Assembly (NCBI GenBank): GCA_028819505.1
Contig: JAPPLH010000147.1
Span: 1-63,452, forward strand
Source: Acidimicrobiaceae bacterium
GTDB lineage: Bacteria > Actinomycetota > Acidimicrobiia > Acidimicrobiales > Aldehydirespiratoraceae
DNA: 63,452 nt
Reading direction: 5' to 3'
Shown here: piece by piece, positions 1 through 63,452 of the stretch
Position numbering within the stretch: position 1 is the stretch's first letter
Layout of the letters: every line of letters begins with the position of its first letter
Notes under the pieces: model-generated
Seen by the model: only the letters and a program-made list of their open reading frames with translations
The model's database searches: none
Told to the model about the DNA's origin: nothing
Made by a program: the position numbers and the translations under genes

Positions 1-294
1 TGGCCGAGAGCTCGACGATCATGCAGGGGTTGAACCCTTCGAGGGTTGCCTTGGCGTTGGTGCTATAGGCCTTGTGCCCCTCACCGGCCGACGTATTGCT
101 GGATCCCGCGCTGCGAGCCGTGGCCAAGCGCCGAGCCGACCGACATCGCACGCCACAAGCACGACATGGTCCAGCAGGCCCTCAGCCGGCCCTTCGGCCA
201 GAAGCAGCAGCGAGCGGATCGCGCGGTGCGCGTAGTTTAGGAAGTTGCTTACGCGTGAACGCGGAAACATCTGCTGTCAGCTACCCTTGCTGCT
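1..294. other. Window edge, no secure gene
   Basis: No start-to-stop gene is convincing here. On the minus strand an open frame running off the left edge (about 1-110) reads HKAYSTNAKATLEGFNPCMI and continues to the edge. Its composition looks coding, so the C-terminal part of a gene outside the window may begin here, but I cannot name a family or a start. The remainder is probably the upstream region of the ATPase at 295. Confidence 0.25.
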
Positions 295-1536
295 ATGGCC
301 GACTATGTGGCGCGCATGATCGACCCCCTCATGGAGGAGCACTTGGAGGAGTTGCCGGCGGTCATGCTCGTCGGACCCCGCGCCTGCGGCAAGACCACCT
401 CCGCGGCCCGTTTCTCCAACACCGTCGTGCGGCTCGACGGCGACGATGCGGCCGCCTTCCGGGCCAGCCCCGACGCTGCGCTGCGCGGCCGTGCCGAGCC
501 TGTGCTGATCGACGAATGGCAGATGGTGCCGGAAGTTCTTGGCGCCGTGAAGAGGGCCGTCGACACCGACCGGCGTCCGGGCCGGTTCCTCATCACAGGA
601 TCGGCGCGCCGCGACTTCGCGGACCGATTCTGGCCGGGAACCGGCCGCATCGTGATGGTCAGGATGTGTCCACTGACCGGCGCCGAGCAGCGGCAGCTTC
701 CGGTTGTGCCGCTAGTGGACCGCCTCGCGGCGGGCGGCGCGCCTCCGGTCGCCGCGGATCCGGCACCTGACCTGCGTGACTACCTGCAACTCGCGCTGGG
801 CGGCGGGTTCCCCGAGCCTGCCCTCGAGTTGAGCGAGCGCGCTGGGCGCGTCTGGCTGGAGAGCTACGCAGACCAGGTCGCCCTGCGCGACGCCCAAAGC
901 CACGGCGATACACCCGATGCAGGCCGGCTCCAGCGGTACCTTGAGTCCTACGCCCTCAACTCGGCGGGGACCGCCCACCACAAGACGGTCTACGACGCCG
1001 CCGGCGTCAGCCGAAAGACAGCGCTGGCCTACGACGCCCTGCTGCGGGACCTGCTGGTGGTCCAGGAGCTTCCGGCCTGGTCGACCAACCGGCTCAAGCG
1101 CCTCAGCAGAACTCCGAAGCGCTACGTGGTCGACTCGGGACTGCTGTCGGGCATCCTGCGCGTCGGCATCGACGACGTGTTGGCCGACGGCGACCTGCTC
1201 GGACGAATGGTGGAGACCTTCGTGGTCGCTCAACTGAGCGCCCAGGCGGCCATCGCCGCGACCCGCTACCGATTGTCCCATCTGCGCAAGCATGACGGCC
1301 GCCGCGAGGTGGACGTGATCGCCGAGCTTGCAGGGGGGCGCATCATAGGGATCGAAGTCAAGGCGAGGGCCGCCGTGGCGCGCTCAGACGCACGCCATCT
1401 GATGTGGCTGCGGGATGGGATGGGTGACCGTTTCGCGGCCGGGGTCGTGCTGCACAGCGGACCCGACGTCTTCGAGCTAGCCGACCGAGTCTTCGCGGCT
1501 CCGATCTCGGCCCTGTGGGCATCTTCCCGAACTTGA
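295..1536 (+). CDS. AAA ATPase with DUF4143-type C-terminal domain
   Basis: A 413-residue member of the AAA_14/DUF4143 ATP-binding family. The N-terminal domain has a Walker A motif GPRACGKT (residues 27-34), a Walker B-like LIDEWQ (71-76) and the ITGS sensor segment (about 100-103). The C-terminal third carries a nuclease-fold-like signature, EVDVI followed by GIEVK. Family members are abundant in prokaryotes and often lie in accessory or defence regions; their function is poorly known. It stands alone on the plus strand, and no Shine-Dalgarno sequence is evident before the ATG, so the ATG at 316 is an alternative start. Three related loci occur at 40573-41844, 42962-43486 and 47706-47930. 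The family call is secure; the role is unknown. Confidence 0.85.
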   Translation: MADYVARMIDPLMEEHLEELPAVMLVGPRACGKTTSAARFSNTVVRLDGDDAAAFRASPDAALRGRAEPVLIDEWQMVPEVLGAVKRAVDTDRRPGRFLITGSARRDFADRFWPGTGRIVMVRMCPLTGAEQRQLPVVPLVDRLAAGGAPPVAADPAPDLRDYLQLALGGGFPEPALELSERAGRVWLESYADQVALRDAQSHGDTPDAGRLQRYLESYALNSAGTAHHKTVYDAAGVSRKTALAYDALLRDLLVVQELPAWSTNRLKRLSRTPKRYVVDSGLLSGILRVGIDDVLADGDLLGRMVETFVVAQLSAQAAIAATRYRLSHLRKHDGRREVDVIAELAGGRIIGIEVKARAAVARSDARHLMWLRDGMGDRFAAGVVLHSGPDVFELADRVFAAPISALWASSRT

Positions 1537-1614
1537 CGCGGATCCGCCCTCGGGGGCCAAGATCCACACCAGTCTTGCCGGAGCGGCGGCGCCGCGGACG
1601 TCATTTCGGCGCGG

Positions 1615-2337
1615 TCACTCCTCCAGTGACTCGACGCCCAGGTAGCTGGCGTCGAGCAGCGCCCGGTCGGCCAGCAGGTCGGAGGCCAGGCCCTGCATCA
1701 CCAGATCACCGTGGTTGAGCACGTAGCCGCGGTCGGACACCTCCAGAGCGAGGTCCACGTGCTGCTCCACCAGCAGCACGCCGGCACCGGTCTCATCGGC
1801 GATGCGGCGCACCACCGGCATCAGCTCCTCGTAGATCACCGGTGCCAGGCCCAGGCTCATCTCGTCGACCATCATCAGCTTGGGTTCGGCCACGATGGAG
1901 CGGGCCAGCGCCAGCATCTGCTGCTCGCCGCCGCTGAGCAGGCCGGCCCGGCGGCTGATGAGCGGGCCGAGTGCCGGAAAGAAGTCGAGGGCCCGGTCGA
2001 TGTCGACGTTGCCGCGGGTCTTGGCCAACTGCAGGTTCTCCCGCACCGTCAGCTGGAACAGCAGGCCCCGGTTCTCGGGCACGTGGATGACGCCCCAGCG
2101 AGCCACCCGGTGAGCCTGCCGCAGCCTCGGCACCGGGCGGCCCATGATGGTCACCGAGCCGGCCAGGATCTGGCCCATGCCCGACACCGTCATCAGGGTG
2201 GTGGTCTTGCCCGCGCCGTTCGGGCCCAGCAATGCGACCACCTCGCCCGCGTCGACGTGCAGGCTCAGTTCCCGCACCACGGCCACGCCGTCGTAGCCGG
2301 TGTCGAGGTTCTCGATGGTCAGCAGGCGCTCGCTCAT
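1615..2337 (-). CDS. livF: Branched-chain amino acid-type ABC transporter ATPase LivF
   Basis: A 240-residue ATPase subunit of a HAAT-family importer; it would sit on the inner face of the membrane and energise uptake by the LivH/LivM permease. Visible motifs are Walker A GPNGAGKT (about 38-45), the signature LSGGEQQ and Walker B LMMVDE followed by the LivF-typical MSLGLAP. The ATG at 2337 was chosen because it overlaps the livG stop as ATGA and the protein begins as the family does (MSERLLTIENL). It is the last gene of the four-gene minus-strand operon that starts at 6675. Substrates of this family include amino acids, urea and amides; the substrate here cannot be read from the sequence. Confidence 0.92.
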   Translation of the reverse strand: MSERLLTIENLDTGYDGVAVVRELSLHVDAGEVVALLGPNGAGKTTTLMTVSGMGQILAGSVTIMGRPVPRLRQAHRVARWGVIHVPENRGLLFQLTVRENLQLAKTRGNVDIDRALDFFPALGPLISRRAGLLSGGEQQMLALARSIVAEPKLMMVDEMSLGLAPVIYEELMPVVRRIADETGAGVLLVEQHVDLALEVSDRGYVLNHGDLVMQGLASDLLADRALLDASYLGVESLEE

Positions 2338-3095
2338 GCCTCGCCTCCGCTGTGGCCCAGATAGGCCGCGATCACCTCGGGGTTGTTGCGCATCTCCTCG
2401 GGGGTGCCCGAGGCGGTCATCTGGCCGAACACCAGCATGTGGATGTAGTCGCACACGTTGAGCACCAGACCCATGTCATGGTCGACGAGCAGCATGGTGT
2501 AGCCCTGATCCACCAGGCCCCGGAGCTGGGCGCCGAACCACTCGGTCTCGGCCTTGTCGAGCCCGGCGGCGGGCTCGTCGAGCAGCAGGATCTTCGACGA
2601 CTCGGCCACCAGGGCCCGACCCACGCCCACCAGCTTGCGCTGGCCCTGAGACAGCTCCCGGGGCTGGCGCTCGGCGATGCCGCCCAGGTTGAGAAGATCG
2701 AGGACCTCCTCCACCCGATCTTCACGATGGCGGGGCCGGAAGTAGTCGAGCAGCGCCGCGCCCAGCGTGAGTCGCCGGCTGGCCACATCGAGGTTGGACC
2801 GCACCGTGATGTCGTCGAACAGCTCCAGCGTCTGCCAGGTGCGGGTGAGACCGGCGTGGGACAGCTGATGGGGTGAGCGCCCGAACACCTCCTCACCCTC
2901 GAGCAGCACCGACCCGAGCGCGTTGTTGGGCAGGAAGCCGGTCACCGCGTCGATGAAGGTGGTCTTCCCCGCGCCGTTGGGGCCGATCAGCCCGGTGAGC
3001 CGCCCCTGACGGCATTCCAGCGACACGTCGTTCACGGCCAGCAGGCCCCCGAAGCGGACGTTGAGGCCGTGGGTTGCGAGGACGGCGTCAGACAT
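2334..3095 (-). CDS. livG: Branched-chain amino acid-type ABC transporter ATPase LivG
   Basis: A 253-residue partner ATPase of LivF. It shows Walker A GPNGAGKTT, the signature LSQGQRKLVGVGRAL, Walker B ILLLDEP with the AAGLD segment, and the H-loop LLVDHDMG. The ATG at 3095 overlaps the end of the fused permease gene by 8 bp and gives a standard N-terminus. An upstream in-frame extension to 3125 lies entirely inside the permease gene and is unlikely. Translational coupling is implied at both ends (8-bp and 4-bp overlaps). Confidence 0.92.
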   Translation of the reverse strand: MSDAVLATHGLNVRFGGLLAVNDVSLECRQGRLTGLIGPNGAGKTTFIDAVTGFLPNNALGSVLLEGEEVFGRSPHQLSHAGLTRTWQTLELFDDITVRSNLDVASRRLTLGAALLDYFRPRHREDRVEEVLDLLNLGGIAERQPRELSQGQRKLVGVGRALVAESSKILLLDEPAAGLDKAETEWFGAQLRGLVDQGYTMLLVDHDMGLVLNVCDYIHMLVFGQMTASGTPEEMRNNPEVIAAYLGHSGGEA

Positions 3096-5256
3096 CGGCG
3101 CCCTCCGGCTCTCGTGGTGCTGCACCGCGGCGGGCGGCGCGCCAGCGGCGACCGAGCCAGCCGCCGAGCTGGTGGAACTGCCGGCGCTGGAAGCCGTCGA
3201 TGCCCTCGTTGTTGTAGACCGCGGTGCCGATCAGGAAGAACCCGGCCACGTAGGCGGTGTAGGGGCCCACGTCGATCACCCACTCGTTGGTGACGACGAT
3301 GCCGATGCCCTCGGAGAACAGCGTCCCGGCGGTGATGGCGCCGCCGACGGTGCTGATGCCGCCGAGATAGGCGAAGGCGAGCACGGTCAGCGATGCGAAG
3401 ATCCCGAACGTGTTGGTGCCGTACGTTCCCAGATTGAAGGCGATGAGCGCGCCGCCCAGCGCGGCGAAGAAGCTCGAGATGGCGAAGGCCGACAGCTTGA
3501 TCGCCGCGACGTTCACCCCGGCCGCGGCCGCGGCCCGCTCATTGGCCCGCACCGCCAGCATCTGCTCGCCGAGGCGCGACCGGCGCAGCCGCATCACCGA
3601 GATGCAGCACAGCGCGCCCACCACCAGCAGGACCAGCCCGTAGCCGCCGGTGGGGATCTTGCCGTCGCCGAGGAAGAAGTCGCTGTTGGGTCCGAACTCG
3701 AGACCGAACAGCGTCGGCGGGTCGGTCGTCTTGACGCCGCGGTCCAAGCCGAACCACCCCGGGCGCGAGAAGAAGATCTCGCCCATGGCCAGCCCGCTGG
3801 CCAGGGTGACGATGGCCAGGCTGGCGCCCCGGGTGCGCAGCGACGGGATGGCCGCGATCAGACCGAACCCCACGCCGGCTGCCACCGCCAGCGGCAACGA
3901 GACGAACAGGGGCATCCCGGCCTGGGTGCCGAAGGACGCCACCGAGAACGCCCCGATCCCGGCCAGGGCCATCTGCATCAGCGAGATCTGGCCCACATAT
4001 CCGGTCACAACCACCAGCGACAGGGCCAGGATCACTCCGATCATGGAGTTCTGCATCCCGCCCCGGTACTGGAACGGGGCGAAGACGGTCAGCCAGAAGG
4101 CCACCGCGATCAGCGCCCCGTACCCGATCAGACGGCCCCGGGTGATGCGGGGGGAGTACGCCTCGGGCAGCCGCTCCACGGTGAGCGCACCCCGCGACGG
4201 CAAGGACTCGCCCCGGGCCACCATGGCCAATGCGATGACTACGAAGGGGAGTGCCCTCCGGATACCGATGTCTGGTATCCAGCTCCACTCCAGCTCCAAG
4301 CGGAACAGTTCCTGGTCGACGATGCCGAGCATCAGGCCCGCAGCCGCGGCGACGACGAACGACGACATCCGCCCCAGCAGCGCCGCCCCCAGCGACGAGA
4401 TGAGCAGCACGGTGAAGAAGTTGGGGGTCACCCCGGTGATGGGCGCTACCAGGATGCCCACCAGCCCGGCCAGCACCGAGGCCATCACCCAGCTGACCCC
4501 GGCCTGGAAGTCGGCGTTGAAGCCCAGCAGCGTCGTGAACCGCTCGTTCTCGGCCCCGGCCCGGGTGGCGATCCCGAAGCGGGTGTAGCGGAACAGCACC
4601 CACAGCGCCACGGTGATGACGACGACCGTCCCCAGCACCCACAGGCGATCCTGCCCGACCCGGGTGCCGAGGATCTCGACCGGTTCGTTGGGGAAGATCG
4701 GCTCGGTCGCCTTGGCCCGAGCACCGAAGCGCAGCACCACCGCCGCCTGCAGGAACAGCATGATTCCCACCGACGCGATCACCTTGGCCAGCACAGGGGC
4801 GTAGCGCAGGGGACGGAAGACGGCGAAGTGGGCGACGAGACCGAGCACGGCCGCGGTGGCCAGCGCGATCACCAGCGCCGGAGCCTTGCCCATCGAATCG
4901 CCCAGGTCGATGAACGTCGGGAAGTCGAAGATCTCGATCCCGGCGATGCCCTCGATCGGCGCCACCGGGTTGGGCAGCGGCGGCACCGGGTACTGGCCGT
5001 CGCCGACCAGCGAGACGTACACGTAGGTCACGTAGGTGGCGATCGCGCCGTGGCCGAAGTTGATGACCCCCGAGGCCCGGAAGGCCACCACCAGTCCGAT
5101 GGCCAGCGCGGCGATGATGGCGCCCGAGCCGAGCCCGAACAGCACCGGGTCGAAGAAGATGTCCCTTCGGGCTATCGCCGCCACGATCCAGGCGAGCGCA
5201 AGAGCACTGAGAGCAACAGTGCCGATCCGCTCAACTGGAGACAGTCTGGCGATCAC
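3088..5256 (-). CDS. livHM: Fused LivH-LivM branched-chain-type ABC permease
   Basis: A 722-residue inner-membrane permease in which LivH and LivM, normally two proteins of about 300 residues each, are one chain. The N-terminal half (about 1-300) is LivH-like, with the VINFGHGAI segment and the EAA-like region before GRMSSF. A cytoplasmic linker (about 335-365) leads to the LivM-like half, which starts its membrane part near residue 380 with VVVTGYVGQISLMQMALAG. Between the binding-protein gene and this one lies an 87-bp spacer with a strong hairpin. No frameshift is visible, so the fusion is probably real; it is known in some actinobacterial and cyanobacterial systems. Confidence 0.9.
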   Translation of the reverse strand: MIARLSPVERIGTVALSALALAWIVAAIARRDIFFDPVLFGLGSGAIIAALAIGLVVAFRASGVINFGHGAIATYVTYVYVSLVGDGQYPVPPLPNPVAPIEGIAGIEIFDFPTFIDLGDSMGKAPALVIALATAAVLGLVAHFAVFRPLRYAPVLAKVIASVGIMLFLQAAVVLRFGARAKATEPIFPNEPVEILGTRVGQDRLWVLGTVVVITVALWVLFRYTRFGIATRAGAENERFTTLLGFNADFQAGVSWVMASVLAGLVGILVAPITGVTPNFFTVLLISSLGAALLGRMSSFVVAAAAGLMLGIVDQELFRLELEWSWIPDIGIRRALPFVVIALAMVARGESLPSRGALTVERLPEAYSPRITRGRLIGYGALIAVAFWLTVFAPFQYRGGMQNSMIGVILALSLVVVTGYVGQISLMQMALAGIGAFSVASFGTQAGMPLFVSLPLAVAAGVGFGLIAAIPSLRTRGASLAIVTLASGLAMGEIFFSRPGWFGLDRGVKTTDPPTLFGLEFGPNSDFFLGDGKIPTGGYGLVLLVVGALCCISVMRLRRSRLGEQMLAVRANERAAAAAGVNVAAIKLSAFAISSFFAALGGALIAFNLGTYGTNTFGIFASLTVLAFAYLGGISTVGGAITAGTLFSEGIGIVVTNEWVIDVGPYTAYVAGFFLIGTAVYNNEGIDGFQRRQFHQLGGWLGRRWRAARRGAAPREPEGADV

Positions 5257-5281
5257 GGAGCCCCCTGTGAGACCGAGCCTA

Positions 5282-5305
5282 GCCGGGCCCTCGGCGGGGC
5301 CCGGC
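5282..5305 (-). other. Intercistronic GC stem-loop between binding protein and permease
   Basis: A perfect 9-bp inverted repeat, GCCGGGCCC and GGGCCCGGC, with a 6-base loop. It lies in the 87-bp spacer after the binding-protein stop and before the permease start. No U-tract follows on the minus strand, so it is not a classical terminator. Hairpins at this position in ABC importer operons commonly protect the binding-protein mRNA or attenuate readthrough; that role is inferred here. Confidence 0.5.
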
Positions 5306-5343
5306 CGAACTCGGCGTCGGTGAGAGTGTGAGTGTCGCGGGCG

Positions 5344-6675
5344 TCAGCCCAGCAGGAAGTTCAGTTCCGCGAAGTCCAGGAACGTGAACCCGTCGGGGGC
5401 CGTCATCTGCCCGTCCGCGATGGTGACCATCAGCGGAGAGGTGTTGCAGGCGCCCGCCCACGGATCTGGACCGGGACAGCTCACCTCGGGATAGCCGGGG
5501 ATGTCGCTGCGGGAATAGGTGCTGAGCGCGGTCAGCACCGACTCGGCGGTGGCGTCGGCGCCGCCGCCCTCCATCAGGAGGTCCCGGGCAATGAAGACCT
5601 GGGCCAGCGCCCATCCGGCCAGGCCCGCGGTCTGCACGCCTGAACCGCCGTAGGTGTCGAGCACGCGGTTGATCTCGTCGATCTCGGCGCCACCGTCGAC
5701 GGTGGGGGCGCTCGAGACGATGGGGACGCCCCATCCGTCGAGGACTCCGGACTCGACGACGTCCTGGCCCGCGCACAGGTCGTTGGCGAACAGGTGGCCC
5801 TCGTAGCCGACAGTGGCCGCGCCGTTGGCGGCCGCGGTGCACTGGGCACCGTCGGCCAGAACGAACAGCCAGCCGTCGTTGGAGGTGTCGGCGGCCGAGA
5901 TCGGGCCGGTCAAGTCGGGCTCGAACCCCAGGAAGATGGTCTCGTTGATCGTGATGCCGTTGCTCTCGGCGATGGCGTACAGCGCCGGCTCGAACGGCGC
6001 GATCGCCGGGTCGTCGGCCAGGTAGAGCGACATGGTGGAGACGTCGCGCCGGCCGCTGGCGAACACGAAGAACACCTGGGCCAGGCCCGGCAGGCCCGGA
6101 TCGAAGTTGTAGAGGTTCGGCGTCAGGTAGTCGCCGAAGTCGTTCCCCAACCCGAGGTTCGCCTTGCCTGCCTCGGCCAGGATGGCGCCTGAGGCGAGGC
6201 TGTTGGACAGGAAGCCGCCGTTGATGACCACATTGATGTCGTCGGCGTTCACGAACTCGTTGGCGCAGGCGATGTGCGACTCCACTGCGTCGCCGGCGCC
6301 GCACACCACGAGCTCGAGCGGGTGCCCGTCAGCGCCGCCGTGCTCGGCGTTGAAGTAGTCGACGTAGGCCTGGGCCACCGCAGGAACCTCGGGGAATGCC
6401 ATGAGCTCCTCAACCTGGGCGATCAACCCGATCTTGAGCGGGTCCATCTCCATGGGCTCCTCAGCCGGCTCCTCCATGGGCTCTTCGGCAGGCTCCTCCA
6501 TGGGCTCCTCAGCCGGTTCTTCCATCGGCTCCTCCGCCGGCTCCTCCGCGGGTGCCGCCGGTGCGGGCTCCTCCGCGGCGGGTGCGTCATCCTCGTCGTC
6601 GCCGCAGGCCGCCGCGACCAGGGCGAATGCGAGCAGAACCGCTGTCAAGATCCTCGAGGGTGACTTGGGACTCAT
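5344..6675 (-). CDS. ABC transporter substrate-binding lipoprotein, Leu/Ile/Val-binding type
   Basis: A 443-residue extracytoplasmic receptor (periplasmic-binding fold type I) for the Liv-type importer encoded downstream. The N-terminus is a lipoprotein signal with lipobox VAAAC before GDDEDD. A low-complexity linker of repeated EEPMEEPAEEP units follows (about residues 25-65), a likely cell-wall spacer. The mature domain starts at DPLKIGLIAQ. The ATG at 6675 has a strong Shine-Dalgarno, AAGGAGGA, 7-8 nt upstream, which rules out the longer in-frame start at 6786. It is the first gene of the operon and is transcribed divergently from the double-Lrp regulator. The ligand is unknown. Confidence 0.88.
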   Translation of the reverse strand: MSPKSPSRILTAVLLAFALVAAACGDDEDDAPAAEEPAPAAPAEEPAEEPMEEPAEEPMEEPAEEPMEEPAEEPMEMDPLKIGLIAQVEELMAFPEVPAVAQAYVDYFNAEHGGADGHPLELVVCGAGDAVESHIACANEFVNADDINVVINGGFLSNSLASGAILAEAGKANLGLGNDFGDYLTPNLYNFDPGLPGLAQVFFVFASGRRDVSTMSLYLADDPAIAPFEPALYAIAESNGITINETIFLGFEPDLTGPISAADTSNDGWLFVLADGAQCTAAANGAATVGYEGHLFANDLCAGQDVVESGVLDGWGVPIVSSAPTVDGGAEIDEINRVLDTYGGSGVQTAGLAGWALAQVFIARDLLMEGGGADATAESVLTALSTYSRSDIPGYPEVSCPGPDPWAGACNTSPLMVTIADGQMTAPDGFTFLDFAELNFLLG

Positions 6676-6763
6676 GGTGTGTTCCTCCTTCGCGGCACAA
6701 GCACGCGTGATCATGTGAGTCTTGATAGCTGAATTGTACATATGTTGGCAACTCAGCGCTAGA

Positions 6764-6782
6764 GGCAATAGTTCTATTTGCC
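6764..6782. promoter_or_regulatory. Inverted repeat between transporter operon and Lrp-type gene
   Basis: GGCAATAGTTCTATTTGCC is a near-symmetrical palindrome about 90 bp upstream of the binding-protein start and 60 bp upstream of the regulator gene. The surrounding 6720-6790 is AT-rich compared with its neighbours and holds a second short dyad (ACATATGT near 6737-6744). A minus-strand promoter TTGCCA-N18-TATCAA can be drawn through it. A divergent intergenic site next to an Lrp-type gene is the expected position for autoregulation and operon control; binding is inferred. Confidence 0.4.
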
Positions 6783-6841
6783 GCATGATGGGATGGCCAC
6801 GGATTCAGTGCCGAACTCGATCAACAGCCTGCGCTTCCTAG

Positions 6842-7825
6842 ATGAGCGCGACTGACGACCGGAAGCTGGTTTCAGTCGGCGCCTACGATGATGTCGACAT
6901 GGTGGAACTGGACGACGTCGACCGCGCCCTGATCGACAGCCTGGTGGCCGACGGTCGGGCCAGCTACGCGGCGCTGGCCAGACGGATCGGCATGTCGCAG
7001 GCCGCGGTCAAGGCGCGCGTCATCCGGCTGCTCGACCGCGGCATCATCCACATTCTCGGACGCATCGATCCTCGTGCGCTGGGCTACGGCGAGTTCGCCT
7101 ACTGCCTGGTGGATGTGAGCGGTGCGGTCGCCCCGGTGGCCGAACGGCTGGCCGGGATGGACGAGGCCGCCTTCGTGCTCATCCTGGCCGGGCCGCGCGG
7201 ACTGTTCGTGGAGTTCAGGGCTCGTGATGCCGAGCATCTGAACGCCGCCATCGAGCAGGCCCGGGCCGAGCCGCAGGTCAGGGGCATCGATGCCGCCTCA
7301 CTGGTCGCCTACGTGAAGCAGGACTGGTCCCATGCCGGCGACGGATCGAAGGGCGGCGATCATCGCCTCGGGGCCCGCCAGAGGCCCGTGGACACCACCG
7401 ACATAAGGCTGCTCGAGTGCCTGGCCGCCGACGGCCGGGCAACCTTCGCCGACCTCTCGGGCGTGGCGGGAATGTCGCACGCCGCCACCCGTGAGCGCGT
7501 CCTCGCACTCATGGCCAAGGGAGTGGTGACCGTGCAGACCATCGTAAGTCCCGGAGTGCTCGGGATCCAGGGCTACGCCGGACTGATGATCGACGTCGAG
7601 GGCCCGGCACAGCCCGTGGCCGAGCAAGTGGCGGCCATGCCCGACACGACCATGGTGGCCACCGTGCTCGGACACTGTGATGTGCTGGTCGAGGCCAGCT
7701 ACCGCGACGAGGCCCATCTGGCCGAACTGCTCGACCAGGTCCGCTCGACCGCGGGGGTGCGCCAGGTCGAAGCGTTCGTCTACCTGGTGGAGGTCAAGGA
7801 GTCGATGACCGCGGGACTCACCTGA
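6842..7825 (+). CDS. Tandem-domain Lrp/AsnC-family transcriptional regulator
   Basis: A 327-residue protein, about twice the usual Lrp length. The first module starts with an AsnC-type HTH (about 22-70, LDDVDRALIDSLVADGRA...AALARRIGMSQAAVKARV), then an RAM-like effector domain to about 160. A second HTH (about 180-230, TTDIRLLECLAADGRATFAD...GMSHAATRERV) and a second RAM-like domain complete it. The two halves are diverged, so duplication is old. It faces the Liv-type importer operon and is likely its amino-acid-responsive regulator. No clear Shine-Dalgarno precedes the ATG at 6842; the ATG at 6899 is an alternative that still precedes the first HTH. Confidence 0.82.
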   Translation: MSATDDRKLVSVGAYDDVDMVELDDVDRALIDSLVADGRASYAALARRIGMSQAAVKARVIRLLDRGIIHILGRIDPRALGYGEFAYCLVDVSGAVAPVAERLAGMDEAAFVLILAGPRGLFVEFRARDAEHLNAAIEQARAEPQVRGIDAASLVAYVKQDWSHAGDGSKGGDHRLGARQRPVDTTDIRLLECLAADGRATFADLSGVAGMSHAATRERVLALMAKGVVTVQTIVSPGVLGIQGYAGLMIDVEGPAQPVAEQVAAMPDTTMVATVLGHCDVLVEASYRDEAHLAELLDQVRSTAGVRQVEAFVYLVEVKESMTAGLT

Positions 7826-7827
7826 AG

Positions 7828-8670
7828 CTAGGGAAGCACGCCTCCGTCGATGGGGATGAGCGCGCCGTTGATGTAGGCCGCGGCCGGCGACGCCAGGAAC
7901 ACGACCAGTTGGGCCACCTCGTCCGCCGTGCCCCAACGTCCCAGCGGAACCTCCGCGACCAGCATCTCGCCGGCCTCGTCGTCGGTCACCCCGGCCAGGT
8001 CGGCGACCAGCCTGCGGTTGGCCACCGCCATCTGGGTGTCGATCGGGCCGGGGCACACGCCCACGCAGCGGATGCCGTCGGGGCCGTGCTCCTTGGCGAT
8101 GAGCTTGGTCATGGCGACCAGGCCGAACTTGGTGACGTTGTAGGCCCCGTAGCCGGCGTCCGACACCAGTCCCCCGATCGACACGTTGTTGACGATCACG
8201 CCCCGCCCAGCCTCGATCATCGGCCTCAGGGCCAGCAGCGTCATCCGCCGCGACCCCATGACGTTGACCTGCCACGACAGGTTCCACTGATCCTCGGTCT
8301 GGTCGACGAAGCGGCCCACCCCGGTGGTGGCTCCCGCGTTGTTGAACAGAATGTCCAGGGACCCCAGCTCGCCCACGGTCCGCCGCACCACGGCCTCGGC
8401 CTGGGCCTGGTCGGTGACATCCAGCGGCGCCGCGAAGCTCCGCACCCCGAAGCCGTCGCACAACTCGGCCGAGAGCGCCTCCAATGCAGCCAGATCGTCA
8501 CCCAAGCCGTGGGTGGGATCCTGACGGAGCTCAGGGCGGTCCCGGGCCAGGTCTGTGACCACCACATCGGCGCCGGCCTCGGCCAGACGCCGGGCGGTCG
8601 CCTCACCCATCCCTCCGGCGCGGCCCGCGCCGGTGACCAGCGCCACCTGACCCGCCAGTGTTCCACTCAC
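7828..8670 (-). CDS. Short-chain dehydrogenase/reductase
   Basis: A 280-residue classical SDR oxidoreductase. It has the Rossmann glycine motif TGAGRAGGMG near the N-terminus, NNAG in the middle and the catalytic YxxxK as YNVTK. The GTG at 8670 was chosen because AGGAGG lies 10 nt upstream; upstream extension reads into the hicA region without domain support. It ends 2 bp from the Lrp-type gene in convergent orientation. NAD(P)-dependent oxidation or reduction of an alcohol/ketone is expected; the substrate is unknown. Confidence 0.87.
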   Translation of the reverse strand: MSGTLAGQVALVTGAGRAGGMGEATARRLAEAGADVVVTDLARDRPELRQDPTHGLGDDLAALEALSAELCDGFGVRSFAAPLDVTDQAQAEAVVRRTVGELGSLDILFNNAGATTGVGRFVDQTEDQWNLSWQVNVMGSRRMTLLALRPMIEAGRGVIVNNVSIGGLVSDAGYGAYNVTKFGLVAMTKLIAKEHGPDGIRCVGVCPGPIDTQMAVANRRLVADLAGVTDDEAGEMLVAEVPLGRWGTADEVAQLVVFLASPAAAYINGALIPIDGGVLP

Positions 8671-8710
8671 CTCGGTGCTTCCTCCTCTTCCTGGCGAGAC
8701 AGTTCGCGCA

Positions 8711-8920
8711 TTAGGCCTGATCGAAGACGCGTCGGTCCACGCGGAGGTCTCGCAGGATCGCACTGATCGTTCCGGCTCTCAGGTCCCTGCCGCCCCAGTT
8801 CGGGATCGTTGTCCTCGTGCCGTTGGCCGGATTGCGCCAGATCTCGTGAGAACCTCGCGACTGTCGGTCGAATTCGCAACCGAGCGCCCTCAACCTGCGG
8901 GTAAGTTCGCGATAGGTCAA
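8711..8920 (-). CDS. hicA: HicA-family mRNA interferase toxin
   Basis: A 69-residue protein with the dsRBD-like HicA fold: N-terminal MTYRELTRRLRALG helix, then the catalytic-histidine segment SRGSHEIW and the strand TTIPNWGGRDL. HicA toxins cleave mRNA in a ribosome-independent manner and are neutralised by HicB. It overlaps the upstream hicB by 4 bp (ATGA), which couples their translation. The antitoxin-first order is one of the two arrangements known for hicAB. Confidence 0.88.
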   Translation of the reverse strand: MTYRELTRRLRALGCEFDRQSRGSHEIWRNPANGTRTTIPNWGGRDLRAGTISAILRDLRVDRRVFDQA

Positions 8921-9153
8921 ACCGCGACCACGAGTTCCCCGGCTCCTGCAATGGTGGCCGGGAGTTCATCACCATGATGCTCGCACGACGCGATGAAGTC
9001 CGCCGCGACGCCTTCAAGGTTGAACAGGGCCTCCTCGACGGTGGCACCCCATGCGCGGCAGCCCGGAAGAACCGGCACCTCCGCCAGATACATGTCCTCT
9101 GTCTCCTCTGATGGCTCCCTTAGGACGTACGGCAGCCTGTACTGCTTCGCCAT
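8917..9153 (-). CDS. hicB: HicB-family antitoxin
   Basis: A 78-residue HicB-type antitoxin with the partial RNase H-like fold: YRLPYVLREPSE, then EVPVLPGCRAWGATVEEAL, the family signature region. It is short and has no C-terminal DNA-binding HTH or ribbon-helix-helix extension, so autoregulation, if any, must work through the complex or another protein. First gene of the pair; a perfect 12-bp palindrome lies 41 bp upstream. Confidence 0.88.
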   Translation of the reverse strand: MAKQYRLPYVLREPSEETEDMYLAEVPVLPGCRAWGATVEEALFNLEGVAADFIASCEHHGDELPATIAGAGELVVAV

Positions 9154-9193
9154 CTCGGCTTCCTTCGGTTTGCGGCGGGGTCGTCACAAAGAA

Positions 9194-9205
9194 CGGGACG
9201 TCCCG
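9194..9205. promoter_or_regulatory. Perfect palindrome upstream of hicBA
   Basis: CGGGACGTCCCG is self-complementary over all 12 bp and lies 41 bp upstream of the hicB start. It is the only clear dyad in the 115-bp intergenic space, so it is the best candidate operator. In GC-rich DNA a 12-bp palindrome can occur by chance. Confidence 0.3.
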
Positions 9206-9268
9206 CGCCAGTCTAGGCAGTGTCGTGCCCTGTCACGGGCGCCAAGACCAATGCGAACTCGGCCGTCC

Positions 9269-10090
9269 TCACGCGCCAATCGAGCCGTCGGGCGGGTCGG
9301 AGGCCACGCGGGACATGACACCCAGGCTGAAGCCGGCACCGATGCCGTCGTGGCAGCCCACCAACGATCCGGTGAGCGGCGCGCTGGCGTCGCTGACCAG
9401 GAAATGGAACACCGGCGCGATCTCGGGCGCGGGCCTGAAGGTGTCGTTGGCGGTCAGGTGCCGGATCAGCTCCACGTCGGGTGTCGACTCCGGCATCATC
9501 TCGGTCCTGACGTTGCCGGGCAGAACGCCGTTCACACGGACGTTGCGGGGTCCGAGCTCCAGCGCCCACACCCGCACCAACTGGTCGAGAGCCGCCTTGG
9601 AGGCGCCGTAGGCGGCCATGCCGGGCGCGCCGACCGAGCCGGCCGGGGAGCTGGTGACGATGACCGACCCGTGATCCCGCACCATGTTCACGCCATGGCG
9701 CACCGCCCGCACGACGCCCAGCGTGTTGACGTCCATGACCCGCTCGAAGACCTCCAGATCCAGAGAGTCCACGTCGCCGTGGTAGGCGTCGATGCCTGCG
9801 TTGAGGATCAGGGCGTCGAGGGCCTCGAAACGCTCAGCCACCGCCTCGAATGCCGTCGCCACCGAGGCTTCGTCGGCTACGTCCATGGGCACGAACTCCG
9901 CGCCGATGCCCTCGGCGATGGCCCGGCCCTCAGCGCGGCGCCCGCCGATCACCACTTGAGCGCCGCAGCGGACCAGATGAGCCGCCGCGGCCAGGCCGAT
10001 GCCAGCCGTGCCGCCGGTGATCACCACCCGGCGCCCGCCCACGTCGAAGGTGTCGGCCGTGGCCGTCCTGCCCGTGCTTGTCTCGGTCAT
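9269..10090 (-). CDS. Short-chain dehydrogenase/reductase
   Basis: A 273-residue SDR with cofactor motif TGGTAGIG (about 26-33), an NADP-leaning GGRRAEG segment after the second strand, LNAG, the serine of TSSPAGS and catalytic YGASK. It is transcribed divergently from the 2-oxoacid dehydrogenase genes, with a 177-bp shared intergenic region that probably holds both promoters. The C-terminus ends with an unusual DPPDGSIGA tail. Substrate unknown; it is not especially close to the SDR at 7828. Confidence 0.87.
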   Translation of the reverse strand: MTETSTGRTATADTFDVGGRRVVITGGTAGIGLAAAAHLVRCGAQVVIGGRRAEGRAIAEGIGAEFVPMDVADEASVATAFEAVAERFEALDALILNAGIDAYHGDVDSLDLEVFERVMDVNTLGVVRAVRHGVNMVRDHGSVIVTSSPAGSVGAPGMAAYGASKAALDQLVRVWALELGPRNVRVNGVLPGNVRTEMMPESTPDVELIRHLTANDTFRPAPEIAPVFHFLVSDASAPLTGSLVGCHDGIGAGFSLGVMSRVASDPPDGSIGA

Positions 10091-10224
10091 GACGGGATCC
10101 TAGTCGCAGAAAGTCATGCTGTAACCGGACTGAAGATGCAGAATCACAGGTACACAAGGTGAAATGCAAGCGTTTCTCATCGTAGAGTGTCGCTGGTGGC
10201 CGATCACGGGAGGCCGCGGCCCCA

Positions 10225-10253
10225 GCGGCCGGCGAGCGCAGCGAGCAGGAGCG
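10225..10253 (+). repeat. Leader repeat before the E1 gene
   Basis: A 29-bp GC-rich segment (core GAGCGCAGCGAGCAGGAGCG) ending 14 bp before the E1 start. It matches 23 of 29 positions with 38031-38059, which precedes the Rieske alpha-subunit start by a similar distance. Such GAGCGnAGCGA leaders recur in some actinobacterial genomes; they supply or flank the ribosome-binding region. Confidence 0.45.
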
Positions 10254-10267
10254 TAAGGAACGTGAGG

Positions 10268-12346
10268 ATGCGGCAGATCCTGGATCCGGCCGGGGAGCTC
10301 GTAGGACCCGCCCCTGATCTCGACGACAGCCGGCTCGTCGACATGCTGCGCCTGCTGCTCACCACCAGGATGGCCGACGAGAAGCTCCTCAACCTCCAGC
10401 GCCAGGGACGCATGCCGGCCTACTACCAGGTGAGCGGCCAGGAGGCCCATGTCGGGGCGGCGCTGGCCCTGCGCGAGACCGACTGGCTCTTCACCGCCTA
10501 CCGGGAGCTGGGCATGTGGCTGGCCCGGGGCATGAGCCCCATCGCCGCGGTCGGCCTCTGGATGGGCGTGGCCGACGACGACGACCTCTGGGACGTCAAC
10601 CGCTACCGGGTGACCCGTCTCAACGCCACGATCGGCACCCATCTCCCCCACGCGGTGGGCTTCGGCTACGCCGAGCGCCTCCAGGGACGCGACACGGTGG
10701 CCATGGTGGTGTTCGGCGACGGGGCCACCTCGGAGTCCGACTTCCACGCGGCCATGAACTTCGCCGGAGTGTGGAACACCCCCACCGTGTTCCTGTGCCA
10801 GAACAACCAGGTGGCCCAGTCCACCACCATCGACAAGCAGACCGCGGCAGCCACGCTGGCGGCCAAGGCCGAAGGCTACGGGTTCGAGGGCGTTCGGGTC
10901 GATGGAATGGACCCGCTGGCCATGTACCAGACGACCCATGAGGCTGTCGAGCGGGCCGCGGCCGGTGAGGGCCCCACCCTCATCGAGATGCTCACCTATC
11001 GGTTCGCACCCCACTCCACCTACGACGGGACGCCCGTCTACCGCACCAGCGACGAGGAGGCCCGGTGGCGCGAGCAGGACCCCATAACCCGGTTGCGGGC
11101 GTTCCTGGTGAGCAAGGGCCTGTGGGAGGCCGGGCAAGAGGACGACATGCGGGCGGGGATCTCAGCCGAGCTCGAGGCCTACGTCGCTGAGCTGGAGGCC
11201 CGGCCCGCGGTGCCGCGCGACTATTCGCCCCGGCAGCTGTTCGCCCGGGCTCCGGCCTCCCTCGCCGAGCAGCTCCACCGCGAGCAGCAGGACGTCGGCG
11301 AAACCGCCGCTGTGCTGGAGCCGGACGAGGCCTGGTCACCTGGCCCGGAGCCGTCGCCCGGCGGAGAGACCCGGCGGCTGGACATGACGGAGGCTCTCAA
11401 GCTGACCCTGCACTCGGCCTTCGAGCGGGACCCGTCGCTGGTGATGCTGGGCGAGGACGTGGGCGTGGAGGGCGGGGTGTTCCGCATCACCGAGGGCATG
11501 CTCGCGCAGTTCGGCGCCGACCGGGTGATCGACACCCCCCTGTGCGAGACCGGCATCATGGGCACCGCGGTGGGCATGGCCATGGCCGGGCTAAGGCCGG
11601 TGGCGGAGATCGAGTTCGCCGGCTTCGTGTACCCCGCCTTCGACCAGCTCATCGGCCACGTGGCCCGCATCCGCTGGCGCTACCGCGGCCATCTGACCGC
11701 GCCGGTGGTGGCCCGGCTGCCGGTGGGCACCAACCTCGACAACCACGAGTTCCACACCGACTCGCCCGAGTCGTTCTTCACCCACGCGCCCGGGCTGGTG
11801 GTGGTGTACCCCTCCAACCCCTACGACGCCAAGGGCCTGATGGAGTCGGCGCTGGCCAGCGAGGACCCGGTGGTGTTCCTGGAGCCCATCTCGCTGTACC
11901 GCGGCCTCAAGCAGGACGTGCCGGTCGAGCCCTACCGGATCCCGTTCGGGCGGGCCCGCGTGCTGCGCGACGGCACCGACGTGACGGTGGTGTCGTGGGG
12001 CCCGCCAGCACGCCAGGCGCTGGCGGCGGCCGAGACCCTGGCCACCGAGGGGGTGTCGGCAGAGGTGATCGACCTGCGGACGTTGTATCCGTGGGACCGC
12101 GAGACGGTGCTGGACAGCGTGGACAGGACGGGCCGGCTGGTCGTCGCGCACGAGGCCCAGACCAGCAGCGGGTTCGGGGCCGAGGTGCTGGCCGCGGTGA
12201 GCGAGCACGGTCTCTACTCGCTGGAGGCGCCGCCGGTGCGGGTGGCCCATATGGACGTGTTCTGGGGCCCGACCCAGCTTGAGCGCCACTCCATGATCAC
12301 CGCCGACCGCATCGCCGCCGGCATCCGCCGAGCGCTCGCCAACTGA
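10268..12346 (+). CDS. 2-oxoacid dehydrogenase E1, fused alpha and beta subunits
   Basis: A 692-residue thiamine-diphosphate enzyme that decarboxylates a 2-oxoacid and passes the acyl group to the E2 lipoyl domain. The alpha part (about 1-330) contains the ThDP motif GDGATSES ending in QNN and the RYRVTRLNATIG loop. A linker rich in Ala/Glu/Pro (about 345-380) leads to the beta part, starting TEALKLTLHSAF, with ETGIMGTAVGMAM and EIEFAGFVYPAFDQL. The ATG at 10268 has AAGGAACGTGAGG just upstream; the longer frame from 10187 would translate the leader repeat. Substrate could be pyruvate, branched-chain 2-oxoacids or acetoin. E2 follows by 71 bp; no E3 gene is in the window. Confidence 0.9.
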   Translation: MRQILDPAGELVGPAPDLDDSRLVDMLRLLLTTRMADEKLLNLQRQGRMPAYYQVSGQEAHVGAALALRETDWLFTAYRELGMWLARGMSPIAAVGLWMGVADDDDLWDVNRYRVTRLNATIGTHLPHAVGFGYAERLQGRDTVAMVVFGDGATSESDFHAAMNFAGVWNTPTVFLCQNNQVAQSTTIDKQTAAATLAAKAEGYGFEGVRVDGMDPLAMYQTTHEAVERAAAGEGPTLIEMLTYRFAPHSTYDGTPVYRTSDEEARWREQDPITRLRAFLVSKGLWEAGQEDDMRAGISAELEAYVAELEARPAVPRDYSPRQLFARAPASLAEQLHREQQDVGETAAVLEPDEAWSPGPEPSPGGETRRLDMTEALKLTLHSAFERDPSLVMLGEDVGVEGGVFRITEGMLAQFGADRVIDTPLCETGIMGTAVGMAMAGLRPVAEIEFAGFVYPAFDQLIGHVARIRWRYRGHLTAPVVARLPVGTNLDNHEFHTDSPESFFTHAPGLVVVYPSNPYDAKGLMESALASEDPVVFLEPISLYRGLKQDVPVEPYRIPFGRARVLRDGTDVTVVSWGPPARQALAAAETLATEGVSAEVIDLRTLYPWDRETVLDSVDRTGRLVVAHEAQTSSGFGAEVLAAVSEHGLYSLEAPPVRVAHMDVFWGPTQLERHSMITADRIAAGIRRALAN

Positions 12347-12417
12347 CATGGCTTCCATGCCGAACCTGCCCTCCGTGACCGCCGCACCCTCGCGGCTCGA
12401 GCGGGCAAGGAACTGAC

Positions 12418-13695
12418 ATGGCGTCCGTCTTCAAGCTCCCGGCCGTGGGCGACACCATGGTGGAGGGCGAGATCGTGGAGTGGCTGGTGGACGTAGGCGA
12501 CACCGTGGAGTTGGACCAGCCCATCTGCTCGGTCGAGACCGACAAGTCGGTGGTGGAGATGACCACCCCCTACCGGGGCACGGTGCTGGCCCTCGGAGGG
12601 GAGCCGGGAGACGTGATCGAGGTCGGCCAGACCCTCATCGTGGTGGGCTCACCCGGCGACGACGTTCCCGACGCAGGCGAGGGCGGGGCTGAGACAGCGC
12701 CGGCCGGGTCACAGTCTGAGCCCGGCCAGGGCGTCGGGGCCGTGGACGCGCCCGGTGAACCGCCCGCGCCGCGGTCGCAGGCCCCGGATACCGCCGCGGC
12801 CGGACCGGTCGCAGCATCCCGCCCGAGCAGTGCGGCGATGCCAGGGCAGCCGGGGGCCGCCGAGCCGGTCAAGGCGCTGCCCAAGGCCCGCAAGCTGGCC
12901 CGCGAGCGGGGCGTCGACCTGGCCGTGGTGGCCGGCACCGGACCGGGCGGCTCGATCACGGTGACCGACGTCGAGGCGGCATCGGCCACGGCGTCCCCGT
13001 CGGCGGCGGGCCGCGGCAGGCGGGAGCGCATGTCGGCGACGCGACGCTCCATCGCCCGCCACATGGCCCAGTCGATGCAGGTCCCCCAGTTCACATCCAT
13101 GGCTGACGCCGATGCCGGCGGCCTGCTGGCGGCCCGAACGGCCCTGGCGACCGAGACCGGGTCGCGGGTGCCGCTCGACGCGCTGCTGGTGGCGCTGCTG
13201 GTGCCGGTGCTGCGGGACCATCCCGTCATGAACGCCAGGCTCGACGGCGACGAGATCGTGTACTTCGACCGCTACGACATCGGCGTGGCCGTCGACACCC
13301 CCGGGGGGCTGATGGTGCCGGTGGTGCGAGGCGCCGACGCCCTCTCGTTGCCGGAAGTGTCGGCAGAGATCCTGCGGCTGGCCGCCGCGGCCCGCGGCCG
13401 CACGGTGGCGCCCCATGAGCTGACCGGCGCGACAACCACCGTCAACAACGTGGGCGCGCTGGGGATGCTGGCCGGCACGCCCATGCTGCCGGTGCGCACC
13501 AGCATGATCGCCGCCTTCGGCATGGCCCGCCCTGTGGTGCGCCTGATCGACGGCGCACCGGCGGAGGTGCCGACCATGACAGTGTCGGCCACCTTCGACC
13601 ACCGAATCATCGACGGCGGCGCCGCGGGCCGGTTCCTGGCCCAACTCAAGGGCGCAATCGAGGAGGCTGCCCCATCCAAGCAGGCTGAAGGCTAG
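12418..13695 (+). CDS. 2-oxoacid dehydrogenase E2, dihydrolipoamide acyltransferase
   Basis: A 425-residue E2 core. Domain order: lipoyl domain (about 1-78) with the lipoylated lysine in VETDKSVVEM, an Ala/Pro/Gly-rich swinging linker (about 85-140), a peripheral subunit-binding domain (about 143-180, KARKLARERGVDL...TGPGGSITVTDV) and the catalytic domain with DHRIIDG near the C-terminus. AAGGA lies 7 nt before the ATG. It forms an operon with E1. Its stop codon shares the tetranucleotide CTAG (13692-13695) with the convergent Rieske/FMN gene, so the two genes overlap by 4 bp. Confidence 0.92.
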   Translation: MASVFKLPAVGDTMVEGEIVEWLVDVGDTVELDQPICSVETDKSVVEMTTPYRGTVLALGGEPGDVIEVGQTLIVVGSPGDDVPDAGEGGAETAPAGSQSEPGQGVGAVDAPGEPPAPRSQAPDTAAAGPVAASRPSSAAMPGQPGAAEPVKALPKARKLARERGVDLAVVAGTGPGGSITVTDVEAASATASPSAAGRGRRERMSATRRSIARHMAQSMQVPQFTSMADADAGGLLAARTALATETGSRVPLDALLVALLVPVLRDHPVMNARLDGDEIVYFDRYDIGVAVDTPGGLMVPVVRGADALSLPEVSAEILRLAAAARGRTVAPHELTGATTTVNNVGALGMLAGTPMLPVRTSMIAAFGMARPVVRLIDGAPAEVPTMTVSATFDHRIIDGGAAGRFLAQLKGAIEEAAPSKQAEG

Positions 13696-15302
13696 AGGCG
13701 GACGCCTCCGTAGCGGATATCGGTCAGGTGGGCCATGTCGCGGTCGAAGGTGGTGAGGTCGTCGGCGCAGAACTCGTCGAGGTGGGCGTGCCCGCAGGCC
13801 CTCGCCAGCACGCACATCAGCTCCACCGACGCGCAGAAGAACTTGTGGAGCCGCTCGGCGGCCTCCTCCACCGGCAGGCGGGCCCGCAGCTCCGGGCGCT
13901 GGGTGGCGATGCCGACCGGGCAGTTGTTGGTGGAGCAGGCCCGCATGCCCAGACAGCCGATGGCCTGCATGGCCGCGTTGGACACCGCCACCGCGTCGGC
14001 GCCCAGCGCCAGCGCCTTGGCGAAGTCGGCCGGGGTCCGCAGCCCGCCGGTGACCACCAGGGTCACGTCCCGGCGTCCCCTCGAGTCGAGGTGGCGGCGG
14101 GCCCGGGCCAGCGCGGGAATGGTGGGCACCGAGATGTTGTCCCGGAAGATCACCGGGGCCGCGCCGGTGCCGCCGCCCCGGCCGTCGAGGACGATGTAGT
14201 CCACCCCGACCCGCAGCGCGGCGTCGATGTCGTCCTCGATGTGCTGGGCCGACATCTTCACCCCGATGGGGATGCCGCCGGAGGCCTCCCGGACCTCGTC
14301 GGCGAAGCGCCGGTAGTCGTCCTCGTTGCAGAAGTCCACGAATGTGGACGGTGAGATGGCGGCTGTGCCCGGCGCCAGGCCCCGGACCTCGGCGATCTTG
14401 CCCTGGACCTTGATGCCGGGCAGGTGCCCGCCGGTCCCGGTCTTGGCCCCCTGGCCGAGCTTGAAGTGGAAGGCCTGGCAGCCGGCCGCCTTGTCCATCG
14501 ACCAGCCGAACCTGCCGCTGGCCAGCTCGTAGAAGTAGCGGGAGTTCTCGGCCCGCTCGGTGGGCAGCATCCCGCCCTCGCCCGAGCAGATCCCGGTGCC
14601 GGAGCGCTCGGCGCCGCGGGCCAGGGCCACCTTGGCCTCCTCCGACAGAGCCCCGAAGCTCATGTCGCTCACCAGCACCGGGATCTCCAGGCGCAGCGGC
14701 CGGGCCGCGTTGGGGCCGACGACCACGCCGGTGCCGACGGGCTCATCGTCGAGGCGGGGCCGGCGGGCGAGTTGGGCGACCGTGAACTGGATGTCGTCCC
14801 AGCTCGGCAGCTCGGTGCGGGGCACCCCCATCGACGCGACCGGCCCGTGGTGGCCCAGGTATTCGAGGCCCTCGTCGGCCAGGCGGCGGATCAGCCCGAC
14901 GTGGGGCTCGGCCGCGTCGCCGTGGGGATCGGCGTAGGCGCCCTGGTAGGCGGACCGGTCGAAGGGCTGGGGATGCTCCTTCTCCCAGGCCAGGATCTCG
15001 TCGAGATCGACCATCAGGTCGTCGCCGTCCAGCCACGACGAGAACTTGGCCAGGCGCTCGGAGTTGTCGTAGCTCGACACGCCGGTGTGGAACACGTAGT
15101 CCCAGCCGTGCAGGCCGCAGATGATGTTGTCGCCGGCGATGCGGCCGTCGCACATCAGCGCGCCGCGGTGCAGGCAGCGCCCGTACAGCACCGAGTGGTT
15201 GCCGTCGAAGCGCACGATCACCAGGTCGACGTTGCTGACCAGCGCCCCGACCGGCTCGCGGTCGGGCACCTCGCTCCAAGTGGCGACCTTGTACGGCTGC
15301 AT
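13692..15302 (-). CDS. Rieske-domain/FMN glutamate synthase-like fusion protein
   Basis: A 536-residue two-domain protein. Residues about 1-110 are a Rieske-type [2Fe-2S] domain, with CLH and CGLH ligand pairs. Residues about 160-510 match the FMN-binding glutamate synthase-like barrel: SDMSFGALSEEAK, the GEGGM loop, GQGAKTGTGGHLPG, VDYIVLDGRGGGTGAAP and the cysteine cluster CLGMRACSTNNCPVGIATQ that binds an iron-sulfur centre. This lacks the amidotransferase domain of real glutamate synthase, so glutamine-dependent synthesis is not implied; related single-domain proteins act on N-methylated or glutamate-like substrates. Convergent with E2 and divergent from the ABC genes at 15565. Confidence 0.85.
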   Translation of the reverse strand: MQPYKVATWSEVPDREPVGALVSNVDLVIVRFDGNHSVLYGRCLHRGALMCDGRIAGDNIICGLHGWDYVFHTGVSSYDNSERLAKFSSWLDGDDLMVDLDEILAWEKEHPQPFDRSAYQGAYADPHGDAAEPHVGLIRRLADEGLEYLGHHGPVASMGVPRTELPSWDDIQFTVAQLARRPRLDDEPVGTGVVVGPNAARPLRLEIPVLVSDMSFGALSEEAKVALARGAERSGTGICSGEGGMLPTERAENSRYFYELASGRFGWSMDKAAGCQAFHFKLGQGAKTGTGGHLPGIKVQGKIAEVRGLAPGTAAISPSTFVDFCNEDDYRRFADEVREASGGIPIGVKMSAQHIEDDIDAALRVGVDYIVLDGRGGGTGAAPVIFRDNISVPTIPALARARRHLDSRGRRDVTLVVTGGLRTPADFAKALALGADAVAVSNAAMQAIGCLGMRACSTNNCPVGIATQRPELRARLPVEEAAERLHKFFCASVELMCVLARACGHAHLDEFCADDLTTFDRDMAHLTDIRYGGVRL

Positions 15303-15372
15303 GAGCCTTCACGGTATCGCCGGCCGGCACCGAGGCACTTCGCTGAGATGCTGCCGCTGGCTGGTTGCCCCC

Positions 15373-15425
15373 GAGCGAACTGGCAGCAAGATGCACGCAT
15401 ACCGTGCGCAACGCTGCCAATTCCC
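15373..15425. repeat. Nested hairpin repeat, third copy
   Basis: A diverged copy of the 56-bp element found twice at 50474-50600. The outer arms TGGCAGC and GCTGCCA and the inner TGCACG/CGTGC arms around ATACC are retained. It lies in the 262-bp divergent intergenic region between the Rieske/FMN gene and the ABC ATPase gene, which otherwise shows only the Shine-Dalgarno of the ATPase gene. Confidence 0.7.
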
Positions 15426-15564
15426 TACCGGCTGGCGTAGTAGCCCAGCGGACCCTGGGAGCTTCTGAGGGTCAGGGCAAAGTAAGGGATGTCCCTGGTT
15501 GGGGAGGTTCGGGGCGCTCGTAGAGTCCCCGCGTGAGCCTTCACGACCGCCCTTAGGAGAACCT

Positions 15565-16314
15565 GTGACTGCCTCCCCCACGCAAGCATTGGCCACAGCC
15601 GCCCGGGCGGTGGCCGCCTCGAAGCTCTACGGCTCCGGCGACACTGAGGTGCGGGCCCTCGACGCCATCGACGTTGCCTTCGAGCAGGGCCGCTTCACCG
15701 CCATCATGGGCCCGTCGGGGTCGGGCAAGTCCACCCTGATGCACTGCATGGCCGGGCTCGACAGCGTCACGTCGGGCCAGGTGCTCATCGGCGACACCGA
15801 CCTCACCACGCTGTCGGAGAAGGACCTCACTCTGCTGCGCCGCGACAACGTGGGCTTCGTGTTCCAGGCCTACAACCTGGTGCCCACCCTCACCGCCATC
15901 GAGAACATCACCCTGCCGATGGACCTCGCAGGCTCGGTGGGCGACGAGGCCTGGGTCGACGAGGTGGTGGACGCCACCGGCCTCACCGACCGGGTCAAGC
16001 ACCGCCCCAACGAACTGTCGGGCGGCCAGCAGCAGCGGGTGGCGGTGGCCCGGGCGCTGGCCGGCAAGCCCCAGATCATCTTCGCCGACGAGCCCACCGG
16101 CAACGTCGACTCCAACACCGCGGGCGAGATCCTCGGCTTCATGCGGAGCGCCGTCGACCAGATGGGCCAGACCATCGTGATGGTCACCCACGACCCGGTG
16201 GCCGCCTCCTACGCCGACCGGGTGGTGTTCCTGGTGGACGGCAAGATCGTGGACGAGCTCGAAGACCCCACACCCCAGGGCATCCGGGACCACATGACCC
16301 AACTCGGCGCCTAG
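15565..16314 (+). CDS. MacB/LolD-type ABC transporter ATPase
   Basis: A 249-residue ATPase partner of the two FtsX-like permeases downstream. Walker A GPSGSGKST, the signature LSGGQQQRVAVARAL, Walker B IIFADEPTGNVD and the H-loop MVTHDP are the MacB/LolD pattern. The GTG at 15565 was chosen because AGGAG lies 6 nt upstream. In this family the ATPase drives mechanotransmission or extrusion of lipoproteins, peptides or drugs from the outer leaflet, not classical transport through a channel. Confidence 0.9.
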   Translation: MTASPTQALATAARAVAASKLYGSGDTEVRALDAIDVAFEQGRFTAIMGPSGSGKSTLMHCMAGLDSVTSGQVLIGDTDLTTLSEKDLTLLRRDNVGFVFQAYNLVPTLTAIENITLPMDLAGSVGDEAWVDEVVDATGLTDRVKHRPNELSGGQQQRVAVARALAGKPQIIFADEPTGNVDSNTAGEILGFMRSAVDQMGQTIVMVTHDPVAASYADRVVFLVDGKIVDELEDPTPQGIRDHMTQLGA

Positions 16315-16374
16315 ACGGACATTCTCGGCCCTCGCTCCGGCACCACCCTCCAACCTCCCCAAGAGGATCCCGAC

Positions 16375-18951
16375 ATGCTCCGTCTGGCCCTGAAGTCGCT
16401 GCTCGCCCACAAGCTGCGCTTCGCGTTCACCGCGCTGGCGATCGTGCTGGGCGTGACCTTCGTGGTGGCCGCCTTCGTGACGGCCGACTCGCTGCGCTCG
16501 ACCTTCGACGACCTCGCCGCCGATATCAACACCGGCACCGACTTCACCGTGCGGGGGGCCCTGCCCTTCGGCGACATCACCCGGGCGAATCCCCCGCCGG
16601 TGGACGACAGCCTGCTCGACGACATCCGGGCCGTCGAGGGAGTGCAGTCGGCCGAGGGCGGGTTCTTCGTCGACGGTGTGATTCCCGTGGACGGATCCGG
16701 GGAGAGCCCGACCACGCTCGGGGGACCCAGAGCCGGCACCAGTTGGACCGCAGACCCGACACTGTCGCAGTACTTCCTGATCGAAGGCGAATGGCCGCAG
16801 GGGCCCACACAGTTCGCCGTCGACGTCGTGACCTTCGCCGACTACGACTTCGGGCTGGGCCGCGACTACCAGGTGGTCACGCCCATCGGGCCCCGCACCT
16901 TCACCCTCACCGGCACGATGCAGTTCGGCTTTCCTGAGAACGCCGGGATCGGTGCGGTGTTCTCTGTGTTCGACACCGCCACCGCCCAGCAGGTCCTCGG
17001 CCTGGAGGGCAAGTTCAACGAGATCGCGGTGCGGGCCGAGCCGGCCGCCGACATATCGCAGGTGCAGGACCGGATCACGGCCGTGCTGCCGGCCGGAACC
17101 GAGGTCATCACGTCCGAGGAGGCCGCCGCGGAGTTCGGCGACGCCTTCGAGAGCTTCATCGGACCGTTCCAGACGATCCTTCTGGTGTTCGCCTTCATCG
17201 TGCTGTTCGTGAGCGCGTTCATCATCTCCAACACCTTCAACATCGTCCTCGGCCAGCGGGTGCGGGAGCTGTCGCTCCTGCGGGCGCTGGGGGCCACCCC
17301 CCGCCAGGTGCGCCGCTCGGTGCTGATCGAGTCGTCGGTGATCGGCGCGACGGCCGCGGCAGCAGGCATCGGGCTCGGGATGCTCGGCGCTCTCGGGCTC
17401 GAGGCGCTGTTGTCCGCTTTTGGCGCGTCGCTGCCCGACGGACCCCTGCCGCTGCGGGCGCGCACCGTGGCATGGGCGTTCGCGGTGGGAGTCGGCTTCA
17501 CGGTGGTGGCGTCGCTGGTGCCGGCCGCGAAGGCGTCGCGGATCTCGCCGGTGGCCGGACTCGGCGAGCAGAGCACCGACGATGGCGGACACGGCCGCTT
17601 GTGGCGGGTTGTCGCGGGCGCCGGCCTCGCCGCTGTGGGACTGATACTGATCGGCCGGGGGCTGTTCGCCGACTTCGACTCCACCACCGCGCAACTGCTG
17701 TCGCTCGGGATCGGGGCCGCGGTGGTATTCGTGGCGGTGTCGGTGCTCAGCCCGCTGATCGCGGGTCCGACCGTGGCCGCTCTGGCCCGTCCCCTGCCAT
17801 GGATCCTGCGCACACCCGGCCGGCTGGCCCGCGACAACGCGGCCCGCAGCCCCCGCCGGACAGCGGCCACCGCGGTGGCTCTGACTATCGGCCTGGCCCT
17901 GGTGGCCATGGTGCTGGTGGTGGGCCAGTCCCTCAAAGACACCTTCAGCGAGAGCCTGAGCGACGCGGTGCAAGCCGACTTTGTGGTCAGCACCGACACG
18001 TTCTCCGGGGTGCCCGAGACTCTGGCCGCCGACCTGAGGAGCGCGGGAGCGTCTGCCGCAGTCCCGCTCGACGAGTACCCCGCGCAAGTCCTCAGCGCGG
18101 TCGCTCCGGGACGCATCGACGACGTCGAGTTGACGGTCACAGACTTGGGCACCATCGACGAGGTCGCTAACCTGCGCGTGATCGACGGCACCCTCGAAGG
18201 CCTCGATCCGAGGTCGGCACTGCTGGTCGCCAGCGACACCGCCGACGACTGGGGCCTTGAGGTCGGGGATGAGGTCAACGTCAACCTGACCAGCGGCGAG
18301 TCGCTGGCCGTGACCGTCGGCGCCGTGTTCGACCAGACCCGGCCGCCCTTCTGGGAGGAATGGATCATCGACGAGTCCCTTCACCGGCAGACGGCCGGCG
18401 CCGACCTGTTCGACCAGTGGGTGGCCGTCAACGTCGAAGGCGACGATCAGGAGGCGTCGCGGGCCCTGCTCGACGAGGTGCTCAGCGCGTACCCGCAGGC
18501 GACGCTGGAGGACCGCCAGGAGTTCCAGGCGTCCCTCGAGTCGAACCTCAACACCCTGCTGGCCCTCGTGAACGTGTTCCTGCTGTTCGCGCTGGTGGTG
18601 GCCCTGTTCGGCATCGTGAACACCCTGACGTTGTCGGTGTTCGAGCGCACCCATGAGATCGGGCTGCTGAGGGCGGTCGGCATGACCCGGCGCCAGCTGC
18701 GCCGGGCGATCCGCTGGGAGGCCGCCGCCATCTCGCTCTACGGTGCCCTGGGCGGGGTGGTGCTGGGACTGGGCTTCGGGGTGGCCCTGTCGGTGGCGAT
18801 CCCCGACGACGCCATCGACCGGGTGTCGGTGCCGGCCTGGCAGATGGTCGGGCTCGTGGTGGTGGCCGTGGCCTTCGGCCTGATCGCGGCGGTGTTCCCG
18901 TCGTACCGGGCAGGCCGCATGAACGTCCTCGACGCGATAGCCGCGGACTGA
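16375..18951 (+). CDS. FtsX/MacB-like ABC permease, first paralogue
   Basis: An 858-residue membrane protein. An N-terminal transmembrane helix (about 12-38, FAFTALAIVLGVTFVVAAF) precedes an extracytoplasmic MacB-PCD-like domain. An FtsX domain with three helices follows near 255-390, with the QRVRELSLLRALGATPRQVRRSV coupling segment. A second extracytoplasmic domain and a second FtsX domain (about 725-850, HEIGLLRAVGMTRRQLRRAI) end the chain. GAGGAT precedes the ATG. It follows the ATPase by 60 bp and precedes its paralogue by 23 bp. The two permeases probably form a heterodimer. Confidence 0.88.
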   Translation: MLRLALKSLLAHKLRFAFTALAIVLGVTFVVAAFVTADSLRSTFDDLAADINTGTDFTVRGALPFGDITRANPPPVDDSLLDDIRAVEGVQSAEGGFFVDGVIPVDGSGESPTTLGGPRAGTSWTADPTLSQYFLIEGEWPQGPTQFAVDVVTFADYDFGLGRDYQVVTPIGPRTFTLTGTMQFGFPENAGIGAVFSVFDTATAQQVLGLEGKFNEIAVRAEPAADISQVQDRITAVLPAGTEVITSEEAAAEFGDAFESFIGPFQTILLVFAFIVLFVSAFIISNTFNIVLGQRVRELSLLRALGATPRQVRRSVLIESSVIGATAAAAGIGLGMLGALGLEALLSAFGASLPDGPLPLRARTVAWAFAVGVGFTVVASLVPAAKASRISPVAGLGEQSTDDGGHGRLWRVVAGAGLAAVGLILIGRGLFADFDSTTAQLLSLGIGAAVVFVAVSVLSPLIAGPTVAALARPLPWILRTPGRLARDNAARSPRRTAATAVALTIGLALVAMVLVVGQSLKDTFSESLSDAVQADFVVSTDTFSGVPETLAADLRSAGASAAVPLDEYPAQVLSAVAPGRIDDVELTVTDLGTIDEVANLRVIDGTLEGLDPRSALLVASDTADDWGLEVGDEVNVNLTSGESLAVTVGAVFDQTRPPFWEEWIIDESLHRQTAGADLFDQWVAVNVEGDDQEASRALLDEVLSAYPQATLEDRQEFQASLESNLNTLLALVNVFLLFALVVALFGIVNTLTLSVFERTHEIGLLRAVGMTRRQLRRAIRWEAAAISLYGALGGVVLGLGFGVALSVAIPDDAIDRVSVPAWQMVGLVVVAVAFGLIAAVFPSYRAGRMNVLDAIAAD

Positions 18952-18974
18952 CGGCAGGCTGGGGGCGTTCGACG

Positions 18975-21557
18975 ATGTTCAAGCTCGCCCTCCGCAGCCT
19001 GATCGACAAGAAGCTGCGTTTCGCGCTGACCACCCTCGTGGTGGTCATCGGAGTGATGTTCGTGGTGGGCTCCTTCACGCTCACCGACAGCCTGCGCTCC
19101 ACCTTCGCGGGGCTCGCTCAGGACATCGCGCGGGGCGCCGACCTCACGGTGCGGGTGGACCAGACCTTCGGCGGCGACTTCGAGCGGGCCACCGTGCCGG
19201 AGGCGGTGGCCGAGCAGGTGGCCGGCGTCGAGGGCGTGGACCGGGTGCGGCCCGAGGTGGCGGCCCTGAACGTCTTCATCGTCGACGGAGACGGAGAGCC
19301 GATACGGCCTCCGGGCCCGCCGGCGCTGGGCTTCAGCTTCAACCCGGGCACGTTCTTCGTCACCGAAGGCCGGCAGCCCTCCGCGCCGGGCGAGTTCGCG
19401 GCCGACACAGTGACCGCGGCCAACAACGGGCTGCTGATCGGCGAGACCTACGAGATCAACGGCCCGCTCGACGCCGAGTCGTTCGAGCTGGTCGGCTTGT
19501 TCAACTTCGGGTCCCCCGACTCCCACACCGGCCTGGGCCAGACGATGGCCGCCTTCGAGCTGGAGGAGGCCCAGCGCTTCTTCGGTATCGAGGACGGCTA
19601 CCAGGCGGTCGGCGTGCTGGTCTCGGCCGGCGCCGACGTGTCCGAGGTTCAGGCCCGGGTGGAGGCCGAGCTGGGCAGCGACTACAGCGTGATCACCGCC
19701 GAGGTCGACGCCGCCGAGCAGGAGGAGGACTTCAACCAGGTCGTCGACATCTTCAACACGATCCTGCTGGTGTTCGCGTTCATCGCGGTGTTCGTGGCCG
19801 CCTTCATCATCAACAACACGTTCCAGATCATCATCGGCCAGCGGGTGCGCGAGATCGGGCTGTGGCGGGCCATCGGAGCGACACCGAGGCAGGTGAGCCG
19901 GTCGGTGATCACCGAGTCGGCCATCGTGGGCGTCGTCAGCACGGTCATCGGGATCGGGCTCGGCCTCGTGCTGGCCCTCGTGCTGCGGGCCATTCTCGAC
20001 CTGATCGGCTTCCCGCTCCCTCCGGGCCCGCTGACGCTGCGGCCCCGCACCGTCGGGCTGGCACTGCTCGTGGGCCTCGGCGTGACGATGATCTCGTCGA
20101 TCGCGCCCGCGATGAGGGCCCGCAAGATCTCCCCGGTGGCCGCCCTGGCCCACGACTTCCAACTGGACCCCACAAGCTTGCGGCGTCGCCTGATCGCGGG
20201 CGGGACGGTGCTCGCGACCGGCGTGGTGGCGCTGGCTGCGGGCATGACTGCCGGGCTGGACACCACCCCGACATTCGTTCTGCTGGGAATCGGGGCGGTG
20301 CTCGCCTTCGTCGGCATCAACACCGTGAGCCCGGCCTTCGCCCGGCCGGCGGCGTCGGCGCTGGGCCGTCCGGTGAAGTCGCTGTTCGGCATGCCGGGAC
20401 GCTTGGGCGGCGACAACGCCTCCCGGAATCCCCGGCGGACGGCCTCCACCGCGGGCGCGCTCCTGATCGGCCTCGCTCTGATGGGGCTGGCCGCGGTGGT
20501 CGGCGAGTCCGTGAAGAAGACGTTCGTCGACATCATCGAGAACGCGGTGGAGGCCGACTACTTCATCCGGTCGTCCGAGACCGGCTTCGGCCCCCCACCC
20601 GGCTTCCCGGCCCGGGTGGCCGACGAGATCGAGGCGCTGGATGGGATCGAGAGCGTGATGCGGATCCAGTTCGCCTTCAGCGGGCTGAGCGTCGACGGGG
20701 AGCCCCGAGACATTGTGGCCGCCGACATGGCCCTGGCCGACGACCACTTCGACGGCCAGGTGAGTTCGGGCGACATGGCCGCCGGGGACCCCCTCACCTC
20801 GCTGGCCCTGCACAGCGACTCGGCCGAGAGCCTCGGCGTCGGGGTGGGCGACACCGTCGAGGCCACCTTCCCCGACAACCAGACCGAGACCCTCACGGTG
20901 GTGGCCATATTCGAGGACGCCGCCATCTACGGCAACTGGCTGATCGACGGGACCTTATGGGACCGCCACTTCAACCGCAACGACCTCGCGTTCGCCAGCG
21001 CCCGCATCGCCGGCCTCTCAGACGCCGTCGGCGAGGCCGAGCAGGCCGCCTTGCAGGAGCGCAGCCGGGCAGCCGTCGAGGGTGTGCTCGACCGCTATCC
21101 CACCGTGATGGTCGAGAACCAGGCCGAGTTCCGACAGACCCAGGAGTCCCAGCTCACTGCGTTGATCAGGGTGATCCAGGTGCTGATAGGCCTGTCGTTC
21201 GTCATCGCGCTGATCGGCATCATCAACACGCTGAGCCTGTCGGTGTTCGAGCGCGTCCACGAGATCGGCCTGCTGCGCTCGGTGGGCATGACCCGCCAGC
21301 AGTTGCGGCGCTCGATCTACTGGGAGGCGCTGATCGTGGCCGTCTTCGGCGGGCTGCTCGGGGTGACGGTCGGCACCGTGTTCGGGGTGGCGACCACGCT
21401 GGCGCTGCCCGAGTCGTTCGTGCAGACAGTGGCCGTGCCGTGGCTGGACCTCGTGGTATTCGTGGTCATCTCGGCGGTCGCGGGGTTGCTGGCCGCCATC
21501 CTGCCCGCCATCCGGGCCGGGCGCATGAACATCCTAGACGCCATAGCCCACGAGTAG
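18975..21557 (+). CDS. FtsX/MacB-like ABC permease, second paralogue
   Basis: An 860-residue paralogue of the preceding gene with the same architecture: N-terminal helix (FALTTLVVVIGVMFVVGSF), extracytoplasmic domain, FtsX domain near 260-390 with QRVREIGLWRAIGATPRQVSRSV, second soluble domain and C-terminal FtsX domain with HEIGLLRSVGMTRQQLRRSI. Both end with a similar RAGRMN(V/I)LDAIA motif, so duplication is clear. It closes a three-gene operon with 15565-16314. Cargo unknown. Confidence 0.88.
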   Translation: MFKLALRSLIDKKLRFALTTLVVVIGVMFVVGSFTLTDSLRSTFAGLAQDIARGADLTVRVDQTFGGDFERATVPEAVAEQVAGVEGVDRVRPEVAALNVFIVDGDGEPIRPPGPPALGFSFNPGTFFVTEGRQPSAPGEFAADTVTAANNGLLIGETYEINGPLDAESFELVGLFNFGSPDSHTGLGQTMAAFELEEAQRFFGIEDGYQAVGVLVSAGADVSEVQARVEAELGSDYSVITAEVDAAEQEEDFNQVVDIFNTILLVFAFIAVFVAAFIINNTFQIIIGQRVREIGLWRAIGATPRQVSRSVITESAIVGVVSTVIGIGLGLVLALVLRAILDLIGFPLPPGPLTLRPRTVGLALLVGLGVTMISSIAPAMRARKISPVAALAHDFQLDPTSLRRRLIAGGTVLATGVVALAAGMTAGLDTTPTFVLLGIGAVLAFVGINTVSPAFARPAASALGRPVKSLFGMPGRLGGDNASRNPRRTASTAGALLIGLALMGLAAVVGESVKKTFVDIIENAVEADYFIRSSETGFGPPPGFPARVADEIEALDGIESVMRIQFAFSGLSVDGEPRDIVAADMALADDHFDGQVSSGDMAAGDPLTSLALHSDSAESLGVGVGDTVEATFPDNQTETLTVVAIFEDAAIYGNWLIDGTLWDRHFNRNDLAFASARIAGLSDAVGEAEQAALQERSRAAVEGVLDRYPTVMVENQAEFRQTQESQLTALIRVIQVLIGLSFVIALIGIINTLSLSVFERVHEIGLLRSVGMTRQQLRRSIYWEALIVAVFGGLLGVTVGTVFGVATTLALPESFVQTVAVPWLDLVVFVVISAVAGLLAAILPAIRAGRMNILDAIAHE

Positions 21558-21583
21558 CAGCGGCGAGGGTTCCGCCCCAGCTG

Positions 21584-21601
21584 TGATATCATATGCTATC
21601 A
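21584..21601. promoter_or_regulatory. Operator-like palindrome of vapBC
   Basis: TGATATCATATGCTATCA pairs at 8 of 9 symmetrical positions and lies 38 bp upstream of the vapB start, in an AT-rich patch (21580-21620). VapB/FitA antitoxins with a ribbon-helix-helix fold bind such inverted repeats with their toxin partner to autorepress. The site fits this position and type. Confidence 0.6.
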
Positions 21602-21639
21602 GTTCGATGGGCAACTGATCCAGCCTTGGGAGACCAACC

Positions 21640-21861
21640 ATGACCGACCTACTCATCCGAGACGTCCCAAGTGACGTCGTGTCGGCAATCGAAGCCAACG
21701 CGGCGCGAGCCGGCCTGTCTAGGGCGGAGTACCTGCGACGAGTCCTGGGACGCGAGCGCCATGTTCCCGCAGACGAAGCGGCCGCGGAGTCGCTGAGACA
21801 CTTCTGCGAGCGGATTGCCGACCTCCGCGATCCCGACGTGATGCGCGCCGCGTGGTCGTGA
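21640..21861 (+). CDS. vapB: VapB/FitA-type ribbon-helix-helix antitoxin
   Basis: A 73-residue antitoxin. The N-terminus, [36 protein letters not shown], is a FitA-like ribbon-helix-helix DNA-binding domain; the C-terminal tail (residues about 50-73) would bind and inhibit VapC. GGGAGA lies upstream of the ATG. Its stop overlaps the vapC GTG start (GTGA). The palindrome at 21584 is its probable operator. Confidence 0.88.
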
Positions 21862-22268
21862 CGGCCTGGCTGATCGACAAGTCCGCGCTCGTCCGGCTCG
21901 CTTCGAGTCCAGACGCTGAGGAGTGGGCATCGAGAATCAACCGCGGGCTGGTCCGGATCTCGACACTGACCCGACTGGAGGTCGGCTTCTCGGCGCGCTC
22001 GGCCGATGACCTGCGGCAGATCCAGGCCGGGTTTCCGCTGAGCGCCATGCCCGTGGAGTACCTGACCCCTGCCATCGAGGACCGAGCCGTCGCCGTTCAA
22101 CGGGCTCTGGCGGATGTCGGGCAGCATCGCGGGCCGTCGATACCCGACCTGCTGGTCGCGGCGACCGCGGAGGCCGCGAGTCTGACCGTGCTGCACGTCG
22201 ACAAGGACTTCGACCTCATCGCCGGAGTCACGGGCCAGCCTGTCGAGCGGCTGGCCGTCGCGGGTTGA
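21858..22268 (+). CDS. vapC: VapC PIN-domain ribonuclease toxin
   Basis: A 136-residue PIN-domain toxin. The first acidic residue is in AWLIDKSAL, a conserved glutamate is in TRLEVGFSA, and the third acidic cluster is in [12 protein letters not shown] followed by [10 protein letters not shown]. These are the metal-binding residues of the RNase site. The GTG at 21858 gives the 4-bp overlap with vapB; a GTG at 21852 would add two residues. A decayed copy of the 3' part of this gene lies at 25182-25362. Confidence 0.88.
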
Positions 22269-22466
22269 GCCTCCGTCGCAGCCTCCACGACTTCCGCTGC
22301 CACGAGCAGGACCGCGCCCAGCGCCAGCCAGCGGTCAGGGAACACCGGGGTCCGCATCGACACGGGGGAGGTTCGTAGGGTGGCAGACACCAGAGGCCAA
22401 CGAACCCTCGCGGGGGGGCCGCAGCGTCCTGCGCGTGACATCGACGCCATGGCGCCGAGTCGTTTC

Positions 22467-23249
22467 CTACAGATATCGCTTCAGCGCAGCAGCGCCCACT
22501 AGCACGACGGCAATCGCGATCCCGACGACAAGCCCTTGGAACGCTAGGACAATCGTGCTCCAGTGCTCTACGACGAGTACCACCGCGAGCGCCACGACGA
22601 TGAGAGCGACGAGGATCCCGGCGCCCCACCCCCAAGCGTGGAGACACGCCCGCCGACGCCCTCGGGTTGCCCCGTGCGGGAGATCCGACACGACATGGCG
22701 ACCGTCGACGGGCACAGGGGCCGACTGAGTGGCGGGTGCTGATGGGCGCTGGCGCGTATCTGATCCCGTGCCGAGGTACCCGAGCAGCCGACCCTGCATA
22801 TCCCAGCCCTTGTCCCAAAGCTCCCGGGCCTGCTGGTCGATCCGTGCCATGTCGTCGCCGTGCGCCTCGGCCATCGTCTCGACGTTGCGATAGAGCCCTT
22901 TGTGGGTGAGGTTCGCACTGCCGTGGAGCACCGCAGTGGCGGTCTCGCCATCGCAGACCAGCCATGCTTTGAGGTGCGCTTCTGCCGGCCCCTGCCGAGC
23001 GCGTTTGGTGTACCAGTTCCGCACTTCGACATCATCGCGCCGCACGAACTCGGCGGCTGCTTCCCGGTGGCTCTTGCTGCCCTTCCAGTACTTCGGTCGA
23101 GCATCGCCCACCAGCACACGGACAGCACGGCCCTCCGTGCGCTCAGCCAGCCAAGCGAACCCGGCCGGGGTCGCATAGCCGACAAACACCATCAACGAGC
23201 CCCCAGGATGGTCCGCGAGAAACCAGTCGATCCTGTCAGCGGCCGTCAC
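22467..23249 (-). CDS. Phospholipase D-like protein with C-terminal membrane anchor
   Basis: A 260-residue protein. Residues about 1-165 resemble a PLD-like nuclease domain with one HKD-type motif: HLKAWLV followed 14 residues on by GSANLTHKGL and NVE. One motif per chain implies a dimeric active site, as in Nuc-type enzymes. After a Pro/Arg-rich linker (about 170-205), two hydrophobic segments (about 210-230 and 236-258) form a probable membrane hairpin. The GTG at 23249 is the first in-frame start after a stop. Single-HKD proteins in accessory blocks next to toxin-antitoxin genes include restriction and abortive-infection nucleases; the anchor is unusual. Function is inferred. Confidence 0.65.
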   Translation of the reverse strand: MTAADRIDWFLADHPGGSLMVFVGYATPAGFAWLAERTEGRAVRVLVGDARPKYWKGSKSHREAAAEFVRRDDVEVRNWYTKRARQGPAEAHLKAWLVCDGETATAVLHGSANLTHKGLYRNVETMAEAHGDDMARIDQQARELWDKGWDMQGRLLGYLGTGSDTRQRPSAPATQSAPVPVDGRHVVSDLPHGATRGRRRACLHAWGWGAGILVALIVVALAVVLVVEHWSTIVLAFQGLVVGIAIAVVLVGAAALKRYL

Positions 23250-23270
23250 GGTCCCCCGATCCGTTCATCG

Positions 23271-23405
23271 TCATTCCGCTTCCCGACCCTGGCCAGCGAA
23301 TCCCAGGTCGCTCACCATCGACGGTAACGGCAGCGCGAACATCGCTCGGCGGGCCGGATTGCCGACGCCCTCCGCCGCGGTTCGCTTGCAGTAGTCCTTG
23401 GGCAT
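23271..23405 (-). CDS. Possible small protein upstream of the PLD-like gene
   Basis: A 44-codon frame starting MPKDYCKRTAAEGVGNPARR, with a G-rich stretch (AGGGGG) before the ATG, ending 21 bp before the PLD-like gene on the same strand. I recognise no family. Spacing and a plausible ribosome-binding site are the only support. Confidence 0.3.
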   Translation of the reverse strand: MPKDYCKRTAAEGVGNPARRAMFALPLPSMVSDLGFAGQGREAE

Positions 23406-23495
23406 GTCGGCCCCCTTCGGTGCGATGGAGCGGTGCGCCGACCAGCGGTCAGCCACTGTACTCGTTGCTCGTCTTCAGCGAGCCCGCCTCGATGC

Positions 23496-23963
23496 TCAAG
23501 CAGTCTCGTTCGGGGTCGATGGTGAACGGTCCGTCCACGCTGGTCGGTTGCAGTTGACCAGAACGTCGTCGGGGTATCCGTCGAGGTTCAGCTTGTCGGT
23601 GGGCACCAGCGTGTAGCCATCGGGATGGGCGACGCCTGGGGGCTGGATCGTGAACGGCTGAGACACGGTTTGGAGCGGCGAGCCCTGCACCGACAGCTCC
23701 CCTGCCGCCGCCAACCCGCCAGCGGGCACGAGACCGCCGACGAACACCGCGAACCCGACCACGTAATGACTGTCTGGAACCTCGCCTACGGTCAAGTCCT
23801 GCAACCAGACCTGTTCACATTTCGATTGGATGCTGCCGGCACAAGATCCCTTTCGGCTATCACGCATCCCGTGGGCGGTCAGCACCAGTTCTTTGGGATG
23901 ATATGGACTTGGCGGATCGCTACGATAGCGGTCTCTCGCCGTCGCGCACCGCTCTCGCGGCAA
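23496..23963 (-). CDS. Hypothetical protein, start uncertain
   Basis: An open frame of up to 155 codons. The part from about residue 38 (AGSIQSKCEQVWLQDLTVGE) to the end (TDKLNLDGYPDDVLVNCNRP) has a protein-like composition of alternating hydrophobic and polar residues, unlike the Arg/Pro-rich antisense frames nearby. No signal peptide or Shine-Dalgarno is clear, and the first start is a TTG directly after the upstream gene stop, so it may be a 5'-truncated gene. Family not recognised. Confidence 0.4.
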   Translation of the reverse strand: MPRERCATARDRYRSDPPSPYHPKELVLTAHGMRDSRKGSCAGSIQSKCEQVWLQDLTVGEVPDSHYVVGFAVFVGGLVPAGGLAAAGELSVQGSPLQTVSQPFTIQPPGVAHPDGYTLVPTDKLNLDGYPDDVLVNCNRPAWTDRSPSTPNETA

Positions 23964-24962
23964 TCAAGTATCGGGCAGCGCCACCCTAGAATTGGGTAGC
24001 GTTGCGCGGGCTCCCATCACCGATGACTCGGACACGCCGAAACGGGCGGTGAACTCCTCGATGATCGATACCCGGCTGGCGACGCCGCCGCCGCGCTCGA
24101 TCCTCCGGATGATCTGCTTGGCAATGCCCTCGTACTTCTCATGCCCCCACTCCCGGAGCGCGATCCTGAAATGCTTGTCGATGCGCACCATCGCCGGGTT
24201 TCGATGGTTCTTGATCGACGAGGCGGAGCCGTTGCCGATGGCCTCCACCAACTCTGCGGGCGTCATCGGCCTGCCCACAAGATGCAGGACCCGCTCCGCC
24301 TTCGCCTCGAGCCGGCCGTCCCAGCGGACCAGCCACCCGTCCCCGATGTCGCGCCATGCGCCCGTGTCTGCCATGAGGGCAAGCAGTGCCTGCGGATCCA
24401 TGACGCCGGCCAGGGCGCCGGTCAAGTCCTCGACGTTGATCAGCCATCCGTCGCCGACAACATCGTCGATGGACCTCTGCAAGCCGGCCCGCGCTCGGTG
24501 GCCGCGCAGAAGCAACCCGCGGCTGTGGACATAGCCGGCGATCCACCGCATGAACTCGAACCGGCCGGCGCCGAGCGCTCTCACCCACCGCTGGACAGGG
24601 TCGCCCTCGACGAGCGCAACCAGCCCGAGATCACCCCTGAGCAGCTCCGCCGCCCTTTGGACGGCCCCGAATCGGTCGCTCGCCAACCGCTCGCGGAGCA
24701 ACGAGGCGTCGCGAACGACACGCATGCGCACCGCCTCCGCGGAGACGCCTCGCGCCCGGCCCAGACTCGCGAGGGTGGGCGGATCCCGCCGGAGCTCGCG
24801 GGCCGCCAGCAGGTCCGGATCGCTCGCCTGCGACAGGAGTTCCCCTGCGAGCCGTACGAGCGACTCCGTCTCGTGACGCGTCAGCCCGGGGCGCGCCACC
24901 CCCTCCGTCGGATCCACCAGATTCGTGTGCAGCACGGCGTGCTGCGGATCGACTGCGGCCAT
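23964..24962 (-). CDS. Sigma-70 region 4-like DNA-binding protein with C-terminal HTH domains
   Basis: A 332-residue protein. Residues about 58-95 (TLASLGRARGVSAEAVRMRVVRDASLLRE) form a sigma region 4-like HTH. A middle helical region follows, then a HARE-HTH-like segment around 232-262 (PMTPAELVEAIGN) and a last HTH near 300-325 (SIIEEFTARFGVSESSVMGA). Similar actinobacterial proteins are annotated as sigma-like HTH proteins and occur in accessory or restriction-related loci. There is no region 2, so it is not a functional sigma factor by itself. Transcribed away from the vapC remnant and Fic gene. Confidence 0.55.
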   Translation of the reverse strand: MAAVDPQHAVLHTNLVDPTEGVARPGLTRHETESLVRLAGELLSQASDPDLLAARELRRDPPTLASLGRARGVSAEAVRMRVVRDASLLRERLASDRFGAVQRAAELLRGDLGLVALVEGDPVQRWVRALGAGRFEFMRWIAGYVHSRGLLLRGHRARAGLQRSIDDVVGDGWLINVEDLTGALAGVMDPQALLALMADTGAWRDIGDGWLVRWDGRLEAKAERVLHLVGRPMTPAELVEAIGNGSASSIKNHRNPAMVRIDKHFRIALREWGHEKYEGIAKQIIRRIERGGGVASRVSIIEEFTARFGVSESSVMGARATLPNSRVALPDT

Positions 24963-25181
24963 GGCGGCCCTCCTCTACCGTTCGAGACGACTGGCTTGGG
25001 ACGCCCGCAAGGGCTGCTCCGAGGCCTCCGGCCGGGCACGCTGGCCCGGCGCGGCGGCTAGTCGACACTCAGAAACTGGTCGGAGTTCCGGCTACATGTC
25101 CAACTTACCTTACGATATCAACAATGCCACGTCGATCCATCACACGTCTGGCAGGCGGACCGCGAAGGCTTGGCCCGCCCT

Positions 25182-25362
25182 GTCGCCGTTCGACGGACTC
25201 TGGCGGATGTCGGACAGGACCGAGGCCGTCGATGCCGGCCGGCTGATCGCGGCGACCGCGGAGGCAGCGAGGCTGTCCGTGCCGCATGTCGACAAGGACT
25301 CCGACCTCATCGCGGGAGTCGCGGGTCAGCCTGTCGAGCGGCTGGCGCACACGGAAGGTTGA
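25182..25362 (+). pseudogene. vapC remnant (3' part, frameshifted)
   Basis: Nucleotide similarity to the 3' third of the vapC at 21858-22268 is obvious. The first part reads AVRRTLADVGQDRG in one frame (compare [11 protein letters not shown]). The rest continues in another frame as LIAATAEAARLSVPHVDKDS...[11 protein letters not shown] (compare [20 protein letters not shown]). A small deletion near 25216-25225 shifts the frame. No vapB and no 5' vapC sequence precede it, so it is a degraded fragment. Confidence 0.8.
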
Positions 25363-25412
25363 GCCGGTCGCGATCCCCGGCAGCGCGGGCGAGAGTGGAT
25401 ACGGTGAAGACG

Positions 25413-26954
25413 ATGGACGACGTCGAAGTGGGCCACAGTTGGGCACCCATCGCGGATCTGACGGACGACGACCGTGCCGCGGCCAGCGAGGAACTCCCGG
25501 CGCTGGCTCGGACCTGGGACCAGGTCAGCGGCACGCTCGACCCCCGGCAGGTGGACGACTTCAACGAGCGGCTCAAACGGGAATGGGCCATCGAGACCGG
25601 CATCATCGAGCGTCTGTACACGCTGGACCGCGGCACCACCCAGCTGCTGATCGAGCACGGCATCGATGCAGCTCTCATCGCAAGCGACTCCACCGATCAG
25701 GCCCCGGAGCAGGTGGCAGGAATCATCGGGGACCATGCTGAAGTCGTCGACTGGCTCTTCGACGCGGTGACCAACGAGCGCCCCCTGTCCACATCCTTCC
25801 TGAAGCAACTGCACCAGTTCATGACCCGAAAGCAGGTCTACGCGACCGGTATCGACATGTTCGGCAGAAAGCACGAGATCGAGTTGAGGCACGGGGAGTT
25901 CAAGGTCCGCCCCAACAATCCCGTCCGCCCCGACGGCAAGCTGCACGAATACTGCCCCCCTGAGCACGTAGATGCCGAGATGGACCGGCTAATCGAGATG
26001 CACCGTCAACACTTGGAGGCAGACACAGCCCCCGACTTGAGCGCGGCGTGGCTGCATCACCGCTTCGCACAGATCCATCCCTTCCAAGACGGCAACGGGA
26101 GGATCGCTAGAGCCATCGCTTCGCTGGTGCTCATTCGAACGGGATGGTTCCCCCTGGTCGTCACCCGAGACGACAGGCACATCTACATCGACGCCCTCGA
26201 GTCAGCGGACGGCGGAGACTTGGAGCCTCTCATCCACTTGATCGCAGACCTTCAGCGAAAGCGTTTCGTGCAGGCGATCGGGATCACCGAAGAGATCAAG
26301 CGAGAACATGTCCAGGTGGAACGGATGCTCGACATGATCGGCGAAATGTTCAGTGTCGAGTCCAAGCCCACTCCAACAGAGCTTGGGCAGGCGATTGACA
26401 TCGCCGTATCCATCAGAGAACTCTGCAAGGACCGGTTCCAGGAGCTGGAAGCCCAACTTGCCGATCGCTTGGGCGACCACGAAGCAAGGCGCGTCTGGTG
26501 TGACAGCGGGACCGATGACGATCCGCGGCGACGCGAGTGGAACAGGCACCAGGTCGTTGAGACAGCCCAGAGCTTGGACTACTTCGCGAATGTCCGCCGC
26601 CACCACGAGTGGGTGCGACTCGCCTTCGACACGGAGAACGGCCGCTCCGAGATACTGGCGTCCTTCCATGGAATCGGCACGGAGTTCCGTGGACTCATCG
26701 GAGTGTCGATGTGCTTCTACCGCCGTCAACCTGAGACACCTGACGAGTACGAGGATGACTACGACCCAATGCCGACGAGGATGGAGGTCGTCGATCGGGA
26801 GACCGTGTGCGGCGAGGTCTTCCAGATCAACTATTCTGAGCGGTTGGAGTCCGTCCGGACGCGATTCCGTGCTTGGACGGACAGAGCGTTGGTGCTCGCG
26901 CTCGACCAGTGGCGGCGGGGGGAGCGGACCATCGGCAACAACCGCCCGAACTGA
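25413..26954 (+). CDS. Fic-domain protein (probable AMP-transferase)
   Basis: A 513-residue Fic protein. The core motif HPFQDGNGRIAR (residues about 218-229) matches HxFx(D/E)GNGRxxR, so the catalytic histidine and anion-binding loop are intact. The N-terminal helix has TGIIER, close to the (S/T)xxxE(G/N) inhibitory motif of class II Fic enzymes, with Arg in the last position. About 200 C-terminal residues beyond the Fic fold (helical, then a beta-rich part with many acidic residues) have no name I can give. Such enzymes usually AMPylate host or self proteins. ATG 25413 is preferred; GTG 25404 is possible. Confidence 0.82.
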   Translation: MDDVEVGHSWAPIADLTDDDRAAASEELPALARTWDQVSGTLDPRQVDDFNERLKREWAIETGIIERLYTLDRGTTQLLIEHGIDAALIASDSTDQAPEQVAGIIGDHAEVVDWLFDAVTNERPLSTSFLKQLHQFMTRKQVYATGIDMFGRKHEIELRHGEFKVRPNNPVRPDGKLHEYCPPEHVDAEMDRLIEMHRQHLEADTAPDLSAAWLHHRFAQIHPFQDGNGRIARAIASLVLIRTGWFPLVVTRDDRHIYIDALESADGGDLEPLIHLIADLQRKRFVQAIGITEEIKREHVQVERMLDMIGEMFSVESKPTPTELGQAIDIAVSIRELCKDRFQELEAQLADRLGDHEARRVWCDSGTDDDPRRREWNRHQVVETAQSLDYFANVRRHHEWVRLAFDTENGRSEILASFHGIGTEFRGLIGVSMCFYRRQPETPDEYEDDYDPMPTRMEVVDRETVCGEVFQINYSERLESVRTRFRAWTDRALVLALDQWRRGERTIGNNRPN

Positions 26955-26977
26955 AGTGCGCCCGGCCCGTGAGGCCC

Positions 26978-29900
26978 TCAGGTGCGGTAGAGCATTCCCT
27001 TGTAGGCGGACGTGAAGCCGGCCGCCTCCAGGCGGGCCGCCCATGGCGTCTCCCTGACCGCGGCGCCGTCGACCTTGGCGATCTCCAACTTGCGGAGGCG
27101 GCCGTCCTTGACAAGGCCGATGATCGCATCGATCCAGGCGTGGTTGGATTCCGCATCTGCGAAGGTGGTCAGCGATCGGCCGCCCCGCTCGAGGACTGCC
27201 AGCGGCAGCCCGTCGGCCAGCACCACATGGGCGCCCGCGGTGCGGGCCGGCCTTCCCGGCGATTCAGGCCAGGCCAGCGCCGCGCCGTAGGGCTGGGCCG
27301 GGTCGGTGGCGGCCAGCACCACCGGCGGTGCATCGGGCTCCGGCGTGCGGGTTCCCCGCAGGCGGTCGACGGCGCCGGGCAGGGCGAACTGGGCCGCGCC
27401 CAGCCCGGCCACGAAGTAGCCCCGGCGGGCCTCGCCCCGCTCCTCCAGAGCCTTGAGCACCGGGTAGACGCCCGCGAAGCCGCCCTCGGCGCCCTCGCCC
27501 AGGGCCGTCTCCCTGGTGACCACGCCGTAGCGGTCGAGAAGCTGATGGGCCCGGGCCAGAGCCGACTCCGTGGGCGCAGGCTGGGGGCCGAGCAGCGGCT
27601 CCACCAGCGACCAGCGCCCCGCGGCCGACGGCGGCCCTGTGGCGCTGAGACCGCCGAGCCGGAGACGGCCCCGCCGGGACCGTCCGGCCCGAGACGAGGT
27701 GCGGCCGGCCCGGGACGAGTGGCGGCGCGGCCCACCGGACCGGTGGCCGGCGATGCGGGCCCGCAGCGGTGCGAGGGAGTCGTTCGTCACCTCGCCCGCC
27801 CACACCAGATCCCACAGCGCGGCCAGCACCGTCTCGGTGTCGTAGGGCAACGACGCCGCCTGCGCGGCGGCCACCAGGTCACCCCAGAACGACGCTCCCG
27901 CATCCCTCAACCGGTCTCGCAGCGCATCGTGGACCGCTCCCTCGCAGGATCCGGCGGCGGGAACGAGCAGGGCGGCCTGATCACGGAACACCAGGCGCAC
28001 CCTCCCGTCGGTGGCACCCAGTGCGCCCGCGCCCACCCACACGACCTCGCCGGAGGTGCAGAGCTGGTCGAGCTCAGCCGGCTTGTAGCCGGCCATCCGG
28101 CAGGCCAGCACGTCGGCCTCCAGTACCGACGCGGCCACGGGCGCTCCCTGCACCTGCGCCACCACGTCGGCGAGGGCGTCCACCCCCCGCCGCCGGCCGC
28201 CGACCCCCTGCCACTGGGGCAGGAACCGGGCCAACGCCTCGGGCGGCACCGGCTCGACCTCCTGGCGAAGGGCGGCCAGGCAGCGGCGACGGATGCGCCG
28301 CAGCACCTCGGCGTCGCAGAACTCCCGGTCGGCCCCGCCCGGACGGAACTCGCCCCGCAGCAGGCGGCCCTCGGCCACCAGCGACCCCAGCCGGGCGGCC
28401 ACCGGCTGCACGCCCATTCCCAGCCAACCAGCGACGTCGCGGGCCAGGAACGGGCCGTGGGTGCGGGCGTAGCGGACGCACAGATCGCCGAGGGGGTCGT
28501 CCACCGGCTCCGTGTGGGAGGCCGCCAGCCCCACCGGCAGGGCCGCCCCGGCCGCGTCGCGCAGCCGGGCCGCGTCGGCCGCGTCGGCCACCACGTCGCG
28601 CCCGGCCAGGCGCACTTCGATGGCCCGGCGCTGCTCCACCAGGGCGCGTACCCATCCTGAGACCCGCTGGGCGTCAAACCCCGCCGAGGGGGCGGTCCGG
28701 GCCACCAGCTCGTCGAGCGTGAGCGGCCCCAGCAGCCGCAGCAGGTCGTGGGCTTCGTCCGCGTCCCGGGCCTGGTTGCCGGCGACCAGCCGCTGCAGCT
28801 CCAACTCGAGATCGGCGATCACCCCGGCATCGAGCAGTTCCCGCAACTCCTCGGCCCCCAGAAGGTCGCGCAACAGGTCGCGGTCGAGGGCCAGGGCCGC
28901 GGCACGCCGCTCGGCCAGGGGCGCGTCGCCCTCGTACATGTAGACCGCGATCCAGGAGAACAGCAGCGACTGGGCGAAGGGCGACGCCTGGGCGGTGTCC
29001 ACCGCGACCACCCGGACCCGGCGGTTGCGCAGGTCGGCCATGAGCTCCACCAGCGCAGGCAGGTCGAACACGTCGTTGAGGCACTCGCGGGTGGTCTCGA
29101 GAAGGACCGGGAACGACGGGTACTTGGCCGCCACCGACAGCAGGTCGGCCGCCCGCTGGCGCTGCTGCCACAGCGGCGTGCGCTGGTCGGGCCGGCGCCG
29201 GGGAAGCAGCAGCGCCCGGGCCGCGCACTCCCTGAAGCGGGACGCGAACATCGAGGTCTCGGGCAGGCGGGCCACCACCAGGTCCCGGACCTCGTCGGGA
29301 TCGAACAGGAGGTCGTCCACCACCAGCTCGTCCACGGCCTCCGGCAGGCGCATGACGATCCCGTCGTCGCCCCACATCAAGTCCACCTCGGTGCCCCAGG
29401 CCTCCCGCAGGCGGGCCTGCAACGCGACCCCCCAGGGCGCGTGGACCTGGGCGCCGAACGGGGTGAGCACGCACACCCGCCAATCCCCGATCTCGTCGCG
29501 GAAGCGCTCCACCACCACCGTGCGGTCGTCGGGCACCGCCCCGGTGGCCGCGGCCTGGTCCTCGAGGTAGGCGAGCAGGTTGCCGGCGGCGCTGTCGTCG
29601 AGGCCGCAGCGCTGCCGCAGGCGGGACTCGGCCGCGTCGTCGCCGCCCGAGCGCAACTCCCGTACCAGGCTCCCCACGGCCCGGCCCAGCTCGATGGGAC
29701 GGCCGGGCCCGTCGCCGTGCCAGAACGGCATCTTGCCCAGCTCGCCGGGAGCGGGCGTCACCACCACCCGCTCGAAGGTGATCTCCATGATGCGCCAGGT
29801 GCTGGCGCCCAGCAGGAACGTCTCGCCCACCCGGCTCTCGTAGACCATCTCCTCGTCGAGCTCGCCCACCCTGGTGCCGTCGGGCAGGAACACGCCGAAC

Positions 29901-31708
29901 AGGCCCCGGTCGGGGATGGTTCCGGAGTTGGTGACGGCCAGGCGCTGGGCGCCGGCCCGGCCCCGCAGCACGCCGGCGGCCCTGTCCCACACCACCCGGG
30001 GCCTCAGCTCGGAGAACTCCTCGGCCGGGTAGGTGCCCGACAGCAGCTCCAGCACGCTGTGCAGCACGTCGTCGGACAGCTCCGCGAAGGCGGCGCAGCG
30101 TCGCAGCACGGTCGCCAGGCGCTCGACGGTCCAGTCGTCCATGGCGCACATGGCCACGATCTGCTGGGCGGCCACGTCCAGGGGGTTGCGCAGGTAGCGG
30201 GTGTGCTCCACCTCGCCGGCGTGCATGCGCTCCACCACCGCGGCCGCCTCCAGCAGGTCGGCCCGGTGCTTGGGGAAGATCCGGCCCCGGCTCGGCTCGC
30301 CCACCCGGTGCCCGGCCCGCCCGATGCGCTGCAGCCCGGAGGACACCGACCCGGGCGACGCCACTTGCACCACCAGGTCGACCGCGCCCATGTCGACGCC
30401 GAGCTCGAGGGTGGAGGTGGCCACCAGCCCCCGCAGTTCGCCCCGCTTGAGCTCGTCCTCGATCAGCAGGCGCCGCTGCCGCGAGATCGAACCGTGGTGG
30501 GCCTTGACCAGCTCGAAGCCCTCGGCCGCGCCGGTGCCGGCCTGCTCGTCACCCAGCGCAACGGGCGGAGGCGCCTTCAGCAGGCTCTCGATCGACTCAA
30601 CCACGTGCTGCGGCCCGTCCGCCCCGGAGGATCTCGGGTTGGTATTGGGTCGCAGGGACCCAGAACTCGCCCCAAGATCCTGCGCTGCCTCGTCCCGTGC
30701 CTCGTTCTGCGCCTCCTCGTCCTCGGCCTCCAGATGCAACTCGTTGAGCCGGGCCGCGAGCCGCTCGGCCAGCCGCCGCGCGTTGGCGAAGATCAGCGTG
30801 GACCGGTGGGACTGCACCAGCTCCAGCAGGCGCGGATGGATGGCTGGCCAGATGCTGCGCCGCAGCGGCCCGGCCGCCGCGCCGGCCGACGCCGGCTGCT
30901 CCACCGTCTCGCCCAGCGAGGCCATGTCGGCCACCGGGACGACCACCTCGACATCGAGCTCCTTACGGGCGCCGGAGTCCACCACGGTGACCGGTCGGGG
31001 GACCGGCGACCCGCCGGGGTCGGCGTCGAGGCCTCCGAGGAAGCGGGCGATCTCTTCGAGGGGCCTCTGGGTGGCGGAGAGCGCGATGCGCTGCGGCGAG
31101 CGCTCGCACAGCTCCTCCAGACGCTCCAGCGACACCATCAGGTGAGCGCCCCGCTTGCTGGCCGCCACCGCGTGGATCTCGTCGACTATCACATGCTCCA
31201 CCCCGGTGAGGGTCTGGCGGGCCTGGCTGGTGAGCATCAGGAACAGCGACTCGGGGGTGGTGATCAGGATGCTCGGGGGATGCCGCACCAGCCGCCGGCG
31301 CTCGTCGGCGGAGGTGTCTCCGGTGCGCACCCCCACCGTCGGCACGTACACCGTCGTGCCGAGGCGCTCCGCAGCCAGTTGGATGCCGTGCAGCGGGGCC
31401 CGCAGGTTCTTCTCCACATCCACCGCCAGCGCCCGCAGCGGCGACACGTACAGCACCCGGGTGCCGGAGTCGGACGCGCCATGACCCTGCGCCATGAGCC
31501 GGTCGATGGCCCACAGGAACGCGGCCAGGGTCTTGCCGGTGCCGGTGGGCGCGCACACCAGCGTGTGATCGCCGGCCGCGATGGCCGGCCAGCCCTCCAC
31601 CTGGGGCGGGGTAGGCGCCAAGAAGGCCGACGCGAACCAGGCCCGGGTCGGCTCAGAGAATGCGGCAAGCGGGTCGGCAGACGGATCGGCAGACGGGGCA
31701 GCCACCAC
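26978..31708 (-). CDS. lhr: Lhr-type large ATP-dependent helicase
   Basis: A 1576-residue helicase, the length usual for bacterial Lhr (about 1500). Motif I APTGTGKT (53-60), Ia SPLRALAVD (about 89-97), motif II DEIH (176-179), motif III SATQRP, then the second RecA domain with TSTLELGVDMG and QRIGRAGHRVG. A winged-helix and Lhr-core region and a long C-terminal domain follow. Lhr is a 3'-5' DNA translocase that unwinds RNA:DNA hybrids and acts in DNA repair. The linker between the RecA domains carries an acidic Glu/Ala-rich insertion (about 345-375). GTG start at 31708. Convergent with the Fic gene. Confidence 0.93.
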   Translation of the reverse strand: MVAAPSADPSADPLAAFSEPTRAWFASAFLAPTPPQVEGWPAIAAGDHTLVCAPTGTGKTLAAFLWAIDRLMAQGHGASDSGTRVLYVSPLRALAVDVEKNLRAPLHGIQLAAERLGTTVYVPTVGVRTGDTSADERRRLVRHPPSILITTPESLFLMLTSQARQTLTGVEHVIVDEIHAVAASKRGAHLMVSLERLEELCERSPQRIALSATQRPLEEIARFLGGLDADPGGSPVPRPVTVVDSGARKELDVEVVVPVADMASLGETVEQPASAGAAAGPLRRSIWPAIHPRLLELVQSHRSTLIFANARRLAERLAARLNELHLEAEDEEAQNEARDEAAQDLGASSGSLRPNTNPRSSGADGPQHVVESIESLLKAPPPVALGDEQAGTGAAEGFELVKAHHGSISRQRRLLIEDELKRGELRGLVATSTLELGVDMGAVDLVVQVASPGSVSSGLQRIGRAGHRVGEPSRGRIFPKHRADLLEAAAVVERMHAGEVEHTRYLRNPLDVAAQQIVAMCAMDDWTVERLATVLRRCAAFAELSDDVLHSVLELLSGTYPAEEFSELRPRVVWDRAAGVLRGRAGAQRLAVTNSGTIPDRGLFGVFLPDGTRVGELDEEMVYESRVGETFLLGASTWRIMEITFERVVVTPAPGELGKMPFWHGDGPGRPIELGRAVGSLVRELRSGGDDAAESRLRQRCGLDDSAAGNLLAYLEDQAAATGAVPDDRTVVVERFRDEIGDWRVCVLTPFGAQVHAPWGVALQARLREAWGTEVDLMWGDDGIVMRLPEAVDELVVDDLLFDPDEVRDLVVARLPETSMFASRFRECAARALLLPRRRPDQRTPLWQQRQRAADLLSVAAKYPSFPVLLETTRECLNDVFDLPALVELMADLRNRRVRVVAVDTAQASPFAQSLLFSWIAVYMYEGDAPLAERRAAALALDRDLLRDLLGAEELRELLDAGVIADLELELQRLVAGNQARDADEAHDLLRLLGPLTLDELVARTAPSAGFDAQRVSGWVRALVEQRRAIEVRLAGRDVVADAADAARLRDAAGAALPVGLAASHTEPVDDPLGDLCVRYARTHGPFLARDVAGWLGMGVQPVAARLGSLVAEGRLLRGEFRPGGADREFCDAEVLRRIRRRCLAALRQEVEPVPPEALARFLPQWQGVGGRRRGVDALADVVAQVQGAPVAASVLEADVLACRMAGYKPAELDQLCTSGEVVWVGAGALGATDGRVRLVFRDQAALLVPAAGSCEGAVHDALRDRLRDAGASFWGDLVAAAQAASLPYDTETVLAALWDLVWAGEVTNDSLAPLRARIAGHRSGGPRRHSSRAGRTSSRAGRSRRGRLRLGGLSATGPPSAAGRWSLVEPLLGPQPAPTESALARAHQLLDRYGVVTRETALGEGAEGGFAGVYPVLKALEERGEARRGYFVAGLGAAQFALPGAVDRLRGTRTPEPDAPPVVLAATDPAQPYGAALAWPESPGRPARTAGAHVVLADGLPLAVLERGGRSLTTFADAESNHAWIDAIIGLVKDGRLRKLEIAKVDGAAVRETPWAARLEAAGFTSAYKGMLYRT

Positions 31709-31779
31709 GCCGCCACCGTACCGACCCGCTGCGACAGCCGCCCGGCAGCCCCGAATCGCTTTGGCAAGGTTCGCAAGGG

Positions 31780-31828
31780 GTTCTTGACGTAGTTGACCTC
31801 ATCAGGGCGGCACAACTACATCAAGAAC
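31780..31828. repeat. Inverted repeat element, copy 1
   Basis: Arms of 16 bp (GTTCTTGACGTAGTTG and CAACTACATCAAGAAC, one mismatch) flank a 17-base loop in the divergent space between lhr and the LLM oxidoreductase gene. A second copy with the same arm length and loop size is at 59006-59052. It has no T-tract and is therefore more likely a regulatory or mobile palindromic repeat than a terminator. Confidence 0.75.
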
Positions 31829-31877
31829 GGTCGCGGCCGCCCGCGCCGTCGCTGCGCCCGCTGACTACAGTGACCCC

Positions 31878-32825
31878 ATGACTCATCCATTCCGTTTCGG
31901 TGTTGAACTCAAGGGACCGATGCCCGGCCTGACGTGGCCGCAGACGGCCAGAAGGGTGGAGGAGCTGGGCTTCTCCAACCTGGTCGTGCCCGACCACTTC
32001 GACGACCAGTACGCAGTCGGACCGGCACTGGCCGCCGCAGCCGCGGCCACCACCACGCTGCGGCTCAGCGCCCTCGTGTACGGCAACGACTACCGCCACC
32101 CGGTGATGGTGGCCAAGGAGGTGGCCACCCTCGACATCCTGTCCGGCGGCCGGATGGACCTGGGCCTCGGCGCGGGCTGGAAGCGAGTCGACTACGACGA
32201 GGCCGGACTCGAATACGACCGGCCGGGGGTGCGTATCGACCGCATGGTCGAGTCCCTGCAGATCATCCGCGGCCTCTTCGAGGACGGGCCGGTCACCTTC
32301 GAGGGCGAGCACTACACCATCCGGGGCCTCGAGGGCCTGCCCAAGCCGCTGCAGTCGCCGGTGCCGGTGGCCATCGGCGGGGGCGGGCGCCGGATGCTCA
32401 CCCTGGCCGGACGCCACGCCGACATCGTGGGCGTGAACGCCAATCTGCGCTCCGGCGAGATAGGCCTCGATGCCATGAACGACGTGCTCGGCGGCGACCG
32501 CTTCGACACGAAGCTCGAATGGGTGCGAGAGGCGGCCGGCGACCGCTTCGACCATCTGGTCCTCAACGTGCTGATCGCGTCGTGGCAGATCACCGAGGGC
32601 GGACGGGCCACCACCGAGGCCGTCGAAGCCACCGCGGCCATGTTCGGTCAGCCCGCCCGGACGGTGGCCGAGATCCCGCTGCTGCTGATCGGCTCGCCGG
32701 CCGAGATCGCCGACACCCTTCGCCGGCGGCGAGAGCGCTGGGGCTTCAGCTACATGGTTCTGGGCGCCGACAACACCGGCATCGAGGCCTTCGCCCCGGT
32801 GATCTCGGAGCTGGACGGCGAATAG
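31878..32825 (+). CDS. LLM-class (F420-type) oxidoreductase
   Basis: A 315-residue luciferase-like TIM-barrel flavin/F420 enzyme. It shows the N-terminal FGVELKGP strand, TARRVEELGFSNLVVPDHF, the VAKEVATLDILSGGRMDLGLGAGW segment diagnostic of F420-dependent LLM proteins, and PVAIGGGGRRML. Such enzymes transfer hydride to or from an unknown substrate. F420 use is inferred from family resemblance. An imperfect 50-bp tandem copy of its 3' end follows the stop codon. Confidence 0.87.
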   Translation: MTHPFRFGVELKGPMPGLTWPQTARRVEELGFSNLVVPDHFDDQYAVGPALAAAAAATTTLRLSALVYGNDYRHPVMVAKEVATLDILSGGRMDLGLGAGWKRVDYDEAGLEYDRPGVRIDRMVESLQIIRGLFEDGPVTFEGEHYTIRGLEGLPKPLQSPVPVAIGGGGRRMLTLAGRHADIVGVNANLRSGEIGLDAMNDVLGGDRFDTKLEWVREAAGDRFDHLVLNVLIASWQITEGGRATTEAVEATAAMFGQPARTVAEIPLLLIGSPAEIADTLRRRRERWGFSYMVLGADNTGIEAFAPVISELDGE

Positions 32826-32884
32826 CCGCGAGCGGCTGCTTCGCCGCGGTCATCTCAGAGCTGCGAGGCGAGTAGCCGCGAGCG
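32791..32884 (+). repeat. Tandem duplication of the LLM gene 3' end
   Basis: 32791-32834 and 32841-32884 are similar over about 44 bp (roughly 84% by eye) with a 50-bp period. The first copy encodes VISELDGE and the stop. The second would read VISELRGE and a second stop, but it is out of frame with the gene because 50 is not a multiple of three. Confidence 0.7.
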
Positions 32885-32910
32885 CTTCCACCGCCGAATA
32901 TGGTTGTGCC

Positions 32911-33612
32911 ATGACCTCGACGCCGATCGACACGACGCCGTACGAGTCGCCCGAGTGGCATCCGGCCTTCGAGGAGTACTGCGAGACGATCTTCGAGCTG
33001 GCTGAGGACGACCTGGACGTGATCCAGGCCCGCATCGCCGACCGCCTGAATATTTCGCGCCCCGCGGTCTCGGAGATGATCCGGCGGATGCAAGCCGAGG
33101 GCCTCGTCGAGGAGGGCCGCGGCACCATCACGCTCACCCCGAAGGGCCACTCCCTGGCCGAGACGGTCGTGCGCCGCCATCGCCTGGCCGAGTGCTTCCT
33201 CACCGAAATCCTGGGGCTGTCGTGGGCCGAGGCCCACCAAGAGGCGGGCAAGTGGGAGCACATCATCTCCCCGGCGGTGGAGAAGGCCATGATCCGGGTG
33301 CTCGAGCAGCCCACCACCTGCCCCCACGGCAACCCCATCCCCGGCTCCGGCTACGAGCCGCCGGAGATGGTGGCCCTCGAAACTCTCGACGTGGGACGGG
33401 AGTTCACTGTGCAGCGCATCCCCGAGGAGTTGGAGTTCCAACCCGGGATGCTCGAGTTCCTGGAGGAGGCCAGGGTGACGCCGGGATCGACGGGCAAGGT
33501 CACGGCCCGCTCCCCCGACGGCACTTTCACGCTCGACGTCGAGGGCGGTCCCGTCGGCCTGAGCGACTACGCCACCTCACGCATCCTCGTCAGCGCCGCG
33601 CCAGCCGCCTGA
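32911..33612 (+). CDS. DtxR/MntR-family metal-dependent regulator
   Basis: A 233-residue three-domain DtxR-type repressor. The N-terminal winged HTH (about 20-75) contains IQARIADRLNISRPAVSEMIRRM. The dimerisation/metal-binding domain has HRLAECFLTEILGLSW and WEHIISPAVEKAM followed by the CPHGNPIPG signature. A C-terminal SH3-like FeoA domain (about 165-230) places it with IdeR/DtxR rather than short MntR. Iron or manganese would activate it; its targets cannot be told from this window. A GC hairpin follows 8 bp after the stop. Confidence 0.87.
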   Translation: MTSTPIDTTPYESPEWHPAFEEYCETIFELAEDDLDVIQARIADRLNISRPAVSEMIRRMQAEGLVEEGRGTITLTPKGHSLAETVVRRHRLAECFLTEILGLSWAEAHQEAGKWEHIISPAVEKAMIRVLEQPTTCPHGNPIPGSGYEPPEMVALETLDVGREFTVQRIPEELEFQPGMLEFLEEARVTPGSTGKVTARSPDGTFTLDVEGGPVGLSDYATSRILVSAAPAA

Positions 33613-33619
33613 GTTCTGG

Positions 33620-33639
33620 TGCCCGGACCTCACCGGGCA
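33620..33639 (+). terminator. Possible terminator hairpin after the dtxR-like gene
   Basis: TGCCCGG and CCGGGCA form a perfect 7-bp stem around a 6-base loop, 8 bp after the stop codon. There is no T-run, so it is a weak intrinsic terminator at best, but the position between two separately regulated genes fits. Confidence 0.4.
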
Positions 33640-33703
33640 AGGACCTTGGAGACTGCGGCGCTAGCCGCGCCCGCCTTGGGCACGCACTCTGGCCATGTGG
33701 TAC

Positions 33704-33718
33704 TTTGATGTGATCAAA
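33704..33718. promoter_or_regulatory. TTTGAT-N3-ATCAAA palindrome, site 1
   Basis: TTTGATGTGATCAAA is a perfect 6-bp inverted repeat with a 3-bp centre, 62 bp upstream of the NMT1-type binding-protein gene. The same arms with centre CCT occur at 51556-51570 and 55068-55082, in each case upstream of a catabolic gene. It is proposed as a shared operator. Confidence 0.6.
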
Positions 33719-33779
33719 CTATGAGTCCTCGGCACAGGCTCTCAAGAGCGCGCCGAGACCAGCACCCAGGAGGGTCCAC

Positions 33780-34925
33780 ATGGCACCAAACCAGTTTTCA
33801 CGACGCAGATTCATCGGGCGCACCGCCGCTGGGGCGGGATTGATCCTCGGCGGTGGGCGCATCCTGACCGCCTGCGGCGACGACGAGGCGGCCGCGCCGA
33901 CCACGACAGCCGCGCCTGCAACCACGGCCGCGCCTGCAACCACCGCGGCGCCTGCAGCCACGGCCGCGCCTGCAACCACCGCGGCGCCCACAACCACCGC
34001 GGCTCCAGAACTCGCGGAAGTGAACTTCCAGCTGAGCTGGTTCGACTCGGTACAGTTCGGCGGCTCCTACATCGCCCACCAGATGGGCTACTACGAGCGC
34101 TTCGGCCTCGATGTGTCTCTCGTTCCCGGCGGACCCGGCGTGTCCCCGGACGCCGCGGTGGCCGCGGATCAGGCCCTGGTCGGGATCTCGGCTGCGAACT
34201 TCACGGGCCAATCGGTAGCCGACGGCGCACCGTTCAAGATCGTGGGCGTGGCCATGCAGAAGAACCCGTTCGTGATCGCCTCGCTGTCGGACAACCCGAT
34301 CAACGAACCCAAGGATCTGGAGGGCACGAAGCTCGGCATGGCCTTCAACAATCAACTCGACCTCGAGTTGCTGTCAGAGCTCAACGATGTAGACATCAGC
34401 AAGATCGAAGTCATCACCAGCGACTACGACCCCGCGCCGCTGGTCAACGGCGAGGTTGACTCGCTGCTGTGTTGGCTCACTGACCTGCCGGTGGCCATGA
34501 CGGTCCAGGGGATCGACAACACCACCATGCTCTTCGCCGATTTCGGCTACGCGGTACACAGCCAGACCTTGATATGCACCGAGGAGTCGCTGGCCAACAG
34601 GCGCGACCAGGTGCTCGGACTGCTGAGGGGCGACATCCTGGGCTGGCAGGAGTACCGGACTGACACCGATGCGGCCGCCCAGCTGACCGTCGACCTGTTC
34701 CCGGACGCCGGCTTCGACTTGGATGCGCAGAAGCTGCAGGCATCGGAGCAGTTGAAGATAATGTTCAGCGCAGACACCGACGAGCACGGCTTCCTGTGGT
34801 TCACCGACGAGTCCGTCCAGGACAACATCCGCACCTTGGCCGCGCTCGGCGTGGACGTGGCTGCAGACCTGTGGGACCGATCCCTGCTGGAGGAGATCTA
34901 CGCCGACGGCCCGGTCCTGGCGTGA
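33780..34925 (+). CDS. NMT1/SsuA-type ABC substrate-binding lipoprotein
   Basis: A 381-residue type II binding protein of the nitrate/sulfonate/pyrimidine-precursor class. The N-terminus is a Tat signal, SRRRFIGR, ending in lipobox LTAC followed by GDDE. A TTTAAPAT-type repeat linker (about 38-78) leads to the mature domain with VNFQLSWFDSVQFGGSYIAHQMGYYERFGLDV. Tat export suggests folding before translocation. AGGAGGG precedes the ATG. First gene of an operon with the ATPase, fused permease and Rieske dioxygenase genes. Ligands of this class include thiamine-pyrimidine, nitrate, alkanesulfonate and aromatic or heterocyclic acids. Confidence 0.88.
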   Translation: MAPNQFSRRRFIGRTAAGAGLILGGGRILTACGDDEAAAPTTTAAPATTAAPATTAAPAATAAPATTAAPTTTAAPELAEVNFQLSWFDSVQFGGSYIAHQMGYYERFGLDVSLVPGGPGVSPDAAVAADQALVGISAANFTGQSVADGAPFKIVGVAMQKNPFVIASLSDNPINEPKDLEGTKLGMAFNNQLDLELLSELNDVDISKIEVITSDYDPAPLVNGEVDSLLCWLTDLPVAMTVQGIDNTTMLFADFGYAVHSQTLICTEESLANRRDQVLGLLRGDILGWQEYRTDTDAAAQLTVDLFPDAGFDLDAQKLQASEQLKIMFSADTDEHGFLWFTDESVQDNIRTLAALGVDVAADLWDRSLLEEIYADGPVLA

Positions 34926-34956
34926 CGGAGCGCAATCACAGTCTCAGCCGTCGAGA

Positions 34957-35763
34957 GTGATGGCCCGGCGGGGAGCGCCGGTAGACGTCGTCGGGGTCGG
35001 ACGCACGTTCGCCCTCGGTGGCGGCGAGGTGGAAGCCCTTCGCGGGCTGGACATGCATGTTCCCGCGGGCGGTTTCAGTGCGCTCATCGGTCCGTCGGGG
35101 TGTGGCAAGTCCACGGCGTTGCGCCTGGTGGCCGCGTTGGACGAGCCCGACGAGGGGACCATCGACATGGACGGTGCCTCCCCGGACCAGATGCGGCGGG
35201 GTCAGCGCATCGGCGTCGCCTTCCAGGACCCGTCGCTGCTGCCGTGGCGGACCGTCTCGACGAACATCCGGCTCGCGCTGGAGCTCGTCGGTCGGCGCCA
35301 CGACACCGCGGCCGTGAGCGACCTGATCGAGTTGGTCGGTCTGCAGGGATTCGAGAAGGCCCGGCCCGCGCAACTCTCCGGCGGCATGCGCCAGCGCGTC
35401 GCCATCGCCCGGTCGTTGGTGACCGAGCCCGACCTGCTACTGCTCGACGAGCCCTTCGGTGCCCTCGACGCCCTCACGCGCCAGCAGCTCAACGACGAGC
35501 TCCAGCGCATCTGGACGGCCCGCGGGACCACGACCATCCTGGTGACCCACTCGATCCCCGAGGCGGTGTATGCCGCCGACGACGTGCTAGTCATGTCGCC
35601 CCGGCCGGGCCGGGTGGTGGCCCAACACGCCATCGAATTCGGGCGGCCCCGCACCAAGGAGCTGCTTCTCACCGACGAGTTCCATGCCAAGGTGGAGGCA
35701 GTCTCAGCCAGCCTGCACCGCTCCGAGGGGCAGGTCGTTCAGCTTGAGGCAGACGACAGTTGA
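34957..35763 (+). CDS. SsuB/TauB-type ABC transporter ATPase
   Basis: A 268-residue ATPase with Walker A GPSGCGKST, Q-loop FQDPSLLPWRTV (the LPW form is typical of SsuB/TauB/NrtD), signature LSGGMRQRVAIARSL and Walker B LLLLDEPFGALD. It starts GTG-ATG, so 34957 or 34960 is the start. The stop overlaps the permease start (TTGA). It is cytoplasmic and pairs with the fused permease downstream. Confidence 0.9.
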   Translation: MMARRGAPVDVVGVGRTFALGGGEVEALRGLDMHVPAGGFSALIGPSGCGKSTALRLVAALDEPDEGTIDMDGASPDQMRRGQRIGVAFQDPSLLPWRTVSTNIRLALELVGRRHDTAAVSDLIELVGLQGFEKARPAQLSGGMRQRVAIARSLVTEPDLLLLDEPFGALDALTRQQLNDELQRIWTARGTTTILVTHSIPEAVYAADDVLVMSPRPGRVVAQHAIEFGRPRTKELLLTDEFHAKVEAVSASLHRSEGQVVQLEADDS

Positions 35764-37379
35764 TCGCCCCTGCCCGAACTCGCAGCACAGCCACGACCCG
35801 CCAGGCCGTCGGCGTGATGGACCGGGTGCCGCCGCGGGTACTCAGCGCGGCCGTAGGGATCGCCGTGCTAGCGCTGTGGGAGCTACTGGCCCGCACGGTG
35901 TACGCCGGCTCATACCGCTTGTCGCCGCCCACCGCGGTGGTGGCCGACTTCTTCGAGTACCGCGACCTCTACCTGCGCAACCTGTGGCACTCGACGAAGA
36001 CTGCGGCTTGGGGTTTCCTCTGGGGGAATCTGGCGGCAATAGCCCTGGCGGGAGTGGCGTCGATCATGCCGGTGCTGCGCCGCAGCATCGGCGCGGTGGC
36101 TCTGACCATCTTCTGTCTCCCCTTCATCGCAGTGGCCCCGATCCTGCGGCTGATCACCGGCCCGGGCAACGGCACACCCATCACGTTGTCGGCGCTGGCC
36201 GTCTTCTTCACCACCTACGTGGCCGCCCTGCTCGGCTTCGACACCGCGCCGGGAAGCGCCCTCGACGTGGTCCGCTCCTTCGGCCGGGGCCGGTTCTCGG
36301 CGTTCCGCCGGGTCAGGCTCAGAGCGTCGGTGCCCGCGATGATCGCCGGCTTGCAGATCGCGGCGCCGGCCGCGTTCCTGGGCGCGGTGGTCGGCGAGTT
36401 CACCGGGGCGCGCAGCGGCCTGGGGATACTCACGGTCAGGGCGCTGGGCGCCCTGCACACCGACCGGATCTGGGTGATCGCACTGTTGTCCACGATCGTG
36501 GCCACGGGCGGATACATGGTGATCGGTGCGCTGGGGCGGCGGCTGTGCCCGTGGGCGCCCGCGCTGGACGTTGGAGCCGTTCCGACCGCGCGCCAGGAGC
36601 CGGGCCTGCTCAACCGGCTGGCCGCTCTGGCGGCCCCGATCATCGTCGTGTTCGTCTTCTGGTACGCGTTCTTGTGGGTGTTCCAGATCAAGCCCTTCTT
36701 CGCCAAGACGCCCTTCGACGTGTGGGCGGAGCTGTTCACCAACGCGGACGCGGCCGAGACCCGATCATTGGTCTTCGGCGCGCTGGGAACCACCCTGTGG
36801 ACCACTTCGCTGGGCTACGTCGCGGGGCTGATCGGCGCGGTGGTGACGGCGGTCGTGTTCATTCTCATCCCCTGGCTGGAGCGGGCGCTGATGCCGATCG
36901 CGGTGGCGCTCCGGTCGATCCCCATCATCGTCACCACCCCGGTGATCATCCTGTTCGTCGGGCGGGGCCTGCTGACCACGACGGCGATCGTGGCGGTCAT
37001 GTCTTTCTTCCCGACCCTGGTCAACTGCTACGCGGCCATGAACCGGACCCCTGGGGGGATCCTTGACGTGCTCAAGTCGTACGACGCCGGATCTGCCGCC
37101 AATGTGCGCAACGCCTACCTTCCGACCGCGGTGCCGGCCCTGCTGGCCTCGGCCCGGATCGCGGTGCCCACGTCGTTGCTGGGCGCCACGGTGGCCGAAT
37201 GGCTGGCTACGGGAGACGGGATTGGGGCGGTGATGGTCATCGCCTTCACCCGCAACGACTACAACGTGCTGTGGGTGTCGGTGGCGGTGCTGACACTGGT
37301 GGCGGTGATCGGCTACTGGCTGGTGGCCGCGTTCGAACTGCGCACCCTCGAGCGCGTAGCTCCGGGTGTGTCACGATGA
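35760..37379 (+). CDS. Tandem-fused ABC permease (two BPD_transp_1 domains)
   Basis: A 539-residue protein holding two SsuC-like permease domains. The first (about 20-265) contains ASVPAMIAGLQIAAPAAFLGAVVGEF. The second (about 285-535) contains YLPTAVPALLASARIAVPTSLLGATVAEW. Both are EAA-loop regions that contact the ATPase. Normally two identical or similar single-domain subunits form the pore, so this makes an intrinsically heterodimeric one. The TTG at 35760 overlaps the ATPase stop and has GAGG about 10 nt upstream; ATG 35817 is the alternative start. Confidence 0.87.
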   Translation: MIAPARTRSTATTRQAVGVMDRVPPRVLSAAVGIAVLALWELLARTVYAGSYRLSPPTAVVADFFEYRDLYLRNLWHSTKTAAWGFLWGNLAAIALAGVASIMPVLRRSIGAVALTIFCLPFIAVAPILRLITGPGNGTPITLSALAVFFTTYVAALLGFDTAPGSALDVVRSFGRGRFSAFRRVRLRASVPAMIAGLQIAAPAAFLGAVVGEFTGARSGLGILTVRALGALHTDRIWVIALLSTIVATGGYMVIGALGRRLCPWAPALDVGAVPTARQEPGLLNRLAALAAPIIVVFVFWYAFLWVFQIKPFFAKTPFDVWAELFTNADAAETRSLVFGALGTTLWTTSLGYVAGLIGAVVTAVVFILIPWLERALMPIAVALRSIPIIVTTPVIILFVGRGLLTTTAIVAVMSFFPTLVNCYAAMNRTPGGILDVLKSYDAGSAANVRNAYLPTAVPALLASARIAVPTSLLGATVAEWLATGDGIGAVMVIAFTRNDYNVLWVSVAVLTLVAVIGYWLVAAFELRTLERVAPGVSR

Positions 37380-37966
37380 CGGTGGCAGCCGCCCGGCCAC
37401 CCCACGGCGCAGGCGCAGAGATGTGGGCCGCTCAGGCTTCGGTGCTGGCCCGCTACGACGAATTGGCTGCGTTGCTTGCCGGGATGGACGACCGGCCGAA
37501 GGCCGATCCCGGCCTCTCCGCCGAAGCCGCTCCGCTGTTGTTGCACGAGGCCCGGCTGCTGGACGCCGGCCGTTTCGAGGACTGGCTGGAGGGTTGGACC
37601 AGCGACGCCGTGCTGTGGCTCCCGCTGTCGGTGCGGGCCCATCCCGGCACCGATCAGTCCCTGCTCCTGGACGACCACCGCCGATTGGCCGAGCGCGTCG
37701 ACTGGCGCCGCGAGCCCTCAGCCTGGGGGCAGCACCCACCGTCTCGCACCACCCGGGTGGTTGGGAGCGTCGAGGCCTGGCCCGTGCCCGACGGCCTCGT
37801 GACCCGATCCACGCTGCTCATCGACGAACACCGCCACGGCCGCCACCAGGCGCTCGCCGGCTACCAGATCCACGAGTTGGTCGGCCACGACCTTCACCGC
37901 CGCACCAAGATCCTCGTCGTGCCCGCGCTGGGCACCGGCGTTCGCAATCCGAGCTTCCTGCTGTAG
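37376..37966 (+). CDS. Ring-hydroxylating dioxygenase beta subunit
   Basis: A 196-residue SnoaL/NTF2-fold small subunit. It shows LLHEARLLDAGRFEDWLEGW...LWLP, the typical beta-subunit opening, and the SRTTRVVGSVEAW strand pair. The ATG at 37376 overlaps the permease stop (ATGA). It would assemble with the alpha subunit at 38079 as an alpha3beta3 complex. Reductase and ferredoxin components are not in the window. Confidence 0.85.
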   Translation: MTVAAARPPHGAGAEMWAAQASVLARYDELAALLAGMDDRPKADPGLSAEAAPLLLHEARLLDAGRFEDWLEGWTSDAVLWLPLSVRAHPGTDQSLLLDDHRRLAERVDWRREPSAWGQHPPSRTTRVVGSVEAWPVPDGLVTRSTLLIDEHRHGRHQALAGYQIHELVGHDLHRRTKILVVPALGTGVRNPSFLL

Positions 37967-38030
37967 AGGCCGAGCGGAAGGCAGCCGTCATGAGGATTCT
38001 CACGAGACACCGAGCGAGGCCGTGGCCTGA

Positions 38031-38059
38031 GCGGCCCGTGAGCGAAGCGAACAAGAGCG
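38031..38059 (+). repeat. Leader repeat before the dioxygenase alpha gene
   Basis: The second copy of the GAGCGnAGCGA leader (see 10225-10253), 23 of 29 bases identical, ending 19 bp before the GTG start. A 30-codon open frame from ATG 37990 runs through it and ends in the overlap GTGA with the alpha-subunit start. That frame could be a translated leader or merely chance. Confidence 0.45.
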
Positions 38060-38078
38060 GGAATGAAGGGGTACCGCC

Positions 38079-39353
38079 GTGACCGCCATCGACTCCGACA
38101 CTGGGCCCGCCGACTTCGGCCACCTGGTGCAGCCTCACCGGGTGAACCGCCGCATCTACACCGACCCGCAGATCTTCGACCTGGAGATGACCCGGGTGTT
38201 CGCGGCGTCATGGTGCTATGTGGGCCACGAGAGCGAGATCCCCAACGCGGGCGACTATCGCACCACCACGCTGGGCCTCCGGCCGGTGATCCTGACCCGG
38301 GGACGCGACGGCGCGGTGAACGTGCTCCTCAACCGCTGCACGCACCGGGGAACCGTGCTGGCGGCCGAGGCCAGCGGCTGCGCCAAGCGCTTCGTGTGCC
38401 CCTATCACGGCTGGACGTTCGCGTCCGACGGTCAGCTGGTGGCCGTCCCATTCCCGGCCGACCACGCCGTGGAGGACCGCTCCACGCTGTCGCTGGGACG
38501 GCTGGCCACAGCCAGCTACCGGGGCTTCGTGTTCGCCACGCTCAACGCCGAGCCCGAGCCCCTCGATTGCTGGCTTGGTGAGGCCCGGGAGGCATTCGAC
38601 ACGATCGTCGACCGCCATCCCGGCGGCGACATCGCCGTGATGGGCTCTCCGCACCTCCTGGAGTTCGTCGGCAACTGGAAGCTCTCGTGGGACAACGCCG
38701 CCGACGGCCTGCACGCCACCTTCGCCCACGAGTCGTACAACACGCTGGGAGAGATGGGCGACACCAAGACGGTGCTGGCCCGCGACCCGGGCTCGACGCC
38801 GATGGTGTCCAAGGCGATGCGCAACGGCCACATGGTGGTGGACCAGCGGCCCGGAATCCCCCAGGGGCCGTGGGCCACCATGCGCAGAGTGCCGTTCCGC
38901 GAGCCACTGGAGACGGCGCTGGTCGACGCGGGCGACGAGGGCCTGCTCGACCTGGCCACCGGGAGCATGATCAACCTGTCGCTGTTCCCCAACCTGCTCT
39001 TCGTCGGCAACCAGCTGCTGGTCATCGAGCCGGTTGCCGTGGACCGGACCAGGCTGCAGCTGTGGCTCACCTCCGCGCCGGGTGCGCCGCCCGAGATCGA
39101 CCTGCTGCGCCTGCGGGTGGACGAGGACTTCGTGAACTTCGGCACCCCCGACGACCTCGACATGTTCGAGCGGGTCCAGCGGGGCCTGTCGATCCCGGAG
39201 ATGGAGTGGATCGACATGAGCCGGGGACTGCCCGACAGCGACGCCGCCGACGGCACCATCTACGGACCGATCACCTCCGAGGCACCGCAGCGCCGCTATC
39301 TCGCCCACTACGCCGAGATGATGACCACACCGGCAAAGACCCGTGCACTCTGA
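38079..39353 (+). CDS. Rieske ring-hydroxylating dioxygenase alpha subunit
   Basis: A 424-residue catalytic subunit. The Rieske centre is CTHRGTVL and CPYHGWTF (ligands C-x-H and C-x2-H). The mononuclear iron site is in DNAADGLHATFAH (two His), with the bridging Asp before it. A beta subunit upstream confirms the dioxygenase type. Benzoate/anthranilate-like or other carboxylated aromatic or heteroaromatic acids are plausible substrates given the family and the adjacent importer. GTG start with AAGGGG 8-9 nt upstream. Confidence 0.92.
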   Translation: MTAIDSDTGPADFGHLVQPHRVNRRIYTDPQIFDLEMTRVFAASWCYVGHESEIPNAGDYRTTTLGLRPVILTRGRDGAVNVLLNRCTHRGTVLAAEASGCAKRFVCPYHGWTFASDGQLVAVPFPADHAVEDRSTLSLGRLATASYRGFVFATLNAEPEPLDCWLGEAREAFDTIVDRHPGGDIAVMGSPHLLEFVGNWKLSWDNAADGLHATFAHESYNTLGEMGDTKTVLARDPGSTPMVSKAMRNGHMVVDQRPGIPQGPWATMRRVPFREPLETALVDAGDEGLLDLATGSMINLSLFPNLLFVGNQLLVIEPVAVDRTRLQLWLTSAPGAPPEIDLLRLRVDEDFVNFGTPDDLDMFERVQRGLSIPEMEWIDMSRGLPDSDAADGTIYGPITSEAPQRRYLAHYAEMMTTPAKTRAL

Positions 39354-40161
39354 GCCGAGCCTCGGGCCGAACGCTGAGCGCCGAGGCGCATTCAGCGAGC
39401 GGGGTGCGGTGGTGATCCCCGGGCTGCTGGACCGCGCCTGGTGCCGGCGCCTGCATGCCGCCATCGAGCGCTGCCAGGCCAGCCCCAGCCAGTTCTACGG
39501 GGTGCTGTCGCCACCGGGCGAGCTCAAGGTGGACAGCGACCTGTTCCGATGGTTCGACGACCCCGACATCGCGGAGGTGACCCACTCCTCGCCGCTGCCC
39601 GTGCTGGGCGCGGAGCTGTGCGGGGCCGGCGCCGCGGTGCTGATCGAGGACCAGTGGTTCTGCTCGGACCCCGGCGCGGTCTCCCGCAGTCCCTGGCACC
39701 AGGACCACCCCTACTACAACCTCGACCGGCCCTTCGTCACCGTCTGGGTGACCCTCGACGACGTGGCCGCCGACGCCGCGTTGCGGGTGGTGGAGGGCTC
39801 CCACGCCACCGGCATCACCTACGCGCCCATCGAATTCTCGTCATCGATCGACACCATCGGCGGGGCCTCGGAGCTCGAGCCGGTGCCCGACGTGGACGCC
39901 GACCCCGACCGGTTCCCGGTCACCACCTGGGACCTGCAGGCCGGCGACGCGGTGGCCATCGACTCCCGGATGCTGCACTCCACCGGCATCCGCGAGGTAG
40001 CGGACAGGCCCTTCAGGCGGCTGTCGACCCGCTACGCCCACCCCGACACCCGCTACCTCGATCTCGGCGATCAGGCCGCAGTGTTCTGGAGGATGCTCCC
40101 CCACGGCCTGAGCACCGGCGACCCGGTGGCCGGCGAGGTCTTCCCCCTCATCGAGCCCTGA
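39343..40161 (+). CDS. Phytanoyl-CoA dioxygenase (PhyH)-family oxygenase
   Basis: A 272-residue Fe(II)/2-oxoglutarate-dependent oxygenase of the PhyH group. The metal motif HxD is in PWHQDHPYYN. The distal histidine is in RMLHSTGIRE and an arginine for 2-oxoglutarate follows in PFRRLSTRYAH. The GTG at 39343 overlaps the alpha-subunit gene by 11 bp, so it is translationally coupled to it. The 3' end (from about 40048) is duplicated at 41868-41980. Confidence 0.88.
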   Translation: MHSEPSLGPNAERRGAFSERGAVVIPGLLDRAWCRRLHAAIERCQASPSQFYGVLSPPGELKVDSDLFRWFDDPDIAEVTHSSPLPVLGAELCGAGAAVLIEDQWFCSDPGAVSRSPWHQDHPYYNLDRPFVTVWVTLDDVAADAALRVVEGSHATGITYAPIEFSSSIDTIGGASELEPVPDVDADPDRFPVTTWDLQAGDAVAIDSRMLHSTGIREVADRPFRRLSTRYAHPDTRYLDLGDQAAVFWRMLPHGLSTGDPVAGEVFPLIEP

Positions 40162-40178
40162 CCCGCCGGCTGGGCGGC

Positions 40179-40343
40179 TCAGTCGAGCAGGCCCTCTTCG
40201 GCTGCCTTGCGGATGGCATGGGCCCGGTCTGACACGCCGAGGGCCCTCTCGGCGCCGGTCATCGCCAAGACCCTAGCAGCCCGCGCTTACCCGGAGGCAC
40301 TGTGGCGGGCCTGCGCGCATGAAGCTATGGCACATATGTCCCA
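40179..40343 (-). pseudogene. Deletion remnant of the LuxR-like regulator gene
   Basis: 40179-40244 matches the 3' end of the regulator gene at 41998-42702 (stop included), and 40250-40343 matches its 5' end and upstream region. About 620 bp of the middle are missing. The spacer to phyH (40162-40178) also matches 41981-41997. The remnant is therefore one half of a duplicated phyH-regulator segment, inactivated by an internal deletion. Confidence 0.82.
40328..40343. promoter_or_regulatory. Operator-like dyad upstream of the regulator remnant
   Basis: TGGCACATATGTCCCA is a near-perfect palindrome. The intact regulator gene has two related sites upstream, TGGAACTCATGTCCCA and TGGTACACATGTCCCA. 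The retained symmetry here suggests this copy is closest to the ancestral site. Confidence 0.4.
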
Positions 40344-40372
40344 GCAATCTGGCACAGCTGTTCCGCATCACA

Positions 40373-40572
40373 CCGTTGGTGTCCAAGAATTCGGGTACCC
40401 GAGCGGAGAGACGGCGCCCTCCGTACCCTCTGCAAGCAATCATGCCAGCGAAGTCTGTCTACACATTGTGTGGGTTGAATTGATTGCTTTCTGTAGGATG
40501 AGATCGATGCATTCTGCTGGCTGAGAGGTCTACAATCTGTGGGCCGAGCAGCGCACGCGAGGACCGCACGCC
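40373..40572 (+). promoter_or_regulatory. AT-richer upstream region of the second AAA ATPase
   Basis: Two hundred bases with lower GC than their surroundings. A -10-like TACAAT is at 40531-40536 with a weak TGCATT 17 bp upstream. No gene is seen here. The composition change marks one boundary of the duplicated segment described at 40179 and 41868. Confidence 0.35.
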
Positions 40573-41844
40573 TTGGATCCCACACTCACGCCCCCCGGAT
40601 ACCGCTCGCGGATCGCCGACTCGGCTATCGCCGACGCCCTGGCCCGCATGCCAGCGGTGGTGATCGAGGGGCCGAGGGGCTGCGGCAAGACTTGGGCGGC
40701 CCGCAACGCCGCACGCAGCGAGGTCCTCTTCGACGGCGACACGGACGCCCGCGCCCTGGTGGCCGTCGCTCCCCGGCTTGTGCTCGAGGGCGCCGAGCCG
40801 CGCCTGCTCGACGAGTGGCAGATCGTCCCCGAAATCTGGAACCAGGTGCGGCACGCCTGCGACGCAGCGCAGCGCCGGGGACGTTTCCTCCTCACGGGTT
40901 CAGCGGTCCCGCCAGACGACCGCACCCGGCATTCGGGCGCGGGCCGGATGGCCCGGGTGCGTCTGCGGCCCATGTCGCTGGCCGAGACCGGCGAGTCGAG
41001 CGGCGACCTGTCTCTGAGGTCGCTGCTAGCAGGCGAGGCGGTCGCAGCCCGCCGGCCCGACACCACGCTGGAGCAGCTCGTCGAAGCAGTCTGCCGCGGC
41101 GGCTGGCCTCGCCACATCGACACGCCGGCGCGCAGCGCGCAACGCTCCCTCGAGGACTACCTCGGCGAGATCTGCCGAACCGACATCTCTGCCGTCGACG
41201 GCGTCCAGCGCGACCCCGCAGGCGTGCGACGGCTGATGGCCTCGCTGGGACGCAACGTCGCCACCACCGCCACGTTCACCACCCTGGCCGCCGACACCGC
41301 CGGCCCCCGCCCCCTGAACCGCACCACCGCCAGCGACTACCTGCGATCCCTCGAGCGCCTCTTCGTCGTCGAGGACGTGCCGCAGTGGCCGACGCACCTG
41401 CGGTCTCGCGCCGCCTTGCGCGGGGCGCCCAAGCGGCACTTCGTCGACCCGTCCCTGGCCGCAGCCGCGGTGGGCGCCGACCCGGCGCGGCTGCTGCGAG
41501 AACTCTCGGCTCTGGGGTTCCTCTTCGAGTCGCTCGTGGTACGCGACCTGCGCGTCTACGGCGAGGCCAACGACGCGGAGGTGTACCACTACCGCGACGC
41601 CGCCAACCTGGAGGTCGACGTCATCGTCGCCGGACGTGACGGAGCCTGGATGGCGGCCGAAGTCAAGTTCGGCGGTGTCCGCGCCGTGGACGAGGCAGCC
41701 CGCACGCTGCGACGCCTGCGCGACAAGGTCGACACCGACCGTATGGGCGCCCCGGCCAAACTCGCCGTGATCACCGCAACCGGCTACGCCTATGACCGCC
41801 CCGACGGCGTAACCGTCCTGCCGATCACCACCATCGGCCCGTAG
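40573..41844 (+). CDS. AAA ATPase with DUF4143-type C-terminal domain, second copy
   Basis: A 423-residue homologue of the protein at 295-1536. Walker A GPRGCGKTW (about 33-41), Walker B LLDEWQIVPE (about 78-87), LLTGSA sensor, and C-terminal LEVDVIVAG...AAEVKFGG in the nuclease-like fold. It starts with TTG, with no strong Shine-Dalgarno. It sits between two copies of a phyH-regulator segment, so it arrived with, or was bracketed by, a duplication. Related fragments lie downstream at 42962 and 47706. Confidence 0.85.
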   Translation: MDPTLTPPGYRSRIADSAIADALARMPAVVIEGPRGCGKTWAARNAARSEVLFDGDTDARALVAVAPRLVLEGAEPRLLDEWQIVPEIWNQVRHACDAAQRRGRFLLTGSAVPPDDRTRHSGAGRMARVRLRPMSLAETGESSGDLSLRSLLAGEAVAARRPDTTLEQLVEAVCRGGWPRHIDTPARSAQRSLEDYLGEICRTDISAVDGVQRDPAGVRRLMASLGRNVATTATFTTLAADTAGPRPLNRTTASDYLRSLERLFVVEDVPQWPTHLRSRAALRGAPKRHFVDPSLAAAAVGADPARLLRELSALGFLFESLVVRDLRVYGEANDAEVYHYRDAANLEVDVIVAGRDGAWMAAEVKFGGVRAVDEAARTLRRLRDKVDTDRMGAPAKLAVITATGYAYDRPDGVTVLPITTIGP

Positions 41845-41867
41845 CCGCCCCAGGCCAGAGTCCCAGC

Positions 41868-41980
41868 ACCGGTACCTGGACCCGGGCGAGCAGGCCGCAG
41901 TGTTCTGGAAGATGCTCCCCCACGGCCTGCGCACCGGAGATCTGGTGGCCGGCGATGCATTCCCCCTCATCCAGCCCTGA
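41868..41980 (+). pseudogene. Duplicated 3' fragment of the phyH gene
   Basis: It reads RYLDPGEQAAVFWKMLPHGL...GDAFPLIQP and stop, matching the last 37 residues of the PhyH protein (RYLDLGDQAAVFWRMLPHGL). No 5' part exists; the ATPase gene ends 23 bp upstream. It marks the left end of the second copy of the duplicated segment. Confidence 0.82.
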
Positions 41981-41997
41981 GCAGCGGGCTGGGCGGC

Positions 41998-42702
41998 TCA
42001 GTCGAGCAGGCCCTCCTCGGCGGCCTTGCGGATGGCGTGGGTCCGGTCCGACACGCCGAGGGCCTTCCACAGCTTGGACAGTTCCCGGTACAGCGAGCTG
42101 CGCGAGTAGCCGAACTCGGCAGCCAGATCGACAATCGGCCTTCCTGACGCCACTCCTTGGAGCAGCCTCTGCTGGTCGTTGTCGAGCGCCGGCGCCGGAG
42201 GGGCACCCACATGATGCTGGACCGCGACCGCGGCCTGCTCAAGACGGCCTGCCCCCGCGCGGGTGGCCAGCGCGGCGAGCCGGTCGAAGTGGATCACCAC
42301 CGGCGTGTGGTCGTCGATCTCGGGCGGCTCGGCGGGCTCCGGCGCCTCGAACCGGCCCGGCTCAGCATCGAGCCAGGAGACGATGGCGGCGCAGGCGTTT
42401 CGCATGTAGCCACCGGCGATGAGACAGTCCTCGGCCAGCAGCGTCGGGCTGGTCATCTCCGCCAGCGTGTCGACGCCGTGGCTGAACAGCGACGCGATGT
42501 CACGCTGGTACGACCGGGGCAGAGAATCCCCGTAGACGTGCACGGCCTCGCGGTGGTACTCCGCAGTCCACAGCTCGTCGTGGGGGCCTTCGGGCACGCC
42601 GAAGCGATGGGCCTCCGCGACGGCCCGCGCCCCGCTGGCGATGCGCCCGCAGGCCAGATGCAGCTGCGTCGACACCAGACCGAGTGACTCGGCGCCGGTC
42701 AT
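41998..42702 (-). CDS. Transcriptional regulator with C-terminal LuxR-like HTH
   Basis: A protein of 234 residues from ATG 42702 (start MTGAESLGLV). The N-terminal 150 residues are helical, without a family I recognise. The C-terminus (ALDNDQQRLLQGVASGRPIV...FGYSRSSLYRELSKLWKALGVSDRTHAI) is a LuxR/GerE-type HTH of the NarL fold. ATGs at 42777 and 42873 would extend it through the operator-like repeats, so the shorter start is preferred. Convergent with the phyH fragment. It probably once controlled phyH; a deleted copy lies at 40179. Confidence 0.7.
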   Translation of the reverse strand: MTGAESLGLVSTQLHLACGRIASGARAVAEAHRFGVPEGPHDELWTAEYHREAVHVYGDSLPRSYQRDIASLFSHGVDTLAEMTSPTLLAEDCLIAGGYMRNACAAIVSWLDAEPGRFEAPEPAEPPEIDDHTPVVIHFDRLAALATRAGAGRLEQAAVAVQHHVGAPPAPALDNDQQRLLQGVASGRPIVDLAAEFGYSRSSLYRELSKLWKALGVSDRTHAIRKAAEEGLLD

Positions 42703-42767
42703 CGCCCAGACCCTGGCAGCCGGCGCTCGCCCGGCGGCACTGTGGCGGGCCAGCGCGCATGAGGCTA

Positions 42768-42826
42768 TGGAACTCATGTCCCAGCAATCTGGCACATCTG
42801 TTCCACAACTTGGTACACATGTCCCA
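42768..42826. promoter_or_regulatory. Two repeated operator-like sites upstream of the regulator
   Basis: TGGAACTCATGTCCCA (42768-42783) and TGGTACACATGTCCCA (42811-42826) share TGGnACnnATGTCCCA and are 43 bp apart, about four helical turns. A third related site is upstream of the deleted copy (40328). Spacing and position fit cooperative autoregulation. Confidence 0.4.
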
Positions 42827-42961
42827 CCCCAAGCGGCTGACAATGGCGCCGTACACACCCGCGAGCCGCACAAGCGACGGCGCCCTCCACCGATGGAGGC
42901 GACATATCGGCCATGATGGCCGGTTGTCCAGTCAGCATCCGAACCGGTGGAGGTTCTCAGT

Positions 42962-43486
42962 ATGGCACAGCGGCTCAGCTCCGACGAGCGCGCCCGGATC
43001 GAGGCGATGCGCGCAGCAGGTTCGAGCGTCGATGATGTGGCGAGGCATCTCGGCAGGCACCGCTCGACGGTGTACCGCGAGCTCGACCGCGACAGCGGTG
43101 GCGGCGGCTATGACGCCCGTGCGGCCCAGGCGCTCGGGCGCGACCTGGAGTTCATGGGAATGCTGTTCGAGTCGATGGCACTGCGAGACCAGCGGGTGTA
43201 CGCCCAGGCTTTGGACGCCCGGGTCTGCTACTACGGCGACGACACCAACCTGGAAGCCGACGCGGTGATCGAGGGCCTCGACGGCCAGTGGGCCGCCGTC
43301 GAGGTCAAGCTCGGCGGGGCGGCAGCCACCTCCGCGGCGATGGAGTCTCTGCGGGCCGTCCGTTCGCGGATCGACACCGACCGGCGAGGCGCGCCCGCTC
43401 GCCTCATCGTCGTCACCGCCTTCGGACCCGGCTACCAGACCGACGACGGGATCGCGGTCGTTCCCCTGACCGCCCTCAAGCCCTGA
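42962..43486 (+). CDS. Chimeric protein: IS30-type transposase HTH joined to a DUF4143 C-terminal domain
   Basis: A 174-residue frame. Residues 1-about 55 (MAQRLSSDERARIEAMRAAG...VARHLGRHRSTVYRELDRDS) match the N-terminal HTH of IS30-family transposases. From about residue 60 on, MGMLFESMALRDQRVYAQAL to EADAVIEGLDGQWAAVEVKL and VVPLTALKP matches the C-terminal part of the DUF4143 ATPases. GGAGG lies 8 nt before the ATG, so it can be expressed. It lacks both the DDE catalytic domain and the AAA domain. It is either a deletion product (pseudogene) or a new DNA-binding/nuclease-fold fusion. Confidence 0.75.
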   Translation: MAQRLSSDERARIEAMRAAGSSVDDVARHLGRHRSTVYRELDRDSGGGGYDARAAQALGRDLEFMGMLFESMALRDQRVYAQALDARVCYYGDDTNLEADAVIEGLDGQWAAVEVKLGGAAATSAAMESLRAVRSRIDTDRRGAPARLIVVTAFGPGYQTDDGIAVVPLTALKP

Positions 43487-43584
43487 CCGCGACCGGAGCC
43501 GGATGCAACCACACCAGGCCTTCTGAATCAGCGCCTTGCTGTAGGCGACCATACTCCGACCGCGACCGGACCCGGATGCAACGA
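43484..43584 (+). repeat. 27-bp direct repeat pair downstream of the chimera
   Basis: 43484-43510 and 43558-43584 share GACCGCGACCGG(A)-CCGGATGCAAC with two mismatches, 74 bp apart. The first begins in the stop region of the chimeric gene, the second ends 24 bp before the sbcD-like start. Origin unknown. Confidence 0.6.
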
Positions 43585-43607
43585 TGCCAAAGGGGTAGGG
43601 TCGCCGC

Positions 43608-44771
43608 GTGGCCAGGTTCCTGCACACCGCCGACTGGCAGCTCGGCAGGCGCCCCATTTTCTTGAGCGACGAGGCCCGGGCGCGCTTCAGTGCGGCCCGC
43701 GTCGACGTGATCGGCCGGATCGGCGAACTGGCGGCGCAGCAGCATTGCGATTTCGTGGTGGTGTGCGGCGACGTGTTCGAGTCGAACAGCATCGACCGGC
43801 AGATCCTGCTGCGAGCCCTCGAACAGATGGGCAGCATCGGCGGGCTGCGCTTCTATCTGCTTCCGGGCAACCACGATCCCCTCGACGCGTCGTCGATCTT
43901 CGAGTCGCCGAGGTTCCGCGACCACTGTCCCGACAATGTGACCGTGCTCGACGGGGCCACACCTCTGGAAGCAGCCGACGGCATCGAGTTGATCGCTGCG
44001 CCCTGGCCGAACAAACGACCCCGAAGCGACCTTGTGGCCGACGCCTGCGGGCGGCTGGGGCCGTCCGACGCGCTGCGAGTAGTCGCCGGCCACGGAGCGG
44101 TGGACGCCATGTGGCCCGAGTCGCGGGGTCCCGAGCTGATCTCGCTGCAGGGCGTCGAAGCCGCGCTCGACGCGGGGCTGGTCCACTACGTCGCTCTCGG
44201 CGACCGGCATTCCACGACCAGCGTCGGCGAGACGGGCCGCGTCTGGTACTCGGGCGCGCCGGAGCCGACTGACTTCGACGAGGTCGATCCGGGCAACGTG
44301 CTGGTCGTCGACCTCGACGGTGAGCAGCCCCGGGTGGAGCCCCACCGGGTGGGCACCTGGTCGTTCGCGCAGCGAGGCATGCAGCTCGCAGGCCACGCCG
44401 ACATCGATGCGCTCGACGATTGGCTCGGGCAGTTCGCGGCGAAGTCGCTGACGATCGTCAGGCTGAACCTGGCCGGCCAGCTCTCAGTCTCCCAGAAGGC
44501 CCGGCTCGACGCGACGCTGGCCGATCACGGCGAGATTCTTGCGACCCTCGACGTGCACGAGCCCGGCAGCGAATTCGTGGTGATCCCCGACGAGCTCGAC
44601 ATCAGAGACTTCGGGCTGTCAGGTTACGCGGCCGAAGCGCTGTCGGACCTCGTGGATGCAGCCCGTTCCGGCGACGAGCAGGCCACGGATGCCCGCGATG
44701 CTCTGACGCTGCTCTATCGCCTCGTCCACGCGGGCGGCAGCGACGGCGGAGCGCTCGAGGTCCGGCGATGA
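43608..44771 (+). CDS. sbcD: SbcD/Mre11-like metallophosphoesterase exonuclease
   Basis: A 387-residue DNA repair nuclease subunit. Metal-site motifs: HTADWQLG (5-12), VVCGDVFESN, LLPGNHDP, AGHGAVD and ALGDRHS. DWQ instead of DWH marks the YhaO-like subgroup. A C-terminal capping domain follows. GTG start after AAGGGG. Its stop overlaps the partner ATPase start (ATGA). The complex would process DNA ends and hairpins. Confidence 0.88.
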   Translation: MARFLHTADWQLGRRPIFLSDEARARFSAARVDVIGRIGELAAQQHCDFVVVCGDVFESNSIDRQILLRALEQMGSIGGLRFYLLPGNHDPLDASSIFESPRFRDHCPDNVTVLDGATPLEAADGIELIAAPWPNKRPRSDLVADACGRLGPSDALRVVAGHGAVDAMWPESRGPELISLQGVEAALDAGLVHYVALGDRHSTTSVGETGRVWYSGAPEPTDFDEVDPGNVLVVDLDGEQPRVEPHRVGTWSFAQRGMQLAGHADIDALDDWLGQFAAKSLTIVRLNLAGQLSVSQKARLDATLADHGEILATLDVHEPGSEFVVIPDELDIRDFGLSGYAAEALSDLVDAARSGDEQATDARDALTLLYRLVHAGGSDGGALEVRR

Positions 44772-47431
44772 GGCTGCACCGTGTCGCGCTGCGGAACTTC
44801 CGGGGCGTCCTCGACTGCGACGTCGCATTCGACGAGCACGGCGTGACAGTGATCGAGGGCCCCAACGAGGCCGGCAAGACCTCATTCGCTGAGGCGCTCG
44901 ACCTGCTGCTGGAGTTCCTCGATTCTTCGCAGCATCGCCGGATCAAGTCCATTCAGCCGGCAGGAAGAGACGTCGGCCCCGAAGCCGAGATCGAGATGTC
45001 CACGGGCGAGTACCGATTCGTGTACCGCAAGCGCTGGCTGCGCCGGCCCGAGACGACGCTCGAGCTGACAGAGCCGGCAGTCGAGCAGATCAGCGGGCGC
45101 GCCGCGCACGAGCGAGTCGAGCAGCTCCTCGCAGAGACGCTCGACCGCGACCTGTGGGACGCGATGCGAATCCACCAGGGTGCCGAGCTGCACATCCCCG
45201 GCTTCGACGTCCCGTCACTGGGAAGAGCCCTCGACGCCGCTGCCAGTGCCCGGCCCCAGTCCGACGCCGACGACGATCTCTGGCAACGCATCCGTCAGGA
45301 GAGGGACCAATACTGGACCTCCACCGGTCGGCCCAAGCGCGAGCGAAGCACCGCCCTGCAAGCCTTCGAATCGGCTACTGCCGAAGTGGACGGGCTGCGC
45401 AGTCGGCTGGAGCAGATCGATCAGAGCCTGGCCGAATTGCACCGACTCGAGGCTGACGCGGCGGGTCTGAACGCCACCCTCGAGGATCGCCGCAGAACAA
45501 CCGCCGAGTTGACGGCGGCGTGGAACAGCACCGAGCAGGTGCGCAGCCGAGTCGAGGCGTGCCAGGCGTCGCTCACCGCTGCCGAGGCCCAACGCCGAAG
45601 CATCGTGGCCGAACAGGAGCAGAGGCGGGCACTCATCGACGCGGCGGGCGACGCCGAGCGCGAGCTGTCGACCCTGAAGGATCGGCTGGAGAAGCAGGGG
45701 TCCGCGCTGGCCGCGGACCGTGAACACGCCGAACGGACCGCCGAGTTGCGCGACGAGGCCCGTGACGAGCTCGACGCCGCTGCGAGCCGCCAACGTCGAG
45801 CCGTGGAGGATCGCGACCATCTGCGCCAGCAGATCGAGATCGAACAGCTAACCGAGCGTCGCGACCGTGTGAGCGAGGCCCAGAAGGCTCTGCAGGCCGC
45901 CGAGGAGGCGCTTGAGCTCTCCAGAGTCGATGACAGCCTCGTCGCTGAGATCGAAGGCGCCCACATCGCGGTTCAACGCGCCCAGGCGGCCTTCGATGCA
46001 GGTGCCTCAACCGTCACCACCACAGCGCTGCGGCAAGTTTCGTTGAGCATCGACGGCGCCGAGCGGTCGTTGGCGCCGGGCGAGTCCCACCATCGCAACG
46101 TAGGCACCGCTACGAAACTGACCATCGGGGACGCGGCCACCGTGACCGTCGAGCCAGGCAAGGGCGCCCATGACCTCGCCGCCGAACTCGACGAGGCCCG
46201 CAGCGACCTGCGGCGAATGTGCGAGACCGCAGGCGTCGCCGACCTCACCGAAGCACGACGGGCAGCCGAGAGGCGCAAGGACGCCCAGCGACAGCGCAGT
46301 GCAGCCGCCGACACCATCAAGCAGGATTTGCGGGACCTGACCCCCGACGTACTGAGCAGCAAGATCTCGGGGCTCAACCGGCGAGTCGCGGACTACGCAG
46401 CCGCGAGACCCGACACGACGCCCATGCCCGCGGACTTCGAGAGGGCGAAGCGAATCGTCTGGGCTGCGGAGGAGCATCTGACTCAATGCCAGGCGCAGCT
46501 CGAAGAGCGCGAGACCGCGGCTCGACGGGCCGCGGACCTACTCAACAAGGCTCTGCTCGATGAGGCCGGGTTCGCCGGACAGATCGAGAACGCCGAAGGC
46601 GCCAAGCGGCTGGCGCAACAACGCCTCGCCACGGCGCGCGCCGAGCGTTCCGACGCCCGCATCGAAGGCGATCTCACGAAGGCACAAGGCGCCGAGGACG
46701 CCGCGGCCGAGAGGCTCGAACAGGCGCAGAGCGAACTGCTCGCCCAAGATCCCCGCTCGATCGAGGCTCGGCTGGAGAATGCCCGCAACACTGAGAAGCG
46801 TGCCCGTCGCGACCTCGCGTCGAACCGGACCCAGTACGACGACGTTCGCATCCGGCTCGCCGCGGACGGCGAACAGGGACTTCACACCAGCCTCGAGGAG
46901 GCGCTCAGCCGTCATCGGGTCCGAGAGCACGAGCATGAGGGACTGGAGGCGCGCGCCGCCGCGGCGCAGCTGCTGCACGACACCTTCGCTCATCGGCGAC
47001 AGCAGACCCGCATGCGCTACGTCGAGCCCTTCAAGCAGACCATCGAGGAACTCGGGCGGCTCGTGTTCGGACCGTCGTTGTCGGTCGAGATCAACACCGA
47101 CCTGCAGATCGTCGGCCGTACCCTCGACGACACCGCCCTGAGCGTGGATCAGCTCAGCACCGGGGCCGTCGAGCAGTTGGGCCTGCTGGCACGCCTGGCC
47201 TGCGCGATGATCGTCAGCCCCGACGGCGCCGGCGTGCCGATCATCGTCGACGACGCCTTGGGGTGGAGCGACCCGCAGCGCCTCGAGGGCATGGGAGCAG
47301 CCATCGCGGAAGCGGGCGCCCGCTGCCAGGTGATCGTGCTCACCTGCACGCCGCAGCGCTATGCGAATGTCGGCAACGCGACGACAGTCCGCCTGCCGGC
47401 GGCCCAAGAGGCCCCGCGGATTGACGAGTGA
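44768..47431 (+). CDS. SbcC/YhaN-like SMC-family ATPase
   Basis: An 887-residue partner of the SbcD-like nuclease. N-terminal ATPase half with RNFRG and Walker A GPNEAGKTS (about 31-39), long coiled coils (about 190-480 and 560-770, rich in Glu/Arg/Ala), and a C-terminal half with the signature LSTGAVEQLGLLARLA and Walker B PIIVDDALGWSD. I see no CxxC zinc hook at the coil apex, which separates it from Rad50/SbcC and places it with YhaN-type proteins. The long in-frame extension from 44420 lies inside sbcD and is artefactual. Confidence 0.88.
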   Translation: MRLHRVALRNFRGVLDCDVAFDEHGVTVIEGPNEAGKTSFAEALDLLLEFLDSSQHRRIKSIQPAGRDVGPEAEIEMSTGEYRFVYRKRWLRRPETTLELTEPAVEQISGRAAHERVEQLLAETLDRDLWDAMRIHQGAELHIPGFDVPSLGRALDAAASARPQSDADDDLWQRIRQERDQYWTSTGRPKRERSTALQAFESATAEVDGLRSRLEQIDQSLAELHRLEADAAGLNATLEDRRRTTAELTAAWNSTEQVRSRVEACQASLTAAEAQRRSIVAEQEQRRALIDAAGDAERELSTLKDRLEKQGSALAADREHAERTAELRDEARDELDAAASRQRRAVEDRDHLRQQIEIEQLTERRDRVSEAQKALQAAEEALELSRVDDSLVAEIEGAHIAVQRAQAAFDAGASTVTTTALRQVSLSIDGAERSLAPGESHHRNVGTATKLTIGDAATVTVEPGKGAHDLAAELDEARSDLRRMCETAGVADLTEARRAAERRKDAQRQRSAAADTIKQDLRDLTPDVLSSKISGLNRRVADYAAARPDTTPMPADFERAKRIVWAAEEHLTQCQAQLEERETAARRAADLLNKALLDEAGFAGQIENAEGAKRLAQQRLATARAERSDARIEGDLTKAQGAEDAAAERLEQAQSELLAQDPRSIEARLENARNTEKRARRDLASNRTQYDDVRIRLAADGEQGLHTSLEEALSRHRVREHEHEGLEARAAAAQLLHDTFAHRRQQTRMRYVEPFKQTIEELGRLVFGPSLSVEINTDLQIVGRTLDDTALSVDQLSTGAVEQLGLLARLACAMIVSPDGAGVPIIVDDALGWSDPQRLEGMGAAIAEAGARCQVIVLTCTPQRYANVGNATTVRLPAAQEAPRIDE

Positions 47432-47440
47432 ACCCGGTTC

Positions 47441-47611
47441 ATGCGGGGCGGGGCCGTGGCCCGAGCGGCCCTGGCGAAGATCCAACGCATCGTCACCTTC
47501 ACCGGCATCGACCTGCGCGCCGACGCCATCCAGATCGGCATCGACCCGGGCCTCGCCAGCACCGTCCCGGGCGGCCTCCCACCACAGGCGACTTGCTCGG
47601 CAGTCTCCTAG
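47441..47611 (+). pseudogene. Orphan 56-codon fragment
   Basis: The frame from ATG 47441 includes ALAKIQRIVTFTGIDLRADA and IQIGIDPGLASTVPGG, a protein-like composition. It ends at 47611 with no continuation. It lies between the SbcC-like gene and an ATPase fragment, so it is probably debris of a lost gene. Family not recognised. Confidence 0.25.
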
Positions 47612-47705
47612 GCGTCGCCGCAAAGTGGAGTTAGCTTTCTCCGAAATATGGAGCGTAGATGTCCGAATAATGGTAGATGAGCGGAACGCCGGGATGGAGG
47701 GAGCG

Positions 47706-47930
47706 ATGGCTGAGGCTATAGAAGGCCGTTATCTGGACCGGGTAATCGACAGCGAGGTGGTCGGGGCGTTGGCCTCGTCGCCAGCAGTGCTGATCGAAGG
47801 TCCTCGGGGTTGCGGCAAGACTTGGACGGGGCGCCGGTTCGCTCGCAGCGAGGCCGTGCTGGACGGGTCCGAGGCCATGCGCCTGGCCGCAGAGGTGGAC
47901 CGCCTACTTCTCAGCGATACGCGACGTTGA
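47706..47930 (+). pseudogene. Truncated N-terminal fragment of a DUF4143-type AAA ATPase
   Basis: From ATG 47706 (GGAGGGAG just upstream) it reads MAEAIEGRYLDRVIDSEVVG, then LIEGPRGCGKTWTGRRFARS, matching the N-termini and Walker A of the two full-length copies. It stops after 74 codons. After a frame change, ENYLGVDI resembles the LEDYLGEI segment of the copy at 40573. The middle of the gene has been deleted, and the rest does not follow. Confidence 0.78.
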
Positions 47931-48031
47931 GAACTACCTCGGGGTTGACATCCTGACAACTGGACCATTCACGGTGGACCGAACTTCCGGGTGCAAGTAA
48001 TTCAGTCCATGGTGGAGCCTTGAGTGTGTAG

Positions 48032-48609
48032 ATGCGTCGGGCCATAGCGTCTTGGTGGGCGGCCGCGATCATGGCAACTCTGAGTTGCTCCGGGCAGATC
48101 GCTACTGCGCCTGAGGACTCCACCTCCACACACGATCCCGCCGTTGCCTCCGAACCCGCCACGCAGGATCCTGATAAGCCAGACGCTCTTCTTGGCATGT
48201 GAGATCCCAACGACGCCAGATTCAAGGCATGGCCCACCTTCCGCGGCGACGTATCGGAGCTGGCGGGCATGCACTGTGGGACCCCGAGGGCCATTTCCCC
48301 AACACAGTCTGGTCGGGCACGCTTGTTCTCGATGGGCCGTGCGCGTACTTGGACGTGTCCCACCAAGACGGGGCCCCGGTGTTCGGCGGAGAGCCTCTGC
48401 GCAGCTTCGTGCGCCTGCCTGAGCCGCTGACCCGCCATGACTCTGCGACAGACGAGACTTGGGTCGGCGAAAACGGCCCGGAACTGGTACGCAGCCACGG
48501 AACTACTCGACCGGTGGGCGGACTGAAGCTCGCGGCCGGCCTGCCAGCGCCGCCGGATATCCATCACTCGACCTGTGGGCGGACAGAAGCTCGACGGGTA
48601 GCGCGCTAG
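48032..48609 (+). pseudogene. Broken lipoprotein gene
   Basis: The first frame (48032-48202) encodes a lipoprotein signal with TLSC lipobox and a Thr/Pro/Asp-rich linker, ending DALLGM at a TGA. Coding-like sequence continues in the same frame past the stop (DPNDARFKAWPTFRGDVSEL) and then in another frame (GGHALWDPEGHFPNTVWSGT, LVLDGPCAYLDV, to 48609). At least one nonsense codon and one frameshift separate the parts. The intact ancestor would be a secreted lipoprotein of about 170 residues, family unknown. Confidence 0.5.
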
Positions 48610-49217
48610 CCGGGGGCGCAGACGTGGACGAAGCGGGTGGTCTCCGATCCGAGGTGGTGCCAGCGGTGGCGGGTGGCGGTGGAGTAGATCATGGTGTCGC
48701 CCGCGGCCAGGCGGTGGGTGACGGTGCCGCCGTCGCCGTCGTCGAGGTCGACGGCCAGCATTCCCCGGGTCACGTGGATCATCTCGCGGCCCTCCGAGGC
48801 GAAGAACCCGCCGAGTCGCGAGCCGGGCGCCACCACGTACTCGGCCGCGCTGAAAGGCTCGTCGAGGCCGCTGAGCTGGCGGCGGAACGCGGTCTGGGGC
48901 GCGTCGGTGATGTCGTAGCGCTGGCCCTCGCCGGAACCGGTCACCACCACATCGGCCGACACCGGCCCGGCCAGCAGCCTCTCAGGCGTGGTCTCCAGCA
49001 CCCTGGCGATGGCGAACAGCGAGGTCAGGCTGGGAGCCGCGAAGCTGGTCTCGACCTGGCTGAGGAAGGGCACCGACAGCCCGGCCTGGTCGGCCACCTG
49101 GCTGAGCGTGAGCCCAAGCTGGTTGCGGCGGCTGCGCACAGCCTGTCCCAACTCCTCCAGCGCCCGGGTGTCGTGATCCCGGCGAGGCTGGGGCTGGGGC
49201 TGTGCGCTGGCGGCCAT
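48606..49217 (-). CDS. XRE-family regulator with cupin domain
   Basis: A 203-residue regulator. Residues about 20-78 form the XRE HTH (LGQAVRSRRNQLGLTLSQVA...LSVPFLSQVE). After a linker, the C-terminal cupin (about 125-200) has FFASEGREMIHVTRGMLAVDL and HRLAAGDTMIYSTATRHRW, a ligand-sensing barrel. This architecture controls catabolic and stress genes in many bacteria. It is 29 bp downstream of the enolase-superfamily gene and probably the last gene of the operon starting at the aldo/keto reductase. It is the best candidate to bind the TTTGAT-N3-ATCAAA sites. Confidence 0.87.
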   Translation of the reverse strand: MAASAQPQPQPRRDHDTRALEELGQAVRSRRNQLGLTLSQVADQAGLSVPFLSQVETSFAAPSLTSLFAIARVLETTPERLLAGPVSADVVVTGSGEGQRYDITDAPQTAFRRQLSGLDEPFSAAEYVVAPGSRLGGFFASEGREMIHVTRGMLAVDLDDGDGGTVTHRLAAGDTMIYSTATRHRWHHLGSETTRFVHVCAPG

Positions 49218-49246
49218 CGGCGGGAGGGTACTTGCGGGGTGACCGG

Positions 49247-50446
49247 TCAGGCGCCGGAGGCGTCAGCCGGTCCGCTGCCGGCCGCGGTGCGGCCCGACTC
49301 GTGCTCGGGGAAGAGCTCGGCGTAGGTGTCGCCGGAGCGGTAGGGGTGGGCGGCCAGCTTCTCCTCGTCGACGTCCACGCCGAGGCCGGGCCCGGTGGGA
49401 GCGGTGATATGCCCGCCGCCGAGATCGGTCAGCGCGAGGCCGGGATTGTCGCCGATGTCGGTGATCATCGGCTGGTGGGGGTCGATGTCGTACTCGCACA
49501 GCCGCACCCTGGCCGCGGTGGCCCAGTGCAGGTTGGCGGCCAGCCCCACCACCGTCGGTCCGCCCACATGGGGGATGACCTCGATCGAGGACCGGGCCGC
49601 GATGTCGGCGATCTCCAGGCAGCTCAGGATCCCCCCGGTCAGGCTGGCGTCGGGCTCGAAGACCCGGGCCGCGTCCCGCCGGGCCAGTTCGGCGTACATG
49701 CGGGGCGAGTACACCCGCTCGCCCACCGCCACCCGTATGGGCGAGTTGTGCTGGAGCCGCTCCAAGCCCTCGATCTGGTACTGGGGCACCGGCTCCTCGA
49801 AGAAGTGGATGCCGTAGCCGGCGATGCGGCGGCACAGTTCGATGGCCGAGTCGGGGTCGTGGAACCAGTACGAGTCGACGCCCATGAGCTTGCCGGGGCC
49901 GACGTGGTCGCGGACGGTGGCCACCGCTTCGGTGTCGCCGTCTATGGTCCGGCCCAGCCGGACCTTGACTCCGGCGAAGCCCAGTTCGATGCACTGGTCG
50001 AAGTAGTGGGCGTGCCACTGGGCGCTCTGCTCGAACATCGTGGTGCCGGTGCCGTACAGCGGGATCTCGTAGGCGCTGCCGCCCAGCAGCCGGTGCATGG
50101 GCGCGTCCAGGGTCTTGCCGAGGATGTCCCATAAGGCGATCTCGACGGCGCCGACGGTCTGGCTGGTGAGGCCCTCGGTGCCGAGGTAGCCGTCGAGGGC
50201 CACCCGCAGGTCGGCCACCCGGTCGCGGATGGCCAGCGGGTCGCGTCCCTCCAGGTGCCGGGCGCACACGTCGTCGACCGCGGCCCGGAACACGGTCGGA
50301 TAAGAGTGCCCCCAGTTGGTGGACGCCTCGCCCCAGCCGACGGTGCCGTCGTCGGTCTCGATCCGCACCAGCGCGAAGCTGCGCTCCATGTCGGGGTCGG
50401 TCTTGCGGTAGCCGGCGAGCACGGCCCGCACGCTCTCGATTCTCAT
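49247..50446 (-). CDS. Mandelate racemase/muconate lactonising enzyme-family protein
   Basis: A 399-residue enolase-superfamily enzyme. Visible active-site elements: KVRLG (the KxK/KxR base pair), metal ligands in GVDSYW, FFEEPV and VGERVYS, the Asp of EPDASLTGG and the His of IPHVGG, the MR-type His-Asp dyad. These indicate abstraction of a proton alpha to a carboxylate, often in acid-sugar dehydration. The specificity is not identifiable. It is separated from the upstream reductase gene by the 56-bp hairpin repeats. Confidence 0.9.
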   Translation of the reverse strand: MRIESVRAVLAGYRKTDPDMERSFALVRIETDDGTVGWGEASTNWGHSYPTVFRAAVDDVCARHLEGRDPLAIRDRVADLRVALDGYLGTEGLTSQTVGAVEIALWDILGKTLDAPMHRLLGGSAYEIPLYGTGTTMFEQSAQWHAHYFDQCIELGFAGVKVRLGRTIDGDTEAVATVRDHVGPGKLMGVDSYWFHDPDSAIELCRRIAGYGIHFFEEPVPQYQIEGLERLQHNSPIRVAVGERVYSPRMYAELARRDAARVFEPDASLTGGILSCLEIADIAARSSIEVIPHVGGPTVVGLAANLHWATAARVRLCEYDIDPHQPMITDIGDNPGLALTDLGGGHITAPTGPGLGVDVDEEKLAAHPYRSGDTYAELFPEHESGRTAAGSGPADASGA

Positions 50447-50473
50447 GCGTCACGTCCTATCAAGTCGGAAGTC

Positions 50474-50600
50474 CAATCCGAATTGGCAGCAGAATGCACG
50501 CATACCGTGCAAAACGCTGCCAATTCCTGTCCTCGTCCCGGCCGCAATCCGAATTGGCAGCAGAATGCACGCATACCGTGCAAAACGCTGCCAATTCCTG
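50474..50600. repeat. Two identical 56-bp nested-hairpin repeats
   Basis: 50474-50529 and 50545-50600 are identical over 56 bp with a 15-bp spacer. Each folds as a double dyad: outer AATTGGCAGC/GCTGCCAATT, symmetrical internal loop AGAA/AAAC, inner TGCACG/CGTGCA with a 5-base loop. A third, diverged copy is at 15373-15425. They fill the gap between two minus-strand genes of one operon. Confidence 0.85.
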
Positions 50601-50606
50601 CGGGCA

Positions 50607-51548
50607 TCATCGGGGCCCACCACCGAGGGGGCCCTCCCGCAGCTCCAGCCACAGATCGTCGGGCACAGGCGACCGAAGGTCGGCCAGATTCTCGTCCACC
50701 TCGGCCGGCGTGGCCATCCCGACGATGACGGAGGCCACGGACGGGTTGGTGAGCGGGAAGCTCACGGCCGCCGCCCGCAGGGTCACGCCGTGGCGCCGGC
50801 ATACCGAGTCGATGGCGGCCGCCCGGGCGAGCGTCTCGTCCGAGGCGGGGCCGTAGTCGTACCAGGCGCCGGCTCGGGGGCGGGCGAGCACTCCGCTGTT
50901 GAACACCCCCGCGGCCAGGTAGGCGACCCCCCTCTCGGCGCATGCGTCGATCAGGTCGGCGGCGGACCGGTCGAGAAGCGTGTAGCGGCCCGCGACCAGC
51001 ATGCAGTCGAGGTCGGCCCGCTCCAGGAAGGCGGCCGCGGTTCGCACCGAGTTGGTGCCCAGCGAGACCGCACTGATCACCCCCTCGTCCCTCAGCGCCA
51101 CCAGGGCTCGATAGGTGCCCTCCAGCGCTTCGAGGATGTGGTCGTCGGGGTCGTGGACGTGCACGATGCCGACCCGGTCCACCCCCAGGCGCTCGAGACT
51201 CGACTCCAAGGACTGCCGGGCGGCGTCGTAGCCGAAGTCGAAATGGACGTCGACCGACCCGTCGGGCCGATCAGTCAGTATCCGGCCGGCCTTGGTGGCG
51301 ATGACCGGCCGCTCGCCGCCCGCACCGGCCAGCGCCTGCCCCAAGCGGCGTTCGGCCTCCCCCAGCCCGTAGAAGGGAGCGGTGTCGAAGAACCCGATGC
51401 CGAGTTCGAGAGCCCGCGACACGGTGCGCACCGCAGTGTCGGAGTCGTTGCCCCAGAAGATCGAGGCCAGCGGTGCGGTCCCCAGCGCCAAGCGCCGGAT
51501 GCGGAGCCCGGTCCGCGGAAGCGCTGCTTCGTCCAGGGGATCTCGCAT
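50607..51548 (-). CDS. Aldo/keto reductase (aldose dehydrogenase-like)
   Basis: A 313-residue AKR TIM barrel resembling D-threo-aldose/L-fucose dehydrogenases: LGTAPL, FFDTAPFYGLGEAERRLG (Asp and Tyr of the tetrad), ATKAGR (Lys) and IVHVHDPDDH (His), then SVIVGMATPAEVDEN at the C-terminus. It would oxidise a sugar or reduce a carbonyl with NAD(P). ATG 51548 lies 8 bp from the TTTGAT-N3-ATCAAA site, so the site overlaps its leader. First gene of the operon that continues to the MR/MLE gene and the XRE-cupin gene. Confidence 0.87.
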   Translation of the reverse strand: MRDPLDEAALPRTGLRIRRLALGTAPLASIFWGNDSDTAVRTVSRALELGIGFFDTAPFYGLGEAERRLGQALAGAGGERPVIATKAGRILTDRPDGSVDVHFDFGYDAARQSLESSLERLGVDRVGIVHVHDPDDHILEALEGTYRALVALRDEGVISAVSLGTNSVRTAAAFLERADLDCMLVAGRYTLLDRSAADLIDACAERGVAYLAAGVFNSGVLARPRAGAWYDYGPASDETLARAAAIDSVCRRHGVTLRAAAVSFPLTNPSVASVIVGMATPAEVDENLADLRSPVPDDLWLELREGPLGGGPR

Positions 51549-51573
51549 CAGCGTGTTTGATCCTATCAAAGTC
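51537..51573. repeat. 37-bp direct repeat, left copy, with operator site 2
   Basis: Identical to 55049-55085. The palindrome TTTGATCCTATCAAA is at 51556-51570. Read on the minus strand, the repeat includes the ATG and the next codons of the reductase gene, so this copy is the one joined to its original gene on the left. Confidence 0.85.
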
Positions 51574-51623
51574 CTGGGCAGCCAGTGGCCGGCGAAGCCC
51601 GGCCGAGGTGGCGATGAGGGTCG

Positions 51624-53387
51624 CTACGGTCCTACGGCGGGCACCACCAAGGCACTGCGACGGTCGATGTCGAGTTCGGCTGCCCTGAGCTGTTCAGTGA
51701 CGGAGCACAGATCGAGCCGGCTGAGGTCCCAGCCCTGCTCGATTCCGTGGCGCAGCAGCATCACGTACAGGCGACTGGGACTGACGGCCGTGTCGTCAGT
51801 GAGTAGACGGCGGACGAAGTCCGCCACGGCTGCGGCAGACGGCGCCCGAGCCGGTCGGGACGGCCGCCGGGCACGGCGAAGCGTGAGCATCAGGTCGAGC
51901 GTGGCGACGTTCTCGAAGCCCGAGGCGAGCCCCTTCACCGATCGCTGGCCCTTGTCGAGGACGGCGATCATGTCCGGGACCACCTCGAGGCCGGCAGCCG
52001 CCACCGCCCGCTGCAGGAGCTGCCACATGGCGCCTGAACTGTTGCCGAACAGCACCGTGACGTGACCGCCCGGCTTGACCACCCGCCGACATTCCTTGAA
52101 GGCGCTGGCGAGAATGGACTCGTATCGCTCGGCGCTGCGGTGCCGTCCGGTGTCGACCCGATCGATCACGGCTTCCGAGCCTGGATCGGTTCTGGCGTCC
52201 AGCCATGCCTCTTGGAAGAGGTTCATGTCGGAGTAGAAGATGTTCGAGCCGAAGGGCGGGTCGGTGAATACGTAGTCCACGGAATTGTCGGCCAGCGGAA
52301 GGCGGTCGGCGCTGGCGATCCGGTAGTCCACATCCGGGCGGAGGGCACTGTCACGGACAGCCGGGCCCCGCCGATGCTGCCTGATCCAGTCGTCGGAGCG
52401 GATCGCGGCCTGCACCTTGCGGGCGAACAGATCGAACACGTTCCACTCGTAGAACACCGGCGCCACGTAGTAGTTGGCGTTGGCGGCGTTGAGGGGGCGC
52501 TGGCGCGACCACTGGTATCTCTTGCTGGCTCGGGTGAGGACGGAAGTGAAGACGAAGAGCAACTTGGCCTGCAGTTCGGGTTCAGGCACCCCGTCGATGG
52601 CCTCTCGAAGCGCAGCAAGAACAGACAGGTTGCGGGTCGAGAAGAAGGACGCGGTGGAGGTGAGTCCGTGACGACCCAGAGCAGAGGCGACGTACATCTG
52701 CCGTGTCTCGTCGATAGCAGTGTCGGGCCAGCGGAGACCAGTCGAATCGACGTGGCGCAGGGGGCCGCTCCAAGGCTGCTCGATCTGGGTGCGCGAGCAC
52801 GAACAGGAGATGGAGTCGATGACGGGCTCCTCACCGACGCGACGACAGCGCGCACCGACGGCGGCGCCGCAGCGGGAACAGGCCATGTCCTCCCGGCGCC
52901 ACGCGGCTTCCTCCAAGCATCGGTAGTAGTTGATCTGTTCCAGGCAGTCGCCGCACTCGATGACGGCCGACCACACGGCCTTGACAAGTTGGGCGTCACC
53001 CCCGCAAGATCCGCAGATCACGGCGTAGACGTCGCCGGTCCGCTCCCGAGCACGCCTGGCAACCTCCTCACCTCGGCCGCGCAGCCGTCCGGCATCGACG
53101 AGGTTCACGTAGTTGGTGCCGATGTGACGACCCAGCACGGCCACGTCGTAGAGGACCGCCCTGCGCCCCGTCATGAGCGCGGCGACTCCGGTCATGCCCG
53201 ACCCAGCGAACGGGTCCAACACCACATCGCCCGGCCGCGTGAACGCCTCGATGAAGGGCGTGATGGCGGCTACCGGCACCTTCGTGAGATACGCATGGGC
53301 CATGTAGACGGGATCGCTGCGGCGAACCCGCACCATCGAAGGCAGCCCTGCCGACTCGCCGGCCGGCCGCGGATCGAGAATGGTCAT
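51624..53387 (-). CDS. DNA methyltransferase with zinc-ribbon insertion
   Basis: A 587-residue putative N6-adenine or N4-cytosine DNA methyltransferase. The AdoMet motif DPFAGSGMTG is at 58-67, the catalytic motif DPPF at 376-379 (TDPPFGSNIFYSD). The 300 residues between them hold CxxC pairs at about 125/128, 145/148 and 170/173, zinc-ribbon-like, and probably the target recognition region. GxFGNSSG (VLFGNSSGAMWQLL) follows. ATG 53387 has GAGG 7 nt upstream; the longer frame from 53615 is not supported. Divergent from the HEAT protein gene. I do not recognise the exact subfamily. Confidence 0.8.
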   Translation of the reverse strand: MTILDPRPAGESAGLPSMVRVRRSDPVYMAHAYLTKVPVAAITPFIEAFTRPGDVVLDPFAGSGMTGVAALMTGRRAVLYDVAVLGRHIGTNYVNLVDAGRLRGRGEEVARRARERTGDVYAVICGSCGGDAQLVKAVWSAVIECGDCLEQINYYRCLEEAAWRREDMACSRCGAAVGARCRRVGEEPVIDSISCSCSRTQIEQPWSGPLRHVDSTGLRWPDTAIDETRQMYVASALGRHGLTSTASFFSTRNLSVLAALREAIDGVPEPELQAKLLFVFTSVLTRASKRYQWSRQRPLNAANANYYVAPVFYEWNVFDLFARKVQAAIRSDDWIRQHRRGPAVRDSALRPDVDYRIASADRLPLADNSVDYVFTDPPFGSNIFYSDMNLFQEAWLDARTDPGSEAVIDRVDTGRHRSAERYESILASAFKECRRVVKPGGHVTVLFGNSSGAMWQLLQRAVAAAGLEVVPDMIAVLDKGQRSVKGLASGFENVATLDLMLTLRRARRPSRPARAPSAAAVADFVRRLLTDDTAVSPSRLYVMLLRHGIEQGWDLSRLDLCSVTEQLRAAELDIDRRSALVVPAVGP

Positions 53388-53426
53388 GGTCGGTAGCCTC
53401 GCATTCGTGGGCACTCTATGGCAGGT

Positions 53427-53449
53427 CGTCATCGCTGACGGTGATGACG
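53427..53449. promoter_or_regulatory. Inverted repeat in the divergent promoter of the cassette
   Basis: CGTCATC and GATGACG form a perfect 7-bp dyad around 9 bases, in the 142-bp region between the two divergent cassette genes. It lies 40 bp from the methyltransferase start and 80 bp from the other start, where a shared control site is expected. Confidence 0.35.
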
Positions 53450-53529
53450 CCGAAGGCATCGTCACGCGGGTCTGCCTCACTGGGCAGATCACGAGCAACG
53501 ACAGGGATTGATCGGGCGAGAAAAGGCTG

Positions 53530-55035
53530 ATGGGCTTCAAGGAGGACGCAGACTTCGCCCGGTTCGTCTCGATGGGCGCCGTCGGTGCCGCGGCCGTCGC
53601 CCGGCACCTGAGCACCGAGCACAGCCATCGGATGGTCGAGCTCGAGCGCTACGCGATGGCCAACAAGGTGTGGCAGACGAAAGTGAAGCGCTTCCGCCTG
53701 CCCGACTTGGTATGCGTGCGATGCGGTCTGCGAGTCGAAGCCCGCGCCAAGTCCAGGCTCGGCATCATCGTCTCGCACTCCGACTCTCCCGGCCGGCAAT
53801 GGGATGCCGGGATGCGCGACCGCGACCTCTACGCCTTCCTACGAGCCGACCTCAGCACATTCCCGCCTGAGACAGGACTTCCGTCGTTCTTCACCACCGC
53901 GGCGCTGCGTTCAACCGTCCAAGATGCCCGCCGAACGGCGCCCAAGGCCGCTTCAGAGGGCTCGGAGATCACGCTGTCCTGGCCGTGCTGGGTTCCTTCA
54001 CGCCCTGGGAGATTCGAGCGCATCGACAGCGACGGCCGCATCGTCTACCACGACATCCGAGGCCGAGAGCGCAAGTATTGGCAGTGGAGCAGATGGTCAG
54101 GCGACGGCCGCTCATACCTGCAGCCAAGGGAGCCCTTCGAAGGCGGGGAGACGATCGTCGCGGGGATCGTGCCAGAGCCGGAGAACATCGATTGCCCGGG
54201 GGACATATGGAAGCTCGACTCGGCAGTCGCGGCAGGCGAGGATACGGATCGCTACGCCGCAATCAAGGCAGCCGGCGTCGTCCAGAGGTTCGATCTGCAC
54301 GAACAACTCGTTGCCGTCCGATCCGAGCAGACGGTCGACTGGAGGCTCCGGCTGGAAGCTGCGGCCAGCCTCGCTCGGCTCGATGCACAGAACTGGACGG
54401 ATGCCTTGGTCGACTTCGCATTCGCTGTCGACGCTGTCGCCGAGCAGCGGATGGAGGCCGTTCTCGCGCTGTCGGAGCAGCGGACACGTACCGCCGCGGA
54501 GGCACTGGCGGGCATCGCCGCAACCGTCGACCTTCCGCAGGAGTTGAGAGCGGCTGCCGCCTGGGGCCTCGGCCAGGGTCCCACACCCCAGCCGACGATG
54601 TTGCTGCAGATCGTTCTCGACCCCCAAGCGGTCGTATCGCTCCATGCCATTGCCGCCATGGATCATCTAGACGAACACACGGAGGCGACGCTCGTCGAAT
54701 GGCTCACAGGCACCGACGAGCGGCGAGCCGACATCGCGGCGCACCTGCTGTCGCGGCATCGGCGCATCAGCGTTCTGTTGGACGCGTGCGAGCATGGGGG
54801 CGCTTCCCGTGTGCGCGCTCTGAGCGCGCTGGGAGGACTACCGCGCGGCGCCGTGCGACTCGCCGCCGGAGTGCGCCTGACTCCTCAACTCCAAACCGCC
54901 CTGGAACCGATGTGGCACTCGCAGACTAGCTGGCTCAAGACCCACGGTCCAGACGCCCTTGAGGCACTCGATGTGCAGAAGGTCCGGTTCGACCCGACAA
55001 GCCCCGGAGATCCCTGGCAAACCGGCACCGACTAG
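53530..55035 (+). CDS. Possible PD-(D/E)XK-like protein with HEAT-like helical region
   Basis: A 501-residue protein. In the N-terminal domain (about 1-110), LPDLVCVRCGLRVEARAK gives PD (58-59), E70, R72 and K74, close to the PD-x(n)-(D/E)xK nuclease pattern; a helix with E39 precedes it and RQWDAGMRDRDLYAFLRA follows. The middle region has PCWVPSRPGRFERID and WQWSRWSGDGRSYLQP, possible binding strands. Residues about 250-450 are Ala/Leu-rich helices in pairs (LRLEAAASLARLDAQ, LRAAAAWGLGQ) like HEAT repeats. The divergent methyltransferase suggests a restriction-modification-like pair. The nuclease call is tentative. Confidence 0.5.
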   Translation: MGFKEDADFARFVSMGAVGAAAVARHLSTEHSHRMVELERYAMANKVWQTKVKRFRLPDLVCVRCGLRVEARAKSRLGIIVSHSDSPGRQWDAGMRDRDLYAFLRADLSTFPPETGLPSFFTTAALRSTVQDARRTAPKAASEGSEITLSWPCWVPSRPGRFERIDSDGRIVYHDIRGRERKYWQWSRWSGDGRSYLQPREPFEGGETIVAGIVPEPENIDCPGDIWKLDSAVAAGEDTDRYAAIKAAGVVQRFDLHEQLVAVRSEQTVDWRLRLEAAASLARLDAQNWTDALVDFAFAVDAVAEQRMEAVLALSEQRTRTAAEALAGIAATVDLPQELRAAAAWGLGQGPTPQPTMLLQIVLDPQAVVSLHAIAAMDHLDEHTEATLVEWLTGTDERRADIAAHLLSRHRRISVLLDACEHGGASRVRALSALGGLPRGAVRLAAGVRLTPQLQTALEPMWHSQTSWLKTHGPDALEALDVQKVRFDPTSPGDPWQTGTD

Positions 55036-55048
55036 CGGCGTTGGCCAA

Positions 55049-55085
55049 GGGATCTCGCATCAGCGTGTTTGATCCTATCAAAGTC
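55049..55085. repeat. 37-bp direct repeat, right copy, with operator site 3
   Basis: Identical to 51537-51573. The palindrome TTTGATCCTATCAAA is at 55068-55082, 22 bp upstream of the PanB-like start codon. Beyond the repeat the two loci diverge at once. Confidence 0.85.
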
Positions 55086-55104
55086 TTGTGATTGTCTTCA
55101 TGGC

Positions 55105-55977
55105 GTGTCACGGATCAAGCCCACTGTGGCCGACCTTCTGGCCGGCAAGGGGCAGCGCCAGCTCACCGACATATTCGTCCTGTCCCTCGAGGAGGTCCGG
55201 GCGGTGGAGGATGCCGGCCTCGACATGCTGTGCCTGCCCGACGAGACCATGAGCCGCGAGGTCCGGGAGGCTGCCCCGACGACGTTCATCATCGCCGCGC
55301 TGGCCTACGGGGTCCACGCCACCACCGACGAGTACCTGCGCATGGGCATGGCCATGCACCGCCTCGGCGCCGACGCGGTGTACTGCGCGGCGGGCCTCGA
55401 CACCGCGGCCCGGCTGGCGGCCGAGGGACTGGCCGTGGTGGGCCACATCGGGTTCATCCCCACCCACAGGACCTGGTACGGCGGGTACCGGGCCACCGGC
55501 AAGACAGCCGAGACCGCCCTCAGGGTGTGGCGCCAGGCCCGGGCCTTGGAGGACGCCGGGGCCTTCGCAGCCGAGATCGAGCTCGTGCCCGAGCCGGTTG
55601 CGGCCGCCATCTCGCAGCGTTCTTCCCTGTTCCTCATCTCGATGGGATCGGGGGCCGGATGCGACGCCCAGTACCTGTTCAGCATGGACATCCTGGGCAC
55701 CAACACCGGGCACTACCCGCGCCACTCCAAGAAGTACCGAGACTTCAGGGCCGAGTACGAGCGCCTCCACTCCGAGCGGGTGGCGGCCTACGGCGAGTAC
55801 CGGGCCGATGTGGAGGGCGGGGCCTACCCGGCGGCCGAGCACAAGCTGCAGATCGACGGCGCCGAGCTGGCCGCGTTCATCGAGGCGCTCGACAGCGGCG
55901 AGAATGACCGCAACGACGCCGGCGCGCGACCGATCGGAGGAGTGCCATGGACCGAGATTGCCAGGCCGCAACACTGA
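55105..55977 (+). CDS. PanB-like (ketopantoate hydroxymethyltransferase family) protein
   Basis: A 290-residue TIM-barrel protein of the PEP mutase/isocitrate lyase/PanB superfamily. VVGHIGFIPTHRTWYGGYRATGKT and ALEDAGAFAAEIELVPEPVAAAIS match PanB. However, the PanB metal-binding GDS loop is LPDE here and the TAYD start is absent, so it is unlikely to make ketopantoate; a C-C bond lyase, or aldolase, step on another oxoacid is more likely. GTG 55105 is the first start after the operator; the frame upstream would start within it. It overlaps no neighbour and heads an operon with two amidohydrolase genes. Confidence 0.75.
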   Translation: MSRIKPTVADLLAGKGQRQLTDIFVLSLEEVRAVEDAGLDMLCLPDETMSREVREAAPTTFIIAALAYGVHATTDEYLRMGMAMHRLGADAVYCAAGLDTAARLAAEGLAVVGHIGFIPTHRTWYGGYRATGKTAETALRVWRQARALEDAGAFAAEIELVPEPVAAAISQRSSLFLISMGSGAGCDAQYLFSMDILGTNTGHYPRHSKKYRDFRAEYERLHSERVAAYGEYRADVEGGAYPAAEHKLQIDGAELAAFIEALDSGENDRNDAGARPIGGVPWTEIARPQH

Positions 55978-55993
55978 GCCCAAGGAGGCCCGA

Positions 55994-57448
55994 GTGAGCC
56001 CACCCGACTCCGCAACACCAGGCACCGGTGCGACGACCGAGCCGGTATCGATGCTGGTCGAGGGCACTGTGGTGACCATGGATCCCGAGCGGCGGGTCAT
56101 CGCCGACGGTGCCGTGGCCGTCGCCGGGGACCGCATCGCCGACGTAGGCGACGCTGCCGATCTGCGGGCCCGCCACCCCGACGCGCGACGCATCGGCGGG
56201 GCCAGGCGCTACGTGATCCCCGGTCTGATCGACTGCCACAACCACATCGCCCAGGCCCTGTGCCGGGAGAGCACAGTGGAAGACTTCCCCAACATCTACC
56301 GCATCTACATCCCGGCCGAAGCCATCCAGAGCACCGACGACGTGCGGGTCAGCGCCCGGGTGGCCTTCGCCCAGCTGCTGCGGGCAGGCGTCACCACCAT
56401 GACCGAGACCACCTGCACGATGGCCCACGAGGAGCCCATCGCCGAGACCGTGATGGAGACCGGCATCCGCTGCGCCCTGGCCCGGGGCATGTGGGACCGC
56501 GAGTCCCGGCTGGCCGGCAACTACGAGCAGATCACCGAGAAGTCCTGGTACCGCGACGACCCGGCCGCCCTGGCCGACGACCTGGCGTACACCATGGAGT
56601 TCTTCGCCAAGTGGTTCGCCAAGGGCGAGGGGCGGCTGCGGCCCTGGGTCCACAACCTGGGCGTGCCGTCATGCTCGGACGAGCGCTACCTGGCCACCGA
56701 CGAGCTGGTCCAGGAGTGGGGCACCGGCATCATGACCCACATCAACCGCGACCGCGAGGAGATCGAACTGAGCGTGTCGCTGTTCGGGCACCGCCCGCTG
56801 GAGCACCTGGCCTCCATCGGCGCGCTGACCGAGCGGCTGGTGGCCATCCACGCCATGCTCACCACCGATCGCGAGATCGACCTGATGGCCGAGGCCGGGG
56901 CCAAGTTGGCCCACGCCCCGGTGGTTTGCACCGACATCATGTCGGCCGTCACCCGGGTGCCGCTGATGCGGGCCCGGGGCATAACCGTCGGGCTGGGCTG
57001 CGACACCATCATCAACGACTTGCTGAAGCTGATGCGGATCGCCCACATCATGCACAACCAGGCGGCCATGCCGCTGTTCGATCCCTACGGGTTCTCCTGC
57101 AACGACGCCTTCGAGATGGGCACCATCGACGCGGCCAGGCTGCTGTTGTGGGACGACGAGATCGGGTCGCTGGAGGCGGGCAAGGCGGCCGACATCTGCG
57201 TGATCGACGCCAACAACGTGCGGCTCACCCCGTCGACGGATCCGGTGGCCACCCTGGTGCGGTACGGGGTCGGGACCGACGCCGAGTCCACCATCGTGGC
57301 CGGGCAGCTGGTGATGCACGAGGGCCGGCTGCTGACCATCGACGAGGAGGAGCTCCTGGACGAGGCCGAGGCGCTGGGCGCCCGCATGATCGCCGAGATG
57401 GCGCCCCGCCGCTACGTGCAGCTCGGCACCAACGTCGACTACCTGTGA
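55994..57448 (+). CDS. Metal-dependent amidohydrolase (TRZ/ATZ-type)
   Basis: A 484-residue member of the cyclic amidohydrolase/deaminase group. Metal motif HNHIAQ follows the IPGLIDC strand; the later ligands are in THINRD, AIHAMLT (His) and GLGCDTIINDL (Asp). The C-terminal composite beta domain has GSLEAGKAADICVID, typical of SsnA/AtzB/guanine-deaminase relatives. It would hydrolyse or deaminate an N-containing ring or amide. AAGGAGG precedes the GTG at 55994. Its 3' end is tandemly duplicated (57425-57499). Confidence 0.88.
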   Translation: MSPPDSATPGTGATTEPVSMLVEGTVVTMDPERRVIADGAVAVAGDRIADVGDAADLRARHPDARRIGGARRYVIPGLIDCHNHIAQALCRESTVEDFPNIYRIYIPAEAIQSTDDVRVSARVAFAQLLRAGVTTMTETTCTMAHEEPIAETVMETGIRCALARGMWDRESRLAGNYEQITEKSWYRDDPAALADDLAYTMEFFAKWFAKGEGRLRPWVHNLGVPSCSDERYLATDELVQEWGTGIMTHINRDREEIELSVSLFGHRPLEHLASIGALTERLVAIHAMLTTDREIDLMAEAGAKLAHAPVVCTDIMSAVTRVPLMRARGITVGLGCDTIINDLLKLMRIAHIMHNQAAMPLFDPYGFSCNDAFEMGTIDAARLLLWDDEIGSLEAGKAADICVIDANNVRLTPSTDPVATLVRYGVGTDAESTIVAGQLVMHEGRLLTIDEEELLDEAEALGARMIAEMAPRRYVQLGTNVDYL

Positions 57449-57499
57449 TGCATGAGTCGCGGCGGCACCAGCGTCGACTGCCTGCGAGCCACGAGCAGC
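57425..57499 (+). repeat. Tandem duplication of the first amidohydrolase 3' end
   Basis: 57425-57460 and 57464-57499 share GGCACCAnCGTCGACTnCCTG with a 39-bp period. The first encodes GTNVDYL and the stop; the second reads GTSVDCL in the same frame after the stop. The second copy runs up to the next gene's start. Confidence 0.6.
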
Positions 57500-57500
57500 C

Positions 57501-59012
57501 GTGAGCGCCTCTGAAATCCTCGTGCGGGGGGCCACAATCCTCGACGCGGAGGGCCCGTTGCGGGTCGCGGACATCAGAGCCGAAGAGGGCACTATCACAG
57601 AGGTCGGCCCCGGCCTGCGTCCCGGATCGGCCAGAGTGATCGACGCCGACGAGATGGTGGCCATGCCGGGCCTGATCAACGCCCACACCCACTCGGGACA
57701 GAGCCTCGACCGGGGAACGACCCCCAACCTGCCGCTCGACCTGTGGCTCATGTGGGCGGTGTTCGGGAAGCCCCCCATCACCGCCGAGGACCGCTACACG
57801 CTGGCCATGGCCGGTGCGCTGGAGATGCTCGAATCGGGCTGCACAGCGGTGCTCGACCACGGCTGGGTCGCGCCGTGGGATTTCGAGGACTACTCGGAGG
57901 CCGTCATGAGCGCCTACGCCGACGCCGGGATGCGGGCCGGTCTGGCCCCCATGATCGGCGATCTCGACATCTTCGACACGATGTCGTTCGCGGGCGCGTC
58001 CCAGCCGAAGCCGGAGCCGCTCGGCGACCCGTTCGACCCGCAGGGGCTGGTCGAGTCCATGACCGGGTTCTTCGACCGCTGGCAGGGCGCCCACTCCCGG
58101 CTCACGCCGATGGTGGGGCCCTCGGCCCCTCAGCGCTGCAGCCACGAGCTGATGGACGGCCTGGCCCGCCTAGCCCGCGAGCGCGGCGCGGGGTTCCACA
58201 CCCACGTGCTGGAGACCAGGACCCAGATCGCCGCCAACCTCGAGCGCTACGGGCGATCCAGCGTGTCGTACCTGGAGGATCTGGGGATGCTGTACCCGGG
58301 CTCGAGTCTGGCCCATTGCGTGTGGATGGATGCCGACGAGTACGCCACGGTTCGCCGCTGCGGGGCGACGGTCGTACACAACCCGGTGTCGAACCTGCGG
58401 TGCGGGTCGGGCATCCTGCCGGTGGCCGACCTGCTGGAGGGTTCCGTCAGCGTGGCGCTGGGCGCGGACGGCGCGGCCTCCAACGACAACCAGAACATGT
58501 TCGAGGCCATGAAGTTCGCCACGCTGTTGCAGACACTGCACGGATCGCACCTGCGCTGGCCGCAAGCCCCCGCGATCTGGAGGATGTGCCTTCAGGGCGG
58601 GGCCGCCGCGCTGGGCCAGCCGCTGGGCTCGCTGCAACCGGGCAGTGCAGCCGACATCGTGCTGCTCGACACCGAGCGCCACGTGCCGGTGCATGCCGAG
58701 GGCCTGGTGACGAGCCTGGTGCTGGCCGAGCACGGCGAGTCGGTGAACACCGTGATCGTCGACGGCGAACCGGTGGTTTCCGAGGGCCGATCGACCCGCG
58801 TCGACACCGATGCCATGGCCGAGCGGTTCCGCGACCTGCAGCGGCGCCTCCACGAGCACCTGCCCGAGCGCCAGGCCTTCTACGACCGCTACGCCGGCGT
58901 GCTGACCGAGATCCACGACTACGAGATGGCCCGACGGGCCCCCGTGGAGCGCCTGGCCCAGATCACTCCGGCCTTCGGGGATGCCGGCGTGATCGCACCT
59001 CGCCATTCCTGA
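57501..59012 (+). CDS. Metal-dependent amidohydrolase/deaminase, second of the pair
   Basis: A 503-residue homologue of the preceding enzyme. HTHSGQ after PGLINA is the first metal motif; then FHTHVLET, SLAHCVWMD and LGADGAASNDNQNMF provide the other ligands. The C-terminal domain has GSLQPGSAADIVLLD. The two enzymes are diverged, so each may act on successive intermediates. GTG start 52 bp after the first stop. The stop codon lies in the left arm of an inverted repeat (59006-59052). Confidence 0.88.
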   Translation: MSASEILVRGATILDAEGPLRVADIRAEEGTITEVGPGLRPGSARVIDADEMVAMPGLINAHTHSGQSLDRGTTPNLPLDLWLMWAVFGKPPITAEDRYTLAMAGALEMLESGCTAVLDHGWVAPWDFEDYSEAVMSAYADAGMRAGLAPMIGDLDIFDTMSFAGASQPKPEPLGDPFDPQGLVESMTGFFDRWQGAHSRLTPMVGPSAPQRCSHELMDGLARLARERGAGFHTHVLETRTQIAANLERYGRSSVSYLEDLGMLYPGSSLAHCVWMDADEYATVRRCGATVVHNPVSNLRCGSGILPVADLLEGSVSVALGADGAASNDNQNMFEAMKFATLLQTLHGSHLRWPQAPAIWRMCLQGGAAALGQPLGSLQPGSAADIVLLDTERHVPVHAEGLVTSLVLAEHGESVNTVIVDGEPVVSEGRSTRVDTDAMAERFRDLQRRLHEHLPERQAFYDRYAGVLTEIHDYEMARRAPVERLAQITPAFGDAGVIAPRHS

Positions 59013-59052
59013 TGCAGTTGTGCCGGTCTGGTGCGGTCAACTACATCAAGAA
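59006..59052. repeat. Inverted repeat element, copy 2
   Basis: Arms TTCCTGATGCAGTTG and CAACTACATCAAGAA (two mismatches) flank a 17-base loop. It is the same structure as 31780-31828, with similar loop sequence (GTGCC at one edge). The left arm includes the stop codon of the amidohydrolase gene. Confidence 0.72.
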
Positions 59053-59131
59053 GGCAGGGGGATCCCGGATGCCGGCGTTCGAAGACGTCGGCAGACCTGA
59101 CGACTGAGGCCACCCAAGGGGGAACAGCACG

Positions 59132-60160
59132 ATGAACGCGGACTGGAGCACCACCTGGATCGACAACGAGCATCCGGCGCTGCGACGGTGCTGGCATCCG
59201 GTGGCCCGCAGCGCCGACATTGGCAGCGAGCAGCCCGTGGCCGTGGACCTGCTGGGCGAGCGCTGGTGCCTGGTGCGGCTGGGAGGCGAGTTGGCCGCCC
59301 TGAGAGATCCCTGCCCGCACCGCTACTCGCCGCTCAGCGCGGGGACCATCGAGGGCGACACGCTGCGATGCGCCTACCACGGCTTCCGGTTCGCGGCCGA
59401 CGGGACCTGTGTGGAGATACCGGCCGTCGATCCCGGCCTGCCCATACCGGCCCGGGCCTGCGCCACCGTGGCCGCGGGGGTGGCCGAGGCGCTGGACCTG
59501 GTGTGGCTGGCGCCGGAGGAGCCCGTCGCGCCGCTGCCGGAGGTTCCCGAGCACCACGACCCCAGCTTCGTCAACTGCCCGCTGCCCCCGTCCGACTGGA
59601 ACGCGGGGGCGGCCCAGATGGCGGACAACTTCCTCGACCTGGGCCATCTGCCGTTCGTGCATCTGAACACGTTCGGCGACCCCGACGACAAGCTGGTGCG
59701 GGACTACAGGATGGAACGCGACGGCTGGCGCTTCACCGCCCGCCACCGCCACTTCACCAAGGCCTTGGACGACTCGATGGGCGCCGACGGCGACTACAAG
59801 GTGGTGGAGCGGGAGCTGCTGTTCGTGTTCACCGCCCCCCACCACGTGTACCTGCGCATCGGCTACCCCGCCGACGGCATGGTGCTGACCATCAGCTTCT
59901 GCCACCAGCCGGTCGACGCGGCCACCACCCGGCTCTACTGCACCGACTACCGCAACGACATCGACGACGAGCCGGACGCCATCGCCGCCACGGTGGCCTT
60001 CCAGCAGGCGGTGGCGGCCGAGGACAGCGCGCTGCTGCAGCGCATCGGCACCAAGGCGGTGCCGCTCGTCCCGGCGCTCGAGTACCACTCCAAGGCCGAC
60101 CGCATCACCCTGGAGATGCGCCGCATGCTCGCCGACCTGGTAGCCGAGGCGGGCCCGTGA
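59132..60160 (+). CDS. Rieske non-haem iron oxygenase (demethylase-like)
   Basis: A 342-residue single-component-type Rieske oxygenase like vanillate O-demethylase or carbazole/dicamba monooxygenases. Rieske ligands CPHRYSPLSAG and CAYHGFRF; mononuclear iron site NFLDLGHLPFVH. It has no beta-subunit partner, unlike the system at 37376-39353. O- or N-demethylation or hydroxylation of a ring is typical. GGGGGA precedes the ATG. It probably belongs to the PanB-like/amidohydrolase operon. Confidence 0.9.
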   Translation: MNADWSTTWIDNEHPALRRCWHPVARSADIGSEQPVAVDLLGERWCLVRLGGELAALRDPCPHRYSPLSAGTIEGDTLRCAYHGFRFAADGTCVEIPAVDPGLPIPARACATVAAGVAEALDLVWLAPEEPVAPLPEVPEHHDPSFVNCPLPPSDWNAGAAQMADNFLDLGHLPFVHLNTFGDPDDKLVRDYRMERDGWRFTARHRHFTKALDDSMGADGDYKVVERELLFVFTAPHHVYLRIGYPADGMVLTISFCHQPVDAATTRLYCTDYRNDIDDEPDAIAATVAFQQAVAAEDSALLQRIGTKAVPLVPALEYHSKADRITLEMRRMLADLVAEAGP

Positions 60161-60176
60161 GCCGAGGCGGGCCCGT
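60141..60176 (+). repeat. 18-bp tandem duplication at the Rieske gene 3' end
   Basis: AGCCGAGGCGGGCCCGTG occurs twice in tandem, 60141-60158 and 60159-60176. The first copy includes the last codons up to the stop; the second lies just after it. Confidence 0.8.
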
Positions 60177-60250
60177 GAGCCGCGCCACCGGGGCACAGCG
60201 TCGCTCCGCTCAGAGCGTTGCTTGACTCGCGGTGCCACATGATGCCGTCC

Positions 60251-60362
60251 TCCCGCAACGCTGATGGAGGCTCGATGCACGGCAGAGGCTCGACCGGTGG
60301 CGCAGGTCCCGCAACGCTGATGGAGGCTCGATGCACGGCAGAGGCGCGACCGGTGGCGCAGG
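60251..60362 (+). repeat. 56-bp tandem duplication covering the TadE-like start
   Basis: 60251-60306 and 60307-60362 differ at one position. Each contains GGAGG and an ATG. Because 56 is not a multiple of three, the upstream ATG (60275) opens a short dead-end frame (60 codons), and only the second (60331) leads into the TadE-like gene. Confidence 0.85.
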
Positions 60363-60774
60363 ATCGATGCGCAGCGGCGGCCTGGCCGGCAGCAGCGGCC
60401 CGACGGGTTGCAGGCGCCGCCGGGTGCGGGGGACGGCTTCGCTGGAGTTGGTGATTCTGGTGCCCGCGCTGACGGCGCTGGTGCTGCTCGTTCTGTGGGC
60501 GGGCGCCGGGGGGCGTGCCGGTCTGGTGGCGGACCTCGCGGCGGAGGAGGCCGCCGCGGCTGCGGGTGCGGCCTGCGGCGCCTCTGACGGGGAGTGTCTG
60601 GAGGCCGTGGCCGCGGAGGTTCTGGCGTCGCGGCCGGGGTTGGGCGATCTGTGCGTGGACGGCCCGGTGCCGTCGGGGCTGGTTGCTCGCCGCGTCGGTC
60701 ACCGTGCGCGACGACGACGTGCCGGAGGTGACGATCACACACCGTGGTGGAGGGATGGGAACGGACCGGCCTGA
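60331..60774 (+). CDS. TadE-like protein, deletion copy
   Basis: A 147-residue frame. Its only domain is an N-terminal TadE-like segment, TASLELVILVPALTALVLLV (about residues 32-51), a class III signal/membrane helix of pilus-assembly pseudopilins, followed by an Ala-rich helix. 254 bp (60427-60680) are identical to 62821-63074. At 60675-60680 (GGGGCT) it jumps to sequence that lies 369 bp further on in the other copy. After the junction the frame turns Arg-rich. A better C-terminus, LLAASVTVRDDDVPEVTIT, is in another frame, so this copy is probably non-functional. Confidence 0.65.
   Translation: MHGRGATGGAGSMRSGGLAGSSGPTGCRRRRVRGTASLELVILVPALTALVLLVLWAGAGGRAGLVADLAAEEAAAAAGAACGASDGECLEAVAAEVLASRPGLGDLCVDGPVPSGLVARRVGHRARRRRAGGDDHTPWWRDGNGPA
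60427..60680 (+). repeat. 254-bp perfect repeat, copy 1
   Basis: Identical as far as I can read to 62821-63074, implying a recent duplication or gene conversion over 2.4 kb. It encodes the TadE helix and the Ala-rich region. Confidence 0.85.
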
Positions 60775-61013
60775 GAATCAGGCTCGAGGCAGGCGGTCGA
60801 ACCAGGAGCTATTGGGTGGTCCCGTTCATGTTGGTGCGCGACGACGACTGACCGGCAGCCGAATGCCTGACGGCTGCGGCGCTCGCCTATCCGCTCGGCC
60901 TCCAGCCGCCGCCTGATCCGGTGTGGCGGCAATGCGAGATGCGGGACTCCGGGCCGATGGAGCACAAGCCCTGCCGTCCGACGGGCGCAAAGCGCGGCTC
61001 CCGGGCGGCGGGA

Positions 61014-62240
61014 TCAGTTCAGCCGCGTCCCCGGCCGTGGACGGCCGGAGGCTCGGGGGAAGGCCACGGTGCGCTCGCCGCTGTGGCAGAGGTCGACGTC
61101 GGCGCCGATACCGAAGCGGGGCGCGCCGGTGATGCGGCAGCGCAAAACCTTGCCGTCGGCTGAGCGGATGTAGTACAGGGTGTCGTGGCCGAAGAACTCG
61201 ACGCGCTCGACGGTGCCTGAACCGCCCTCCGTCAGCGCGAGCTCCTCGGGCCGCAGCAGCACGTCCACCTCCCCATGGAGGGGCGACAGGAGCTTCATGG
61301 GCCCCAGAGCGGTGTAGGCGATGTCGCCCTCGGCCCTGCCGGGCACAGTGTCGGCCTCGCCCACGAAACCGGCCAGCCACCGGTCGGCGGGGCGCTCGTA
61401 GAGCACTGCCGGCGGCGCCTGCTGGACGACGGCTCCGTCGCGCATGACGGCCACCTCGTCGCCGAGCACGAAGGCCTCGTCCTGGTCGTGGGTCACGAAC
61501 ACGCAGGTGACCTCCAACTCCCGCAGCAGTCCGGCCACCTCGGCCCGCACCTCCACCCTCAACGTGGTGTCGAGGCTCGAGAACGGCTCGTCGAGCAGCA
61601 GCACCGACGGCTGCGGCGCCAGGGCCCGGGCCAGCGCAACCCGCTGCTGCTGGCCGCCCGACAGCGACCCGGGCAGCCGGTCGGCCAGTTCGGCGATCCC
61701 GACCATCTCGAGCAGATCGCGCACCCGGCTCGACGCCGGCCGGGGCAGCACCCTGGCGCGGGGCCGCTCGGCACGGGGCAGGCCGAAGGCCACGTTTCCG
61801 GCCACCGTGAGGTGCGGGAACAGCGACCAGTCCTGGAACACCATGCCCACGCCCCGCGCCTCCGCCGCCACATGCACGGCGGCAGGTGCGGCGCCGTAGC
61901 GGGACGCCCCCGCGACCGGTGTACCGTTCGCGGGACCCGTGGGCCGCGCGGGCCCGGCGACCAGTTTGCCTCCGAGCACCACCCGGCCGGAGTCCAGACG
62001 CTGCAGACCGGCGAGAACCCTCAACAGGGTGGTCTTGCCGCATCCGCTCGGGCCGAGTATCGCCAGCGTGCGGCCCGGCGCCGCAGTGACCGAGGCGCCC
62101 CTCAGCACCGGTGCCCCGCCGAGGGCGACACAGGCCGAGTCCACCAGTATCCCCCGGCCCCGGCGGGGGGCGGCGCCGGCAGTCGGGACCGGGCGGTCAG
62201 GGGCCGTCGCGACGACCGGCGCCGCCGCGTTGTCAAGCAT
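61014..62240 (-). CDS. Ferric iron-type ABC transporter ATPase (FbpC/PotA-like)
   Basis: A 408-residue ATPase with a C-terminal TOBE domain. Walker A GPSGCGKTT, Q-loop FQDWSLFPHLTV, signature LSGGQQQRVALARAL, Walker B LLLDEPFSSLD, H-loop FVTHDQDEA, then EGDIAYTALG and VDVLLRPEELAL in the TOBE part. An extra Ala/Gly/Pro-rich insertion of about 35 residues lies between the second strand and the Q-loop. A binding protein and permease partner are not in the window. Weak minus-strand promoter TTGACA at 62273-62278. Located between the two TadE-like copies. Confidence 0.87.
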   Translation of the reverse strand: MLDNAAAPVVATAPDRPVPTAGAAPRRGRGILVDSACVALGGAPVLRGASVTAAPGRTLAILGPSGCGKTTLLRVLAGLQRLDSGRVVLGGKLVAGPARPTGPANGTPVAGASRYGAAPAAVHVAAEARGVGMVFQDWSLFPHLTVAGNVAFGLPRAERPRARVLPRPASSRVRDLLEMVGIAELADRLPGSLSGGQQQRVALARALAPQPSVLLLDEPFSSLDTTLRVEVRAEVAGLLRELEVTCVFVTHDQDEAFVLGDEVAVMRDGAVVQQAPPAVLYERPADRWLAGFVGEADTVPGRAEGDIAYTALGPMKLLSPLHGEVDVLLRPEELALTEGGSGTVERVEFFGHDTLYYIRSADGKVLRCRITGAPRFGIGADVDLCHSGERTVAFPRASGRPRPGTRLN

Positions 62241-62715
62241 GCCTTATACCCTAATGCGAGCAGCCCTCACTATGTCAACCCTGGATATCCTGACGATGAC
62301 AACTCAGACTGCCGCCTAGCAGGCGTCCGGCCCGGTGCAGTGCTGCATCACACCTTCGGCGGCGGTCGCGAATCGCAGCGCACCGGGCGCAGCGCGGAAG
62401 CCCTGTCGCTTGACTCACGGCCCCACCGGTGCCATCCTCTCGGTCTTGTCCGCGTTGGGGCCGCGAGCGGCGGCAGGTATTCGGCACCCGGTGCGAGGGC
62501 CCGGTGCCGCGAGCGAGGCTGGCAGCGTGCGCGGCGTTGGGCGATGGTTGGAGCGACGGCCGGGCGCCGCCGCAGATGTGGCCTCAAGGCGGCAGCATCG
62601 GGGGCGGACGCTTCGGATTGGGATGCCCACCCGGGCCGCGGAGTTCCCCGAGACCAGCGCTGCGTTGGATCCGGGGCGGCTTGAGTTCGCCGGTGCTGTG
62701 AGGGGTTGAACGGCG
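62241..62715. other. Intergenic stretch without a secure gene
   Basis: 475 bp. The first 100 bp are less GC-rich and probably hold the promoter of the ABC ATPase (TTGACA on the minus strand at 62273-62278, poor -10). A plus-strand frame 62335-62709 is open but has no recognisable domain and no clear ribosome-binding site. Around 62400-62450 there is faint similarity to the region upstream of the first TadE-like copy (CTTGACTCnCGG near 60220), which extends the duplicated area. Confidence 0.4.
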
Positions 62716-63452
62716 ATGACCCGGCCCAACCGACCCTCAAGGCGTGGGCGGGGCCAGGCTGGCGGTAGCGGCTTGGCGGGTTGGGGGCGTTGCCGGGTGC
62801 GGGGGACGGCTTCGCTGGACCGGGGGACGGCTTCGCTGGAGTTGGTGATTCTGGTGCCCGCGCTGACGGCGCTGGTGCTGCTCGTTCTGTGGGCGGGCGC
62901 CGGGGGGCGTGCCGGTCTGGTGGCGGACCTCGCGGCGGAGGAGGCCGCCGCGGCTGCGGGTGCGGCCTGCGGCGCCTCTGACGGGGAGTGTCTGGAGGCC
63001 GTGGCCGCGGAGGTTCTGGCGTCGCGGCCGGGGTTGGGCGATCTGTGCGTGGACGGCCCGGTGCCGTCGGGGCTCGCTGCGGGCGGGGATGGGGGGTTCG
63101 TGGCGAGCGAGGGCGACGCGGTGTCTGTGGGGGTGCTGTGCCGGGCCGACAGACTGGCGCCGCTGGGCGGGCTGGCAACGATTGACCTCTACGGGCAGGG
63201 CACCCATGTGGTTATCGGCCCGGACCGGTCGGTGTCGATCACCGCCGACCAGGACAGCGTCACCGAGGGCGGCCGGGCGCGGTTCACCGTCACGGTGGAT
63301 CCCCCGCCGGCGGAGCGCCTAGAAGTGACGGTCACGGTGACCCAGCGAGGCGATGTGGCGGCGGCCGGCTATCTGGGCGCCCATGTGCTGGCAGCGGCCC
63401 CCTTTACGTTGTTGAGCGGTCCCGGCGTGGCAGTGTTGGGGCTGGTTGCTCG
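62716..63452 (+). CDS. TadE-like protein with Calx-beta-like domain, partial
   Basis: It starts at ATG 62716 and is open to the window edge (245 codons). After a basic N-terminus, the motif RGTASL(D/E) appears twice from a 21-bp in-frame tandem repeat (62800-62841). The TadE helix TASLELVILVPALTALVLLV follows. A C-terminal extracytoplasmic region includes VSITADQDSVTEGGRARFTV and VTVTVTQRGDV, a Calx-beta-like pattern of calcium-binding beta-sandwiches. This would be a surface pilin-like protein. The sequence after 63438 is the segment to which copy 1 jumps. Confidence 0.65.
   Translation, partial: MTRPNRPSRRGRGQAGGSGLAGWGRCRVRGTASLDRGTASLELVILVPALTALVLLVLWAGAGGRAGLVADLAAEEAAAAAGAACGASDGECLEAVAAEVLASRPGLGDLCVDGPVPSGLAAGGDGGFVASEGDAVSVGVLCRADRLAPLGGLATIDLYGQGTHVVIGPDRSVSITADQDSVTEGGRARFTVTVDPPPAERLEVTVTVTQRGDVAAAGYLGAHVLAAAPFTLLSGPGVAVLGLVA
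62821..63074 (+). repeat. 254-bp perfect repeat, copy 2
   Basis: Identical to 60427-60680. In this copy the sequence after GGGGCT (63069-63074) continues for 369 bp to a second GGGGCT (63438-63443), after which it matches copy 1 again. Confidence 0.85.

What the first reader, a model, noticed from the sequence alone, without database searches (positions are those of the whole stretch)
51537..55085. Methyltransferase/nuclease-like cassette inserted in a divergent promoter, flanked by 37-bp direct repeats
Seen: the flanks are identical over 37 bp and each carries the TTTGAT-N3-ATCAAA palindrome. The interior holds only two divergent genes. Excision would leave the aldo/keto reductase and PanB-like genes sharing one operator. 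Known: target-site duplications of common transposons are 2-14 bp, so 37 bp is long. Inferred: an unrecognised insertion mode that duplicates a regulatory site and keeps both flanking operons regulated while delivering a defence-like module.
Basis: partly seen in the sequence, partly recalled or inferred. Interest (0 to 1): 0.85.

Follow-up and report, generated by a model that had tools for sequence, protein, structure and literature searches.

The report
Mobile restriction-like gene pair, duplicated target
A two-gene module that looks like a bacterial DNA-marking and DNA-cutting defence pair has jumped into a shared gene switch and copied that switch to both of its sides, a known but poorly understood way for such pairs to spread.

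Summary
A perfect 37-bp direct repeat (51537-51573, 55049-55085) encloses 3,475 bp with two divergent genes; each copy carries TTTGATCCTATCAAA. Ten of 15 congeners have the empty site: AKR and PanB-like genes 44-45 bp apart, one copy, no cassette. The palindrome occurs once in each of 11 congeners and twice here. So this is an insertion with a 37-bp target duplication.

The insert is a restriction-modification-like pair: an N6/N4 DNA methyltransferase (MT) and a 501-aa protein (HE) with an uncatalogued N-terminal domain (conserved PD-x10-E-x-R-x-K) plus HEAT repeats. In four distant genomes HE homologues sit beside a different methyltransferase. Three more long repeats (109, 160, 50 bp) in unrelated targets surround other members; single-copy sites were found for the first two.

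The mode is not unrecognised: restriction-modification systems inserting with long, variable target duplications are in print (PMC3874152, passages). This is a new member of that known kind, with a nuclease-like partner that matched no REase model in the libraries scanned. HE activity and the breakage mechanism are unproven.

The parts
50607..51548 (-). Aldo/keto reductase gene (host); ATG at 51546-51548 lies inside the left repeat copy
   Evidence: Pfam PF00248 E 2.4e-43; 79-94% identical orthologues in the congeners that have it
51537..51573 (+). Left copy of the 37-bp direct repeat (target duplication)
   Evidence: single copy in 10 of 15 congeners
51556..51570 (.). Operator-like palindrome TTTGATCCTATCAAA, left copy
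   Evidence: TTTGATCNTATCAAA found once in each of 11 of 15 congeners, each time next to the AKR gene or its fragment, none in the other four, twice here
51574..55048 (.). Inserted segment (3,475 bp) between the two repeat copies
   Evidence: absent from the 44-45-bp AKR-PanB gap of 10 of 15 congeners; G+C 66.4% against 69.4% for the window
51624..53387 (-). MT: 587-aa DNA methyltransferase of N6/N4 type; conserved cysteine pairs (zinc-ribbon-like, by eye) between DPFAGSGMTG and TDPPFG
   Evidence: Pfam N6_N4_Mtase E 1.3e-20; PADLOC MTase_II 1.1e-92; alignment A2; PDB profile hits RsrI, CcrM
53388..53529 (.). Divergent promoter region of MT and HE with an inverted repeat (about 53427-53449, CGTCATC-N9-GATGACG)
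   Evidence: sequence printed; read by eye, conservation not tested
53530..55035 (+). HE: 501-aa candidate restriction component; N-terminal uncatalogued domain (about 1-225), C-terminal HEAT repeats
   Evidence: HEAT_2 in 18 of 18 homologues at E <= 1, best 3.6e-12, this protein below Pfam's cut-off; no PADLOC or NCBIfam hit (N-terminal part); AF2 model pLDDT 80.5
53701..53751 (+). Codons of the conserved PD-x10-E-x-R-x-K motif of HE (P58 D59 ... E70 R72 K74)
   Evidence: D59, E70, R72, K74 invariant in the 18-row A3 and the 9-row A5; P58 invariant in A5, Ala in one row of A3
55049..55085 (+). Right copy of the 37-bp direct repeat
55068..55082 (.). Operator-like palindrome, right copy
55105..55977 (+). 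PanB-like ketopantoate hydroxymethyltransferase family gene (host), GTG start
   Evidence: Pfam PF02548 E 2.2e-38; start aligned with congeners

Best explanation
The cassette is a mobile restriction-modification-like pair (MT modifies DNA; HE is the probable restriction enzyme) that inserted into the 45-bp divergent AKR/PanB promoter of this genome (by its relatives an Acidimicrobiia) and duplicated 37 bp of its target. Shown: the duplication, the empty single-copy site in congeners, the gene pair at other loci, and unrelated long repeats of 109, 160 and 50 bp around other members of the HE family. Inferred: HE is a nuclease; the insert carries no transposase or integrase, and the repeats show no common core and the inserts no terminal inverted repeats, so the insertion most likely went through a widely staggered break (nicks on opposite strands tens to about 160 bp apart) into which the linear cassette was joined and the single strands filled in, perhaps with the host Ku pathway. 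Because the duplicated piece covers the rest of the broken gene or the whole operator, the host loses nothing: here both flanking genes keep their own copy of the operator and AKR keeps its start codon.
For: Repeat exact and only here in the genome. Single-copy empty sites in 10 of 15 congeners, one (G004) identical over all 37 bp. Palindrome once in each of 11 of 15 congeners, twice here. Other insertions: L051, 159 of 160 bp at the 3' end of an SDR gene, directly empty in G202, G203, G205 among 60 genomes searched; L053, 101 of 109 bp at the 3' end of an amidase gene, single copy in 7 of the 61 genomes searched (four of the seven checked by alignment); L136, 50 bp of a tRNA-Thr gene with one intact copy. 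No shared core between the four repeats, no terminal inverted repeats. HE homologues sit beside a different, shorter methyltransferase in 4 of 4 distant loci. HE is broken or missing in 7 of 23 loci, MT in 1 of 21. One relative lies next to three CBASS genes. Ku in 15 of 17 genomes, this one included.
Against: Only 4 of 20 loci with both flanks readable, about 4 of 14 distinct sites, show a repeat of at least 30 bp and 90% identity that fits a target duplication; the tRNA-Met insertion in G013 shows none. In L053 the repeat encloses 8.2 kb with an IS110 transposase and a 1018-aa methyltransferase-like gene besides the pair, the left copy lies 4.8 kb from MT, and G263 and G267, which share the insertion, show no left copy in the stretches read. 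In L136 the left copy lies 1.46 kb from HE and no empty site was found. G018, of another genus, has two palindromes of this type in its AKR-PanB gap without any cassette, so a second operator does not by itself need an insertion. The HE N-terminal domain has no Foldseek hit at E <= 0.001 in the PDB or BFVD. Nothing tests the staggered-break step.
Confidence: 0.66

Rival explanations
1. Campbell-type integration: a circle carrying the pair plus a captured piece of chromosome (for instance one excised from the same locus of another strain) recombined by homology, so the repeat is the shared piece.
For: Gives the same anatomy; the right copy is preceded by CCAA as in G004 whereas the left copy is preceded by CCAG, which could mean a donor allele; direct repeats would allow excision.
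Against: 37 bp is short for RecA-dependent recombination (general knowledge); it explains re-insertion at the same site, not the first arrival; a one-base difference is weak.
Confidence: 0.17
2. Remnant of, or passenger on, an element moved by a site-specific recombinase; the repeats are att sites and the enzyme is lost or acts in trans.
For: Empty, single-copy sites look the same for islands; targets at gene 3' ends and tRNA genes are typical of islands (typicality recalled); a tyrosine-recombinase-like ORF lies near the pair in L135 (by eye).
Against: No integrase in this insert; four repeats of 37, 50, 109 and 160 bp share no core above shuffled controls; L136 duplicates the 5' part of its tRNA, not the 3' end.
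Confidence: 0.1
3. Classical transposition by a transposase in trans with an unusual target duplication.
For: Compact cassette; the right boundary lies 13, 12 and 6 bp after the HE stop in the window, L051 and L053.
Against: No terminal inverted repeats, no common left end, variable duplication length.
Confidence: 0.04
4. Assembly artefact: metagenome reads of a cassette joined wrongly through a short repeat.
For: The source is a fragmented assembly (167 contigs); the named relatives are metagenome assemblies.
Against: The cassette lies inside a 63-kb contig with matched flanks; long repeats appear around the family in independent assemblies; the insertion of L053 is shared by G267, and by G263 on the amidase side.
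Confidence: 0.03

Closest known systems
Insertion of restriction-modification gene complexes with long target duplication (Nobusato et al. 2000; Furuta et al. 2010; known here only through passages of PMC3031569, PMC3874152 and PMC1643837)
   Same: Methyltransferase plus putative restriction gene, no transposase in the insert, long and variable direct repeats of the target, single copy in relatives lacking the insert
   Different: The example named in the passages is Helicobacter pylori; here in Acidimicrobiia and other Actinomycetota, with one HE family seen between four unrelated long repeats, and a duplicated divergent operator
Type II restriction-modification systems (PADLOC MTase_II models)
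   Same: DNA methyltransferase of N6/N4 type next to a candidate endonuclease; the candidate restriction gene is broken in more loci than the methyltransferase
   Different: HE matches no PADLOC or NCBIfam model, and in Pfam only HEAT repeats and weak sub-cut-off hits; sequence specificity and activity unknown
Genomic islands with att repeats in gene 3' ends or tRNA genes
   Same: Direct repeats flank the insert and restore the target gene; empty sites in relatives
   Different: No integrase in this insert, no common core, variable repeat length
PD-(D/E)XK nucleases
   Same: Conserved PD-x10-E-x-R-x-K pattern on predicted strands; the family motif is recalled
   Different: No structural or profile match found; the motif ends E-x-R-x-K, not E-x-K

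Membership tests
RM insertion with long target duplication | Long direct repeats of target sequence on both sides of the insert | tested here: met
   37 of 37 bp; also 101/109, 159/160 and 50/50 bp at other family loci; not seen at most other family loci
RM insertion with long target duplication | Single copy at the empty site in related genomes | tested here: met
   10 of 15 congeners for the window; G202, G203, G205 for L051; 7 relatives for L053; not found for L136
RM insertion with long target duplication | Length variable between insertions | tested here: met
   37, 50, 109, 160 bp without common core
RM insertion with long target duplication | Insert is a restriction-modification gene complex | tested here: inconclusive
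   Methyltransferase clear; restriction enzyme inferred from pairing, motif and loss pattern
Type II restriction-modification | DNA methyltransferase | tested here: met
   N6_N4_Mtase E 1.3e-20, MTase_II 1.1e-92
Type II restriction-modification | Endonuclease cutting the same site that the MTase protects | not testable with these tools
   No activity data
PD-(D/E)XK nuclease | Conserved fold | tested here: inconclusive
   N-terminal model pLDDT 76.5 from 18 rows; no Foldseek hit at E <= 0.001
PD-(D/E)XK nuclease | Conserved acidic and lysine active-site residues | tested here: inconclusive
   D59, E70, R72, K74 invariant in 18 and in 9 rows, but the spacing E-x-R-x-K is atypical (recalled)
Integrase-driven genomic island | Integrase gene in the element | tested here: not met
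   Insert holds MT and HE; the other ORFs of at least 60 aa in it overlap these two, and were not searched one by one
Integrase-driven genomic island | Common att core | tested here: not met
   12 of 12 pairwise comparisons of the four repeats lie below the 95% level of shuffles
Classical DNA transposon | Terminal inverted repeats and fixed short target duplication | tested here: not met
   Inverted-repeat scores below the 95% level in 4 of 4 elements; lengths 37 to 160

The most novel reading that the evidence does not exclude
The MT-HE pair is a self-moving element without a transposase: HE itself, freed from methylation control, makes the widely spaced nicks at the target, and survivors are those in which the break was sealed with the cassette and a duplicated gene end, so that a restriction system spreads by its own breaks while leaving host genes and operators intact.
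Probability: 0.1. Interest if true: 0.85.

Novelty: new member of a known kind. Interest (0 to 1): 0.5.

Why it matters
How restriction-modification genes move without a transposase has been described by genome comparison since 2000, and no mechanism was found in the passages read. This family offers a restriction-like protein absent from the libraries scanned, together with unrelated targets, different duplication lengths, empty single-copy sites for three insertions, and decayed copies, so the question can be put to experiment and to surveys. It also shows that a long target duplication can leave a copy of a shared operator on both sides of an insert.

Tried and rejected
Single fixed att site: rejected, no shared core among the four repeats. 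Transposon with inverted ends: rejected. The 14-bp repeat at L055 (TTCCGCTGAGGCGC): not counted, because part of it is HE's own conserved 3' end (KIRFR stop, also seen at another locus, L058). The 67-bp, 91% repeat around L134 lies 1.3 and 2.7 kb from the pair and includes a palindromic stretch: not counted. G013 beside tRNA-Met: no repeat found. G014: the pair is split over two contigs, no repeat found. Empty site for L136: relatives gave only the tRNA or split contigs. HE relatives in viral contigs (pattern scan), phages and plasmids (tblastn, E <= 1e-5): none. HE fold search gave HEAT and armadillo-like solenoids for the whole protein and weak hits, in the PDB mostly to RNA polymerase pieces, for the N-terminal domain (the best 50 rows of each list were shown). 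PDB profile hits of the N-terminal domain at E 0.009 to 0.9 (NDUFA9) and Pfam hits below cut-off (DUF4314, 3 of 18 rows, best 0.0013; PBCV_basic_adap, 0.006) were judged chance. Promoter and terminator scan found nothing. Papers: searches, of which 26, 72, 104 and 105 showed only the top of longer lists; one paper not held under either id; PMC3031569, PMC3874152 and PMC1643837 seen as passages only; all other papers as search listings and abstract starts.
Full report
OBSERVATION. The repeat is exact over 37 bp at 51537-51573 and 55049-55085, and those are the only exact copies in the own assembly. With mismatches it reaches 42 of 44. Alignment of the two flanks scores 78 against at most 30 in 200 shuffles, and 0 of 150 random 3.4-kb intervals of the same window carry a flanking direct repeat of at least 30 bp and 90% identity; in other loci 4 of 144 did, all four hitting the real repeat of L053. 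The left copy includes the first 12 coding bases of the aldo/keto reductase (AKR) gene and its ATG, then the palindrome; the right copy ends 19 bp before the GTG of the PanB-like gene.

EMPTY SITE. Sixteen genomes of the genus were available, this one included. In 10 of the other 15 (L004-L011, L013, L015) AKR and PanB-like genes lie 44 or 45 bp apart with one copy of the repeat and no cassette. G004 matches all 37 bases; G006, G008, G010 and G013 match 36 with one mismatch and a one-base indel; the others match 33 or 34 with gaps of 2 or 3 bases. G003 has AKR and PanB-like genes 365 bp apart without the palindrome; G002 is split between contigs and has the palindrome once; G005, G012 and G015 gave no close AKR orthologue. 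The pattern TTTGATCNTATCAAA occurs once in each of 11 of the 15 congeners, each time next to the AKR gene or its fragment, not in the other four, and twice in this genome. So the palindrome looks like a dedicated operator of this divergent promoter, and the insertion duplicated it. That it binds a regulator is inference. Against a simple reading: G018, of another genus, has two related palindromes in an 87-bp AKR-PanB gap without any cassette.

THE PAIR. MT is a DNA methyltransferase (Pfam N6_N4_Mtase E 1.3e-20; PADLOC MTase_II 1.1e-92; PDB profile hits to RsrI and CcrM) with conserved cysteine pairs between its two catalytic motifs (motif names recalled). HE is an orphan: HEAT repeats in 18 of 18 homologues at E <= 1, the window's own below Pfam's cut-off; nothing in PADLOC or NCBIfam (NCBIfam scanned with the window protein only). 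In its N-terminal domain D59, E70, R72 and K74 are invariant in 18 rows and in nine rows down to 31-32% identity; P58 is Ala in one of the 18. That recalls a PD-(D/E)XK nuclease, but Foldseek gave no hit at E 0.001 or better in the PDB or BFVD, so it is not filed there. The case that HE is the restriction partner rests on three things. First, it keeps company with methyltransferases: with MT in 16 of the 19 loci (the other three are L050 and L068, cut at a contig start, and L067), and in a Phycisphaerae genome (L067) and three distant Actinomycetota (L134-L136) with a shorter methyltransferase of another type. All four of these match Pfam N6_N4_Mtase (E 1.4e-39 to 1.7e-44); those of L067 and L136 are 66% identical to each other over 295 residues, while that of L136 aligns with MT only in short stretches around the catalytic motifs. 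Second, HE is disrupted or absent in 7 of 23 loci where its place can be read (L064, L065, L066, L068, L083, L122, L123) against MT in 1 of 21, two of which run off a contig (the one is L083, an internal stop). These loci are not all independent (L053, L122 and L123 share an insertion) and some breaks may be assembly errors. Third, in G204 the pair lies beside three CBASS genes (TIR-SAVED effector, nucleotidyltransferase, E1-E2), and in L051 beside another methyltransferase-HNH gene.

MOBILITY AND OTHER DUPLICATIONS. HE was found in 9 of 198 genomes searched around this one, itself included; one of the nine, G188, only at E 9.7e-4 in the HEAT part. A pattern-limited scan of the 84,980-species collection gave 19 loci; a search of 396 genomes of the phylum gave 5 with a match, this one included. 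Viral contigs, phages and plasmids gave none. Inside the genus there are at least two other sites: G013, beside tRNA-Met, where G002 is empty and G003 keeps only a broken MT; and G014, on contigs separate from its own AKR locus, which is empty. Of 20 loci with both flanks readable (16, counting L112 with L052 and leaving out L062 for its short left flank; 4, of which L135 has only 327 bp on its left), four show a long repeat that fits a target duplication. The 20 are about 14 distinct sites, because L054-L057 and L064 share flanks (L060 in part), as do L058 and L059, and L051 and L052 share their right neighbour gene. The four are: the window (37 bp); L051 (159 of 160 bp, 3' end of an SDR gene; the M48 peptidase gene and the SDR gene lie directly side by side with one copy in G202, G203 and G205 among 60 genomes searched, while G208 and G204 have one copy but other genes in the interval); L053 (101 of 109 bp, 3' end of an amidase gene; single copy in G269, G264, G266, G268, confirmed by alignment, and in G270, G265, G200 by coordinates, among 61 genomes searched); and L136 (50 bp of tRNA-Thr, one intact copy; left copy 1.46 kb from HE), where no empty site was found. 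L053 encloses 8.2 kb with an IS110 transposase and a 1018-aa methyltransferase-like gene; G267, and G263 on the amidase side (its left flank is on another contig), keep MT and an HE remnant there without these genes in the stretches read and without a left repeat copy. In each of the four cases the duplication leaves an intact copy of the interrupted gene, tRNA or promoter. The four repeats share no core and the inserts have no terminal inverted repeats. Missing repeats at the other sites may mean loss by age or a different way in; this was not resolved.

MECHANISM. A variable duplication of tens to about 160 bp, without a common core or ends, is best explained by a widely staggered break filled in after joining of a linear cassette. 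The host has Ku (15 of 17 genomes searched, this one included), so end joining may be available; nothing here shows that it was used, nor who made the break. Campbell-type integration of a circle with a captured host piece is the main rival.

WHAT IS KNOWN. Mruk and Kobayashi 2013 (PMC3874152, passages) state that some restriction-modification systems insert with long and variable target duplications in the order of 100 bp; PMC3031569 (passages) speaks of long and variable target duplications and PMC1643837 (passages) of insertion with long target duplication in Helicobacter pylori; they cite Nobusato 2000 and, in the first two, Furuta 2010. Furuta 2010 was not held; Nobusato 2000 was not looked up. 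The window is therefore a new member of a known kind, not an unrecognised mode. Within the searches made (listings only), no account of the HE family, of this mode in Acidimicrobiia, or of one restriction-like family among several unrelated long repeats was noticed. That is a statement about these listings only.

VERDICT. Observation confirmed; interpretation partly supported; interest 0.5.

Noticed in passing
window 50474-50600: Two identical 56-bp units, 71 bp apart, each able to form a hairpin (GAATTGGCAGC ... GCTGCCAATTC), beside the AKR gene; the arm was not found in the loci L004-L014 and L016 of relatives, and one arm occurs in L015.
   Followed up: partly
L112:1297-5433: Three CBASS genes (E1-E2, nucleotidyltransferase, TIR-SAVED effector) directly beside the MT-HE pair in G204.
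   Followed up: partly
L051:1160-2767: A 535-aa methyltransferase with a C-terminal HNH domain lies just outside the left 160-bp repeat, suggesting that the M48 peptidase-SDR interval is a defence hot spot.
   Followed up: partly
L053:3427-6483: A 1018-aa protein without Pfam hit but with weak methyltransferase-like PADLOC matches, together with an IS110 transposase, inside the 109-bp repeats.
   Followed up: partly
window 53427-53449: Inverted repeat CGTCATC-N9-GATGACG in the MT-HE divergent promoter, a possible control site of the pair (sequence, by eye).
   Followed up: no
window 51537-51573 and 55049-55085: Each duplicated operator also faces inward, so host promoters could fire antisense into the 3' ends of MT and HE (inferred from orientation; one search shows the AKR start remnant reading back into HE).
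   Followed up: no
L014 (G018), AKR-PanB gap: In another genus of the family the 87-bp gap carries two operator-like palindromes (TTTGACCGTATCAAA and TTTGATTGCATCAAA) without any cassette.
   Followed up: no
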